Source: Parelaphostrongylus tenuis (Eukaryota; Nematoda; Chromadorea; Rhabditida; Metastrongylidae). Taken from it: a stretch of DNA of 64,000 nt. Position numbers and translations under genes: made by a program. Below the pieces are notes generated by a model. It was not told where the DNA came from. It saw nothing but the letters and a program-made list of their open reading frames with translations, and ran no database searches. Location: assembly GCA_019055375.1 (NCBI GenBank), contig JAHQIW010005342.1, positions 48,162-112,161 of the forward strand, read 5' to 3'. Positions 1 through 64,000 of the stretch are shown here, in pieces. The stretch's first letter is position 1. Each line of letters starts with the position of its first letter.

Positions 1-3000
1 TTGCAGCAGGAAAATTTTCCCCTTGAAAGAGAGTGTTCTTAAGAAAGTGTATAGCGAAGAGATGAAAAGACGCAATTGTGTTGACCAAACACACAAGCAA
101 ACCTCGGCGTCACATTTAGCAAGCACTTTGCTAGTTTTTGCTTTTTCGTAAGTGCATTGTCATTCTAAATACTATAATATGTTTTGGTAAAAGAATTTCA
201 AAATTAAAGAGAAAATTTAGTAATTTTCCTAGCTCAAAGCAAGCAACTTTATCACATGTCAACATTACACGCTTTTTTTCACATTGCAGTCGCGCTCCAA
301 TAACACAGCGGCGGAACTGCTCTTCAACAGAAAGTGGTCGTTTTCTAGATTCGGGTGCTAAAAATGCAGCACAGAATATCAATGTATCGCACTAAGGTCT
401 CATCTCGAGTTGTTAACCACATAACGGACGGCTATAGAAATCTATGCTCGTGGAGCGAATTCAGCGATTTTCCTTGTTTGATTAAGGTTTTTTTCTTGTT
501 TGGCAAAAATTCTCGAAATTCTTGTATCACTTTAATAGGACAAGATTTTTTTCTACTCGACCATATACCTTTTGTTTGATTTTATGTCTTTTCTGTAGAG
601 AAAAACTCTCGTTTACTATGCAATCGCACTGATTTGACATTTAATCAATTGTATTGCATTGTACAAGGGGATCGTAAGAAAAATCTTTAGTTTTGCTCTT
701 CTCTAGTTTTATACAAGGCCCAAGCGTCATCGTTGTAAATAAAAATTGGATGACAGCTATGATTATATTAAAAATTACTATGAATATGTATTCGAGATTT
801 GTTCTTGGAAACTATCGTGATAACTAAGTTTATATCAACCATTCGTTTATTTCCATCTATTGAGAGTTGACGTACGCGAGTAGAGGTTGAGTACCTATTA
901 ACAGTGGAAGAACTTTAAGCGGTAAGGGACCATCGTGCTCGAATAGAGTCCTTAGAACATCGGTATTATGCAAACTAATGTTCAGAAATATGTCTTCAAA
1001 GACGTATTCTCGGTACTTTTCCCCTATGAGCACCCATACTCAAAATGGTAGTTTTTTATTGTTTTTTGAGGTTTTAGTATTTATTCGACAGCTTGGATAT
1101 TAATAATCTAAAAAGTTTTTTTATTTTTCAGATGGTTATATATTTTGCTGTAAAGGTGGAAATTTACTGGTACTTATATGCTAAATGGCGGCAAATTTTT
1201 ATGTCAATCTCATTTGCTCGACAGGAACTTTTCACAGGAATGTTTGCAGTCATTCAAACGCTTAGATCTCTGGTTACAACTATAAATCGCCGCTTTTCCA
1301 AAGCACCCTTTCATGTTGATGTAGCATAGAGAATAAAATTTCGTTTCTCATTCGCCTTTCGCCTTCACTTTTGTCAAGCGTATAAATCGTTGGAAGCACA
1401 AAAAGCATATCAGCATGTGCACAATTTTCCGTAGAATCAGAATCTGCGTTTCTGTTTGAAGGTGTTGTCGATGTGGTGAAAAGCTTCCTAATTCAATAAC
1501 AATATTTCAAACGCGTTTGGTTGTTCCGTCCCGGCTCCGTTCTCCCTCTCTCTGAGTTGGCTGGTAGGCAAAATTGTCGAAAACATTTATAGCTGTGTAA
1601 GTTGTGAGGGAAAGCCATAGCGACGACTTGATAGCAAGATAATCGCCTGATCTACCGCAAAGCTCGAAAGTAATGCACTGCATTATTCTTACAACTGCGG
1701 CAAACACTGTTATTTTATTAAGGATTTTCCCACCGCATTAACAGAAACTTTAGATAAAAATCCAAGATCCTGATGCAACAGAAAATTCTGTACACGCTGC
1801 TATGCTTTTCGTGCTTCAAGCGATTTACACTCGTGGTAAAATAAAGGCGGAATGTGAATGAGAAGCAGCATTTCTCTCTGGGTGGTACAGCGCCATAAAA
1901 GGGTGAAGTAAAAACGGCAAAGTAGAGCTGCAGCCAGAGATTTAAGTCTTCGAATGACTGCAAATACTCCTATGAAAAGTTCCTGTAGAGCAAATGAGCA
2001 ACTGGCTTTAAAAATTTATTCACGACTAACATATGAGTACCAAATTTTGTTTCACACTTGAACATCTTTCCCTAGACAGAGGTTTTCATTCAGACTTTCT
2101 ATAACCATGCGATAGCACAAATCTTAACAATCTCACGGTAACCATGGTTTATAGAGGGACGTTGTAATGCGTCCTTACAGCTAAAAGATCATTGAGTTTC
2201 ACACTCGGCGCCGTGTCGACTGCGCAGCGCAATTTCCGTGTGACGCACGATGTGCACCAAATGTAAAACTTAATATTCTTTCAGCTATAACGATACACTA
2301 AAAAGTCTTTATCAAATGCTAGGCATATCCCTGAATTTTTGAGATTTGGATATCGACAGGATGTGAAAGTGTGAGAGAAAAGCCATGTCTAGTGAAAAAT
2401 ACTCAGATGATCCATTAATGTTAAAGCCCACAAAAATAAGTCTTGTTATGCTTGCAAGAAAAAAAAATATTTCCGACCTCTCCAAATACTTTCAATGAAA
2501 CCATTTGCAGCCCACTGCGAATGCCCATCAGTATAGGTGCACAGCGATTCATTTGGGATGGGCGCTTAATCGCTTTTTCAACACTTTATTGATCCGTTTT
2601 AGCAGGATTTTTTCACTGCGCAATGCCAGTACTTCTAACATTCAACTCCTTTTTCTGGCTTCTTCTAGAAAGTCGTAGAACACTGGTTGAGCGAGTCTCC
2701 TTGCACTTTTGAAGGTAACCTGGCTATGGCGTTCCATAAGATGCCGTTGATGACTACTGGAGAGAGTTGGGGAGTGGAGATCGGCCCCATACGAGCCGCG
2801 ACAGGACCACAACCACTCCATTACGTCGTTCCTAATAGCTGTTGCCCTAGAACTCACTAATCATTCGATAATGCAAAAAAACCCTTCAACTTCAATACTA
2901 TTTCTGCACTCTATGTACTTCTGTCTAGTATGCTGGCTGCGCGGTGATGTTATGTTTAACCTCTGACCATTCAAGAACATGGAAAACGGTGTTTTAGAAC

Positions 3001-3420
3001 TAATTAATTCTTCAATTTGCTGCCATAGTACTGGTACGACGTCACAAACGAGGGCGTCCTGGCCGAATGGTTGCGATGCTCGTTACGACCCGCGTGGAGC
3101 CGAGCTCCGTCCCTAGCACTCTCCGGCAGTCAGCAAGAACCCTCTATGAACGCCACTGTTAGGCTATCCTCGCAACTGCAAGGAGACATGCCCGATCAGT
3201 ATTCTACATTCTTTACGAATAACACGAAAAACGAATTGAATGCAAGAAGTGCTCGGATCAGCACAATAAAAACTGTGATAAAAATATAAAAACATACAAT
3301 TAGTATAATATTAAGGCATATACAAACATAAAAAATTATGAAAATAAAAACTGAAGAGGTCGTTTAATTAAGTAGATAAGCAAAAATGATGTTCAATCAA
3401 AAATCGTTTCATTTGACCGC
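1..3420. other. AT-rich DNA without a recognisable gene
   Basis: I find only short frames here that lack conserved-looking protein, paired splice sites or repeat hallmarks. A GC-richer patch at about 3,040-3,190 looks like an unplaced repeat remnant, but I cannot assign it. Confidence 0.5.
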
Positions 3421-3475
3421 CTATTGCAGTGTTATGCAATAAACCTAATGATGTAGAGTGGTGTGCAAAAACGCT

Positions 3476-3549
3476 GGCGTCAGCTGGGACTCAAACCCAG
3501 ATTTCACTCTTTCCAGGAGCGCGTGCTGAACCCTTGCATTACCGACGCT
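3476..3549 (-). repeat. tRNA-like sequence of a tRNA-bearing repeat (family D)
   Basis: On the minus strand this ~74-nt stretch has the layout of a tRNA gene. The outer bases GCGTC and GACGC pair as an acceptor stem. An A-box-like segment follows (GGTAATGCAAGGGTTCAGC), then a B-box-like GGGTTTGAGTCCC inside a T-arm hairpin. It is flanked on both sides by inverted copies of GTGTGCAAAA, so it sits at the centre of an inverted repeat rather than alone. Related copies lie at 21,785-21,858, 17,680-17,753 and 41,295-41,363. The repetition and weak anticodon stem favour a mobile tRNA-derived repeat over a functional tRNA. Confidence 0.6.
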
Positions 3550-3651
3550 CGTTTTGCACACCTCTCTTTCTACGCTACAACGCGTTTTCTGTCAATAACA
3601 ATAACAACGATGTCACAAATAGTTATGAATGCTGAGTGGTAAGCAAAGATT

Positions 3652-3723
3652 CGAGCTCAAACGTGAGTTGAACCCGCGTCTCCCATTTAGCTAGGCACGT
3701 GTGCGCTACCCCATCGAGGCCCT
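3652..3723 (-). repeat. Second tRNA-like repeat beside the first
   Basis: The minus strand reads an A-box-like TGGGGTAGCGCACACG and a B-box-like GGGTTCAACTC about 35 nt downstream, closing with a GAGCTC region that partly pairs with the 5' GGGCCTC. It lies about 100 bp from the tRNA-like unit at 3,476-3,549. Stems are imperfect, so I read it as a tRNA-derived repeat head, not a working tRNA. Confidence 0.45.
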
Positions 3724-6068
3724 ACACGACTTCATTTTTGAAATGATCTTCAAAAAGCAATATATATGGTTTGCTCTTCGTTCCATATTTGGTTATGTAT
3801 GCACAGCATCACATGAGCATGCAAAGGAAGCCGTGTGTATCAGAATGAAGAAAATATGCTTACTTGGATGCTAGGACGATGCATCTTCACAGATTGTGCG
3901 GACCTCAGCATATTCCCCATTCATATCTTCTTCTCGCTATTGTCGCCCATGGTGGTGGTTTGACTAGAGCAGGCGGCTGGCTCGAGTTTCTTACTGTGAT
4001 TTGTAGAATGTTGATAGGTGCGAATACGGCCGGTTAGAAAAAAGCGCAAAAATAAGAAAGCAATTTGGTACACTTCTGAAGTGAAAAAAGAATTTTCAAA
4101 CAGAAAGCACATTCCACAGCTTTCACAGCTGTGGTTGAATTCGCTCACTCAAGAGAGCTCGTCATTCTTGAAAAATTTCCTGGTTTTTTTGTCCTAGAAG
4201 ACTTCATTCTGTCTTTCTAAAGATTCTAGATCTGCTGTGGTTAGATATCGCACACGCGAAACCATGATGAGCCCATATGAGCTTCAAACAAACTGTTAAC
4301 TTTTTTGGGTTGAAAGGTAATCATTTAGCTGCTACACATTCTTCAGAAGTTTTTTCGAATCCAAATTTAGTACCACAGTCGACGAGTAACCTAGGAGCTT
4401 AGGGAAAAGCTTTGTTCTGACATATAGGTCCTAAAACGTCATGCGTAATACTCCTTGCTTGCATTATTATATCTTCAACAGGAGATTCGTATGAAAGAGT
4501 ACGTGAGTTAAATTTACAGATCGTCACTTTAGTTCGCTCCGATTTTGACAGCCTAGTTTAGTCTTAAGACTTCAGCAGCATCTCTCTTTTCGTCCTACCC
4601 CACGCTGTTGTAGTGTGGAGTTCGTTCGGGGTGGGGGCAGTTAGGCCCATTATTATTGCCGCTTCTAGTGTTTTTGATACTTATCGTATAGCTTGCTAAG
4701 CTCTAAACGCCGAGGTGGAGTACCCGAGAGTACCTTGCCAGTCTCCTTCAAAGGAGCAGGAGAAGCTTATCGTCAATAAAGATCTTAACCGCCACCCAGG
4801 TACTTCTCAGTCGCATTCTTGCAGGCTTCTGGCCAGTTCGGCTCTCAGAAATGAAGCTCTAAGAAGTCGGCGCTGTAGAAGAGGGAGCTCATTCCCTGAA
4901 ACTGATTACATTCTTGAGAAACACACAGTCGCTTTTGATTCGCGTTTAATTCCGTTATTTACCATCTGGAGCAGGCGTCACGTGCCCTTGTGATCAGCCG
5001 GACTCCGAATTAAAGAATCATGAAGAAAACAAAAGAAGTAAATACTAATTTGGAATGCAAATTGCTTCTATCAACTTCAAGACATTAGCTTCCCTCGAGA
5101 GACTTAGAAAAAAATCCTCTAATGACAACCCTGAAAAAGACAAGGTACTATTTAGCATGCCATTTATCTCTAGCGAAATAATCATATATATTTTGGAAAA
5201 AAATTCACCATCCTCGCGATTCTAGCAACAGAGAGAGATGAAATGCTCATTGGCACCTAATGAATTCATACGACTTTCAGTTAGAAGCTAGGTGGAAAGT
5301 GGTAGATGATGCACCTCTTTTAGCTTTTGTCCTTGTCGCCGTTGTATATTCGTGAAAACAGATGCGTCTACAATACGGAGCACTGAACAAATTTCAGTCA
5401 ATCGCAAAGACCTTCCTGCTCCGCGAGGGCTTGATGCCAGAGTGATGGTGATTTCCTGATTTTAATTCACTTTTTCCTTCCCAGCGGCAAAAAATGTAAG
5501 CCTTTTCCTGAGTTTAGAAAGTTTCGAGAAGAATTAGAACTTTTGCAGTACAAAGCAGTTCCACAAATAAGATCTCACCCAGACTGATTCTCTAGACTAC
5601 TAGGAGATGTGAGGAAGGTGATATGAATAAATAAGAAAGAAAACTTGAAGGAAAAGATTGCTATTCCTGAAATTCATTAGCACAGAAGCAGAAATGTTGC
5701 TGATTACCCAAAAACTGCAGTAAAAAGAATGTACGACAGAATCGAGCCGAAAGGTAAAATGAGCAATATATAGCTTGTATGCTGTGAACGTGCTAATATA
5801 ATGTGAGCAGTACTTTATATATCACTCATAGGCGGCCGAGACTGCTTCAAAATTCAGACTTTGATATTCTCCAGGCACCAACTTTTTTCTTTTGTTCTAC
5901 CAGCAGAAAGGTTTCATTTATATACTAAACGAAAGATTTATGATATTGCAAAGAGTTTTAAACAGTATTTGTTTGCACAAGTAAGATGTTCAAACTCTTC
6001 TTAGCAGGCAAGCATTTTACCATTACTGACTGTGTTATATACTAACATACGAGTGACTAAAAAATTCT
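3724..6068. other. No gene recognised
   Basis: Several open frames of 70-90 codons occur (for example 4,715-4,993 plus, GTG start), but none shows a family motif or splice-bounded structure. A GC-richer patch around 4,600-4,990 may be an old repeat. Confidence 0.45.
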
Positions 6069-6155
6069 AGATATTTGATCGACCACTCTCTTACGGACCT
6101 GCTCAAAATGATCTCATCTGATAAGGATCTGACATGTTTTGAGCCGATAGGTCTA

Positions 6156-6203
6156 GTGCTATATATTCGCCTATTTCGTCCTATTGGGACTCATCAGTAG
6201 CAC
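6156..6203 (-). ncRNA. Hammerhead ribozyme motif (family A), stem III damaged
   Basis: The minus strand reads GTGCTA, the core CTGATGA, a GTCC/GGAC stem II with loop CAATA, GAAA, then a stem-III region ending TATA and the closing TAGCAC. Stem I is a perfect 6 bp and every core base is present. Stem III is ATAGGCGAATAT instead of the palindromic ATAGGCGCCTAT, so it would pair poorly. Confidence 0.75.
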
Positions 6204-6470
6204 CCTCCATCGGTTCCGCCGATCTCTTGAGGTTAAATAATTTTATCGACTCAACATGTCATATCCTTATCAGATCAGATCATTTTGAGCGGGTCTATAA
6301 AAGATCGGTCGATAGTAGAGGTGTGTTCCATTATGAAAGCCGTAAGTTCTACTGCCGGTCACCACAACATCAGGTAATACCATCATCCGACTTGGGGTGA
6401 TTAATTTCTACTTGGCGTCTATTCCTTTAGAGAATTATTTAACCTCAACGGATCGACGGACCGAGGAAGG

Positions 6471-6518
6471 GTGCTATTGATGAGTCCCAATAGGACAACA
6501 TAGGTGCCTATATAGCAC
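6471..6518 (+). ncRNA. Degenerate hammerhead motif (family A)
   Basis: Stem I (GTGCTA/TAGCAC), stem II (GTCC/GGAC) and a near-palindromic stem III remain. The core reads TTGATGA for CTGATGA and AACA replaces GAAA, so catalysis is not expected. Confidence 0.7.
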
Positions 6519-6612
6519 TAGACCCGTGGCTCAAAACATGTCATATCCTTATCAGATTACATCAATATTTTCTTGAGAGGACATTTGATAGAAGAGTTAT
6601 TGTACCACATAG

Positions 6613-7267
6613 TTGGAAAAATGTCACCCTTTGTAAAATGTGAAGACTTATTTTGGCGATTTACTTTTTCAATTTCAAAGTAAATACTGAAAAACGTTGC
6701 AGGCTTGTTGGAATTTGTACGACTCGATAAAATAAATCAAGCAGTGCATGAAGCTACATGAGTTATTGATGCCTAAAATATATTAGTGAATGGTTTAATA
6801 TACATGTTATAGACATTTCTTGATATTCTATTAGTTTATTTTAATCTTCCCCTTTCATCTCAGATAATATTTCGTAGCTGTTCTCTTTTTAGTTCAGCTT
6901 TCACATAGCTTTCCCTCAAGCTTGTAATGAAATCACTTTTCATATGCATTGAATACACCAGCGAATATTTATTCCAGTTTCGATAATCAAATGGTCCTTG
7001 AAAGAGTACGATTTATGCGAGAGCTGGCAGATGAACTACCACTGTTAATTCAACAGAGAGCACTTCATTAGGATGTTGATATCTCGTAACAAAAATGAAC
7101 CATACATTCTAATATCGAATGTGTTCAGTATCAGCTAGTTACGTGCATTCTCAAGGAAACGTCAAATAATTTGTTGATCATAAACAGAGCAGTGTTCAAC
7201 ACATAAAGCTTGGCTCATTCATCATTGCAAACCGTCAGCAATCGGCAGGTGCGTTGTTTGCTGTTAT
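6613..7267. other. No gene recognised
   Basis: This is AT-rich sequence between the foldback repeat and the left edge of the segmental duplication. I see no frame, repeat or splice-bounded exon that I can support. Confidence 0.5.
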
Positions 7268-7488
7268 ATAAGTGACGGATTCTGCACATACAGTTTTGGT
7301 AGTGTGGTTGCTGGTGAAGAGGCGATTGATACATGAAACAGATAAGTTAGACAGATGACGATATTTCCTCGCACACTACTTTTTTTGAACAAAACAAGTA
7401 CTACACCAATGACTTCCATTTAGAAGACTTTTTTTCAATAGATCTTTACAAGGACCTGAGTCGAATATTTATCGATGAAATATCGTAC

Positions 7489-7554
7489 CTCGATTATGGC
7501 ATCCACCAGAGCAGTTATTTCAGGGTCCTTCAGAATCTGTCGACGACGGGACAT
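7489..7554 (-). CDS. Probable first coding exon of a minus-strand gene, otherwise lost
   Basis: Read on the minus strand, an ATG opens a 22-codon frame beginning MSRRRQILKDP. It ends GAG just before GTACGA, a plausible splice donor. The equivalent in copy 2 (31,881-31,953) has the same donor region but a 7-nt insertion after the ATG that shifts the frame. The next exon would lie below 7,268, outside the duplicated block, and I could not find it. The protein is not recognised. Conservation of frame and donor between diverged copies is the main support. Confidence 0.4.
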
Positions 7555-8204
7555 TGTTCACCATTAATTGTTACAAAATGTGTTTATTCTATAATGAGAT
7601 GGCCGTTAACAGAGCATATCTCACAACAAATCTTCAGCTACACTCTAGACACCTGAAGTGCGCTTTAGATAGTGTGTATGAACACGATACTTATGGCGCA
7701 TCAAAACCACTTCTCAAGCGTATAAAACTCATTTTGGGTATTTCACCTATCATCCAAGCTGAGTGACACAAAGGCGTTCAACAACTGTTCGTCCAGTTTG
7801 CACTGCTTACTGATTGCTAAATGCTGCGCTATATAAAATGTTGTCTATATAGCGCTCGTTATTGCCTAAGATGAACTACCGGAAAAATCTTATTCACTGA
7901 ACTAATTGTCACAAGTACACTCATCTATTATCGCAGTGTTTGTCATATTCTGCAAGTACATTATAGAACTGAAGCAAATCTAGTGTTCCTCCTGCATTGA
8001 TTAAGAAAATTGCTGCTGAGACTCAAGCATCATCATCAGATGTGGCGAAAGTATAAGTGTTCACGAACAACGGCTGCTACAATCAGTGCAGTTTTGGTGA
8101 GCTCAAGTGCTAACTGTGTGGGGAAAACCAAATGATTGCTTTAGCGATTCGGAACATTTGCTATTTTGGTTGTCATCTGTCTACAAAATCAGCTGATACA
8201 CCAT

Positions 8205-8945
8205 ATAATCAACAATGATCAATTATATCAATCATGTGCTGACCAGAAATGAATGCTCTCTTCCCAGAAAGAATGAGGATGTCTGCTTCTTGTCGAGTGC
8301 TCAGAGCAGCATACCCTGTCGGTTTCAGAAAACCGTGAGCACACTCTACCAAACATGGAAATTGGGCTGACTGAGCAGGCGAGTCTTTGCCACGAAGCAG
8401 CATTATGCGCAGCGCGTGTTGTTTTCATATTAGACCCAGAACTCATGTCTACTAATAATCGACTCAAAGAAGTCTTGATTTACGGCCGTAGAAGAGAATC
8501 TTTGCAGATGGTTACGCCTGCAAAGCAGTCGTTGTCGGTGAATGCATGAGATTCCCTTTACGATAACATTTTAGCTAGCCCATCCCCATCTAGACATGTA
8601 ACCATGGTGCCAGGGCAGTATCCAGACGCCTGGCTAAAGATACTTGAACACTCTCCAACATGCTGCAACCTTTTGACAATAATTCGCTTAGACTAGGAAA
8701 AAATTAATAAAGATCTAGTGCAAGAAAGGCCTATGTGAAAGGCTCTCCAGACTTTTTTCCAAAAATCTCCACTCGCTGAATTGTTCTAGACGGCCACTGC
8801 ACGTATTTACAGCACTCAAAGTGGAAGAAATCCCATTAAAGCAGCGCCACAAGCAAATTACTGAGTCTAGACGCATTGGCAAATTTATGATTTGGAGCAG
8901 GTCCACACAATCGGTAGACAATGATTGTTTCCAGGCCGAGTTCAT
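8205..8945 (-). pseudogene. Mariner-like transposase remnant (duplication copy 1)
   Basis: Minus-strand frames, broken by several frameshifts and stops, match the outline of a mariner (IS630/Tc1 superfamily, DDE/D) transposase, which cuts and pastes DNA at TA sites. An N-terminal piece near 8,730-8,800 resembles the helix-turn-helix exit 'QF-SGDF'. Further on is the block around the first catalytic Asp, here weathered to GHEFW; copy 2 has the clearer TKDEFW followed by WVYYENNTR. Downstream catalytic blocks are not recognisable. The same fossil is in copy 2 at 32,563-33,320, so it inserted before the duplication. It is inside the intronic or 5' region of the coiled-coil gene and on the opposite strand. 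Confidence 0.6.
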
Positions 8946-10344
8946 AGATCAGACTTAGGTCAAGTTCTCTATTTAGTTGATAAATTTTAGAAATGTGTAA
9001 GCAAGTTGGCCCCTAAAATGCTCACATTCTGCTGCTGATTTTACAGCAGAACTTTTGATGACGGTTAAGTAGTCATCATGAAGTTTGTTATCAGCAATCC
9101 CATCTCTTTCAGCATATAACTCATCTCGAAATGGTAAACAAGACTACGCAAGAGATGGAGCTTTACAAAGCTTCTGTTCTCCGCCGCGAGGTCGAAGAGC
9201 TGAAAACAATGCTCATGCAAGATATGGAGCTCAATAGAGCCAGTAATAAACTGGTCACGGTGGAAAAAGAAGCGTGTAGAAGCCAATGAACTAGTGAGTT
9301 CTAGAACTTATTCCGCGATGAAGTTCAGATAATTCGGTAGAAGCAAGAGCGATTAGCTAGGTAATAAGCAAAACTACCACAGAATGACACAATTATGTTG
9401 CAAAACTATATCCCCGACCATCTCAGATTATATTCGCAAGTTGATGGCAGTTTGAAAATTCAATTTTAGGACGCATAGCCGAACTTCACGAATATGAGAA
9501 TAAAACCGTGGCCGGCTATGAATTTACGGTCGAAGTTCTAAACGAAAGGCTTAGAACGGAAAGAGCCAATTCAAATAAGTTTTAACATTTTCTTTTACAT
9601 AATCCGTCATCTTTAACTTACCCTTAGACTGGGAAAAAAGTGTTGCCATAGTCCATGGAAAGCGAAACGAGTCGTATAAGACGGAGGCGCTTCAGTTGTA
9701 AAATTTCCCTCTTATTTGACTTCAAGAGAAAACCCGACTAAGAGCTATGATTTGTTTGTCGATAAAATTGAAAACTGTGCCAAATTAGTACTAATTTCTA
9801 AATCTAAAGTTCATAGCACAACTCCCCTATCACTAAAAATTTTTCGAAACGAGAAGGGAATTGAAACACAATTTTAGTGTGACTTACAACTTAGTTTGTT
9901 ATGAATGTCAGCTGTAAAAGATTTTGTTGGTGTACATCCATCGGCATAGGCGAAAAAAGTTGTCGGAAGCAATTCAAAAAACATTCTAGCGTGAAGAGAG
10001 ACCGTTGTGATTATTGCGGCATTAATGCACCACTTTCCTACTTGATGAACAAAGACGGAATTATTACAACATTCGGGAATTACACCAACTAAAAGAAGAA
10101 AAGTTTACTACTAGTCTTCTTCTTTTCACAACCCTTCGATTGAACTTAAAATTTTACACTGTTTAGAAGCCCCTGAAATTCTAGCTTTTAGAGGTGGAGC
10201 GGCGAATGGAAACAGGTTCAGACATAGCTACAGGCCATGATCATATCATCAAGAGCCTTGGATTAGAAGGCACATTCTACATGTACTTTAGGCAAGACAC
10301 GTGACCGCATACATTCAATCCCAGGTGAGTAGGAAACATCGTGC

Positions 10345-11420
10345 ACAATTATCCAACCTAAAACGGTGGCATAAGGAATTTTTGTACTCATCGTCCATTA
10401 CGCTAAGCATTTCTACTAGCTTTTTACAGAGGCTATCTTTTTAAGCATGTCAAGGATCTAAGACGAGGCACAACCAGTTGAGTAAGCAGGATTTCAGCAA
10501 ATTTGCAGCAAACCGTGTCGCAGGTCATTGAACTGTTGTGGACTACTGTCCTTCTAATCCTTATTGGCTATGAGATTGACAGCGTCAAGGGGAATGCAAT
10601 AATTATCAGCGTTGCTCGACTATGGTGTAGACTAGGTCTGTACACCAAATTCAGCTAAATTGCAGTTCAAAAATATGGCTTTTCCATTGGCTCTTCGCCA
10701 CATCACGAAGCACTATGCTACCAAAACATCCACTCCTTCACTGGAGTAAGTGATGTAAAGTCACCTGCTTGAGACAACGGGCATACCCGCTGAAAAAATG
10801 TTCTTATCATACCTTCGCTTAGCGAATCAAATTATTATTTCTTCCAAGAAAACCCAGTGATGCTGTGACGACGCTCTGTAAGCACAATAAAGCTAAAGGA
10901 AAAATTGTACCACTCATAAACCCAACGAAGACCCAGTCCAAGAAGATACCATGGTGTACAGTTGAACATGTTAAACTGATGGCTCGCTAGTCACTGAACC
11001 CACTACGCACTTGCTTCTTGTATGAACAATGTGTATACAGAATAGCATAAATAAAGAATTAGATACAAGAAGATATGCAGCATGGTTCTCCAAGTTTTTA
11101 AGTAAGCCACACTCTATGTAGCATACTTCAAACTCCGTGCTCGTCTTTCCGAATTAACAGCACTCTCAGTGCTCTTTTGAACTGCAGAAACCTGGGTTGA
11201 TACTTCAATCGCGTTGCAAATTTTGGGCACAACATGCAGGGCACTAAAACAACGTCTTTTTGGAGCTCGATCGGCCCTCACAGCGTCTTGCCGGCTTGTG
11301 CTCGTTTGACATTGAAAGAGCCACTTTGATATCCAAAGACTATTCTGTCTTGGAGATCCGACAACAGAAGCATTGATGGACTGGTCACATCATGAGAAAA
11401 TTGATCACATTATGGGAAGA
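10345..11420 (+). pseudogene. RTE-type LINE reverse transcriptase remnant (copy 1, plus strand)
   Basis: Frames interrupted by stops and shifts follow the order of an RTE reverse transcriptase. At 10,410-10,500 lies the 'SRILDEAQP-EQAGF' palm block. At 10,530-10,640 lies QVIELLWTTVLLILIGYEID, corresponding to the first catalytic Asp region (YEKAFDSV-type). Near 10,830 is the degraded F/YADD block (LANQIII), followed by a KTQ...WC motif at about 10,940-10,970. At 11,190-11,330 are C-terminal motifs (AETW, SQRLAG). Known role of the family: target-primed reverse transcription. This copy is dead. The counterpart 34,790-35,430 lacks the middle third. Confidence 0.7.
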
Positions 11421-12450
11421 ATAGATGATAGGTCGGGGAAAAAAACAGTGAGGTCGACATCATGAGAATACAGACTGCCTCATGGAAGACGCACAGGCGG
11501 TGGTTTGACGTGTTTGTAACTATAGTCATTCATCTTCAGTCGCGATGAAAGCGAGTTTGGAATGACGGAGTAAATCTCTCATAAACCACATTGCTCGAAT
11601 CGGGCCACCACCATGGAGAACAATTGTACGAGAGGAAAATTAGGGCAGCTATGCTGGGGTTCGCGCTACTAGAGAAGACGCAGGATCCAAGAATTTAAGT
11701 ATGTAGCGCGTCCTCAGATCTACTGCGTGCATCTTAAAAGTTCCTACATACTCGAATTCTTTCTCACTCATCCTTGATGAACATTGCGCGTTGCCTTGGC
11801 TCTTGATTGGAGATTTCGTCATTCATCTGAATGCCGTAGGAAGTTCGTCTAGCTCATTCTTTATGCGTTTACGGGAATAACCGAGTAGGATGTACCCATA
11901 TGCTCATAAGGAAGAGCTATGCGGATGTAGACGAACTTCGCATCCTGATAGCAAAAATCAAAGTCCACTAAGTTATCACGCACTTCGTTCATGTTATTAG
12001 CACATATATCGGTCGTCTATTGTGATGGCATGTTTTAGGTGCTTAGGTGAATCACCGCCTTTTGATTTTGAGGTGTTCTCGCTTGCAGAACTGCTTGAAA
12101 AAAGGATCCAACAAACCTAAGAACCGCAGGTCTGTCTGCCACCTCATGGTTTGTAGGTATTCTGCTGGTATTCTGCTATCCTTCTGACTCTTTTATACTT
12201 TACAGTCAAAACAGCTAGTGATCGAGCGACAAGCTAGTGAATCAGCCGAAAAATGCTGTATGGAATTGCAGCAAGTCTTCACTGCCTTCAAATATGTTGC
12301 CTCTCTCGTTTCATTTTCACAAGGCGAGGCCTGCGCAGAAGAGGTCAGTTCTGTATCATTATATTTTTCGTTATTGCAGCAGTGTGGAAGATGTCATGCA
12401 TTCCAGTGGCCATCATAGTGAGCTAATAAGATTAGAAATTTTCATAGCTT

Positions 12451-12900
12451 TAGCATATAAGCTTCCAAAGCCGACTGTCTATTAATCTCGGCATGCTTCA
12501 ATATAATTTCCGATTTTCTTCTTAAAACCATGCACGAGGTGTTACATTAAACTTTATTTGACAACTGACATTCGACAGTTCGCGTTCTTCAGAGCCTGGA
12601 AAGGTCAAATTATCCGCAATCCAGTCAGTGAAACACCTCCATTACGTCTTTAGAAAGAAATCCTCAAACCCAGATGCTTTCGCATAAAGCACAAAATCAA
12701 CTCTCAACGTGCTTACCGCTTTTTATTTGTGTTCCACTGGATGACTCAAGTGAAGATCACCGAAAGGAGATCACATAGGCTTGTAATGCCCTTTACCCCT
12801 TAATAATAGTCTTATACACTGACTCATATCACGAGTGATAGCAGGACATTCCGCCCTGCAGTTTATAGTTGGATTGGTGATAGCATATATATAGCATATA
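12451..12900. mobile_element. Family C insertion with 9-bp target-site duplication
   Basis: The element (12,460-12,891) is flanked by perfect TAGCATATA direct repeats at 12,451-12,459 and 12,892-12,900. Duplication copy 2 has a single TAGCATA at 36,554-36,560 with the flanks joined, so it preserves the empty site. The element shares 'GACTGTCTATTAATCTCGGC' with 23,735 and, inverted, the GTTCCACTGNNTGACTCAAGTG tract with 30.53 kb. No coding capacity is seen. The insertion therefore postdates the segmental duplication, or was lost exactly from copy 2, which is less likely. Confidence 0.85.
12561..12598 (-). ncRNA. Degenerate hammerhead motif (family C)
   Basis: The minus strand has CTGAAGA, fitting CTGANGA, and a downstream GTC/AGTTGTC resembling the cleavage site and stem I, but the GAAA box reads GAAT and stem II does not close. 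It lies where intact family C copies carry the ribozyme. Confidence 0.45.
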
Positions 12901-13090
12901 TTTTTTCGATCCAATGTAAAAACATCTTTTCACAGAAAAAAGAGAAAGATGAAAAACCCATAGCTCTCCTTGAAGAAGAAAGGAATGACGAGCTAATGGA
13001 TCTCATGATCACAGAGGTTGAACCGACCTGATTTCATTTGAATTTTTATCGCTTCAAACCAAGCATCAATTTAGTATGCAGTGACAAGAG

Positions 13091-14449
13091 ATGAGAAACG
13101 TTCGTAATGAGTGTTCATTAGAAAGCTGTCTGATGGGATCGCCTGCCGATGAACCACCAAGCGAAGTTGAGAACCAGTCGCAATTATCAAAAGAAACCGA
13201 GGCACCTGGGAAGAATCAGAAAAATGAGGTATGCTGCTGCTGCAAGCTGCATGTGTGTTTTTACGCGCAAGTGGTTCGTACTGTAGATCACGGCACAGTT
13301 TGGTCACAACCTAACTATTTCATAGCTACCTAACTAGCAAATTATGGAAAGTAATAAACGTGGCGTCATAGCTCTGATCTAATCCACAACTTGTGCGGGC
13401 TTCACTTATCTGGTAATTTACTATTTGGTAAATGGCGAAGTCGAGTTTCGTACAGTTTTAGAAAATACCATGTGCACAATAACTAATTTTCACTAGACAG
13501 TCATTGGTAGCTAAGGAAAACATAGCAGCAAATAATACTAACCACTCATTTTACATACAAGTCATTGTACGCTTTACATAAAGAGTTATGTCCTTCACAG
13601 CGATTGTGTGCTAAAAAATTGAGCTACACTGTTTTTTGTGCTGAAGTTGAGCAATTGTGACGTGAAAAAAAAAGAAAATCGTTCAGATGATTGATGCCAT
13701 CTCTTTTGTCGGACAACAGCGCTCTGCTCCATGCTCAGCTGCCGTTCACTTCGTTTACTTTCTTTACGGCTGTTCTTTCACTCTCGCCGTTTCTATTACA
13801 TTGCTATGGTTGTGGCATCCAGTAGCATTTTCTGATTCCTAGCATCAAACTCTATCTAAAAATGCTCTCATCTTGGCAAAAACATTTAAGAACTAAAAAC
13901 TCATGTTAAATATTACTTAGTTTTACTCTATGTATATAAGGTTTGAATATCGAGTTTGAGATATGGTTCTATGACAGATCTAGGCAAACGCGTAAGCCGA
14001 GCACATAAGAAAAAAGAGCAAGTTCACAGTAGCAATGATGTTTTATTGAACAACTTTGTATTCAAGCTAAATTTCTGGGGATGGCCTCGTCCCGGCGACT
14101 TTAGTCTGCTTACCGTTGGTAACTCCCGAAGTAAATTTAATCGTTGTATAACATGAACTGCTGTGGTCCAACGGCTTGATTTATTCCCTCTCTTGGCTCC
14201 ATATATTGCACATGTCAAAGAACGACGTACACTGTGATTCAGAAAAATTAGCCCTGCACACCACCTTTGTTCCTTGCTTCGGCTTGCTTACTTGTCCTGA
14301 TTATAGTGGCATCCAGCGTTTGGAGGTCATTTGCATTGATATCGATATATACACTGGTACACACTAGCGATCGTCATACTGACTTCAAAGCACACAGTTC
14401 TGATGAGCCTAAGAGATCTTTTGCCAGACTCTTTGCAACCAATCGATAG
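13091..14449 (+). pseudogene. Downstream gene with acidic exon and hydrophobic exons (copy 1)
   Basis: Three exon-like pieces are conserved with copy 2. 13,091-13,228 begins MRNVRNEC, is rich in Ser, Pro and Glu (SPADEPPSEVENQSQLSKE) and ends before GTATGC. 13,687-13,842 follows TTCAG, contains a membrane-like stretch (VYFLYGCSFTLAVSITLLWL) and ends at a TAG. About 14,240-14,449 contains a second hydrophobic stretch (MFLASACLLVLIIVASSVW). Order and spacing match 36,765-38,170. Together they suggest a membrane-anchored protein, possibly more than one gene. The family is not recognised, and I cannot show one intact reading frame through the splices. Confidence 0.35.
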
Positions 14450-14994
14450 CTTGCAGTATAAGAATATTGTGTTGGGATTTGGTTGGAAAAGCAGGAGTAC
14501 GCATTTAGATGTACGCAAAAATTCGCTCTTGAACGAGTTTATTGACTTTGATACCAAGTGGCAATAGACTATTAATTCAGTTCTAATTACTGCAGTGAGT
14601 GCAATCAGCCTTCAAGTATGGAAACAAGAAAGCATTGAAATAAACACAACACAGTTAGCAAAACACTTCCTAATGCTGGTGGCAATGCGGTTTTGAAATG
14701 GGCAATTTGGTGAATAACATAACACATTTATTTATACACATAGGGCAATTGACCAGACATTTTTGCACCTTAGTTGATAATTACTCAGTTCGTTTGATTA
14801 TCAAGAAGTTGTTGCCTATTGTTGAAGACAAAAGAGCCCACCAATTGTGCAATAACCGGAATTAGAGCGTGGTACTCTGTAAAATACACTGAGGTGGAGT
14901 CGCAAAAGTGAATGCTCCGATGTGTCAACTCTTACAATATAAGAATTTATGGGCCTGCTTTCTCTTGTGGTGAGATGTTTGAAAGTTCTTGAGG

Positions 14995-15168
14995 CTTTTC
15001 TTTGTATCTTTCCTTCGAGTGCTTTATTAAGACCACGCTCAAATTTCAATAGATCCTTTCATTATTATTTGAGCAAACATGGTCATGTGGTCTGGTAAGG
15101 GCTCTTGTACAGCCAGAGTCACGTGTTTCGTCCTTACAGACTCATTAGCCGAGGAGACTCAGCTTTTC
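14995..15168. repeat. Family B inverted-repeat fragment specific to copy 1
   Basis: Copy 2 reads straight from GTTCTTAGGC to TTTTTATTGTCATACC (about 38,733-38,765). Copy 1 has ~170 bp inserted there, bounded by GGCTTTT and CAGCTTTT, possibly a short target duplication. The insert holds the family B arm (GGTCATGTGGTCTGGTAAGG, then CTCTTGTACAGCC) and a degraded hammerhead. Confidence 0.6.
15107..15150 (-). ncRNA. Degenerate hammerhead motif (family B)
   Basis: The minus strand keeps a partly paired stem II (GTC...GGAC), GAAA and the palindrome CACGTG. The core reads CTAATGA for CTGATGA and stem I is poorly paired. Confidence 0.55.
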
Positions 15169-15949
15169 ATTGTCATACCATTCATTGACCGAAACTTGTC
15201 TGACAGTGTCAACACCCGTCTTCATTGTGTATTCTAATGCTCCACAGTTTTCGTAGTAAGTTGTTCCTTCACCATACAAGGAAGTACACTCACTGATTGA
15301 CATAGCTTGCGAGTATCATGCGGAGTTATTCGTGAATTGAATGCTACTCCGACCTCAACCAGATTAGTGATTGAAAATGGAGCAAAAGTCTATCAATGCT
15401 CGATAAAAAAATTTGAGATATTCCAAAGAGATATCTACACTATGACTCTATCTTTACAAATATTTCAACTATTACGATACTTTACTTTGTTAGGTGGGCG
15501 AAAGTAGTACCGTAATCGAAGTGTATTGTTATACACATCTGTTCGCTCAATGTGCTCACCCTTTCAAACCTTTTGGGTCGCCCGGTGCAGATCATTCCCG
15601 AGATTTTAACTTTCGAATGATTATCTTACTCTCAGGAAAAGCAGAAACTTGTCCAGCAAAAAGGGCCGTTTCTTCATTTATTTCCTAGTGACATAGAATG
15701 ATCATTACTTACTTGGATACTGGACGGCCCTTCTTCACAATTAGTCCGGGTCTCAGCATAGTTACTATACGTTTTCTCTCTCGCGCAACTGTCGTCTATG
15801 GTAATGGTCTATTTCGAGCACGGTGACGTACGCGGTGCCCATTCCGCGGATCCAGGCTCGTAGCCATTCGTGGTTTCATGTGGTTGACGTTAACCTCAAA
15901 CACGTCCACCCATCGTTACGTGTCTTACAAAAGGGCGCTTGCAGTTTTG

Positions 15950-16960
15950 CGAGTCCACTTCTCCGTTCTTTTCTTTCGTCTGTCATGTGTTCCTTCTCAA
16001 AGATCAAAGCAGCACAAGCCGGCTAGACGTTGTGAGCTGCGGTTGACTTTTGAAAGAATTCGCTCAAGCGTCCTATGAGTAGTATGCAGACCTTTTAACG
16101 TGTTTGTAGTAATGCCCCACGTTTCTACTGTATAACGAAGCGCTGGGAGGACTGTCGATCGAAAAGGTTTGCGCGGAGTTTAGGGCCCCGCTACTAGGCC
16201 GGTGGATTCCTTGAGAAACCCAAATGCTGCCCGTGTTGTTCTCATTCTTCTGTCTAGTTCTTCTTTCATTTTAATCATTATGGACTCATCGAAAGTTCAA
16301 GGTACACTTACATGATAGTCTCCTTATTCAGAGAACAATTCAATTTGATTTTCTCACCTCCTTACCGTAGAATCTTTATGAACTTTGTACTCATTCTAAT
16401 TTTCGTAGCTCAGTCATTTTTCCCGCTTCGCTGAGTTCATTGAGAATCGCTTACCGCATCACTGACAATTTTTAAAAAGATGGCGATGTCGGTGATAAAA
16501 CGAATGTTTCAAGAAGATTTCCCATGACGTATGCTTTTCAGCAGATCAGTTTTGTCATCCCACTGCAGTGTGGCGGTAAACATATTTGACGATATAGTGT
16601 GGTCTTGTCGAACCTATATTTCGGTGGCTATGGCGATTAGTCGATGAAAGAGCCGTACTTTCATGCTGCAGTTTCGGTAGCAGTCTTCTGATATACGCTT
16701 ATAGGTCCGGTCTACATCACAGTCTACGAGCGGTGATGAGATTGCATTTGTTTCTACTCTACTGAACGCCTTCTCATGGTCATTAATAGTTAGTGTGAGA
16801 GGCATGCGGTGCTCCCAAAGGACTTCAGTGACCCACGAAAGACGAGATACGTCATGATTTGGAAAGTTGCTCAACTTTAATAGATTCGTTGATAAAGCAT
16901 ACAAGAGCATGTAAGTGATGCCGTGCAATTCGCCCAAAAACAGTCATTGGTTGTACTCCA
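15950..16960 (-). pseudogene. RTE-type LINE remnant, minus strand (copy 1)
   Basis: The minus strand reads, from 16,960 down: a frame of 107 codons (16,937-16,614) holding the first catalytic region (NDHEKAFSRVETNA) and CYRNCSMKVRLFHR; then, near 16,130-16,190, the FRSTVLPALRYTVETW block after the polymerase core; then TTHRTLERILSKVNR and SQRLAG near 16,000-16,090. It belongs to a different RTE subfamily from the element at 41.4-43.3 kb, judging by the C-terminal motifs. Frameshifts and stops are frequent. The same fossil occurs at 39,500-40,760. Confidence 0.75.
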
Positions 16961-17244
16961 CGGTGCAAAAGTCCCTCCCTTCCTTTCATTCTCCGGTCAA
17001 TAAATTCGCAGTTGGTGGATAGCTGACTACGCGAATTTAAAAGTGCTCCACCAAAGCTGTTCCAGAATTGTAGGGCTTTGAAAATTCAGTGCCTTACAGT
17101 AATGCTTTGAAAGTTATAATCCTTACATCAGAAACCATGAACTGTCGATACTGTTCCGGTTTTGCTAACCATCTCATCTGCTGTTTTCTAAAAGGTGATC
17201 GTATATATTATTTATGAAAAGCGAGCAGTATGGTATTTCTTAAT

Positions 17245-17486
17245 TACTGGCCAATAACAATCGAGTGTACAACATTGCCGATCTAGAGGTTTTTTTCAAT
17301 TGACGGCACGCGTGAATAACCTGTCTGCGCCCTCTATTTGTAAGAGGACGAGGGCCCCCGAGAGGATTGGCTAAGACAAAGGGTACTGCCTAACTGACGA
17401 AGTTGTCAAGGCCGAAACACGTGCGTTGCGCTCTATCGGTTGTCCATAACAGAGCACGTGTATGGCTGAAAAACATGATTATCAGA
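17245..17486. repeat. Family B inverted-repeat element, long variant
   Basis: It begins near CCAATAACAATCGAGTGTAC and ends GATTATCAG. Other copies are at 29,735-29,975 and 40,858-41,098. The right end matches the TIR of the complete family B element at 29,481-29,664 (GTAATTATCAGGCA type). It directly abuts the tRNA-bearing TIR element that starts at 17,487. Confidence 0.7.
17386..17431 (+). ncRNA. Hammerhead-like motif (family B), nearly complete core
   Basis: CTGACGA, a stem II region ending GGCC, GAAA and the self-complementary CACGTG are present in the right order, followed by GTTGCGC. Stem II pairs weakly (AGTT against GGCC). The base before the cleavage point has changed (CACGTGCG where CACGTGTC would be expected), so activity is doubtful. 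Confidence 0.65.
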
Positions 17487-17790
17487 TATATACCTAAGAG
17501 AATTGAGTGGTGAGCAAGAACACAAAAAATACAACATTAATTAATGATTAGTTAGTGCAATGGCTGTCAGTTTAACTGTGTTTATAAAGCGAAATCGCAT
17601 ACTCGACCACACCTGTTGAAGGTTGGTAGCTGATAGCTAACGTAGAGGTGTTGAGGAATAAGTAACGGCGCAAATTCGAATCGGCAGTGTAGTGGTACAG
17701 AACGCGTCCGCGACGGAGAGGATGAAACAAGGGTTTGATTCCCTCCCGAGACAGCGTTTTTGCTCACCATGCAATTCTCCTAGGTATATA
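17487..17790 (+). mobile_element. TIR element carrying a tRNA-like sequence (family D, copy 1)
   Basis: Terminal inverted repeats of about 34 bp bound the element: left 17,487-17,520 (TATATACCTAAGAG, AATTGAGTGGTGAGCAAGAA) and right 17,757-17,790 (the complement of TATATACCTAGGAG, AATTGCATGGTGAGCAA). Flanks allow a TA target duplication as for Tc1/mariner elements. Inside, 17,680-17,753 is tRNA-like: A-box TAGTGGTACAGAACGCG and B-box GGGTTTGATTCC. There is no transposase, so it is non-autonomous. The counterpart in copy 2 is 41,099-41,400. Confidence 0.75.
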
Positions 17791-17819
17791 TAAAGCATAA
17801 TAACACCGCGAAGAATGTA

Positions 17820-17880
17820 GTAATTACTAGAAATTTCGTGCATCAGATATACCATATCTTTATGTACATTGAATTGATTC
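17820..17880 (-). pseudogene. Stub of the RTE preserved in duplication copy 2
   Basis: The minus strand encodes VHKDMVYLMHEISS, matching the N-terminal SVHKDKIYLIHEI of the reading frame ending at 43,338. It lies at the collinear position. The rest of the element (about 1.9 kb) is missing here, which suggests that the RTE was present before the duplication and was deleted from copy 1. Confidence 0.7.
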
Positions 17881-17907
17881 TTTTTTTTTTGGGAGGGGGG
17901 GGGGGGA
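17880..17907. repeat. Homopolymer tract T/G
   Basis: A run of about 10-12 T is followed by GGGA and 12 G. The family D element in copy 2 has a 12-C run at 41,373-41,384. Such runs are prone to slippage and sequencing error. Confidence 0.8.
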
Positions 17908-18486
17908 ATTTTATACGTAGTTGTTAGGAAACGCTGAATGTTAAAATGATGAGCAGCACATGACACAAATATTCAATGCACTTGTGAGGTTGACTTGAGA
18001 ATTCCTTCTTCTGCCCTAGCGCCTTTAAAGTTTCTCCAATGGAAACAAATGACTTTTAGCAGTCACTCGGTAACTGAAAAATTACGACCTCAACACTGAG
18101 CTTGGCGCTTGAAAAGACTTCTCGGTACGCTGTAGCAACGAAGAATAATTAGGTTTCGTAAACGGACGATACAGCATGTTTTGAACTGCGCTCACTCTTT
18201 GTTTAATTTGTTCACTTTTTTGTGAGACAAAGTTCTTTTACAAGAGGTTTAGCAATTGCTTGGCGGCGTAAAAAGTAGCAACCTTGATAGAAAGCTTCGT
18301 TTTCTCAAAAGAAAACCTTTTCATTGGGCTGTAGCAACGAGAGAGAGAACGCTTCACAGTAGGCGCGCATTTTTCTCTCGGCTAGAGACTTACTAGGCTT
18401 TTTAGCAATTTCATTACCATTTGATTGCACTTGAATTAGTTGGCGTTGCTTGAACTGCATACCAGGTTCAAAGGATAGAATCACTT

Positions 18487-18845
18487 CTATCATCTGTCGT
18501 CCCGTTGATCGTTGAGTGGCTCGAGCGGGCACCAACAACACTTCCATTTTTTCCAATCGCGTACAACAATAGTCCAGTGGATCCTTCCCGCTCTAAGGAT
18601 TTGTTGAGCATCATATCTCTCTTCATATTTTTCTTCTGTGCTTGTCGTGAAGAAATCGGAGCCTCGGGGCGGTGGCCTACTGTGGGGTGTTTGATTTTCT
18701 AAGAAATCCAGTCGGTAACGGATCTCGTTCATTGGTCACCGCTGAAGGGCATCACGTGTCTAGCCCACCTTATTTTCGATATGTTGGCCTGTAGAACGGC
18801 GTCCTTGATTCTCCGATCGTTGATGCAGGTCGGAACTTTAGTGGG
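18487..18845 (-). pseudogene. RTE-type LINE 3' end fragment
   Basis: The minus strand reads the extreme C-terminus of the same RTE subfamily as 41.4-43.3 kb: GSDFFTTSTEEKYEERYD, then HWTIVVRDWKKWKCCW and LEPLNDQRDDR before a stop. Similarity continues upstream into the GHVMR-type block to about 18,845. It is a 5'-truncated insertion of about 360 bp, the usual outcome of target-primed reverse transcription. It lies just outside the duplication. Confidence 0.85.
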
Positions 18846-20832
18846 TAGTATATGATGAAAATCAGAGGCTACTACCTAAAGAACGACAAAACAAAATTTT
18901 TTCTGTAGTCACGTAAGACCTAGAAATTTTTTCAAAACAAAGAAAGACCTCTAAATACTTAGCAAAAATTGTAACCTTTAGGGCGACAGTTTCAAGCGCT
19001 ACGCCGAGCGCGATTTTCATTCTTTATTGAGGAATTGTCCTTCTGTCTCGAGAACCACCTATATGAAACAGTATTTCTAATAATGGCAAAGATTATGGAG
19101 ACAAGAAGCAGGACCTTCTGGTTCCGCGCTTCTTTTTTCATTTGTGAATGCATGGGAGAGCCCTAGTGCTGTAGCGAAGAGAATATCGGCCCTCAACCTT
19201 TTTCTCCTAAAGATGATCATGCTGCACTGGAATATAACAGATAAGAATGCACCTGAAGAGTAAAGAGGTGGAGATGATTTACTATTTTCGTTTCTTCCTC
19301 CAGTTTTGCTGCTATTGAGAATATGCTGCAAAACAAACCAAACGAGGCCAATGGATGCTCGAAGTGCTGAGGAAAGTGAGGAGCAGGAAGAAAAAGTATT
19401 TTGTAAAAGTACGATCGGATGCTTACTAATTAGTCTGTGAAAAATTAGATATTACTAACTGTTGATTGTAAAAAGTACAGATCTGCGCAATAATAGCAGA
19501 TTGCTGACCGGTGGTGACTTATGAGCAAAAGTAAATTGCTGTTGACCATTGTGCATTGCACAAAATGTGTTGAATAACCATGTACATGATTGTTGAAAAT
19601 GTGCAGTAATTGTTGAAAATGTGTATTGTTCTCAAGTATGTTTTTTCTTCTTAAGAACTAGAGTCTTTTAGGAGAACCTGGGATTTTTCACTAAATAACT
19701 TCAATCAAATTCGTTCTAAAATTAATGTACTTTTTCTAAAGACGGTCGCCTTGGAAAAACAGGATTTTTTGTCAAAGTATCAGCAAATGCACATATGACT
19801 TGAAAGAACGAGCTAGTTATTCGGAAAGCAAAGTGCAGCATTCTTTCCGTTGCTGTAAAGCAGTGAAAAATCTTTTCTCACCAAACCTAGCTCGAAACTA
19901 CTCCTTCCTAGGTTGTAAAATGACTACAGAAACATAGAAAGTAAACAGCGGAACTAAACAGAAAAATGAATGAATGGAAATGAATATCAGTATTAAAAGT
20001 CGTTAGGGATATGCTCCTTTTTGTAAGGACGTATTTCTTCGTTAATTACTGGAAATTTTTCGACAGTTGAGCAGCCTTTACATTGAATATTCTCATGTGA
20101 AACTTACCTATGATATTCCACTATACCCGCAAACGTAGTGCCTCTTAGTAGTCTAAATGTCATCATATAAATTGAAGATTTCCATTAATGACATGCTCCG
20201 AAACAAGCTACTCAGCATGCCGCGTGGAGATCGCTTATTTCGGATCGATAAATTTAACTACTGAATTAGACGGTGCCCTAATTTTAATAATTAGTCTGAC
20301 TAGACAGCATGGGAACATCATGAAACTACAGAATAGACTGCTTTGTCGCTCTGCGACCGCCACCAAAGTCTATGTTCTGCGTATTTTCCGAAAAAATTTT
20401 GAAGACTTTTTCGCGTTGGGCATACTGTAAATTCTAGCACAACTCCCAAAGAAAAGTATCAGTCAACTATTATTCCCCTTTTCCTTCACACTCGTGATAT
20501 ACATCTGCTATTATTATCAAAATTGTTTGCGTACAGAAGATATTACACCGACTGTCTGGCGAAACTTGATACTTGTTTTACTGCCCGTATTGTCGCGCGC
20601 AATATTTTTAACTGATAACTCTTCCACTCTCTCTACTTTTTACACTATCATCTGGTTTTTTGCGCAATCAGATCCGACGTATTAGTAATAATGAGCAAAC
20701 ATAGCAAATGTATGGTTCTGTGCATCCAGGCTGAACCTGCTAATGAAACCGTTTTGGTAGTAATATTTTTCCTTTATTTCGGTGTTTTCGGTGAGACCAC
20801 CCTCAAATTTAGCATACCTCATATCTTATAAA
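18846..20832. other. No gene recognised
   Basis: AT-rich sequence with short unrelated frames. I see no conserved motif, repeat copy or splice-bounded exon. Confidence 0.5.
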
Positions 20833-21057
20833 TGCTATTCGAGCCAACCTGTCATATGGTCCGCTAAATGGGCTTTTCTAGAGTCCGATACACGTCGATC
20901 TTACAGACCGAAAAGGGGACTGGAGCACCCACAAAGGATTGGCTAAAAAGACGACGGGTTGCTGCACGACTGACGAGACTGTAAGGTTGAACCACCTGTA
21001 TCGGGCTGTACAAGAGCCCATTTAACAGACCACATGACAAGTTGGCTCAAATAGCAA
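20833..21057. mobile_element. Family B inverted-repeat element
   Basis: Arms of about 45 bp are inverted: 20,833-20,880 (TGCTATTCGAGCCAACCTGT...AAATGGGCTTTT) and 21,011-21,057 (the complement of TGCTATTTGAGCCAACTTGT...AAATGGGCTCTT). The right half carries a hammerhead-like motif at 20,964-21,006. There is no coding capacity. Confidence 0.8.
20964..21006 (+). ncRNA. Degenerate hammerhead motif (family B)
   Basis: CTGACGA is intact, but GAAA reads GAAC, stem II is weak and the palindromic stem III has decayed to CCACCTGTA. Confidence 0.5.
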
Positions 21058-21784
21058 CTATAAGTGATATTTTTGTTCTTTGTCGAGCCATTCGTCTTCT
21101 ACAGAGGTTTGAGCCAATGCCAGAGGACGAGTAGCTTGATATTAGTATACTGATAAAAAAATGAGCCACATATAGGCCACAAATAGTCGTATCAAGATTC
21201 TCTATCCGTTACAAACGCCATATCTCGACCCACAATGAACTATATCAGTTTTGGCAAAGTCTTGTAAACTTCATCAGTAGGTACAAACGGAATCATTCAT
21301 GTTGACGGCGCCCTAGCTTCTGAAATCACAAGTGATTTCGTCCGGCTGTTTGCTGTCGTAGTTCATATCAAGGAGAATCAACTTTGAGTAAGTAGGATTC
21401 CACCAGACAGAACGAGACAGTCTTTTTAGTGTAATCGTCCATTGACTGCTACACCTCTGTTACAAATGTTTAATACTCTTACTTTTAGAAATTTATACTT
21501 CCAGATTTGTAACAGTTGCTAAACAATGCTCTCAGTTTTTCAGTTAAGAATTAGACGGTCATACAAATTTTCGTTGATCCTTTAATGTAGCAGCACGAAA
21601 TTAATGAAAAAAGCCAGAAGAAAGAATTATTAAACATGCCTGAATTAATTCAAGCGGAAACGGTTAACTAAGATTGGAGCTTAAAGCGCAAAAACTACTT
21701 TTCGATCACCCGGGCCAGGCCGTTGACGGCTGGCGGCTGACAGAAACATGCGCTGTAGCGTGAAAAGAGCGATGTGTAAAATGG

Positions 21785-21858
21785 GCGTCAGTAGTGTAAC
21801 GGATAGAACACGTACTCCCGGAAAGAGTGAGGTGCGGATTCCAGTCCCGCCCGACGCG
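21785..21858 (+). repeat. tRNA-like sequence of family D
   Basis: GCGTC and GACGC pair as an acceptor stem. An A-box-like AGTAGTGTAACGGATAG, an ACTC/GAGT anticodon-like stem with a 7-nt loop, and a B-box-like GGATTCCAGTCC follow in tRNA order. The flanks (TGCGCTGTAGCGTGAAAAGAG upstream, TTTTGCACATCACTT downstream) match, in inverse orientation, those around 3,476-3,549, so the two are copies of one repeat. Confidence 0.6.
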
Positions 21859-21899
21859 AAAGTTTTGCACATCACTTCACATCAATGAGTATCTATTTG

Positions 21900-23734
21900 G
21901 AACATCATACACCGCTAGAAGCGGTTAAATAATAGAAAGAATGTCATTTGATCTATACTTTTCGAAACTTTTTCAACCTCTTTCTAAAAAAAAATGGGAA
22001 GGGAGCAACAGTGTGCACACTGAGATCAACAGTGCTCTACTATCCGTAGTATTGAAATAGCGATGGACATTGCAACTCCTCCGTTTCCGATAACTCTGAT
22101 CTTCCTAATGTTCATCGCTTTACAGTTATAGTGATCCCATACTTTGGAACATTGTTTCGCTTCATATGTTTCAGGTGCGCAAAAAACACTTCACATAATT
22201 GTTTATAGTCGCAAATGTTAATCGCAAAGCTTGTTCTCTCTCAGAAATGTCATAAATAACATCTTCATCGTATTCCTCTAACCTACAGTTAGTTTACGAC
22301 TCTTTAAATCTTCTTTTTTTACTTATATGATGCCACACTGATTGATCGGTAAGCCTCCTAGACGCACCTGGTGGAAAGCTTCCAGACCGGAATCTTCTAT
22401 TGTCATTCAAAGAGTGCTATGGGAAGCGAACACCAGAAATTTCAATAATTTATGGCGAATTTTCTGAGTTTTGATATGAGAAAAAAGGTTAATCTAATTT
22501 CTCCTGAGTTCAGCACTCACAGTTCGGACCATCGATAAGTCGGTGGCAACAGTTTTCTAATTGCCAAGAACTAACTATTGCTCTACGAAGATTTGTAGTT
22601 GTCGGAGCTCACATGAAGGCATTAAGCTCGAAGTTTATCAGTGTTTAGCACTGGGTACCAAATAGCAACCTTTCACTCTGATCTTCCTTACAAAGCTATT
22701 TACAGTGCCCATCATTCTAGCAATCATCACCTATAACAATAGCAAATGATCAGGCAAACTAAATTTAACTCTGGCAATAATCACCATTCACATATGTGCA
22801 TCTAGAAATCCATGGTCACACATCTGCGCTGTTACTTGGTACTTATCGTTCAGCCCTTTTCAAGTTAAGTTTCTGTTGATTCGTCTTTGTTCACGGGCTT
22901 GAGATTCTGTTGGCATACTGTCGAACTGCACATATATGCAGTACGTTGGGAAGTCGCAGATGCACGCAACGAATACTGACTAACACGCTGTAGCTGAGAG
23001 ACAAATTATTGCTCTTAGACGTGTCGTGCTTTGATGCCCACAACTTCTGCTTACCAGACTGGGTAGTAGTACGAGAGGACGTCTTATCTGCTTCGGCCTG
23101 AACGTGCCTGAATGGAAGAGCATTAAGTGTGTTATCAGCTATAGTTACTCTTCTCGTGTGGTGTAAATGCTCTACTTTCTGTTAGAGCGTTGACTTTCCA
23201 CCTAAGACGAGGCGTGATCGAGCGGCAGGCAAAGCGCATTATTTTTGCAGTTTGTTTTTCTTAATGAGTATCATGCCTTTATAGTCACTAAAGCGGATAT
23301 TGTGATTAGTAAAATACAGAATATCACTGGAAAGACTGCAAGAAAATTATCGGTAGCAGGAGCAACGTTTGAGCTTCTCACCAGCAGTATAGCATTCGAA
23401 TGCTTTTTGAAAGTGCCATCTATGTTGTACAATTTATTTGTCATTGTAAAGGTTTTTTTGTGTTTGTGCCTGCTGTTGTAAAGAGTTGTTTCGAAATGTG
23501 CGCTTCTAATAGATTTCGGTTCTTTATGGAGTATGTAAAGATACAAAAAATAAAGGCTAAGACAATAATGATTTGAGTTGGACAAAAAATTATATAAGTC
23601 TATGAAATGAGTGCCAGATTTGTATCGGCGCTCGCTCCTAATGCAAAACACGTAAGTAAGCCGACACGAGGCTCAATGTCCTTTATTCCTCTGAGGTTCA
23701 TGAGAGTCTTGTAACAAATCTCAAGACCGACTGT
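21900..23734. other. No gene recognised
   Basis: No supported gene. A 13-nt stretch near 23,071 (AGTACGAGAGGAC) resembles the ribosomal sarcin-ricin loop, but nothing around it looks like rRNA. Confidence 0.5.
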
Positions 23735-23828
23735 CTATTTATCTCGGCATGTTTCAGTAATTCTTATTTCTTCTTTTTTCTTAAGCACGGCACGAGGTGT
23801 TGAATCCAAACTTTATTCACACAATCAA

Positions 23829-23867
23829 ACAGCTAACGTTTCGGCAGGTCGCCTTCGTCAGAGCCGT
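23829..23867 (-). ncRNA. Hammerhead ribozyme, family C, intact core
   Basis: The minus strand reads ACGGCT, CTGACGA, an extra A, stem II GGC/GCC with loop GACCT, GAA, then ACGT, T, and AGCTGT. Stem I pairs over 6 bp with one G-T wobble. All catalytic core bases are present and the cleavage triplet is GTT. Stem III is just the self-complementary ACGT with no loop, a minimal form known from Penelope-type hammerheads, expected to work best as a dimer. Confidence 0.8.
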
Positions 23868-23914
23868 ATTTATTATGTCTTCCACTGAATGAACAAGTGA
23901 AGACATATAATAAA

Positions 23915-23954
23915 AGCGGCTCTGACGAAGACGACCTGCCAAAATGTTAGCTGT
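23915..23954 (+). ncRNA. Damaged partner hammerhead in the opposite arm (family C)
   Basis: CTGACGA and stem I (GGCT/AGCT) are kept. The GAAA box reads AAAA (G12 lost) and ACGT has become ATGT, so this arm is probably inactive. Confidence 0.7.
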
Positions 23955-24018
23955 TTGATTGTGTTATTAAAGCTTGAGTTTAACACCTCGCACCCCGCTT
24001 AAGAAGAAAGAAAAAATG

Positions 24019-25004
24019 AGACCATTTGATGCTCACCACAAGCGTACACAGACATGTAGAGCCGCTTCTCTGACTGCCGCAGAAGTGACGGCACGACGCC
24101 CTCTATCTTCCAGCCCCGATCTTCAAAGGGTTATGGTACGCGAGGTGACAAAAGGATCAAGAGTAAATAAGCCACTTGATCAAAATTCCAATCAATACAA
24201 TCAGTTGCGGCCCTTCATTTTCCAATATGAATTCTAGTGTTCTGAAAAATACACAATCTGATAGTGATTTATTTTTCGTTAGTCATATGTTTCACACGCT
24301 TTGATAGGCTTACCTACTTTGAGAAATATGCATAAACTAACAAGAACTTTTCTTCGATGAAATATAGAACGAAACATGAGGCGTGTTGGGAGCATTTTCC
24401 CATACAATTACATCACGAAACAAAAAGGCTATGATCTTAGTGCGATGTAGCTATTATTTTAGTTCCATTGATTTCTTACTATTTCTAGGGTTTCGTTCTT
24501 TACTTTGCCCTGCATTTACTAACGGGTGGTCTATTCACTAAAACAATGTTCCAAGTAGGACATAGTACGCATTTGTACAGTGGAGGTGTACATCTTTGAT
24601 CACTGGAAGCATCCTATATCCAGTTAAAGACGGATAGCATTAAGGATCGCAACTCAATGTCTCGAGTGCCATCAGGAATCGGTGGAGATGCGAAGACGAT
24701 TATAGGTGACTGAATCGCTTCTGTCTTGATTCTTGACCGTACTCATCAATAATATTTTCACTATTAATTTTTTCCAGTGCCAATGCTTCTATTCCATCTC
24801 ACAAATGTAGGTATCAATAAGAACTAGGATTCTGATGCAAAGGCTTGTTTAACCTAATGAATTTCCTTCTCATCGCATTCTGACTTATGTCGCACTTTTA
24901 AGTCGTAGTCTCGCAGACTAATGTTTCCATTTTTACGCACTTTCTTAATCTCTTTGAAGTCATTTGCTTTGCACATTATACGTTGTACTAGACTTTTCGT
25001 ATTT
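24019..25004. other. No gene recognised
   Basis: Only short frames; no supported feature. Confidence 0.45.
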
Positions 25005-25098
25005 ACTTCTAGCAGCACGCGATGATGAAAAATGGAAGTGTTGCTCGAGCCAGCCGGAGTCACTCGACTTGACGGCAGGTGATACAGGTGATTGTGTG
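25005..25098 (+). pseudogene. RTE 3'-terminal fragment, plus strand
   Basis: The plus strand encodes LAARDDEKWKCC and the LDLTAGDTGD region, matching the last ~25 codons of the RTE at 41.4 kb, then the 3' end GGTGATACAGGTGAT seen there in complement. It is truncated to under 100 bp. Confidence 0.8.
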
Positions 25099-26074
25099 AC
25101 TTATCTTGATAACCTGAAGAGAGGACAGAGCCTGAACTTATATTGTAACAGAGGTCTGATAACTTACTTCCTGAGGGTCTGAGACTCTGAAGGAAGCAAG
25201 TCGTCAAAACGTCAGCCATCAAACTGAAAGTGCTAGTTCTACTATCAATCAAGATAAGTCTTTACGATTTACGTCTGATGAATATTAATGCCGAGGTTCA
25301 TGGAAAGTCGAACTTTTGATTTACCTTCTATGATTTCAGAAGCATACGTCTTCATGAGTCAGATAGTATTACAAACACATCTTGACCAAGCAAAAACCGT
25401 GCCTCGAGTGTGTGACTCAATTTTATCTTCGCTGCTACAGCAATTGGAATGGGCCGTTTGAGACGAATTCAGCATTGAATTTGCCGAGATCTAAGCTGTA
25501 GAATGATATTTGGAGCGCACCGTGGCCAGTGGTTGTGATGCTCATCGTGGCGTTGGTGGGGGCAATTCCATTCCCAACACTATTTGATAGTAAACAACGA
25601 AAGCCCAACGGAACGTTACAGTTAGACTGTCCTCGAAATAGCAAGGCGACACACTCAATCAATATTCTATATTTCTTGAAGGAAGGCGGAAAAACAAAGT
25701 GAACGCAGAAATATTAAGATTTGCAAAATGAAAAAATGCACCATGAAGACTGATCAAATAAAAAAAATTATGCCAAAAGTCTTGGAATAACGCAAAAGAG
25801 GCCTTATTCTCAAACAGATGAAAGATGTTCCCCACCCCACCTCCTGCGATACTAAAACAGCGTCCCATTTTCTGTCGTAATCTGAAAACCTGAGACACTA
25901 ATGAAATTTTGTTGCCCATTGTCATTCGTACTCTACTGTTGGAGATTTTGAAATAACCAGACTGTTTTTGGACTATTCAGCTCACACATGCCTTTGCAAA
26001 GTAACCAAATCAGAAACGTTTTAATGCTTCTCTAACTCCTCACGAGAGTGATAATTCAATTCGATTGTCTACAG

Positions 26075-26194
26075 CCGTTTGCCATTAGATGTGGATCTTC
26101 CCATTGGCATCGAGCCTAATCATCTAGAATCCTCTTTGTGTAGACATTTTACTCGAATGACCCCAAGTGGTGGGAATGGCGAAGACGTCGAAAG
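26075..26194 (+). CDS. Isolated internal exon candidate
   Basis: The frame is open from an acceptor (TGTCTACAG) to a donor (GAAAG/GTTAGC) and reads RLPLDVDLPIGIEPNHLESS and CRHFTRMTPSGGNGEDVE, with phase 1 at entry and 2 at exit. Composition looks protein-like, but the family is not recognised. The following candidate at 26,383 has an incompatible phase, so they may not be consecutive. Confidence 0.35.
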
Positions 26195-26382
26195 GTTAGC
26201 CGATTCAAAAAAAATTTTTCTATTTTTTAGACGTTACCGCTTTCATAGCAGTGCTATTTTGCTGTAACAGGGTGCTGAAAGATATGCTAAACTCTGAATG
26301 ACTCTCAACGTAAAAAAGTAAGATTTTTCTTCTGCGCTGTGTTATTATTTTACATTTTGACTACTACTTTTTTCTTGGACAG

Positions 26383-26481
26383 TTGATCTTCGTTCTATTA
26401 GATAGCGGTTTTCGCTGCCTGAGCACAGAAGAAACTCTTGTGGAATTTGTGGACTGCGTTAATGAGAATCATAATGGATGA
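26383..26481 (+). CDS. Candidate terminal exon
   Basis: After TTCTTGGACAG an open frame of 32 codons reads LIFVLLDSGFRC, STEETLVEFVDC and NENHNG to a TGA. It is not assignable to a family. Support is the acceptor and protein-like composition only. Confidence 0.3.
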   Translation: MIFVLLDSGFRCLSTEETLVEFVDCVNENHNG

Positions 26482-26712
26482 GTGATTGCAGAAGAATGTG
26501 AATATTATTAGAGAGCTATCCTACAGAGATCCCAACTCTTAGAGTGCTTTGGTAACTGAGAAACTGTTGAGAGCTGCCGATATAGTGATATCACATAAAA
26601 TGTGCAATATCATTTTTAGCGTGCAAATCATTGATTTGTGACCATTTTGTCATGTTTCAACCAAGAATAGTTTTATTAAAGTTTCTTCATTCATATTCTA
26701 CCTTTTGTTCAG

Positions 26713-26793
26713 GTTGATATCTCTTCTAGTGACGATAGAAGTCTCAATTCATTACCAGACTACAAGACTGTGAAGATTACATCCTCCATCTGA
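26713..26793 (+). CDS. Candidate short terminal exon
   Basis: After TTGTTCAG the frame VDISSSDDRSLNSLPDYKTV runs on to KITSSI and a TGA. The Ser/Asp-rich content resembles a C-terminal tail, but this is weak evidence. It may belong with the two candidates just upstream. Confidence 0.25.
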   Translation, partial: VDISSSDDRSLNSLPDYKTVKITSSI

Positions 26794-26799
26794 AAGGTT

Positions 26800-28080
26800 G
26801 ACAGCGCCGTCCGCCGCGCAGACAACCAACGCGACACCACCTGCTATCAACGGTCGTTCCAAGCTCCAAAAATTGATTGATTGTTTACATCGAAATTGGA
26901 TAATGATCGGTTTGCAAGATTTTTTGACTCGTTACGTGTCATCTGACGGAATACCGGTCACTACAGGATGGCTTATCTTGATATAATATGTTATCACTAT
27001 CAATGGCCAATCGTCTGCAACCATCTCGTATAAAAGGAGCGTTGTTGAGTGAGCTTCTCATTCGAGCGATCTCCCTACGAAGAAAAGCCGTCTAAAGCAA
27101 TTTCGGAGGCGGCCACATCGAGGAGCGAGGGTGGATTACAGGCTCCGATCAATCGGCTCTGAAGAGGATAAATTATGCGGACGTTGGCCTATGGAAAATT
27201 GTCAATAACCTCGTGTAAGTTGGATTTCTTTGGAGAGCTTACAAATTCCTTGGGCAAAATAGAAGATTTTCCGCTTTATGCCTTGGTCTATGCAGCTACA
27301 CATTTGCTTCGATTTCAGTTGTGTGAAAATTCCAAGATTACTCAAGTTTTATTTTTCTGAACCTAGGTGCTTTTGAAATGATTGCCACTCTTCACTCCTT
27401 GAGATTTTCTTTTATCGCTTCAATGCAGCGCTTCGCATGATCGAATCTTAGTACACGTTTGCTTATAGATAGTTTGATTCCACGTTGGCTAATCAGCGCA
27501 TCAGCTCAAGCGTTTTTGGAGGCAGACGTCTCTAGGTGAACTGCGGTCTTAGGCTTTCGTGGAAGATGAATAAGGATAGATGAAAGAAATAAAAGATAAA
27601 TTTAATTGAATTTTAGGCAAGTTTCAATAAAATATTGTAGAAATGTTCGACAAAGCTTCTAAATATAGCTTTTCATAAATACTTCGTTCTTTCCCTCGAA
27701 AGTGTGAATCATGAAAGGGCCAATTACGTTAATTCTGATAAAAAATAACCTTATTGACGTCTGTTTTATCATACCTGGCTATTTATTGACACAGAAATCC
27801 CACATGCTAACGAAAAAGTATATTTTTGATTAGAGAACTACCACATTTATTTGGAGTGCAGATTGGCGGCTTTTTTCGCAGTCGTCTGAGCCGCCCGCGA
27901 GCTGAAAATGGCGCGGTCCGTAAAGGGATATGAAGGCTGTGACCACTTTGGTTCAAATACCGTTAGGTTGATATCACGTATTAGCAATGTATTAGGAATT
28001 GTGGTGCTTACGTGCTGCTTTTTGCCTTTCTTACAGTCATTTGCCCAATCAATTTTCTGTCGAAATATGATAGTTATAAT
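26800..28080. other. No gene recognised
   Basis: A 62-codon frame at 26,798-26,986 and a basic frame near 27,090-27,180 are open but lack any supporting signal. Confidence 0.45.
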
Positions 28081-28089
28081 ATAAACAGA

Positions 28090-28396
28090 AGCGTACGTGG
28101 CGCGCGATTTGAGTTAGTCTGCGTCGAACACGAGGTCAGTGGTTCGATCTCACGCTTATGGCTCGCTTAGCCATCCATCTTCGGTGTCGGTAAATTGGTA
28201 CCATACTGGTCTCAAACTCGTCTGAGAGGATAAGCAGCTTTGATTCGGTAGAGCGGGAGGCCACCGCAAGTCATTGTAAAGGTCAGATATGCAATCAGTC
28301 ACCTTAAACGAAGTCAAAAATTGAGCACAATGCATGGCGCATCTCTCATGGATTCATCAACGCCAAGGGCTCCATCCTTTGTCCTTTATTCCTTTA
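28090..28396 (+). mobile_element. tRNA-headed SINE, plus-strand copy
   Basis: This ~305-bp element is a diverged copy of the one at 53,826-54,130. The head has tRNA promoter boxes (degraded A-box, B-box GTGGTTCGATCTC) and the body contains GGTAAATTGGTACCATACTG and AGCGGGAGGCCACCGC. It ends in a TCCTTT repeat tail (CATCCTTTGTCCTTTATTCC). Imperfect 13-bp direct repeats (TTATAATATAAAC and TTATTATTTAAAC) flank it. SINEs are transcribed by RNA polymerase III and moved by a partner LINE. Confidence 0.85.
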
Positions 28397-28399
28397 TTA

Positions 28400-29480
28400 T
28401 TTAAACGCGAAGCAACCAAACTATTGAACATGAGATTAGGAGCTGGTGCTCGAAGTGATGCAGCGATAAATGTCTAATAGGTAGTTTTAAAAACGTCCAC
28501 AACTGCGCATGATGTAAGCGAATACGCCTCATCATGCTGTGGTGGTACATGGTAGCGCTGTAAAATGAGTCGTTACTGCTAATCAATCGGTCACCTCTTT
28601 GTTCATCACTGACTCATTCTTCAGTGACCCTCACTGAAAAACGTAAGTATTCTCACTTTGTCGCCGCTTCAAGGTTACCCGTGATCTTTCAAAAGAGCGT
28701 CTGTGGGGTGAAGTTCAATAAAATGAATAAGTCAACTAATCTCTCTGCTAATCTCACTTTCCTTTCGTGTATACCGATAATATCATCTTTGTCCACTAGA
28801 CATCGATGTGTTTCTTCGCTTGTAGGAGTCCTATAAAAACTGAACTTAGTTGTCGAATGATCGGCTAAGATTTTAGTATTTCTTTTGTAGCAACAATTTC
28901 CCACTTGGGAAGAATATCAGTTTTCTCAAGTACTATCGCCTGTTCTACTAAAATGTTTAACTCTCACGTCACTGTGTATGAAATGTGGTTGCGACGATTC
29001 TGCTTTTGTACAACTCATTATTTCAACCCATACGAAAGCGTAGACCAAAGAGGTGAAGCAAAGTTTTGTGAAAGACTCAACATAGATTAGTTCAGAAATC
29101 AATAACGCTTTATATTGAGGACAAAATTGACTGCATGTGTATGATTTTGAGCAAGATTCTTTCACATCTATAAGAGCAATTACTCATTTTTCTCGAGCCT
29201 CAGTTGATTTCCATGTCATCAAGTGAAGATTAAATAACGAAGGACAGTGGAGTTCAGCGACAACTCGTTACGAGAGCAGAAACTGTTCCCATGATTGCAT
29301 TTTTTTCTTAACCAATAGAAGATAATGGAATAAAGTGAGCTACGGCATTTCCTGATGCACAATTTTTGAATAATGCCACTTCGTAAAGCGAGTACTTTTA
29401 ATGAGAAATGTACGGACGGTATCCTTGCAGACCTAAGAGAACGAATATTTTCTTTCTAGTGGAATTGTGGAACTGCAACA
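28400..29480. other. No gene recognised
   Basis: Short frames on both strands only; none is supported by splice sites or motifs. Confidence 0.45.
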
Positions 29481-29664
29481 TGCCTGATAATTACATTTTA
29501 AGCCATGCAGGTGGTCTGCTATGAGCACCTACACAGCCCAATACAAGTGTTTTAGCCTTGGCGGCCTCACTGGTTGGGCAGTGACTTCGTATAGCCAGTA
29601 ATCATGGGAAAATAAGGTGCCCATAACAGCCGACAAGCATGGCTGAAGAAGTAATTATCAGGCA
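29481..29664. mobile_element. Complete family B inverted-repeat element
   Basis: Perfect 14-bp termini (TGCCTGATAATTAC and its complement GTAATTATCAGGCA) extend into ~45-bp imperfect arms (AGCCATGC, TGGTCTGCTATGAGCACC). At 184 bp it is the best-delimited family B member and defines the ends of the family. A degraded hammerhead with perfect stem I is inside. Confidence 0.85.
29536..29579 (-). ncRNA. Degenerate hammerhead with perfectly paired stem I (family B)
   Basis: The minus strand opens GCCCAA and closes TTGGGC, a perfect 6-bp stem I whose sequence differs from other copies. Stem II is GGCC/GGCT with loop GCCAA. The core has drifted (CCAGTGA for CTGACGA, AAAA for GAAA). Confidence 0.6.
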
Positions 29665-29734
29665 TATTGAAACTTGACCGTGGTTTGAGAGAACATTCAA
29701 AATGAAAGGTATGATATCTCATAAATACCAGCCA

Positions 29735-29975
29735 GCAGCAATCGAGTGTACAACACTGCCAATTTAGGGATTTCTTTCACTTGATCGCATGTGTAAATAG
29801 TACATCCACGCCTTCTCTAAACAAGGGGTTGGGTCCCCCAAGAGGATTGGTTGAAACGAAAGGCAGCGCGCAAATGACGAGGTAGCCAAGGCCGGAACAC
29901 ATTTATCGGGCTGGATAGGTGCCAATAACAGACAACGTTCATAACTTGGAAAGTAATTATCAGGTAGATTGAAAT
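29735..29975. repeat. Family B element, long variant
   Basis: It shares CAATCGAGTGTACAACA, AAGAGGATTGG and the terminal GTAATTATCAGGT with 17,245 and 40,858. A degraded hammerhead lies at 29,866-29,910 (ATGACGA core, GGAA for GAAA). Confidence 0.7.
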
Positions 29976-30239
29976 TTGCGCGTGGTCCTAAGAAAACGGT
30001 CGAAACGAAAGAAGTTGTATAAATTATGATAGGGTTGACATCATTGAAATTCTAGCTTACTTTCTCTGGGTGAGTCATCCAAGGGGGAGATTCGACGACA
30101 GATGACGAGAACAATTATGCAATGATGAAGCCGCAGAGAGCGGTAGTGCTTTGTTTGACAAAGGTCTTGCAAAGTAATCCAAAACCATTTGCATTTAAAG
30201 GAACGGTTTGATTAACTATTTAAGTAAGACCTACTGATG

Positions 30240-30640
30240 TCGCAATGTTTGAAATGAACCACTCAGCTAGAGGCGATTGCAGGAGAAACGCTATGCATGG
30301 AGGTTATTAGTTCAACTGAACTCATTGAATGTATGAGGCAAATTAAAAAAATAAGCCTCATAAATTGTATTTCTGAAGAACCTATGGGATGCGCCATTCT
30401 TTCACTGTTCTCAGACATTCTTGAAGGTGATCGAATGCATGTCTTACCTATGCAAGGCCACGTTTGTGATTTATTACGAACACACATTGCGAGCCATTGT
30501 GATATCACTCCGGTGATCTCCACTTGAATCACTCAGTGGAACACATACAAAGAGCGGTTTTGAAAAGGTCGAGCTGCCGAAACGTCAGCTGTTGAAAAAG
30601 AATTGATATAACACCTCGTGTTTGGCTCAAAGAAGGGAAT
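30240..30640 (+). repeat. Family C fragment with a short open frame
   Basis: The plus strand has a 76-codon frame (30,297-30,527; starts MEVISSTELIECMRQIKK, contains GHVCDLLRTHIASHCDITPV) followed by the family C tract (CACTTGAATCACTCAGTGG), a damaged hammerhead (30,554-30,592) and AACACCTCGTG. The frame abuts the ribozyme region and could be the tail of an autonomous relative's protein, but I cannot name the family. Confidence 0.45.
30554..30592 (+). ncRNA. Degenerate hammerhead motif (family C)
   Basis: GCC, GAAACGTC and AGCTGT are kept, with a GTC cleavage triplet, but CTGACGA has decayed to TTGAAAA. Confidence 0.6.
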
Positions 30641-31551
30641 TAGTAATTATTATTCCGAGGATAATAGGCAATAGGTCTTAAGAATCATTAAATACTAATT
30701 TCAGCAATCAGTAGTCATATTTCCAGCATTTGTCAGCACCAATTTACCCTCATCTATACCTACGAACAATCAGCAATTTACCACGTAATCCGTAGGTAAT
30801 TTTGGCAATCGATAGTTAGAGCCTCCTGTATTTTTACTGAGCCATTAGCACTTATCGGATAACTTAAGAAGTGAAGATTTCAAACCAAGTTTGGCTTTCG
30901 GAAAAGCCTACTTAATGTGGTATACTAACAAATAAACAATATTCCTCTCCTTTGGGATAGTTGACCCGTCGTTTGAACTTCAGCGCGTTTTGTTGGCGAT
31001 TTTATAATGAAGATTGGATCATGGGAGCACTTCATCATCACGGGTACCGACATATTATCGAGCAACTTTCCATGTCCTTTTGCGAACAGCATCAATTTCG
31101 GCTTGCGAGTGGCTCGGACGCCTACGAAGAGGGCTGCCAGCGCCTTATCCAAGGCTAATGTGGTAGTTCTTCAATGATACTCATACTTTTTTGTCCAGAT
31201 GGGATTTCTTTTGAAATGAATAGGCAAATGCAATAGCCCAGACTTCAGTAAGGTTTTTTATTAAAAATATTTTGATAGCTTTATTTGGAATTCACACTAT
31301 GCAAGGGAAAAACCAAGTATGATGAGGCTATAGTTAGAACCTTCGTCGAAACTATCTATGTTATTTTAATCATGCATACCTAAAATTTAATCAAATTTAT
31401 CTTTTATTACTTTCAGTTTTGAGTACCTTATTCATAAAATACATAAAATCCACCACCATACTGGCTGAAAATTAGAAAACAATGAATAGTTAGTCAGAGA
31501 CACTGCTGCTTATCGAGTTAGATCCCACCTCATCAATAATTATCAACATTT

Positions 31552-31635
31552 TTTGATCTGATAAGGATATGACATGTTTTGAGCCGCTCCAAATATCAGA
31601 TTTTTTCGTTTCAACCGGTTTGTAAAGAGCGGTCG
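31552..31635. repeat. Family A remnant at the left edge of duplication copy 2
   Basis: TTTGATCTGATAAGGATATG, ACATGTTTTGAGCC and the terminal AGAGCGGTCGATA match the two ends of family A with the middle lost. The terminal GATA runs straight into the first duplicated base, so the duplication junction coincides with this repeat's end. Confidence 0.75.
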
Positions 31636-31880
31636 ATAAGTGACGGATTCTGCACATACAATGTTGTAGATGTGGTTGTTAGTGATGAGGCTACTGATAC
31701 GCGAAACACATATGTTAGACAGAAGGCGGTATTTTCTCGTACGGACGATGGTGAAGGCAACACTCCCAGTACTTTTTTGCACGAAACAAGTATCGCACCA
31801 ATGAATCTAATTTGGAATACTTTTTTCAATATATCTCTCCAGAGACCTAGACGAATTATTTTATTGATAAAATTTTGTAC

Positions 31881-31953
31881 CCCGATAACGCGATCTGCCA
31901 GAGCAGTTATCTCAGTGTCCTTCAGAATCTGTCGACGACGGATCTTTCCACAT
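31881..31953 (-). pseudogene. Frameshifted first exon (copy 2)
   Basis: This is the counterpart of 7,489-7,554. The ATG is kept but 7 extra bases (around GGAAAGA) follow it, shifting the RRRQILKD frame. The donor region reads GTACAA. Confidence 0.45.
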
Positions 31954-32562
31954 TGTTAATTGTTACAAAATATGTTTATCCTATAATCAGCTGGCCGTTA
32001 ACAGAGCATATCTCACAAGAATTTTCAACTACATTCTAGACACCTCAAGTGTGCTTTAGACACGGTGTGCATGAACACGATAGTTATGGCGCATCAAACC
32101 ACTTCTCAATCTCATAAAACTCATCTTGAGTCCTTCACCTATCATTGAAGCCGAATAACAGAAAGACGTTTGAAAACTGGTTCGTAGAGTTTGCACTGAT
32201 AAGTGATTGCTAATTGCTATGCTGGTTAAAAGGTTGTCAATATAGCGTGTGTTATTGCTCATACTAAACTACCGGAAAAATCTTATTCACTGAACTAATT
32301 GTCGCAACGACACTCACCTACTGTCGCGGTATTCTTCATTTCTGAAAGTGCGTTATAGAATTGGAGCAAATCGAGTGTTTCTCCTACCTTAATTTAAAAA
32401 ATTGCCGCTGAGGCTCAAGCATCATTATGAGATGTGGCGAAAGTACAAGAGTTTCACGAACGACGGCTGCTATAATCAGCGTGTTTTCGCTGAACTCAAA
32501 TGCTCATTGTATCATGAAATCAAATGATTTTTTGCGCGATCCGAAACATTTGCTATTTCGGT

Positions 32563-33320
32563 TGTTATCGGTCTAGAAAATCAGCTGATAATCCATATAG
32601 TCGGCAATGGTCAATGATAAGCAACCAGTTGCTGGCCAAAAATGAACGCCTTCTTCCCAGAAAGAATGAGAATGTCTGCTTGTTGACGAGCGCTCTCAAA
32701 ACAGCATACCTTGTCAGTTCCAGAGAACCGTAAGCACACTCTACCAAGCATGGAAATTGGGCTGACTGAGCTGGCGGTTCTTTGCCGCTAAGCAGTATGA
32801 GACTCAACGCGTGTTGTTTTCATAGTAGACCCAAAACTCATCTTTAGTGATAATCGATTCAAAGAAGTCTTGGATTTGTTGCCGTAGAAGAGGATCTTCG
32901 CAGATGGTCGCACCTGCAAAGCGGTCGTCGTCGGTGAATGCATGAGATCCCCTCCAAGATAACATTTTTGGTAGCCCACCCCCTCTGGATATGTAGCGAT
33001 GGTGCCACGGCCGTATCCAGAAGCCTCGCTAAATCTACTGAAATATTATCCAACATGCTGCAACCTTTTGACAACAATTCGTTTAGAATAGAAGAAACTA
33101 ATGAAAAACAAGTGCAAAGAAAGGTTTATCTAAAAGGCTCGTCCGACTTGTTTGTAAAATCTCCATTTGCTGGAGTTTTCTAGACGGCCGCTGCCCATAT
33201 TTACAGCCCTCAAGGTGGAAAAAATCCCATTGAAGCAGCGCCACGAGCAAATTATTGAGTCTAAACCCATCGAAAAATTTATGATTTCGAGCTGATCATC
33301 ACAATCGACTGACAGTGACT
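32563..33320 (-). pseudogene. Mariner-like transposase remnant (duplication copy 2)
   Basis: The minus strand reads SHAFTDDDRFAG, then a block at about 32,890-32,800 with LLRQQIQDFF, ESIITKDEFW and YYENNTR. This is the layout before and around the first catalytic Asp of mariner transposases. Later blocks are too decayed to place the other two acidic residues. Frame changes occur at least near 32,960 and 32,800. Same insertion as 8,205-8,945, here with the better preserved catalytic motif. Confidence 0.7.
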
Positions 33321-33517
33321 GTTCCCAGAGCGGATCAGTGGATCAGATTTAGGTCAACTCTTCTATTTAGTTAAAAAATTCAAAAAATGTGCAAAGAAGT
33401 TAACTCTGAAATGCTCATATTCTGTTGCTGATTTTACAGCAGAACTTTTGATAATGGTTAAGTAGTCATCACTGAAATTTATGACTAGCAATCTTATCGC
33501 TTTCAGCTCAAAAAGCT

Positions 33518-36500
33518 TCTCAAAATGGAGGATAAGAGCACGTACAGATGGAGCACTGCGAAGCTTCTGACCTCCGTCGCGAGGTCTAAGAGCTGAAAAG
33601 AAAATTGCTCATACGAGACGTAGGGCTCGAAAAAGCCAGTAACAAAGTGGTCACGTCAAAGAAAAAGCTTGCAGAAGCCAATAGTGAACTAGTGAGTTCT
33701 AGAACTTATTTCCACGATGAAGTACAGATCATTTGGCAAGAAACTAGATGCGATTACCTAGTAGTAAGCAAACTATTTACCCGAATATCACAAATATGTC
33801 ATAAAACTATATCTAGAATCATCTCAGGTTAGATTCGCGACATGATGCAGTTTAGAAATTTGATTTTAGAACGTAAATAGTTGAACTTCAAGTTCACGAA
33901 TATGAAAGAAAGGCCGTGGCCAGCTATGAATCTGCGTCGAAGTTCTAAGCGAAAGGTTTCAGAAAGGAAGAGCCAATTTCAAGTTGAAGGTTTAATATTT
34001 TCTTTCACATAATTCGTTATCTTCGACTTACCTTTAGACTGGAAAAAGTTGTTGCCGTAGTTGATGAAAACGAACACAAGTCATATATGACCAAGGCGCT
34101 ACAATTGAAATAATTTTCCCCTTATGTGACTTCAAGGGAAAACCCGACCGAGAGCTATGATATATTTGTTCGATAAAATTAAAAATTGTGCCGAATTAGC
34201 ATTACATCTCTAAATAAAAAGTTCGTAGCACATCTCCACTATCACTAAGATATTTCTCGAAAGAAGAAGGGATTGCAACACAGCGTTGAATGTGACTATA
34301 AACTTAGCTTGTTATGATGCCATCTGTAGAAGATCTTGTTGGGTACATCCATCACATAAGCGGAAAACTTATCGATAGCAACTCAGAAATGATCCTATCG
34401 TGAAGAAGAACCGTTGTGGTTTTTGCGACAATGATGCCCCACTCTCTCTACTTTATGACCAAAGATGGAATTATGACAACATTCGGGCATTACATCAAAT
34501 GAAGGGAGTAAAGTTCGCCACTAATCCTCTTCCCTTCACAACCCTCTGCTCTAACCCCATATTTTATAACTTTTTAGACGTACCTGAATTCTAGCTTTTA
34601 GAGCTGGAGTGGCGAATGGAATCAGGTGTAAGACACAGGCTAGCAGGCCATGATAATATCATCAGGAGCCTTAGATTAAAATGAACATTCTACATGCACT
34701 CTAGGCAAGGCGCGTGACCTCACTACATACCAAAAAAAAAAAATCCCAGGCCAGTAGGAGACATCGTGCACAATTACCCTGCCTGAAACGGTGTGGAATA
34801 ACGAATTTTTGTAGTCATCGTCCATTATGCTAAGTATTTCTACTGGTTTTTCACATAGGCTATCTTTATGAGTATGTCAAGGATCTGAGGACGTAGGCAT
34901 AACAGATAGAAGTAAGCAGGATTTCCGCAAATTTGCAGCATTGAGCACATCCCCATCGGGTTACATATCATTGAACTGTTGGAGGCTACTGTTCTTCTAA
35001 TCTTTATTGGCTACGAGATTGACAACGTCGAGGCAAATGCAGTCCGATCAGCGTTGCTCGACTATGATACAGGCTATTCTATGTATAAATAAAGAATTAG
35101 ATAGAAGAACGCAAACAACATGGTCCTCCAAGCTTTTAAAAGGCCACACTGTAAGTAACCTACTTCAAACTCACCCGCGCTGGTCTTTTCGAATTAAACA
35201 GCCCTCTCAGTGCTCTTTTGACTGCGGAAACCTGGCTTGATACTTCAACCGCGTCACAAATTTTGGGCACAACATGCAGGGCTAAAACAACATCTTTTTG
35301 GAGCTCCGGTCGGCACTCACAGCGTCTTGCTGGTTTGTGCTCGCTTGACCTCGAAAGAGCCACTTTGATATCGCAAGACTATTCTGTCTTGAAGATCGGA
35401 TTTACATACACCGATAGAAACTTTGATGGACTGCTCACATCATGAGAAGAACGACCACATTACAAGAAGAATAGATTTGATAGATCGACGATGAAAAACA
35501 GTGAGGTTGACATTAAGAAAATACACAAGTCCTCATGGAAACGCACAGACGATAGTTTGACATGTTTGTAACTAAATAATTCATCTGCATTCGCAATGAA
35601 AGCTAGTTTGGAATGACGGAGTAGATCCCGCATAAACCACATTTCTCGATACAGACCACCACTATGGTGAACATGTACGAGAGAAAAATTAGGGGGCAAA
35701 CTTTGCTGGGGCTTCCACTATCAGAGAAGACGCGCGATCCAAAATTTAAGTATTTAGCGTTTCATCAAATCTACGGGTGCATCTGAGAAACTCTTGCATA
35801 TTCCGATTTCTTCTCATTCACCTTGATGAACATTTCGCGTTGTTTTGGCTCTTTATTGGAGAATTCGTCACTCATCTGAATGGCGTGAGAAGCTAGTTGG
35901 GACTGTTCTTTATGGGATCACGGGAATAGCCCAATAGGGTGTCCCCATATGCCCATACGGAGAGCGATGCGGATGTAGACGAACTTTGCATTTTGAATGC
36001 GAAAATCATTGTCCACTAAGTTATTACGCGCTCCGTTCACGTTTTTAGCACATATGTCCGGTTGTTTATTGTGACAGAATGTCTATGGTGCTCAGGTGAA
36101 GCACAGCCTTTTAATTTTTAGGTGCTCTCGCTTTAAAAATTGCTTGGAAAGAGGATCCAACACCTACCTCAGGTTTGTCCTGTCCAACTTATGATTTGCA
36201 AGCAATCTTCTATCCTTCCAACCATATTATAAATTGCAGTCAAAGCAGCTAATGATCGAGCAACAAGCTAGGGAAGCAGCAGAAAATGCCGTGAATTAGG
36301 GCAAGTTTTCACTACCTTCGAATATTCTGACTCTCTCGCTTCATTTCACAAGGCAAAGATGCACATACTTTCACTCTACTTTTTGTAAGGTGTGATTCAC
36401 AGAAGTGACAGGCGGCTCAGTTGAAGGCAAAGTTCTGCACAAAAGAGGTCAGTCTCTTATCATTATATTTTTTGTTATTGCAGCAGTGTGGAATATGTCC

Positions 36501-36697
36501 TGGATTCAGGTGGCCACCGTAGTGAGCTAGTGAGATTTAAATCTTTAAGAGATTAGCATATTTTTCTGATCAATATAAAAGCATTTTTTCACAGAAAAAG
36601 AGAAAGATGAGGAGTCATAGCTCTCTGCCTTGAAAAGGATAGGAATGACGAGCTAATGCTAATGGCTGTTATGAGCCCAGAGGTTGAACCGATTTGA
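33518..36697 (+). pseudogene. Multi-exon coiled-coil protein gene, broken (copy 2)
   Basis: Exons match copy 1: about 33,518-33,760 (EKASNKVVTSKKKLAEANSE, LVSSRTYFHDEVQII), 33,870-33,985, 34,038-34,109 (LEKVVAVVDENEHKSYMTK), 36,240-36,360 (SKQLMIEQQAREAAEN) and 36,595-36,697. Breaks differ from copy 1: GAA is TAA in the REVEEL block (near 33,588), one base is lost in the AEKCREL block (near 36,285), and the terminal exon is frameshifted. Because each copy is whole where the other is broken, their common ancestor was probably an intact coding gene. Confidence 0.6.
34790..35430 (+). pseudogene. RTE-type LINE remnant, plus strand (copy 2, internally deleted)
   Basis: IIELLEATVLLIFIGYEID (about 34,968-35,025) corresponds to the first catalytic region. 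The sequence then jumps to the C-terminal AETWLDTSTASQILGTTC and SQRLAGLCSLDLERA blocks at 35,222-35,370. The ~400 bp with the YADD region seen in copy 1 (10,635-11,040) is missing. Confidence 0.7.
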
Positions 36698-36764
36698 TTT
36701 CATCGCTAATTCCAAACTTTTTATCGCCTTCAAACCAACCAACAATTTAGAACGAACTGACAAG

Positions 36765-38170
36765 AGACTGGAAACGTAGCGATTAGTGCCCATCGAAAAG
36801 TTGTGTGCTGGGAACGCCTGCCGAGGAACCATCGAGCGAAGTTAAGAAGCAGTTGCAATTATTCAAAAAAACCGAGGCACCTGGAGAGGAGCAGAACAAT
36901 GAGGTATGCTGTTACGAGCTGCATGCGTGTTTTTAAGCGCATGTGAATCGTTCTGTGGATCAAGGCGCAGTTTGGTCAGAACTCTCACTCACTTCATATT
37001 TCTCTTTATAAGCCTCTATAATTTGAAATCACTACTTGATGCTCAATGAACAGCCTTCACAGCTATCTAACTAGCAAATTACAAAAGTAATAACGTGGTG
37101 TCATAGCTGTGATCTTATCCACAACTTGTACGGCTTCATTTATCTAGAAATTCACTATTTGGCAAATGACATGTCGAGTTTCGTACAGTCATAGCAAATA
37201 TCAGGCGCATAATAACTAATTTTCACTGGGAAAACTATTAGTAGCTAGGTAAGCACAGCAGCAAATAATACTAACCAGTCATCTTACATACAAATTGTCG
37301 TACGCTTTACTAAAGAATTCTGTCCTTCCATAGCGATTGTGTGCTGAAAAATTGGGCTATAGTGCTGTTTGTGGTGGAGTTGGGGCTATAGTGCTGTTTG
37401 TGGTGGAGTTGAGCAATTGAGACGTGAAAAAAAAAATCTTGTTCAGGTGATCGATGCCATCCCTTTTATCGAACAACAGTGCTCTGCACCATGCTCAGCT
37501 GACGTTCACTTCGTTTACCTTCTTTACGTCTCTTCTTTCACTCTTGCCGTTGTTATCATATTGCCATGGTTCCGGCATCCAGTAGCATTATCTGATCCCT
37601 CGCATCAAACTCTGTGTGAAAATGCTCTCATCTTGTCGTAAAGGTTTAAGAGCGAATAGGAAATTCATGTTCAATATTACAAGGTTTTACTCTATGAATA
37701 TAAAGGTTTGAATGTCGAGTTTGATACATGGTTCGATGACACATCTAGGCAAACTCGTAGGACCAGCACACGAGAAAAAAGAGCAAGTTCACAGTAGCGA
37801 TGATGTTTTATTGAACAACTTTGTATTCATGCTGCTGAATTCCTTGGGTTAGCCTCGTCAGGGCAACTTTAGTCTGTTTACCGTTTTAACTCTAGAAAAA
37901 TTAAATCGTTCTATAACATGGATTGCTGTGGTCCAACGGCTTGATCTATCCCCTTTCTCGGTTTCATATATTGCACATATGAAAAAACGAAGTACAACCG
38001 TGATTCACAAAAATCGACCCTGCCCACCACCTCTGTTCCTTGCTTCGGCTTGCTTTCTTGTTCTGCTAATAGTGGTTTCCACCATTTGGCGATCACTTGC
38101 ATTGATATCGATATATACAATGGTACACACCACTAGTCGTCATGCCGACCTTAAAGCACACAATTTTTGA
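36765..38170 (+). pseudogene. Downstream gene with hydrophobic exons (copy 2)
   Basis: Counterparts of the copy 1 pieces: an acidic exon ending at 36,902 before GTATGC; 37,447-37,641 (VIDAIPFIEQQ, a membrane-like VYLLYVSSFTLAVVIILPWF, stop TAA); and about 38,030-38,170 (LFLASACFLVLLIVVSTIW). The acidic exon carries an in-frame stop soon after its start in this copy, so the first part is broken. Confidence 0.35.
37354..37411. repeat. 29-bp tandem duplication
   Basis: The 29-bp unit beginning GGGCTATAGTGCTGTTTGTG occurs twice head to tail here and not in copy 1 (around 13,625), so it is a recent local duplication. Confidence 0.9.
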
Positions 38171-39499
38171 TGAGCCTAACAGATTTTTGCTAAACACTTT
38201 GCAATCAATCGATAGCTTGTAGAGTAAGACTGTGTGTTGTGAGTTGGTGGAAAAGCAGGAGTACGCATTCATATGTAAGCAAAAAATCACTCTTGAACGA
38301 GTTCATGACTTCAACTGGCAATAGACTATCAGCTCAGTTCTAATTCCTGAAATGAGTAAAATCACCCTTCAGAGTATGAAAACAAAAAGCATTGAAATAA
38401 ACACAGCACTGTTAGCAAAACACTTCCCAATGCTGATGACAATGCGGTTCTAAAGTGGACCATTTGATGAATAACATAACACATTTAATTGTACCCATAG
38501 GGCAATTGACTGAGCATTTTTGTACCTTAGTTGATAATTACTCTGTTTAGTTATCAAGAAATTGTTTGCCTATTGTTTAAGACAAATGAACTATGAAATG
38601 TGCAACAACAGGAAATGTAGGGCGGTTCTCTGCCAAATACCAACTAAGGCGGAGTCGCAAAATGAATGCTCCGATGTGTCAAATTTTATACGTATGGGTT
38701 TGTGGGTCTACTTTTTTTGTGGTGAAATGTTTGGAAGTTCTTAGGCTTTTTATTGTCATACCATTCATTGACCGAAACTTGTCTAACAGTGTCAGCCTCC
38801 GTCTTTATTGTGTATTTCTAGTGCTCCACAGTTATCATAGTGAGTTATTCCTTTACCATACACAGAAGTACACTCTCTGATCGACGAAACCTGCGAGTAT
38901 TTTGCGGATTGATTCGTGAAATAAATGTCACTCCGATCTCTACCAGATTAGTGACTGATAATGGGATAAAAGTCTATCAATGCTTAGTAGAAGAAATTCG
39001 AGATATTCCAAAGAGATATCAACACTTTGATTCTACCACTACAAGTATTTCAACTATTACGATGTACTTTGTTAGGTGGGCTAGCGTAGCAATGTGATTA
39101 GAAATGTACTGTTATACACATCTGTTCGCTGATCCGATTAGCTCAGTGTGCTAACAAACCTTTGGAATCTTCTGGGCCGTCTCATGCAGAGCACTCTCCC
39201 AAGATCTCTAATTTTGAATGATTAGCTTACTCTCAGGAAAAATTTTGTCCAATAAAAAGAGCCATTTCTTCATTTATCCCCCAATAACATAGAAGGATTA
39301 TTACTTATTTGGATACTTGACGGCCCGTCATCACAGGTAGTGCGAGCCTCAGCATAGTTTCTATTCGTTTCTCTCTCGCGCAAATGTCGTCTACGGCGGT
39401 GGTCTCTATCGAGCATGGTGACTTACACAAAGCATATCGCGCAAATCCAGACTCGTAGCCATTTGCGGTTGCAGATGCTCAACGTTGGCCTCAAAGACG

Positions 39500-40760
39500 T
39501 TCGCCTATCATTTATGTGGTCTTGCAAAAAGACAGTTGCGCTCTTTCACTGTTCTTTTCGTCCATCTGTGGTCTGTTCTTTTTGTTATATGACCGTCAAA
39601 TTTGTCCTTCGTTGTCGATCTGCATACTTCTAGGTCATGAAGATGAGAAAGTCTTTGAAGTTCGAAGCTACGCAAACCGGCTAGACGTTCTGAGTGCCGA
39701 TTAACTTTCACAAGACTTCGCTCATGCGTCCTATGAGTGGTACGCATACTTCCTAACGTGGTTGCAGTATCACCTCACGTCTACAGTGTATAGCAGAGCG
39801 CTGGAGTAGAGTATAGGGAGGACTGTCGATCAAAAAGGTGTACACGGAGTTTGGGGTCCCGTTGTTAGGCTGTTGCCAAACGCCGCCCATGTTGCTCTCC
39901 TTTTTCTGCCTAGTTCTTCTTCGATTTTGTTCTCTATGGACTCTTCGAAAATCCGAAGTACACTTACATAGTAGTCTCCTCAATCAGAGAACAATTCAAT
40001 TTGATTTTTTCACCTCCGCACCGTAGAATCTTTATGAACTCTGTACTCATTCTAATTTTCGTAGCTCAATCATTTTTCCTGCTTCGCTGAGTTCATTGAG
40101 AATCGCTTACCGCATCACTGACACTTTCCAGAAAGATGGCGATGTCGGCGACAAAACGAATATTTGGTAGGGGTTTCCCATGAATCCGTATGCATGTGGC
40201 GGTAAGCAGCTTTGACGATATAATGTCGCCTTGTCGGACCTATTTTTCGGTGGCTATGGTGACTGGTCGATGAAAGAGCCGTACTTTCGTGCTGCAGTTT
40301 CGGTAGCAGTGTTCTGATATTCGCTTATAGATCGGGTCTACATCATGGTCGACGAGCGCTGATGAGCCTACATTTGTTTCAACTCTGTTGAGCGCCTTCT
40401 CATAGTCTAATAGTTAGAACAAGAGGCATTCGGTGCCCCCAATAGACCTCAGTTACCCACGACAGACGAGATTTGTCATAATGGTTTGGAAGCCTACTCA
40501 ACTTTATTAGATTCGTTCATAAAGCATACAACAATATGTAAGCGATGCCGTGCAAAACGCGCATAACAGCCACTGGTTTTCATTCCATAACGGTGCAAAA
40601 GTCCTTCCCTTCCTTTCATTCTCCGGTCAGTAAAATGAAAGTTGGTGGATAGCAGACAACGCGAATCCAAAAGTGCTCTATCAAAGCTATTCCAGGTTTG
40701 TAGGGGTCCCAAAATGCAGTGCCTCACCGTAATGCTTTGAAAGTTATAACATCAGAAACC
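39500..40760 (-). pseudogene. RTE-type LINE remnant, minus strand (copy 2)
   Basis: Counterpart of 15,950-16,960. From 40,727 down: LLSTNFHFTDRRMKGRE, resembling the end of an RTE endonuclease domain; then the first catalytic Asp region near 40,390-40,330; TLIDSPPYTLL-type frames near 39,830; and TTHRTHERSLVKVNRHSERL with AGLRSFELQRLSHLHDLE at 39,740-39,640, the C-terminal block of one RTE subfamily. Broken by many shifts. Confidence 0.75.
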
Positions 40761-40857
40761 ATGAACTTTCTACACATGTTTCGGTTTTCGTAACCATATC
40801 AACTATCTAAAGGGTGATCGTAACTATTAGTTATAGGAAACGAACAGTATATATTTC

Positions 40858-41098
40858 TTGATACCAGCCAATAACAATCGAGTGTACAACAGTGCCGATC
40901 CAGAGATTTCTTTTACTTGACGGCACCCGTGAATAGTACATCTGCGCCTTCTCTATGAAGAGGATGGGAATCCCGGAGAGGATCGGCTAAGACAAAGTAC
41001 TGCAGAACTATGGAAGCTGTCAAGGCCGAAACACGTGCGTTGGGCTCTGTCGGTTACCCATAACAGAGCACGTGTATGGCTCAAAAAGATATTATCAA
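40858..41098. repeat. Family B element, long variant (copy 2)
   Basis: Collinear with 17,245-17,486. The hammerhead region at 41,002-41,046 keeps GGCC, GAAA and CACGTG, but the core reads CTATGGA. Confidence 0.7.
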
Positions 41099-41400
41099 AT
41101 ATATACCTGAGAGAATTGAGTGGTGAGCAAGAACACAAGAAACACAACATTAATTAATTAATTATTTAGTGCAATGGCTGTCAGTACAACTGGGTTTATA
41201 AAGCGAAATCGCACACTGGACCACACCTGTTGTAGGATGGTGGCGGATAGCTAACATGGAGAGGTTGAAGAATGAGTAATGACGCAAATGTACTTCGCTG
41301 GTGTAATAGTAAAGCACGCGTCTCCGGATAGAGTAAAGCACGGGTTCGATTCCCGCCTCAGGCCGTATTTTGCCCCCCCCCCCATTCAATTCTCTTAGGT
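41099..41400 (+). mobile_element. TIR element carrying a tRNA-like sequence (family D, copy 2)
   Basis: Left end ATATACCTGAGAGAATTGAG and right end complementary to CCTAAGAGAATTGAA define the TIRs. Inside, 41,295-41,363 has an A-box-like TGGTGTAATAGTAAAGCACG and a strong B-box GGGTTCGATTCCC in a T-arm hairpin. The acceptor stem does not pair, so it is not a working tRNA. A 12-C run lies between the tRNA-like part and the right end. Confidence 0.75.
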
Positions 41401-41401
41401 C

Positions 41402-43338
41402 ATCACACCTGTATCACCTGTCGTCCCGTTGATCGTCGAGTGACTCGAGCGGGTACCAGCAACTCTTCCATTTTTCCCTATCGCGTGCAAGAGTAGCCCA
41501 GTGGGACCTCCTTGCTCTAGGAATTCGCTGAACATCATATCTTTCTTCCATCGCTTTCGTGAAGAAATCGGACCAACAGGTCAGTGGTCTTCCTTTAGAG
41601 CGCTTGACGTCCGAGGAATCCAGTCGGTAATGGCTCTCGTCCATCGGTTGCCGTAGAAGCGCATCACGTGTCCGGCCCACCTTATCTTCGATATCCTGGC
41701 GTGTAGAACGGCGTCTCTGATTTTCGATCGTTGACGTAGGTCGGAAGTTCGGATCCTTTGTCTCATTTGCGAAATACGAGATACTCCTAGCATCGACCTT
41801 TCGACTGCGCCTTCGATAACGGCAAGTGATCTTTCATCCTGCTTACGTAGCGACCAGGTTTCTGCTGCATACGTTAGGGCAGGGATAATTGTCGAGTCGA
41901 AAAGGTGGGCACGGAGTCGGATGTTCTTTGTCCTCTTCACTACATCTTCGATGCTCTTAAACGTTCCCCAAGCCGCTCGTTTCCTCCTGCTCAACTCTGG
42001 GGCTAGGTCGTTCATCATGTTGATTTCACGACCTAGATAGATGTAACTGGAGCATTCGGAAATTGTCGTTCCGTTGAGCGTGAATGGGGCATTAGAAACC
42101 CATCCGTTCCTCATGAACATTGTTTTCGTTAGATTCAGTTGAAGACCGATCTTTCCACAGGCGTTATCGAAATCAGTCAACATTCGTTCCGCTTGGCTGA
42201 TGTTTGGTGTTATGAGAACGATATCGTCAGCAAAGCGAAAATGGTTTAATTGTCGACCGTCAATTTTCACTCCCATTTCGTCCCATTCTAATGTTCGCAT
42301 GACGTTTTGTAGGGTGGCAGTGAATAGTTTTGGCGATATTGTATCGCCTTGTCGAACCCCTCTTCTTACGTCAATGGTGATATTGTTGTAGAATGGAGAT
42401 ATTCTGGTCGTGAAATCTTTATAAAGCTCACGAAGGATCATTATGTACCGAGTAGGGACGCCCTGGTTATCCAGAGCCTCTATAACCGCTTCTGTTTCCA
42501 CTGAATCAAAGGCTTTCTTCAGATCGATAAAAGTGAGACAGAGTGGTTGTTTGTACTCTCGCGAAACTTCAATGAGTCTTGTGATCGTGTGGATGTGGTC
42601 CATGGTACTAAATCCTTTTCTGAACCCTGCTTGTTCGCATGGCTGTCCTTCGTCCAGTGTTCTGTCAATCCTGTTCAGGATGACTCGAGTAAAGAGTTTA
42701 TAGACAACGGACAGCAAGCAGATTGGGCGATAATTGCCTATGTCGTGAAGGTCTCCCTTTTTGAACATCAATACGGTCTTGCTGGTTTTCCATTTAATAG
42801 GGACCTTGCATTCTGACAGGTAGCGAGTGAGGAGCCGGGCCAGGGTGTTGATGAGAACTGGCGGCAGGTTCTTCAGGTGTTCTGGTCTAATCCTGTCTGG
42901 ACCGGGTGTTGTTCTGTTTTTCACCGACGATATAGCATGTCGGATTTCGGAAGGAAGGACCGGTGGAACGACATATTCGTCCTCTTTCAATTTATATGAC
43001 GGTAAGAGAACATGGCTAGCGAAGAGGTCCGAGTAGTATTGGTGGATGATTTTCTCCATAGCCCTTCTGGAAGCTGTAAGTGTCCCGTCAGGGTATCGGA
43101 GTGCAATCATCTTGGTCTTATAGTTGGCGAAGCCTCGCTGGGCTTTGCGAATGCTCTTCCCAGCTTCTGCAGCTTCTGCCATAACTGCTGCTCTTCTCTC
43201 TTTAAGGTCTTCTTTTATCGCTTCTCTGCATCGTTTCGCAAGTTCGGACGTAAGCTTTCTGTTGCCTGCGACTCGTGCGATTCCACGTTGACGTATTTCG
43301 TGTATCAGATATATTTTATCCTTGTGTACAGAAGGCAA
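41402..43338 (-). pseudogene. RTE-type LINE: reverse transcriptase, 5'-truncated, one frameshift
   Basis: A 585-codon frame (43,338-41,581) is a non-LTR reverse transcriptase of the RTE clade. In order: a thumb-proximal basic N-terminal segment, TTPGPDRIRPEHLK (about residue 140), GNYRPICLLSVVYKLF (about 200), EQAGFRKGFSTMDHI (about 240), the first catalytic Asp in FIDLKKAFDSVE (about 270), RRGVRQGDTISPKLF (about 330), FADDIVLI with the paired Asp (about 368), then TYAAETWSLRK and RWAGHVMR. The last ~80 residues continue in another frame (KGRPLTCWSDFF...LDDQRDDR, ending near 41,414). One base has been lost in a G run near 41,611. The N-terminal apurinic-type endonuclease domain of complete RTEs is absent. 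It is intact apart from this, hence young or slow to decay. The 3' end is GGTGATACAGGTG. Confidence 0.93.
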
Positions 43339-43566
43339 GGGAATGGTGATCTATTTTGATAGGTTTTTTATAGCCCATCTGCATTCTTGATAGTGCTTGG
43401 ATTAGAAACTGATTCTTTCCTTTGGGGATTTTATACGCAGTTGTAAGGAAACTCTGAATGCTAGAATTATGAGCAGCACATGAAACAAATCTTCAATCTA
43501 CTTGTGACGTTGATTTGAGAAATCTTTCTTCTGCACAAGTACCTTTGAAGTTCCTGCAACGGAAGG

Positions 43567-44451
43567 AAATTCGGTGCTCATAATATTAGTTTGTTCTATT
43601 AGAAATTTGTTCTGACAGTAAATCCACATTCATCTTCTCAAATTTTGCTTCTAATTGGGGCTACGGGAAGAAACCTCACTGGTTATCCTCCAGCTTCAAC
43701 ACTCAAGGCTCATGCAATTGATGCTGAGATATATAATTTTTCTCAAGACTAACTTTCTACAAATCTTTGCATAAATCAGATAATTCACTGCTTAATAGTG
43801 AGCAAATACGGGATTGTTAATAACTAAATTCATTTAGCACAATATTAACTAGTGTCTCGGAGGTTTCGTTTTGCTACGAGCCTGGAAGAACCACACTGTC
43901 ACTAACTTGCCTTCATAAAGGCGGCGAAAACTTTATGGCTGAATTTCTTATGAATAAGTTGGCAAAAATCCATCAAGCACTCTCTACTGTGGCCAAGAAA
44001 TTGCTCTATTGAGTATATCGCATGTCATTTTGGCCTTTTCACGTTCTGAGGAAGGCGAAACAACCGAAATGTCAGCCAATATTGCACTGCATAGGTCTTG
44101 TGAAAAGCCTCGTGTAGGTCTACTTATCAAAAAACATTGGATATACTTTATTGTCTGAGCTGAGTATATAAGTGAAAAGTAAATGTAATTTATTTGTTTA
44201 TCAGGCCAATATTTATAAATTCGCTTAGTTTCTCATATTCTACGTGTCTTTATTCGCTTTTCAGAATAGGTATCTCCTCAAACGATTTTCTTGGCCTGTG
44301 AACCGCTACACGAAAGATATCACACATATTACTTTTACTGTTTTTTCTCATTTAATACAACTTTCTCACTTCTCTCTTCCGCAATGTTTTGGCTTTAAGA
44401 GCACTTTTTCAAATAGTTTTCAGAAGAACAGTGGAGAGTTGCTCTTTACAG
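43567..44451. other. No gene; contains a hammerhead-like site
   Basis: AT-rich DNA after the duplication. The only feature I can support is the family C trace at 44,040-44,120. Confidence 0.45.
44040..44076 (+). ncRNA. Hammerhead-like motif (family C), core kept, stem I weak
   Basis: CTGAGGA fits CTGANGA, then A, GG/CC stem II with a long loop, GAAA, TGTC with a GTC cleavage triplet, and AGCC. All core bases are present. Stem I pairs over only about 3 bp. GCCTCGTGTAGG downstream matches the outer part of family C. Confidence 0.55.
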
Positions 44452-44601
44452 GAGCTAGTTGAGCGACAAATTCCAATAATTTTGGTCGGTAACAAATGCG
44501 ATCTACAGCGTAATCTAGGAGAAGTGGTGTCAAGTAAGGACGGAGCTGCTTCAGCTGCGCTATGCATTTTATCGAAAATGGTATCACGCAGTGCAGCCTG
44601 A
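44452..44601 (+). pseudogene. Exon fragment of a Ras-superfamily small GTPase
   Basis: After an acceptor (CTCTTTACAG) the frame reads ELVERQIPIILVGNKCDLQR, then NLGEVVSSKDGAASAALC, and stops at a TGA after 49 codons. IILVGNKCDL is the G4 guanine-specificity motif (NKxD) of Ras, Rab and RGK-type GTPases; the VVSSKDGAASAA segment fits the usual '-VS-EDG--LA' that follows. The G1-G3 motifs and the G5 ETSA box are not found nearby, and the frame stops before G5. It is best read as a relic or a retained single exon. Confidence 0.6.
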
Positions 44602-45024
44602 TGTGACTATCGCAGATTAGAAACTGACTTTTACTTGCACACCTCCTCTACCTCATTTGCTCGGCATATTGACTCTACTGTTGATTTAACCTTTTGACGA
44701 CCAACAAATCACAGCTTGGCTCGTTAAAGCACTGAATTCGGAAGTTGTTTCGTGAACTGTAATCAGCAAATTTTTGGCGAAATAGTTTCCTGACATTATC
44801 GTATTATTCCTGTGTTTACAAAATCGTAAAAGAGCTTGAGAGGCTTAATGACTTCGAAAGGCCACATTTACCATTCTGTACGTACTCTTATGCGTACACA
44901 TGCTTGCCAGACTGTTAGGAACCGAGAACGTCAAACTCTTTATTAGTTGATTTACACAATCCATTGAAAGTATAATCCAAATAAGAATCGAAATCAATTT
45001 TAGGCTCTTTCTGATTAAGAGTGA

Positions 45025-45192
45025 GCAAAATTTGAACCGCTCTCATTCGCTGGAAAGGAACTTTCATATTCACTTTTATCTTCTCTTCCCGAAACCAAGG
45101 TACAAGTCAAAGGCGTAGGCATGGATGACCTTCGGGCATCTTGGCTAGATTCCAAGACTACAAGAATACCTCACATTGATTTTCTAATGCGA
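45025..45192 (+). CDS. Isolated exon candidate
   Basis: A 56-codon open frame reads AKFEPLSFAGKELSYSLLSS, LPETKVQVKGVGMDDLR and ASWLDSKTTRIPHIDFLMR, ending at a good donor (CGA/GTAAGG). Composition is protein-like; no family is recognised. The acceptor is uncertain (possibly within TTTCTGATTAAG). Confidence 0.35.
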
Positions 45193-47749
45193 GTAAGGTG
45201 CATTATTCATAGTGTGTGACAATGACATCGGTGACGTTCCCCGCTTGAGTAGTTGAACGGTGGTTTTTATTCAATAAGTAGATATCCGTACTGATTTTCG
45301 CTTTACAATATCACTAAATGGAGGAATTAATGATTGAATAACCAGGTACATTATGATTCAGGACGTCTACATTCTCAGGAAGTGGATGTCGCCGAAACGT
45401 TAGCCATTTTTTGAGCCAAGAAAATAAAGTAACTTTGTCCAAGTTCGAGCAAAGATCATTCATAAGATGACATTCGATGTCACATTCGCTTTCATCGCTC
45501 TGTGGATTTTAGTTCACATGACTTTACTTTGCCATAGTCTAAAGATTGCAAATTTGAACATTACAAAGATAGTAAATTGCGTGTAAAAGTGTATAGTGTA
45601 AGTTTTTGGAATTGTCAAGTTCATGTTCATCAATACGAAGTTCATAAGGGTATGAAATGTTCCAGAGAAAAAGTGGGAACAAAGTACATTATATGAAAAT
45701 ACGATGTTTTCTTCTATAGAAAAGATGTAATCACAACATTCAATTTGAAGTGACTAAGGTTTCGTGTGCTTTATCTTTTTTGGAGCCTGAGAAATTGAAA
45801 CTGATATGCAGTCACTCAGCCAAATACTTCATCAGCCCAAGACAAGCAACTTCACCTCTTTGGGTACGACAGGCGACAGAGACACGTCTGCGACCCTGTC
45901 TCACCGCACGCGGCATCACTAACTACTCGAAACTACGGGCTGCTCTCCGCGTCGGGCCAGATGGAGCTGGTAGCTTGCCTTTGTCGTACACAAAAAGTTA
46001 AAACAAAAAATTCATGTAAACAAAAGGCAAAAGGCAGATTTTTTGAACGCATACCATTTCGATCCTTATAAGTCTTCTAGTTTTTGATGGAAAGTCTCAC
46101 AGAGTAATACACAGATGAAAGTTCTGCCTGATTAGGTCGAAAGATTGGCATGAGGTACAAAGCGAAGTTATTAATGATTTCATAGCAAATCTAACTATGA
46201 CTTCTCCATGAGTAGTCGAATCTGCTTGAATCGTTCTGAAAGTTTCGATCGCTGATGTTTCAATATTCTACACGAGGTTATTCACCTTATCTCAAAACCA
46301 TCTACTTCATGTCTCTCTTGTCAAAAAAGTAAAACCCAAGTTGTTCCTCCAATACTGACAGCTTTGAAGGATCACATTCTATGCTTGACTAATTTTCAAC
46401 TAGGGGATTTTTTTTTGAAAACCTCTATAAATAGAAATAAATGAAAGAATTCGAAAAATGCAAAGAAAAAATTTTAGAGAAAAACAGTAGAAAGTCATAA
46501 AAGATTGAACGAGCAAATTGTGATTCAGCTACACAGACTATGTCGAAGAGCTACTGGAGTAAACTAATGGATCCGGTGAAGAACAAAGGCAGAAAAGAAG
46601 AACTCCATATTGGTGATACATTCATTGGATTTTCCGTCATAATTCCATCAAAACTGTAATCGAAAGAAGAATTAATGTGCAAATAAAAAAGTGCATGAAG
46701 GAATCTTTAATTCAACAACATTATTTATTCAGTGAGTTTTGCGATGAGAAGTGAGGAAATCAGCAACGAAATAATGCTCAATTCTATTTCCTACCTACTT
46801 TTTTTAAGGTACGTGTGATCTGAAGTGTAATGACAAGAGTGTGGGATACGATCAATACTCGAGATTCAAGGTCGTGAATCCTCGAGCTTATCTTTTTGAA
46901 AAAAGTACGTGTCATTCATTACGCCATCGAGGTCCAAGTTTTTTATTAGTATTGATTGTGCTCTGATAAATCCTGTTATTCCATTAATTTGAACAAAAGT
47001 AGGCAATGAACAGAGATAAAAATTCTGGTTTCAATCAAATCTCCGGCTTGAAGCGATTCAGGCAGACTTCCGCATCTCAAATCAATCATGTCGACATACG
47101 ATTTCTGATGGTCAAAGATTAGGTCACAGCATGGTCTCAATGGTGTAGTGAACAATATTGAGGCCTTCAGAAAGGTAATCTAGAGCTTAAAGCATCCTCA
47201 AGCTTCGAGGAGATCTCATGATCTCAAGAAATGGAACAATTGTGCAAACAGTTCACTGTACAACAAACTTACTGCAAAGAGAGCTCTGAGATCATAGTAT
47301 GAAATGCGCTAACAGGATGTTCCGTGATGGAAGCCGCAAAGGTATATCCGTTTTGTTTATTCTGTTTCATGCAAGATATCTTACAAACTATCCTTTTCTT
47401 CGACTATGACATGCACAACATTGATAATACTCTCTTAACATTCGATGTCCAACTTTTCGGAAGGGCTTTTCTCCAGTGTGCCGCAAAACATACGTGACCT
47501 CTCCTACATAAGTGTCAAAGAGGTCTTGGAGGAAGCGTGGTCACGTAAACCTTAGTCATCGAAATACAAGTGAGCAGCACCAATTTTGTGCATAATTTAT
47601 TCAAAGAAAAAGACAGTTCAAATTTATTTGACATTTTCATCACTGATGCCGAAGTCAGGGAGAGTCGAACTTTTGAATTTTTAAGTCAATATCACACTCT
47701 ACTTGAGAGGGCTTTTTCAAGATAAACCACCGCAGAGCAAGCAAAATAA
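45193..47749. other. No gene recognised
   Basis: It contains a degenerate family C hammerhead at 45,370-45,407 (CTCAGGA core; GCC, GAAACGTT, AGCC kept). An 83-codon frame at 45,750-46,001 shows no motif. Confidence 0.45.
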
Positions 47750-48030
47750 GGCTTACGAACTGTTCAAGTTCTGATTATTGAAAGGAATATCATCCACCTG
47801 ATCGTTGGTAAAGAAGCGCTCAATCTTGGAATTTTCACTGGTGCTTCAGCATTAGCATGGACACTAGCCGTTGGTCAAGAAGGAAAGGTGAGATAACATA
47901 CCATTCATCGATTGGGTTAACTTTTTTATTGATTCATAACTTCCATTCAAGGTCCACACATTGGATATATCCAAAAACGTTCCAAGGAGTATGTGGTACC
48001 GGCAATTTCTGAAGAGGATGTCGTCAGGAG
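47750..48030 (+). pseudogene. Fragment of a catechol/caffeoyl-CoA-type O-methyltransferase
   Basis: Two exons: to 47,887 (VLIIERNIIHLIVGKEALNL, GIFTGASALAWTLAVGQEGK) before GTGAGA, and 47,952-48,030 (VHTLDISKNVPRSMWYRQF...) after TTCCATTCAAG, ending before GTAATA. 'ALNLGIFTGASALAWTLAV-EGKVHTLDIS' is the S-adenosylmethionine-binding motif I region and following strand of the cation-dependent O-methyltransferase family (COMT-like in worms); the usual LGTFTG reads LGIFTG. The downstream metal-binding Asp region is absent, and an in-frame stop lies just upstream (47,747). So it is a partial or decayed gene with a small intron still recognisable. Confidence 0.65.
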
Positions 48031-48357
48031 GTAATACCTATCGAGAGCCCAACTTTCAAATCGGTGTTTTTGTCGCAATATTTCAAGGCATTTTTTACAA
48101 CAAATGATACACATAATGATAGCTAATGGAGAGTGGAACATTTGATTTTGCTTTTAATGATGCCGATAAGTTTAGATATGCACGTTCACTGGTACACAGT
48201 TCCAGATAATACATGCTCCGAGAATTTTCATGTCTAGCTAAATTACTCAGCGTACTTTGTACGAGTAGTTAATTTATTAAAAAAGGTGGCGTCGTGATTG
48301 TTGGCACCGTAGGTACAAGTTGGTACAATACTCTTAAAATGCAATCATAACGCTATC

Positions 48358-48526
48358 AAAATAAATTCAAAAAAGAATGTTTTAAGCCTAAACGAGGTTG
48401 GTACGCCAGGGCCATACACCGGTGTTTCGGAGGTTCGTCCTCCTCGTCAGTGACCCCCGCCCATGTGTATGGCCCTGGCGTACCAACCTCGTTTAGGCTT
48501 AAAACATTTTTTTTTGAATTTATTTT
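48358..48526. mobile_element. Near-perfect palindrome with central hammerhead (family E)
   Basis: Arms 48,358-48,419 and 48,465-48,526 are 62 bp each and match with a single mismatch (AAAAAAGAATG against AAAAAAAAATG). They share GCCTAAACGAGGTTGGTACG and CCAGGGCCATACAC. The 45-bp centre carries the catalytic core of a minus-strand hammerhead. Near identity of the arms implies recent insertion or gene conversion. It lies about 50 bp upstream of an exon-like frame. Confidence 0.92.
48409..48456 (-). ncRNA. Hammerhead ribozyme, family E, all core bases intact
   Basis: The minus strand reads GGGTCA, CTGACGA, stem II GGAGG/CCTCC with loop ACGAA, GAA, the 10-nt palindrome ACACCGGTGT, A, and TGGCCC. 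Stem I pairs over 6 bp with one wobble; stem II is 5 bp. The cleavage triplet is GTA, after the A at 48,415. Stem III is self-complementary without a loop. The palindrome arm offers a competing partner for the 3' strand of stem I (CCAGGGCCATACAC), which could switch the fold. Confidence 0.9.
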
Positions 48527-48539
48527 GAATGTTTATCAC

Positions 48540-48647
48540 GAGGTTTCAAAAACAGTCGATTTAATGGCACAACGCTATCATACAGCCTATGATAACTTGA
48601 GGAAATGTGGAGTGAAAGGAACTCAGCAACCGTCTTTCTTCAATTAA
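48540..48647 (+). CDS. Candidate terminal exon
   Basis: The frame reads VSKTVDLMAQRYHTAYDNLR, KCGVKGTQQPSFFN and a TAA. A possible acceptor is TTTCAAAAACAG. The protein-like composition and clean stop suggest a real 3' exon, but I do not recognise the family and cannot join it to the O-methyltransferase fragment upstream. Confidence 0.35.
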   Translation, partial: EVSKTVDLMAQRYHTAYDNLRKCGVKGTQQPSFFN

Positions 48648-48801
48648 TCGACCAAAACAATAGATGAAGCGAGAATGATAGTGAACGCAGCTTTTTGTGC
48701 AAGCTATATTTGCCAACTTGCTAGAATCCACTTTTCTCTCAAGGTATCACTACCAAATAAACAATTTGATAAGGATATAACATTCTATGAGCCATGTTGA
48801 A

Positions 48802-48847
48802 GTAATATACAGGTGCCTGCTCCGTCCTAGTGGGACTCATCAGTAGC
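48802..48847 (-). ncRNA. Hammerhead-like motif (family A), GAAA box lost
   Basis: CTGATGA, stem II GTCC/GGAC and a palindromic stem III (CAGG/CCTG) are kept. GAAA reads GGAG and stem I (GCGCTA against TATTAC) no longer pairs. Confidence 0.65.
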
Positions 48848-49103
48848 GCCACCTCTCGGTTTAGCCGATCCCTTGAGCCGATCTTATCCTCCTCTATGAA
48901 GGAATTGACACTGACTAATATATCACCTCAAGTCAGATTATGGGATTACCTGATACTGTGGTGACCGGCAGTCAATGTGGCTTTTAGGGCGAATCATAAC
49001 TCTTCAGGTAATTCCATCATCTTACTTGCGGTGATTTAATACTCGGCGTCGATTTCCTTCATAGAAGAGTATAACCTCAAGGGATCGGCTAAACCAATGG
49101 ACG

Positions 49104-49152
49104 GTGCCACTGATGAGCCACGATAGAACGAAAAAGGTGCCTGTATACCACT
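49104..49152 (+). ncRNA. Hammerhead-like motif (family A), stem II lost
   Basis: CTGATGA and GAAA are intact, but stem II (GCC...GAAC) and stem III are disrupted. Confidence 0.55.
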
Positions 49153-49232
49153 TAAACATAGCTCAGAACATGTTATATCCTCATCAGATTTTTCTTGCTT
49201 GAGCTAGGTCTGCAAAAGAGCGGTCGAAAGAA

Positions 49233-51079
49233 GAGTTATGAACAATTTAATCAATGAATCAGTTGCTTCCAGATCTTGTCTTTCACTGCACTTTTTGAAA
49301 GATTTTCTAGTCATTAGTTTCTATTCATACTGTTTTGGGCTGGCTGCTTCTAAGTGTATGCATGCTTAACCCTAAGGGGTGTCTCTAAAACTGATGAGCG
49401 CAAAGCGGTGAGCGATATTCGTTGTTCGAAGTTAATGAAATTCATAAATAACTGGCCAAGGACGATTGTTGTCGTCATGTTATCACATATTAGCTGTCTT
49501 ACGGCCTTATATGCTTTTGGTGGTAACCCGAGCTTTAGAGAAAGGGCCAAATTCCAATGTTTTCAAACGCGTATTCGGCGTCAGAGATAAGCCTTGTGAA
49601 AATAAATAGATTGACATCGAGTCTTTGTGTCATAAATATCATATCACCTCCTGATATAAATATATTCTCATCTTCTTTAATTCATGCGGATATCAGAGCA
49701 TCTTAGTTGCACAGATTCCAACTACAGTTCTTCGAAGCAATTTTTTCTGAACCGGTTCTAACATAACAAGTTTTTCAACTTTATATTCAACTTCAAACTC
49801 TATCTGCAAAAATCTTTTCTTGTTGGAGAATTTTTCCTAAGCTTGCTAGGTATACCGCCTTCCCTTCTGTTGTTGTGCATTAGCGACAAAGAAATGCTTT
49901 CAAGAATCCTTACAAAAGAACTGAGGCGAGTCGACAACGTGACTTGAATCAATCTAATAACATCCACAGCTTTCGATGTAATTCTTCTTTATCTGTCTCT
50001 TAAGAAAGAAAAGAATTTTTTTCGAGACTGTTCTAGTTATACAAAGATTGGCTGGTTTTTACAGAAGATGACGGGAGTACTTGTAAAACTTCTGGCTAAT
50101 TTGTATCTATGGAAAGGAAAACCGACCATTAAAGCTAGTAGAGAAGCCATTTACCACACTTGCTAGAGCGGTAGCATATTTCGCTTGCCTAGTTAGAGCG
50201 TCTTTTTCCAAGCTGTAACTTCGCAGTGAATGAAAACATTTCCTGTGTTTTACTTATCTACTGATGCAGCGGCGAAAATAAACATTCGAATGTAGGTGTC
50301 GTACTGGTTTTCGGCTTGGAAGGCTTTGCTGTGCTTTTCAGCCTGACACTCAAGAACACCTTTCAGCCCACGATGTTGTGATAAACCATTCTGGGGCCGA
50401 ACTGACTCTAAGCAAAATCGGGCATACATTTCCAATAATGCTATAACAAACTTCAAAACAAAAAATTCAAGGAAAAAGATAATAAGAATGTGAGTCGAAC
50501 CAAATGCGAGATTTTTACAGTACGTAATGAATGAGCGAGTCTAACAATTCTACTTCTCATGGTTGACATGCTGTTGCATGCTGAATAAGGCTATCGCTTA
50601 GACAAAATTTGCCTCTAGAAAGGTTAGCTGAACCGCAACAAGGTAGCGCCATAAACTCGACTGTGATCATTTATAACGTCCCAATACTGCCCATCGAGCT
50701 GTTAATGCTACACATCATCAACAGAGTTGACAAGGCACTTCGTGAATGGCGATCATGGTAGAAAATACAGTGGAAAGTGATTAGACTATGAGAAGCTACC
50801 GCTTCTTATTTCACCTACGTAAGCGCTCATTTTTCTGTTAATAAGGAAGCGTTAGCGTATACCTGAGAGGGGTTGAATTTTCTATTGAGCACTTTTGGCT
50901 TCTTAAGGAAGCATTCTACAATATCACGGAGACATTTAGTTTTTCCACTTTCATATATAAAATCAATTTTCCAAAGACAATGCCTCGAAGACTTTTACGA
51001 ATCACCTGTTTTCTTTGAAAACATTGCAATCAACAATTCTGAGGCCTCGCTCAAAACAGTATGATCTAACAATGTATTT
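49233..51079. other. No gene recognised
   Basis: Short frames only. I see no repeat copy or exon that I can support. Confidence 0.45.
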
Positions 51080-51116
51080 CTAGCGTTTCATGAGATCTGT
51101 CGTGGGCACTTATACA

Positions 51117-51159
51117 GCGCAAGACACGTGTTTCGGCCTCACATGTTTGTCAGTTGCAC
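51117..51159 (-). ncRNA. Hammerhead-like motif (family B), stems I and III kept
   Basis: The minus strand has GTGCAA closing with TTGCGC, the palindrome ACACGTGT and the triplet GTC. GAAA is intact. CTGACGA is changed to CTGACAA (G8 lost) and stem II is unpaired. Confidence 0.65.
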
Positions 51160-51357
51160 GGCGCCCTTTCGTTCAGTCGCCACTTCCTCGGGATTTACTC
51201 CATTGTTTGTTACATATGCCCACGTAATACCCATATGCCATGTGATCGATAACAGTCTAAAAAAAACGCCACGGTGTTTGTTTCACCTCGCGCTGAGTGT
51301 AAAAAGTTTCCTCAATAAGAGTATTTAGAGGAGGAACTGATTGGACGGAAAAATACC

Positions 51358-51399
51358 GTGCACTGACGAGGCTGTAAGACCTAAACACGTGCCTTGCAC
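51358..51399 (+). ncRNA. Hammerhead-like motif (family B), G12 lost
   Basis: CTGACGA and the CACGTG palindrome are intact; GAAA reads TAAA; stem I GTGCA/TGCAC is 5 bp; the cleavage triplet is lost (GCC). Confidence 0.6.
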
Positions 51400-51605
51400 T
51401 AGATATGTGCCTATAACAGACCTCATGAAAGGCTCAAAAGACATTTTTAGATTACACTGTTATCAGTTATTAACAATCCAATCCTGAGATCTTCGAAGTT
51501 AATTTGAGTAAACGACAATACTTCTGCTATCGACTGCTTTTTTACAGACTCGCTCAAAATGATTTAATCTGATAAGGATATGACATATTTTGAGCCATAG
51601 GTCTA

Positions 51606-51653
51606 GTGCTATATAGGCGCCTACTTCGTCCTATTGGGACTCATCAGTAGCAC
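51606..51653 (-). ncRNA. Hammerhead in array unit 1 (A15.1 changed to G)
   Basis: The minus strand has stem I GTGCTA/TAGCAC, CTGATGA, stem II GTCC/GGAC and stem III TAGGC/GCCTA, but GAAG in place of GAAA. This turns the conserved A15.1-U16.1 pair into a G-U wobble and probably slows or stops cleavage. Confidence 0.85.
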
Positions 51654-51886
51654 CTTCCCTCGGTTCCGTCGATCCCTTGAGGTCAAATAATCCTCTAAAG
51701 GAACCGACGCCGAGTAAAATTAAGCACCCAAAGTAGGATGATGGTATTACCTGACTTTGTGGTGACCGGCAGTCGAGTTTACGCTTTTAAAATGATCTAT
51801 ACTTCTGCTATCGACTGCTTTTTTACAGACTCGCTCAAAATGATTTAATCTGATAAGGATATGACATATTTTGAGCCATAGGTCTA

Positions 51887-51934
51887 GTGCTATATAGGCG
51901 CCTACTTCGTCCTATTGGGACTCATCAGTAGCAC
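51887..51934 (-). ncRNA. Hammerhead in array unit 2 (A15.1 changed to G)
   Basis: Same sequence as unit 1, including the GAAG change. The predicted cleavage point lies between 51,892 and 51,893. Confidence 0.85.
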
Positions 51935-52168
51935 CTTCCCTCGGTTCCGTCGATCCCTTGAGGTGAAATAATCCTCTAAAGGAACCGACGCCGAGTAAAA
52001 TTAAGCACCCAAAGTAGGATGATGGTATTACCTGACTTTGTGGTGACCGGCAGTCGAGTTTACGGCTTTTAAAATGATCTATACTTCTGCTATCGACTGC
52101 TTTTTTACAGACTCGCTCAAAATGATTTAATCTGATAAGGATATGACATATTTTGAGCCATAGGTCTA

Positions 52169-52216
52169 GTGCTATATAGGCGCCTACTTCGTCCTATTGG
52201 GACTCATCAGTAGCAC
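52169..52216 (-). ncRNA. Hammerhead in array unit 3 (A15.1 changed to G)
   Basis: Identical to units 1 and 2. The shared GAAG variant shows that these three units were amplified from one mutated unit. Confidence 0.85.
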
Positions 52217-52450
52217 CTTCCCTCGGTTCCGTCGATCCCTTGAGGTGAAATAATCCTCTAAAGGAACCGACGCCGAGTAAAATTAAGCACCCAAAGTAGG
52301 ATGATGGTATTACCTGACTTTGTGGTGACCGGCAGTCGAGTTTACGGCTTTTAAAATGATCTATACTTCTGCTATCGACTGCTTTTTTACAGACCCGCTC
52401 AAAATGATTTAATCTGATAAGGATATGACATATTTTGAGCCATAGGTCTA

Positions 52451-52498
52451 GTGCTATATAGGCGCCTATTTCGTCCTATTGGGACTCATCAGTAGCAC
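52451..52498 (-). ncRNA. Hammerhead ribozyme in array unit 4, intact
   Basis: The minus strand has GTGCTA, CTGATGA, GTCC-CAATA-GGAC, GAA, the palindrome ATAGGCGCCTAT, A, TAGCAC. All core positions match the hammerhead consensus. Predicted cleavage is after ATA, between 52,457 and 52,456 read on the minus strand. Confidence 0.92.
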
Positions 52499-52908
52499 CC
52501 TCCCTCGGTTCCGTCGATCCCTTGAGGTGAAACAATCCTCTAAAGGAACCGACGCCGAGTAAAATCAAGCACCCAAAGTAGGATGATGTTATTACCTGAC
52601 TTTGTGGTGACCGGCAGTCGAGCTTACGGCTTTTAAAATGAACTATACTTCTGCTATCGACTGCTTTTTTTATTTTTTTTATGGCTCAAAATAAGTCATA
52701 TCCTTATCAGATTAAATCATTTTGAGCGGGTCTGTAAAAAAAGCAGTCGATAGCAGAAGTATAGTTCATTTTAAAAGCCGTAAGCTCGACTGCCGGTCAC
52801 CACAAAGTCAGGTAATACCATCATCCTATTTTGGGTGCTTAATTTTACTCGGCGTCGGTTCCTTTAGAGGATTATTTCACCTCAAGGGATCGACGGAACC
52901 GAGGGAGG

Positions 52909-52956
52909 GTGCTACTGATGAGTCCCAATAGGACGAAATAGGCGCCTATATAGCAC
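52909..52956 (+). ncRNA. Hammerhead ribozyme in the inverted unit, intact
   Basis: This is a type I layout (open stem I) on the plus strand. Stem I is GTGCTA/TAGCAC (6 perfect pairs). The core is CTGATGA. Stem II is GTCC/GGAC with loop CAATA. GAA is followed by stem III, a 12-nt perfect palindrome ATAGGCGCCTAT, and the cleavage triplet ATA. It is the same ribozyme as unit 4 in reverse orientation, so transcripts of either strand could self-cleave. Confidence 0.93.
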
Positions 52957-53223
52957 TAGACCTATGGCTCAAAATATGTCATATCCCTATCAGATTAAAC
53001 GACAATACTTGATTGAAAAAAGCGGATGGATGGTAAAATATAGGAGATCTAATCAGCTTTGTGTCTCCAGAAACGACCAATTTTTAATAAATAGTAGTTT
53101 TTCATATGATCTATCGATTAATCACCAGTGTCGATGTTTACTAATTTATCAAGACTAAACAGAGAAAATTCGAAGATGTGAATGCTTTTTTTCATAGATA
53201 TCACAAGTGAGCAGAAGCTTTAG

Positions 53224-53442
53224 CCAACGGTCGCAAATGCCGATACGAAGTGTGATCCAAATGGACCCGATGCCAACATTCGAACCGCTCTGTTCACTAT
53301 ACTTTGCTACATCTGTCTCGACCAGTTCGCCATGATGATGCTCGTAGTCTACACAAGTGAGCTTCTCAAAATAAGTCGATTGAGAAAAAAAGCATTTCAA
53401 ACCGTAAGAGATCCCGAGATTGACGAATGGTTGAAGGAATAG
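53224..53442 (+). CDS. Terminal exon of a membrane protein (72 codons, no ATG)
   Basis: After an acceptor (GCAGAAGCTTTAG) an open frame reads PTVANADTKCDPNGPDANIR, a hydrophobic span TALFTILCYICLDQFAMMML (residues ~21-40), then VVYTSELLKISRLRKKAF and ends TVRDPEIDEWLKE and a TAG. One membrane helix, a basic patch (RLRKKAF) just after it, and an acidic tail look like a genuine C-terminus. The family is not recognised. It lies 214 bp after the family A array, which may sit in the preceding intron. Confidence 0.5.
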   Translation, partial: PTVANADTKCDPNGPDANIRTALFTILCYICLDQFAMMMLVVYTSELLKISRLRKKAFQTVRDPEIDEWLKE

Positions 53443-53812
53443 CTGATATCTTGGTGCTCATGCTTATGGCACGATCGTTATCTGCTCCAATTCCAGTGCA
53501 AACAGAAGTCACCGTGCTGCCAGTAATGATGCAGTGCGGCTCTGTCCCCTTCTTCCCGACTGCAAATCTCTTCTATTTTCAAGCTCTTATTTTTGTCAAA
53601 AAGTTGTGCATATACAGAAACTAGTTTCGTCGGTAAATGCCAGACTTTTCTATATGTACTATTACTCGATGAAATGATGACTAATGGTGAAAATTTTTTC
53701 GAGTTTTTTGTTGGGATTAAGATCGCAATGTCAATCAGTGATTTCTGCTCTTCCAGCTTTGCACTTCTGTTGGCGAAATGATTGCATTAATACTCTGCAC
53801 AAGCTGTAGAAC

Positions 53813-54143
53813 AGCCTTGAAGATAAAGGATAAAAGGATAAAGCTCTCGGCGTTAATCAATCCCTGAGGGATGCGCCATGCATTCGACTTCAATTTTTAA
53901 CTTCGTATGAGGTTATTGAATGCACATCTGGCCTTTACAATGACTCGCGGTGGCCTCCCGCTAAACCGAGTAAGTGCTGCTTATCCTCCCAGACAAGTCT
54001 GAGACCTGTCTGGTACCAATTTACCGACCCCGGAGGGATGGATGGCTTGGTGAGCCATGAGCGCGAAATTGAACCAGTGACCTCGTGTGCGACGCAGGGC
54101 ACCTCTAACCACTGCGCCATATGCGCTCATAGCCTTGAAGATA
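53813..54143 (-). mobile_element. tRNA-headed SINE with perfect 13-bp target duplications
   Basis: The element is 53,826-54,130, read on the minus strand. AGCCTTGAAGATA flanks both sides (53,813-53,825 and 54,131-54,143). The 5' head is tRNA-like: GAGCGC pairs with GCGCTC as acceptor stem, A-box TGGCGCAGTGGTTAGAGG, B-box GGTTCAATTTC. The body contains GGTAAATTGGTACC and AGCGGGAGGCCACCGCGAG. The 3' end is made of short TTTATCC-type repeats. Length, promoter boxes, tail and duplications together define a LINE-mobilised SINE; a diverged copy is at 28,090-28,396. The tail does not match the RTE 3' end in this window, so its partner LINE is unknown. Confidence 0.93.
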
Positions 54144-54799
54144 TTGTAGAAATTATACTCTCTTAAGGTTTCCTATTAAAAGTGGAAATTCAAATTATTC
54201 GTGCAAATAACCAAATTTAGGCATACAAAGAAGAGAGGGGAACATTAATTTACTCATGCAGAAGAAGATTAATGATAGGAAATGGAGCTCTTCACTAACC
54301 TTAAAACACAACGAATTTTTTGACGACTATGAACAACCCGACAGTGAGTAAAAAGTGACAAAATTTGAATCAAAAGGTAGATTTGGATTTTAAAACTTCA
54401 GTCTGCGGTTCATCTCAACCAAAATGAAACTTATTCTCAATTATCTCAGTTCTGCAAGCACTACGGTTGAATGGCATCGCCATTTACACTACGGTGCTGG
54501 TCGATATGTGAAAGAAGTCGAAGACTGATCGGATCTTATTGACACTTTGTATCAACTGCACAAGATCTGTCTACAAAGGTCGACATCACTATAGGTGGAA
54601 GAAGTGTCAGAAGCAATAGGGATATTAACCACTTTGATAGACTGCACTAAAATCTTTTGGTTCTATGGTGTTTTTCTAAAACAGCGATGAACAAAGGCGA
54701 GGTCATCGTAATTGCCCGCAAAGATGTGCAATTTAACAAAAAGTTTAGCGGCGTTTTCCGACTCCCGTTCTTATTCTGGACGTCCGGACGTTGAATTTA
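54144..54799. other. No gene recognised
   Basis: AT-rich sequence between the SINE and the mariner remnant. The initial part of that transposase may extend into it but cannot be read. Confidence 0.4.
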
Positions 54800-55175
54800 A
54801 CGATAAAATCAACTTGTCAACCAACAGTACTAGTGCCCTGGACTATTCAGCACTTTGGCACCCAGGAAATTACGTTTCAATATGGTTGAGCTTCTGCGTA
54901 ATCGACTTGACCAACGGTTCTGTCAAGAGCTGTTTCCTAGCTCGAGATTTGGCCGTCAAACTCGCCAAATCTCAACTCATTGGATTCTTCCGTATGGTCC
55001 ATGCTTAAGAAAAAACTCTCAGATAATCGCTACACTATCGTTGACGCACTTCAAAAGGCTGTTACACGCGCATGAGACGATATTACGGTGGAAACTTGTG
55101 CGGGCATCGTTCTAGACTTACGCATGCAACTTCATAAATGTACAGAGACAAAGGGAGGCAATGTTGAAAATTGTT
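54800..55175 (+). pseudogene. Mariner/Tc1-superfamily transposase C-terminal remnant
   Basis: STNSTSALDYSALW (near 54,820-54,860) matches the block holding the final catalytic Asp region of mariner transposases (SPDLNPLDY-W type). After a frame change, NRYTIVDALQKAV, then DDITVETCAGIVLDLRMQLH and KCTETKGGNVEN (55,022-55,155) match the helical C-terminus ending in the KGG motif. A TGA interrupts just before DDIT where Trp is usual. The Asp of SPDLNP is itself changed here. This is a dead copy, different from the other mariners in the window. Confidence 0.65.
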
Positions 55176-55179
55176 ATGA

Positions 55180-56395
55180 GGTTTTTGTTTATTGCTATGG
55201 ATTGTGATCTGATAGACGTAGTTAATGCTTCAATCAAATGATTTTTTTGTTGTTGCACTATTTTTATTGTTAAACATCTGAAATTTTCCAGAACTTTCCT
55301 CGTACCAGGTCCATATGAAGTTGATGTAAAACTAATGGCGATTTACAAATTCGAACTGCGCAGTTTGAAATTGATATATATTTTGCAAAAATGTGACCAT
55401 GTACATCATTTCAATGCGCATTTCTCACTCTATATATCGCTGCAAATGACATCTTGACTGGTATATAATTCATAATTATTCAGACCCTGGAGAGATGTCG
55501 GATGGTGCAGAATTAATTACCACTTCAAGCCGTTGATTAGAAATGGATTGTGAATAAAGAAAGACAATTTGAAGCATCAACGGCGTATTTGGTTCAAAAA
55601 TTTTAGAACAACTTCATTTTAGTGTGGTTAAAGAAGTTTCGTAAAGCAGACGAGAGTTTTTGAAGGCGGACAACACAATTACTCATACATCAACCTAAAA
55701 CCTAGATACTATAAGGCTAAAAGAAGCTGATTCTTTGAAGAATACACTATGTATTCTAAAGTAATTAAACTTTAACCATTTAACGGCAGCTCATTATTAG
55801 AAACTAGGAAAAGTAATTCCAGTTTTGCCATGACTTGGAATCGTCAATACCTTTACATCAACAATGTACAAACACTAACTAAACCTTACTCAGAATCACT
55901 GCACAACTTAGTTTTTATCCATTTTTAGGATTTCCACAGGAAAAGTTGGACAAGAAGATTCTATTCTGCCAGAATTGTTAATAGCCACAATGCATTCATT
56001 GATTAGGTCGTTCAATTGATAGTGAAAGGGCACATGTAATAATGAAAAAATTTTTTTATCAAATCCTTCTTTTGGAGATTCCTTTTAAAAAAGGGCATTG
56101 AAGAAAACGATGCTCATTGAACCCAGTGAACCGAGAAAAGTTATTGGAATGAGCATGAATAAAACAATGACCCAGTTTGAGAAATATCCATTTCGCGAAG
56201 GTGAACAAATCAAATTACATGGATTTCTGACTGAATAGTCACCTTGTACCTATATCTTAGAATTTGTGTAAACATGAAGAGCAACATGACGGGGGAATAA
56301 GACATAAAAGGTACAGCAGCATGTGCCGCATTGAGGTTTCGCAAAGGATTCACAGACTAGTTAAAGAATGCCAAACTCTTCGTTTGTTTTTTCGA
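55180..56395. other. No gene recognised
   Basis: AT-rich with no supported feature. Confidence 0.45.
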
Positions 56396-56401
56396 CCTAA
56401 C

Positions 56402-56582
56402 AATTTTCCAAGATAAGGATATGACATATTTTGAGCCATAGGTCTAGTGCTATAGAACTTAGGACGAAATAGGCGCCTATATAGCACTAGACCTATGGCT
56501 CAAAATATGTCATATCCTTATCAGATTAAATCATTTTGAGCGGGTCTGTAAAAAAACAGTCGTTAGCAGAAATTTTCCAAGA
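56402..56582. mobile_element. Short family A element with 12-bp target duplication
   Basis: The element (56,414-56,570) is flanked by AATTTTCCAAGA at 56,402-56,413 and 56,571-56,582. It starts TAAGGATATGACATATTTTG and ends CAGTCGTTAGCAG, the same two ends as the 51.5-53.0 kb array read in reverse. An internal deletion has fused the forward and inverted halves at about 56,455 (GCTATAG/AACTTAGGAC) and removed the CTGATGA half of the ribozyme, leaving GAAA, the palindrome and TAGCAC. Confidence 0.9.
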
Positions 56583-56599
56583 CTTTTGTGACGCAGTAC

Positions 56600-57500
56600 A
56601 GAAGGTGGCTGGCACTTCAATCATGCTAGGAAATCTGCATCCCATTATAGAACGTTCGAACAGTATCTTCCAAAATCCAACTCACAAAGTGTATTCGGAA
56701 ACATGACAATGGTCTCCAAAGTTGCCCCGTTTTGTATTTCATTAAAAATATACTTCGATAACGGACGCGATGAACCAGTCTAATGTAAAACAACAATGAA
56801 GATGGACAATGAGAATGTTGAGGTGGACCATAAGATAATGCAAGCGTTTGGCGACCACCCAGCGATAGGTGGACGCCTGGGTAGCATACGCCAACTATCT
56901 GCATACGCAGAAGAAAGAAATTAGAGAACTGTAATAGACTTGCGGATGCTATCATATTCGAGACGGACCACCACCAAGGACGACCACTGCGCAACAAAGA
57001 AGCAATGAAAATCGTTTTCAGGCCCATACTTTGAGTGAGAACTGGTCACTTGAGTGAATTATAAAGTGTTTGGAAACATATTGTTTTTGCGCGCTCTTAG
57101 GCATTGTAATTGCACCCATGAACTGATAAAAAAGTTGGAAGCTTACATATTTCGTCCGGTTTTTGGTTAACAACTATGTCTTTGCATTCTAATGACTCAT
57201 ATCTGACTTGAATAGTAATTTGACCTGAAATGGTCGAAATTATTGCATCAGGGAGGAGAGCGCTACGACTTTGCTGTTCGAGGACATCAAAGACCTGAAA
57301 ATTAAAGTATTTACTTGTTGGAAAAGTGAATTTAGATTTGTTTTAGCGAAATTTGTCGAAACTATACAAGCTATATTACAGGGCACACTAGTGAGTTGTC
57401 AGAAATTTGGAGTTTCGTTCAGACGCCCTACCAAATTTTGGAGAAAATCTAAATCCCTTCATCTGATAACATATTTCAAGCCTGCGAAGAGGTCTGATTT
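56600..57500. other. No gene recognised; long unsupported frames
   Basis: A 133-codon minus frame (56,626-57,027) and a 100-codon plus frame (57,271-57,573, TTG start) are open. Neither shows a motif; the first may be an antisense shadow of an old element. Confidence 0.4.
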
Positions 57501-57510
57501 AAAACTTATA

Positions 57511-57553
57511 GTGCTGTACGTACGTTTCGGCCTTTTGGCCTTATCAGTAGCAC
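57511..57553 (-). ncRNA. Hammerhead-like motif, diverged family A type
   Basis: The minus strand has GTGCTA and CAGCAC (5 pairs), CTGATAA for CTGATGA, a good stem II GGCC/GGCC with loop AAAA, GAA, and the palindrome ACGTACGT. Loss of G8 makes it probably inactive. Stem II and stem III sequences differ from the array copies yet are fully paired. Confidence 0.75.
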
Positions 57554-57850
57554 GATGCCTTTCGGTTCAGTAATCATTGCAGGGGAGTATAGCCTATACA
57601 TATACAGTAATCGGCGTCGAATTAGTTACACTGCCTATAAAATGGAAAGATCATCCTGTACTGAAGCGGCAACAAATTACTGCATGTCAGTTGATTGCAA
57701 CGGCGTAAGGGTATCATTCAATTACCAGACATGAGCAATCGACTGTTAACCCATTGGCTTTCACGTTGGCAATATGCTGGAAAGAAATTTCGGAAGCACC
57801 TATAAAAAATTGAAAGTTCATGCATGAATTCCTAATAAAAACAATAACAA

Positions 57851-58230
57851 CTATCCTCCATAATAGAGGCCATCGTTTTCTACGACTTTTTGCCATCGCT
57901 CCGCCAAGTTTCGAATCTCGTCGTAGTACCATTCCTCCTGAAAGGCCCTTTTTCTAATAATGACACAGGAAAACACGAACTCCGATTGTATCGTTGGGCA
58001 TGGCGGAGGCTCGTAACAAAGTGGAGATAAATACGAACAGTATTTAGGCCTTCAGTGAGATATTGTCGTATAAAAGCCTGTAATATTCCTATGATATGCA
58101 TGAAAGTTATCTCATGCTTAATAAATGCTCCAGAACTTCCCCTTCAATCGTAGTGTTTCGTTTGGCATGCGACGAGGTTGCCGAGTAGCGGGGCGTGCCC
58201 AAATGATAGCTTGTTGGTTATTCGATGAAG
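57851..58230 (-). pseudogene. Mariner-like transposase C-terminal remnant
   Basis: The minus strand ends QEEWYYDEIRNLAERWQKVV, ENDGLYYGG and a TAG (57,945-57,851), which is the conserved mariner C-terminus (RW-K-VENDG-Y). Upstream on the same strand, near 58,210-58,185, IIWARPATRQ resembles the HDNARPHVARQ block of the second catalytic Asp, with the Asp-Asn lost. Frames shift between. The sequence around 57,960-58,100 is too decayed to read. Confidence 0.75.
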
Positions 58231-59551
58231 TTTCGGCTTCTGTCGTTATTGAAATAAATTTATTTGCTAGTAAGTGGCTTAATATGATAAGGAAAAAACT
58301 TCACAAAATATATTGGTAGTAAAAACAACGGCGATGCATCTTCCAACACCCTGCAATGCTTAAGAGGAACTCAGTTGCTTATGAGAAGGTCATATTTCAA
58401 ACTATTATGGAACAGTCTTGTGTTATTACAATTACATTTATCCATATTTAAATCATATTTATCATTCATTTGCTGTATCAAATGCAGTTCACCTTCATTC
58501 GTAGCAGCAAATGAATAAATTTGTATTTTCAACTATCATATAATTTTGCACTTCTTAAATCAATTTTTCGAAAAATCTGTAAGTTTTGATAGCCGTAATT
58601 CCATATAAAGCCAAAAGTTATCGCAGTCATCCTAAATTGCAGACCAAGATACATTATGCCAGAAGTGATGCAGCAGAATTGAGGCTTGCATAAAAATGCG
58701 CAAAAGGTTTCCTACACCCCAGCTACTTCTCATCACTCCAAATACCTCCAAAATGAAGAAGATTTCAAAGTTGTATTGTTACATGGGAGACTTTATCAGT
58801 CATCTGACTGCTACGGATATAATTCTTGACTACCTATGTAAGTATTTTCCAAGGTGTGTGCTTCCTTTTAGTATATTTGTTATTTTGAGTTAAATTAGAT
58901 ATCATGTAGGAGAGGAGCCGGATACTCACAGACCACCTAATCACTTCAGTGGTATTCAATCTTTTCTTATATTAAAATTTCTTCAAAATCGAAATTTTAC
59001 TTTAAAATACCAAAAAAAAATTCGCTGCGCAGTTGAAAAAAAGAACTTCAACGCAAAAAGTTACCTCCTTTTGCCTAACAGAACGTACAGTGAGGAGAGC
59101 GACCACGCTCGATACTGAAGTGTCTATCATTCAATCTATCGAATGACCACGAAAACAGTGGTAGAAATAAATGTTGTAACCAGCACGAAATATATTCTTT
59201 TGAGCCTTTTTTGAAACATTACTACTATTTTTGACGAAAATCTCCTACAGAAATCTCTCCTGTAATATTCCTTCATTCAGTTATGATATTGTCTTCTTGG
59301 AACCTGAATTCTACTGAGGGGAAAAGAGGTAAGGTGAAGTGAAGGGCAAGGCGAGCGCCAATGCGAATTCTCTTGTGCGTATGCGGCAATAGCTGTATCG
59401 TATGAGATAACACAAAGCCTGAAGAGTTAATCACTGCAGTATTAGTTGATTGACATGCAGTGATTTGTTATTACTGCACTGTTAGGTGACTTTTTTGTTT
59501 TACAAGCAGAGTTAGCAATTTGGCATCAATTTCTTTACATGTAGAGGTATA
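58231..59551. other. No gene recognised
   Basis: AT-rich with no supported feature. Confidence 0.45.
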
Positions 59552-59612
59552 CCCCACCCTCTCCTACCCGCCCCACCCTCTCCTACCCGCCCCTCCCTCC
59601 TTTCCCCCACAT
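59552..59612. repeat. C-rich tandem repeat (G-rich on the minus strand)
   Basis: About three imperfect copies of an 18-19-bp unit (CCCCACCCTCTCCTACCCG) end in CCCCTCCCTCC and CCCCCAC. The minus strand has at least six runs of three or more G within 60 nt, enough for a G-quadruplex. It sits 27 bp before a hammerhead-like motif. Confidence 0.85.
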
Positions 59613-59638
59613 GGGATTGTCTGAATCCAAACGGCACC

Positions 59639-59680
59639 GTGTTTCGATGAGGCCACAAGGCCGAAACGTACGTCAAGCAC
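59639..59680 (+). ncRNA. Hammerhead-like motif, GTC cleavage site, core C3/U4 changed
   Basis: Stem I GTGTTT/AAGCAC (6 pairs with one wobble), stem II GGCC/GGCC with loop ACAA, GAA, the palindrome ACGTACGT and the triplet GTC are all present. The CTGATGA box reads TCGATGA. TAGTACTG and, further on, CTCAAAATGTGTTATCAGA show that this is a distant family A relative (to about 59,755). Confidence 0.75.
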
Positions 59681-59759
59681 TAGTACTGCCATATAAAAAT
59701 CAAGAAAGGCTCAAAATGTGTTATCAGATTATATCGATTCGAGCAACATCTAAAAAAAC

Positions 59760-62700
59760 AGTTGTATATATAAGAAAAATTCATCAGCTGCAAACTCGCT
59801 GTTTGCATTATAAGACGTGATACAAATGATTGAACTGCGTCTCTGGTTGCTGCGATGCCAAAAGCCTTCGTACGAACAGTGGCATTAGTACAGTAAACCA
59901 TGTTTATAGGCAAATTGAAGCTAGTGACGGTGAAGTTCCTGGTGCTCGCTGCAACGAAATTTCGTGGTATTTGCAGTAAATAATAGAAAGCAAAATCATC
60001 CTGTGGAATGGACTATTTCGAAATTTTTTCGGTTGTCTTTTGTTGGACGGGAGCAAATGAAGAAACGACCCTTTTTGCTGACGAGCTTCCAATAAAAGCC
60101 TTGGTAATTAGTCTAAAGCTTACATCTTGGGGGAGTGATGGACGTCGTCATTTTCTAAAAGGCGCTTTTGTAGCCTGCAGCACTCCAGTATAATTATCTT
60201 TTGTAGCAACTTCACATTTTTATCATTACTTCGCTGGAAGCACGAGAAACACAAGAACGTATAGAAGAGGTATCTGTTGTGTCATAGTCATACGTTTTGT
60301 CTGGCTTTTCTTTCAAAGCGAAGAGAAGACCTAAAATCAATGAGAAATATTGCACCACATATTTGAATTGCGCCAGCTCAATCGATTGGTCTGGCTTCGA
60401 TCAACGACCACGTGCACACGTTAACCAACAAGCAAAGCGCAGCTTATACGTAATTAATCCTATTTTCACTGCTACAGTGCGGTAAAACGGTCTTTCCTAA
60501 AATATGCATGACGTTGAAATCGTCGCAATTTACGATATCGAATGGTTGAGTACAAATCAAAGGAACAGCGTTGTCCAGCTAAAAATGCGCATGTCCGAAA
60601 CAGAAAACTTTTCCTTTTGCTGCAGCGCTGTAAAAGCTTCCAAAAAATAGGCACGTACAGCAGTTCTCTCAGATCTAAACTTTCGAATGGTTACTAACAC
60701 TCTTATGAAAAGCTCTTGTGCAGCGAAAGGTGTCGTTTCTTCATTTGTTTACGTTGAACAAAATAAAAGCCTTTTGACTCTCTGTTAAAAAGATAAATCT
60801 GCTGTTCACTTCTGCATGCCATTCAACATAACTGGATGTATATTTGTGACATCATATTGCCGTTAAAGCGATTGAATAAAAAGAGTTTGAGATGAGTCAC
60901 AAAATCATGATCACTTAGTTCAGATTACGCCAGTTTCCTAATAGTGATGAAGGTCAGAAATGTCACTCTAATCGAGGCTCGTGAAATCATGTTTAACATT
61001 CAAATTGTTTGCTCTACGAATACAATCTGTCAGTTGTTACTTTGACGTGGTGGTATCACTCCACATCCTATCACTTTGGGGATGGCTAGGACAAAAATGA
61101 CAAGTGGTCTATTCGGAAGTATCGGCATGTTATTAAAGTGCCTAATTTGATGTAAAACTTGATGAACATTGTACATATGATTGGAGCCAAACTACTCATT
61201 TCTTATCAGATCAATCATGAGGAAGCAATGGATTCGGAACTGGGCACTTGAATGTGATGATGCCAGCGTGGCAGACGTTCCTGCAGCTCTCCAATTCCTT
61301 AACAAAGTTTTATAGGTGACAAGTACTAAATTTAGACTTGAAATGCCTCGATGTAACATATAAAGCAGATTATACTGATCTAGGACATATACAATTTTTT
61401 CTTTGCGCAAAGAACTTTATGTCAAATGTCATGCGAAAACGGTCCACGTGGAAACGATCTCTCTAAAAGAAGCTTTTCATTGAAGACGGTTGTATTTGCT
61501 GTTGCAGTAGTGTGTTGAGTTTTGGGTTAGTCTTTAGCACACAGTAGTTACTAACTCAAATCAGAATGTTCCATTTTGTGATGATTCGCAAGCGGGTCTT
61601 TTCACGTAAGCTCCGAAAACAATTTACGTTTGAGTTAATAACTGTTTATAGCAATAATAACTATGTAATAGCCATCTAAGGATATACATTTGAGTGAATA
61701 GATATGAAAGAAGTTGGATGAGTTGAAACACTGGAACACTGAAGCTATGGGACTTTCTCCGGTGTTTAGTGGGGTCAAATTTAATAGGGGCGACGATGAA
61801 GGTCGATCTGATAAAGCTGCACTAAGGGGTAAGCACAAAGGGTTACAAATGTACAAGATATGAGAAAGAAAGTTCAGAACACAAAAGCTAAAAGATCAAT
61901 TGCAACTATATTACATCTTGAGTCAAAGGTTCAAGTAAATCTAGGTAATTTAGGTAGCCTAAACAATATAGAATTAGGAATATTCGTATAATACTTTCTA
62001 TAAAGCTAACACGTCAGGTACCACGGCATAAACTAGGTTTGCTTGATTTCATTTCTGTTTCTGCGACATAAAAATCGTGAGATTCTCAGAAGAATACTTG
62101 GAATCGACAGAGCGCCGCTGTTCAAATTGCACTCGTGAAAGAAAATCTGCTAACAAAGATATAATTTTGTGAAAACGCAGCCATGTCTCAAGCGAAATAT
62201 TTCGCCGCTAAATTTCAATATTTCAAAGCATTTTTAACCTGTGCTAATCACATTCGCTCTGCTCCGTCTCCTTGGTTTCAATGCTATGGAATCCCCTGTG
62301 TTGATAGAGAGGATGACCGATAGCTAAGAAAAGAACACATACGGAATGTTACTGGGAGACTAGGGAGGTGGATCGGGATAGTGTGATATTAAGAATCCAC
62401 TAAAATAAAAAAAATTAAGAAAATACCTATACTGAGCAACCAAGTTCTGCGGAGACTTAGGAATTTGCTTTCCTGGAACTTCCAATGTATTACTATGGAA
62501 AAGGAAAATGGACGTCTATAATAAAAGATTGAAGTGCAGCGTGCGGATCTTTTTTCGTACGCCTTTTGAAGAATCTAATTTTTATGAAAGAGGTGGGTGT
62601 TTGTGAAGGCTTTTCATTTCTCGCACTTCTCCTTGATGTTCAGGCAAAAGAAAATTCATTATTACACATTTCGTAAAGTGGGATGCCATTCTGCTCCTGC

Positions 62701-64000
62701 AAGAGTTGTAAACTCTTTGCTAATATTTTGCTCTACCACAGATGTTTGAAAAGGCTATTTGAAAAGCTCGCGATGTCGATCAAAGTAAATGGGCAGCAGT
62801 CCTTTCTGCTAGTTTTCCTATAAAGTTCGCTCAAATTTTTTACGCTACTTCCCGTTATCTCTACTCTGCTTCAGCTTTCAGGAAAGACGCGTTTATCGAT
62901 TTTTTAGAGCTTTATTAACCTTTTTTTTCGATAGCTTACATCTCAGAAATCTTGAAGGCATATGTATATTGCAATAGCCATATAAAACTGCGCCGTGATA
63001 GTAGAAATGCAATTATGTTTCACACTCAACCATTGTTCGATTGTTCGCAGCACAGAATATTTTCCTCAACTTTCAGTAACCACTCAGTGGCGTAAATTTT
63101 GAAGACTGAAGTGGTCTACTTGATTTTCGAAAAGACTTTTTAGTGCGCTGTAGCGGCGAAAATGAAACTGAGTTTCGAAATCGGCGCGCACTCTTTGCTC
63201 CGGTATGTGGATGGGATTTCGCAACATTGGCACCAAGTCATCGCGCTCTTTGCAACAAATCAATTATCTGTCAACGCAGGCTTCAGTACATTAAGGAGTT
63301 TTTTTTTAGAAACAAAACTACCAGTGGATTTATAATATCGAACGATTACTAGAAGTCTAATTGAAAAGCTATGTTCAGTGAGAAATAATTGAGTGTAAAA
63401 GACAATTTATTTTACTGTGAGAGCGAATGATGAAAGCTATCGTGGAAATAACTATACATTGAAGAATGTTGAGATTTCAACTATCTGAAACTCTGGAAAT
63501 TAACCAAAAAAGCACCTTTCCGAAGGATTCAAGACAGGATACGGAATCGGAAGTGATCAAATGTCCAAAATCCAATGTGCTCTGGCTGTTATGGAGCACT
63601 TGGAAGTCGTTTATAAAAATCAAGCACACTGTTGAAATTTCGAGGTTTGTGCTAACGAATGATTACTGAAAATTCAAGGAAAAGGCTTTGTTCAGCTAAA
63701 AAGCCTAAGTGTGGGAACATAATTTTATCTTCACTGTTACATCGCAACAAAAAGGCAGATTCTACATTTAGAGTACACCATTGAAGTTCCCGATAGCTAA
63801 GCTGTCTAATGACTACTGAAACGTTGAAGAAGAAATGAAAAAGTTATTTTTTTTCCAAAGGGCTAGAACACTTTGCATATAAGGGGATGTACCTTTTTCA
63901 CCTACAACACCTCCACGCAATCTTTGATGGATCATAATAGAAAAGAACTACGGGAAACTATGATATTATTTAGACTTCTTAATTAGTAGATAACAGTAAA
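59760..64000. other. No gene recognised
   Basis: I could not support any exon, repeat copy or RNA in this last part. Open frames are short (60-75 codons) and scattered over both strands. Confidence 0.45.

Follow-up and report, generated by a model that had tools for sequence, protein, structure and literature searches.

Head-to-head copies of a hammerhead ribozyme repeat in the nematode Parelaphostrongylus tenuis: a probable retrozyme family with Penelope-like insertion anatomy

Metazoan non-LTR retrozymes are described, in the main text of Cervera and de la Pena (2020; PMC7229834), as non-coding tandem repeats of 150–450 bp with a type I hammerhead ribozyme, a GC content under 50%, target-site duplications of more than 4 bp and self-paired RNA. 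Penelope-like elements (PLEs) have been proposed as the movers of animal retrozymes on the grounds that the two kinds of element co-exist, share type I hammerheads and are both found as tandem copies (PMC7229834, main text). Adineta Penelope copies possess an inverted pseudo-LTR, duplications of 8–10 bp (none in some copies) and an optional 31-bp tail at one inverted end, head to head being the commonest arrangement in the accessible text of PMC3846280. In the Anolis PLE, two nearby reverse transcription (RT)-start sites delimit the tail, and both strands are cleaved and extended (PMC11167929). Among helminths, type I hammerheads are found in the repeats of Schistosoma mansoni W-elements and related hammerhead satellites, and a target-site duplication is indicated for one element of this group (PMC8490949, main text).

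As for nematodes, neither a retrozyme nor a natural hammerhead repeat is described in the open-access main texts listed here. The main text of the P. tenuis genome paper mentions neither Penelope nor ribozymes (PMC10940269). Repeat annotation has reported Penelope elements in two other nematodes, the Pristionchus annotation not separating Penelope from LINEs (PMC9297572, PMC7960049, accessible text). Here, we describe a hammerhead repeat family found within a 64-kb stretch of the P. tenuis genome (hereafter, the window), which has a GC content of 0.40, as compared with 40.07% for the genome (PMC10940269, main text). Within the literature covered by those open-access texts, the repeat would add nematodes to the known retrozyme hosts. 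The kind of element is already known in animals, and we regard the hammerhead retrozyme as provisionally new for nematodes. The surprising part is the insertion anatomy common to independent copies: non-coding copies appear to bear a Penelope-like insertion scar, which makes the question of the mover testable.

The most complete copy, C, is organized as follows (unit positions q1–282 correspond to window positions 52346 down to 52065):

51509..51523: left target-site duplication TAAACGACAATACTT, its last bases overlapping the element
51518..52999: copy C, the entire head-to-head insertion, a minus-sense tandem array plus one plus-sense unit
51518..51782, minus strand: unit 1 (q2-266), ribozyme at 51606-51653 with G15.1
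51783..52064, minus strand: unit 2, ribozyme at 51887-51934 with G15.1
52065..52346, minus strand: unit 3, the reference unit (q1 = 52346), ribozyme at 52169-52216 with G15.1
52347..52628, minus strand: unit 4, with an intact ribozyme
52451-52498, minus strand: type I hammerhead of unit 4, cut predicted between 52457 and 52456 (RF00163, 29.5 bits, and structure)
52629..52670, minus strand: partial fifth unit (q241-282), the 5' end of the minus-sense arm
52671..52679: junction filler between the arms, A+T only
52680..52999, plus strand: inverted arm, from q185 through one unit to q221
52909-52956, plus strand: type I hammerhead of the inverted unit, cut predicted between 52950 and 52951 (RF00163, 29.5 bits)
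52996..53010: right target-site duplication TAAACGACAATACTT, its first bases overlapping the element

Array C thus consists of four 282-bp units placed head to tail and a partial unit, with no coding sequence between them. Unit GC is 0.43–0.44, and the sense unit, when folded as a circle, has 58–61% of its bases paired (z about -4.5). Tandem non-coding units with a hammerhead, a GC content under 50% and self-paired RNA are all features shared with metazoan retrozymes. The differences are the head-to-head inverted copies and recurrent outer ends seen here, the present family being described from its DNA; neither "inverted" nor "nematod" occurs in the main text of PMC7229834. W-elements belong to a different phylum, and "head-to-head" is absent from the main text of PMC8490949.

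The motifs of unit 4 and of the inverted unit, 48 nt each, form complete type I hammerheads with a conserved core, three helices and an open stem I. Stem I has 6 bp (GUGCUA/UAGCAC) and the core consists of CUGAUGA and GAA, with A at H17; the CUGAUGA starts at q137 and the predicted cut follows q172. Stem II has 4 bp (GUCC/GGAC) and a CAAUA loop, so that GUCC CAAUA GGAC nearly equals the Rfam consensus GUCC CAAAUA GGAC. Stem III is a perfect 12-nt palindrome, AUAGGCGCCUAU, which would form 4 bp with a GCGC loop in a monomer and 12 bp between two molecules. Coordinates, strands, both stem lengths and the palindrome all agree with the original prediction of intact ribozymes in a unit and its inverted partner. 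Units 1–3 contain the same motif, complete except for A15.1, which is replaced by G.

In the covariance scoring that had been proposed as a check, RF00163 matched unit 4 and the inverted unit with 29.5 bits (E 0.0034) and units 1–3 with 28.2 bits (E 0.0092), E-values being computed for 64 kb and 4227 families; none of the array hammerheads reached the gathering score of 34 bits, at which the window scan returned one tRNA only. The type I reading is upheld by the complete core and helices and by a strict structural descriptor that requires the core and minimum lengths of 5 bp for stem I, 3 bp for stem II and 4 bp for stem III: its five matches in the window all lie in array C (unit 4, the inverted unit and units 1–3), as compared with none in 150 first-order Markov simulations of the 64-kb window. 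The loose pattern CTGANGA(3-25)GAAA occurs 13 times in the window against 5.84 expected, a count reached by none of 100 shuffles, and only 4 of the 13 matches come from the repeat family.

The units of array C are not equally related. Units 2 and 3 have one and the same sequence, from which unit 1 differs at a single site. Unit 4 departs from units 2/3 at seven sites, four of which (6, 129, 160, 234) it has in common with the inverted unit; 269T is common to the inverted unit and the partial fifth unit. The unit 4 base at site 160 is also present in D, in both arms of A and in B-right, with G in B-left. As judged from these few copies, G15.1 of units 1–3 therefore looks derived and may have been amplified locally after insertion.

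Searches with blastn and nhmmer recovered six copies of the family within the window, namely C and the following (the tail site is the farther of the two end sites described below):

6074..6603: copy A, older head-to-head insertion, both outer ends at the tail site, right end from a weak gapped alignment
31543..31640: copy E, fragment, minus arm q188-230 by alignment, plus arm by eye only
48760..48767: probable left target-site duplication of B, AACAATTT
48768..49240: copy B, older head-to-head insertion, minus arm q257 round to q213, plus arm q30 to ~q267
49241..49248: probable right target-site duplication of B, AACAATTT
56402..56412: left target-site duplication of D, AATTTTCCAAG (12 bp with the next A counted)
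56413..56570: copy D, short head-to-head insertion, minus arm q171-213, plus arm q151-262
56571..56581: right target-site duplication of D, AATTTTCCAAG
59602..59798, plus strand: copy F, divergent member (about 62%), nhmmer E 9e-6

In all four analysable copies (A, B, C and D), a minus-sense and a plus-sense arm are joined at their 5' sides, i.e., head to head; in A, B and D each arm is shorter than two full units. The inverted partner of unit 4 is hence present as had been noted, within a layout that proved common to the family rather than particular to this pair.

The ribozymes of the older copies vary in preservation. In A-left the core is preserved and stem III has three closed pairs, and this ribozyme is also matched by Hammerhead_HH9 (25.5 bits, E 0.05); those of A-right, B-left and B-right are decayed. 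Copy F was retrieved through whole-unit similarity and not through the motif. In this one sequence, partitioned by hand, every pair of the three helices is kept, although both bases have changed in one pair of stem I, in one of stem II and in the inner pairs of stem III; the core lacks one CUGAUGA base. Its stem III is again palindromic, and a monomer with a 4-nt loop could close only two pairs. The re-paired helices of this single sequence may point to past constraint on the hammerhead fold.

We found that the outer ends of the insertions cluster at two places in the unit, 39–49 and 83–97 nt beyond the predicted cut, and the inner ends scatter. The outer ends of B, C and D were set according to their duplications; the counts took in A–D, E being omitted for its inexact ends and F for having no visible end. 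Short-site ends are those of B left (q213), C right (q217-221) and D left (q211-213). Tail-site ends are those of A left (q255-259), A right (~q269, weak alignment), B right (q266-268), C left (q260-266) and D right (q261-262). The inner ends lie at q93 and about q185-195 in A, q257 and q30 in B, q241 and q185 in C, and q171 and q151 in D. With hand-entered midpoints, the span on the circle of 282 nt is 57 nt for the outer ends and 219 nt for the inner ones; on a uniform null, P is 0.00014 and 0.95, respectively. B, C and D (three of the four) combine one short and one tail end, and A has two tail ends. A reading by BLAST extents, in which every copy had a short and a tail end, was dropped when nhmmer placed the right arm of A at ~q269, with low posterior values. 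We likewise rejected the ribozyme cut as the cDNA 5' end: only one of the eight inner ends, that of the D minus arm (56454-56460), lies 2 nt from the predicted cut. For a hairpin at the RT-start site, drawn from the circular fold, covariation was not found, and extra conservation of the RT-start region was not significant (571 of 2000 shuffles reached the best window, which is itself another one).

Target-site duplications are perfect in C (15 bp) and D (11–12 bp) and probable in B (8 bp); as in metazoan retrozymes, they exceed 4 bp. Their match scores of 15, 12 and 8 compare with a best score of 7, reached by 16 pairs, among 400 random end pairs. Neither A nor E has a clear duplication at the ends considered, the scores being 6 and 4, and up to 6 with other ends.

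Taken together, the anatomy agrees with that of PLEs in the head-to-head inverted terminal unit (all four copies), the short target-site duplications (C, D, probably B, absent in A) and the optional tail at one end (PMC3846280, accessible text; PMC11167929), as well as in the type I hammerhead located upstream of the RT-start sites (PMC11167929). The likeness to retrozymes and PLEs, already raised in the original prediction, is upheld by the non-coding tandem hammerhead units and this head-to-head anatomy. By our own arithmetic from PMC11167929, the main Anolis RT start lies 85–92 nt past the ribozyme cut, as compared with 39–49 and 83–97 nt here. In contrast to PLEs, the repeat copies carry no ORF for a reverse transcriptase with a GIY-YIG domain, the unit was found to be without coding capacity, unit 4 has a longer stem III than the minimal ribozymes described for PLEs (PMC7761336, accessible text), and the tail interval is about 39–54 nt against 30–40 bp described. 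A coding unit was considered and rejected. Sense frame 0 has one stop in 94 codons (282 being a multiple of three), leaving 93 open round the circle, and no ATG; in A and B, substitutions fall on all three codon positions and create further stops, so that the open frame looks like chance. The 2, 0 and 5 differences between units 4 and 3 at first, second and third positions are too few to weigh.

In our view the family is probably a non-autonomous strongylid retrozyme, mobilized in trans by a Penelope-like enzyme for which both DNA strands serve as primers. A multi-unit copy would be transcribed and the type I hammerhead of each unit would release monomers of 282 nt from the RNA; a host ligase may then close these into circles. 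A Penelope-like reverse transcriptase/endonuclease would then recognize the RNA downstream of the ribozyme and cut both DNA strands with a stagger of about 8–15 bp. DNA synthesis would begin from both cut ends at the two preferred sites, 39–49 and 83–97 nt past the ribozyme cut, and the two cDNAs would end at variable points before being joined head to head. Recurrent sense-3' ends, variable 5' ends and a duplication are what is expected if each cut strand primes reverse transcription internally and the cDNAs are joined. Only tentatively do we go further and propose that integration is a two-sided target-primed reaction, in which a Penelope-like enzyme would use both cut DNA strands as primers on RNA processed by the ribozyme, perhaps a single circle, with two adjacent start sites. 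Every new copy would then be a head-to-head pair, and ribozyme, start sites and tail would form a portable recognition module common to retrozymes and PLEs. If true, two-sided priming would be direct anatomical evidence for the mover of animal retrozymes. Several findings speak against the model of a Penelope-like mover: no Penelope protein and no GIY-YIG domain was seen in the 15 scanned of the 21 window ORFs of at least 100 aa, A and E have no clear duplication, the tail interval is longer than described, neither covariation nor significant extra conservation marks the start site, two of the four copies (B and C) would equally suit twin priming by a LINE, and both intact ribozymes can be hidden in a duplex. 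As Anolis ribozyme mutants had no effect on insertion in vitro and the ribozyme cut only with protein present (PMC11167929), the ribozyme may, by analogy, be dispensable for insertion itself. An alternative route to the same anatomy would be self-priming on an antisense template, favoured for Adineta in the accessible text of PMC3846280.

The 282-bp unit might instead be the pseudo-LTR of an autonomous PLE, the window holding solo or ORF-less derivatives; insertion would then be the same and the repeat would not be an independent retrozyme. The anatomy equals that of PLE copies, descriptions exist both of solo pseudo-LTRs and of pseudo-LTR inserts that lack the coding sequence of the element itself (PMC3846280, accessible text), type I hammerheads occur in PLE pseudo-LTRs (PMC11167929; PMC7761336, accessible text), and stem III of F can be very short. 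Yet C is composed of whole 282-bp units head to tail with no coding sequence between them, and PLE hammerheads are minimal, without helix III or loop contacts in the accessible text of PMC7761336, whereas unit 4 has a stem III of at least 4 bp; on balance we find this reading unlikely. That a LINE enzyme, e.g., of the RTE-like family of the window, moves the repeat appears improbable to us as well. The inverted arm would in that case arise by twin priming, the second strand priming further upstream on the same RNA. An RT ORF is indeed present at 41581-43350, and by hand arithmetic the inner end of one arm in B and C lies about 10 and 20–24 nt from the start of the other, as expected from twin priming. 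However, A and D do not fit, their nearest such distances being about 60 nt or more, blastn of the window found no 3' end shared with the LINE, and both arms start at internal unit sites.

With their inverted repeats at either end and a tandem array, the copies could also be taken for foldback or MITE-like DNA transposons, or for a satellite that recombination or an assembly error has rearranged. We hold this very improbable. The duplications vary in length (15, 11–12 and 8 bp), and interiors and internal junctions differ between copies; neither the constant duplication length nor the conserved interior and fixed inverted termini of MITEs were found in the family. The same anatomy at several unrelated sites with distinct flanks would hardly be given by an assembly error. 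No Pol III B box was found within two mismatches on either strand of unit 4, and A-box-like matches need one mismatch.

The intact ribozymes of unit 4 and the inverted unit sit one in each arm of an inverted repeat of 265 nt, the arms being 98% complementary. For one transcript spanning 52347-52999, the predicted fold is a long duplex that contains both ribozymes, at -514.5 kcal/mol as compared with a mean of -159.3 for 20 shuffles. For the self-cleavage of transcripts from either strand that had been predicted, this poses a specific difficulty, as the long duplex can hide both intact ribozymes. Transcripts starting inside one arm, or inside units 1–3 (with G15.1), would escape the duplex in this model. 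In vivo, the RNA could be cleaved only if transcription began inside one arm or if a ribozyme folded ahead of the synthesis of the second arm. The microRNA families that scored in the Rfam scans were discarded, being below gathering, and the matches within 52608-52800 arise from the long inverted repeat.

In the scanned ORFs a single Pfam match exceeds its cut-off, RVT_1 (E 1.3e-34) in the 589-aa ORF at 41581-43350 on the minus strand. This ORF resembles strongylid LINE proteins, many of which also have an endonuclease domain (PF03372). Among the best 120 of 2523 matches, three P. tenuis proteins show 95–98% identity over 47–56% of the length; other named matches reach at most 84% (Angiostrongylus cantonensis), some unnamed ones 86%. 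These matches support the nematode origin of the window. Searches for an exact 28-mer in viral contigs and a 24-mer in bacterial and archaeal contigs gave no matches, a result of no weight for nematodes.

Several other features were recorded in the window. Tandem repeats are located at 37354-37411 (29-nt unit x 2.0, 100%) and at 59552-59599 (19-nt unit x 2.5, 96%), the latter adjoining copy F. Two tRNA-Ser with anticodon GGA are predicted at 3476-3548 (minus) and 21785-21858 (plus), only the first being given by Rfam at gathering; they may be tRNA-like repeats. The region at about 54040-54130 (minus) appears tRNA-like by eye, reminiscent of a tRNA-derived SINE, and has no ARAGORN match. Just left of C, 51050-51154 and 51362-51466 form a 105-nt inverted repeat, 76% complementary and 207 nt apart, perhaps an old MITE.
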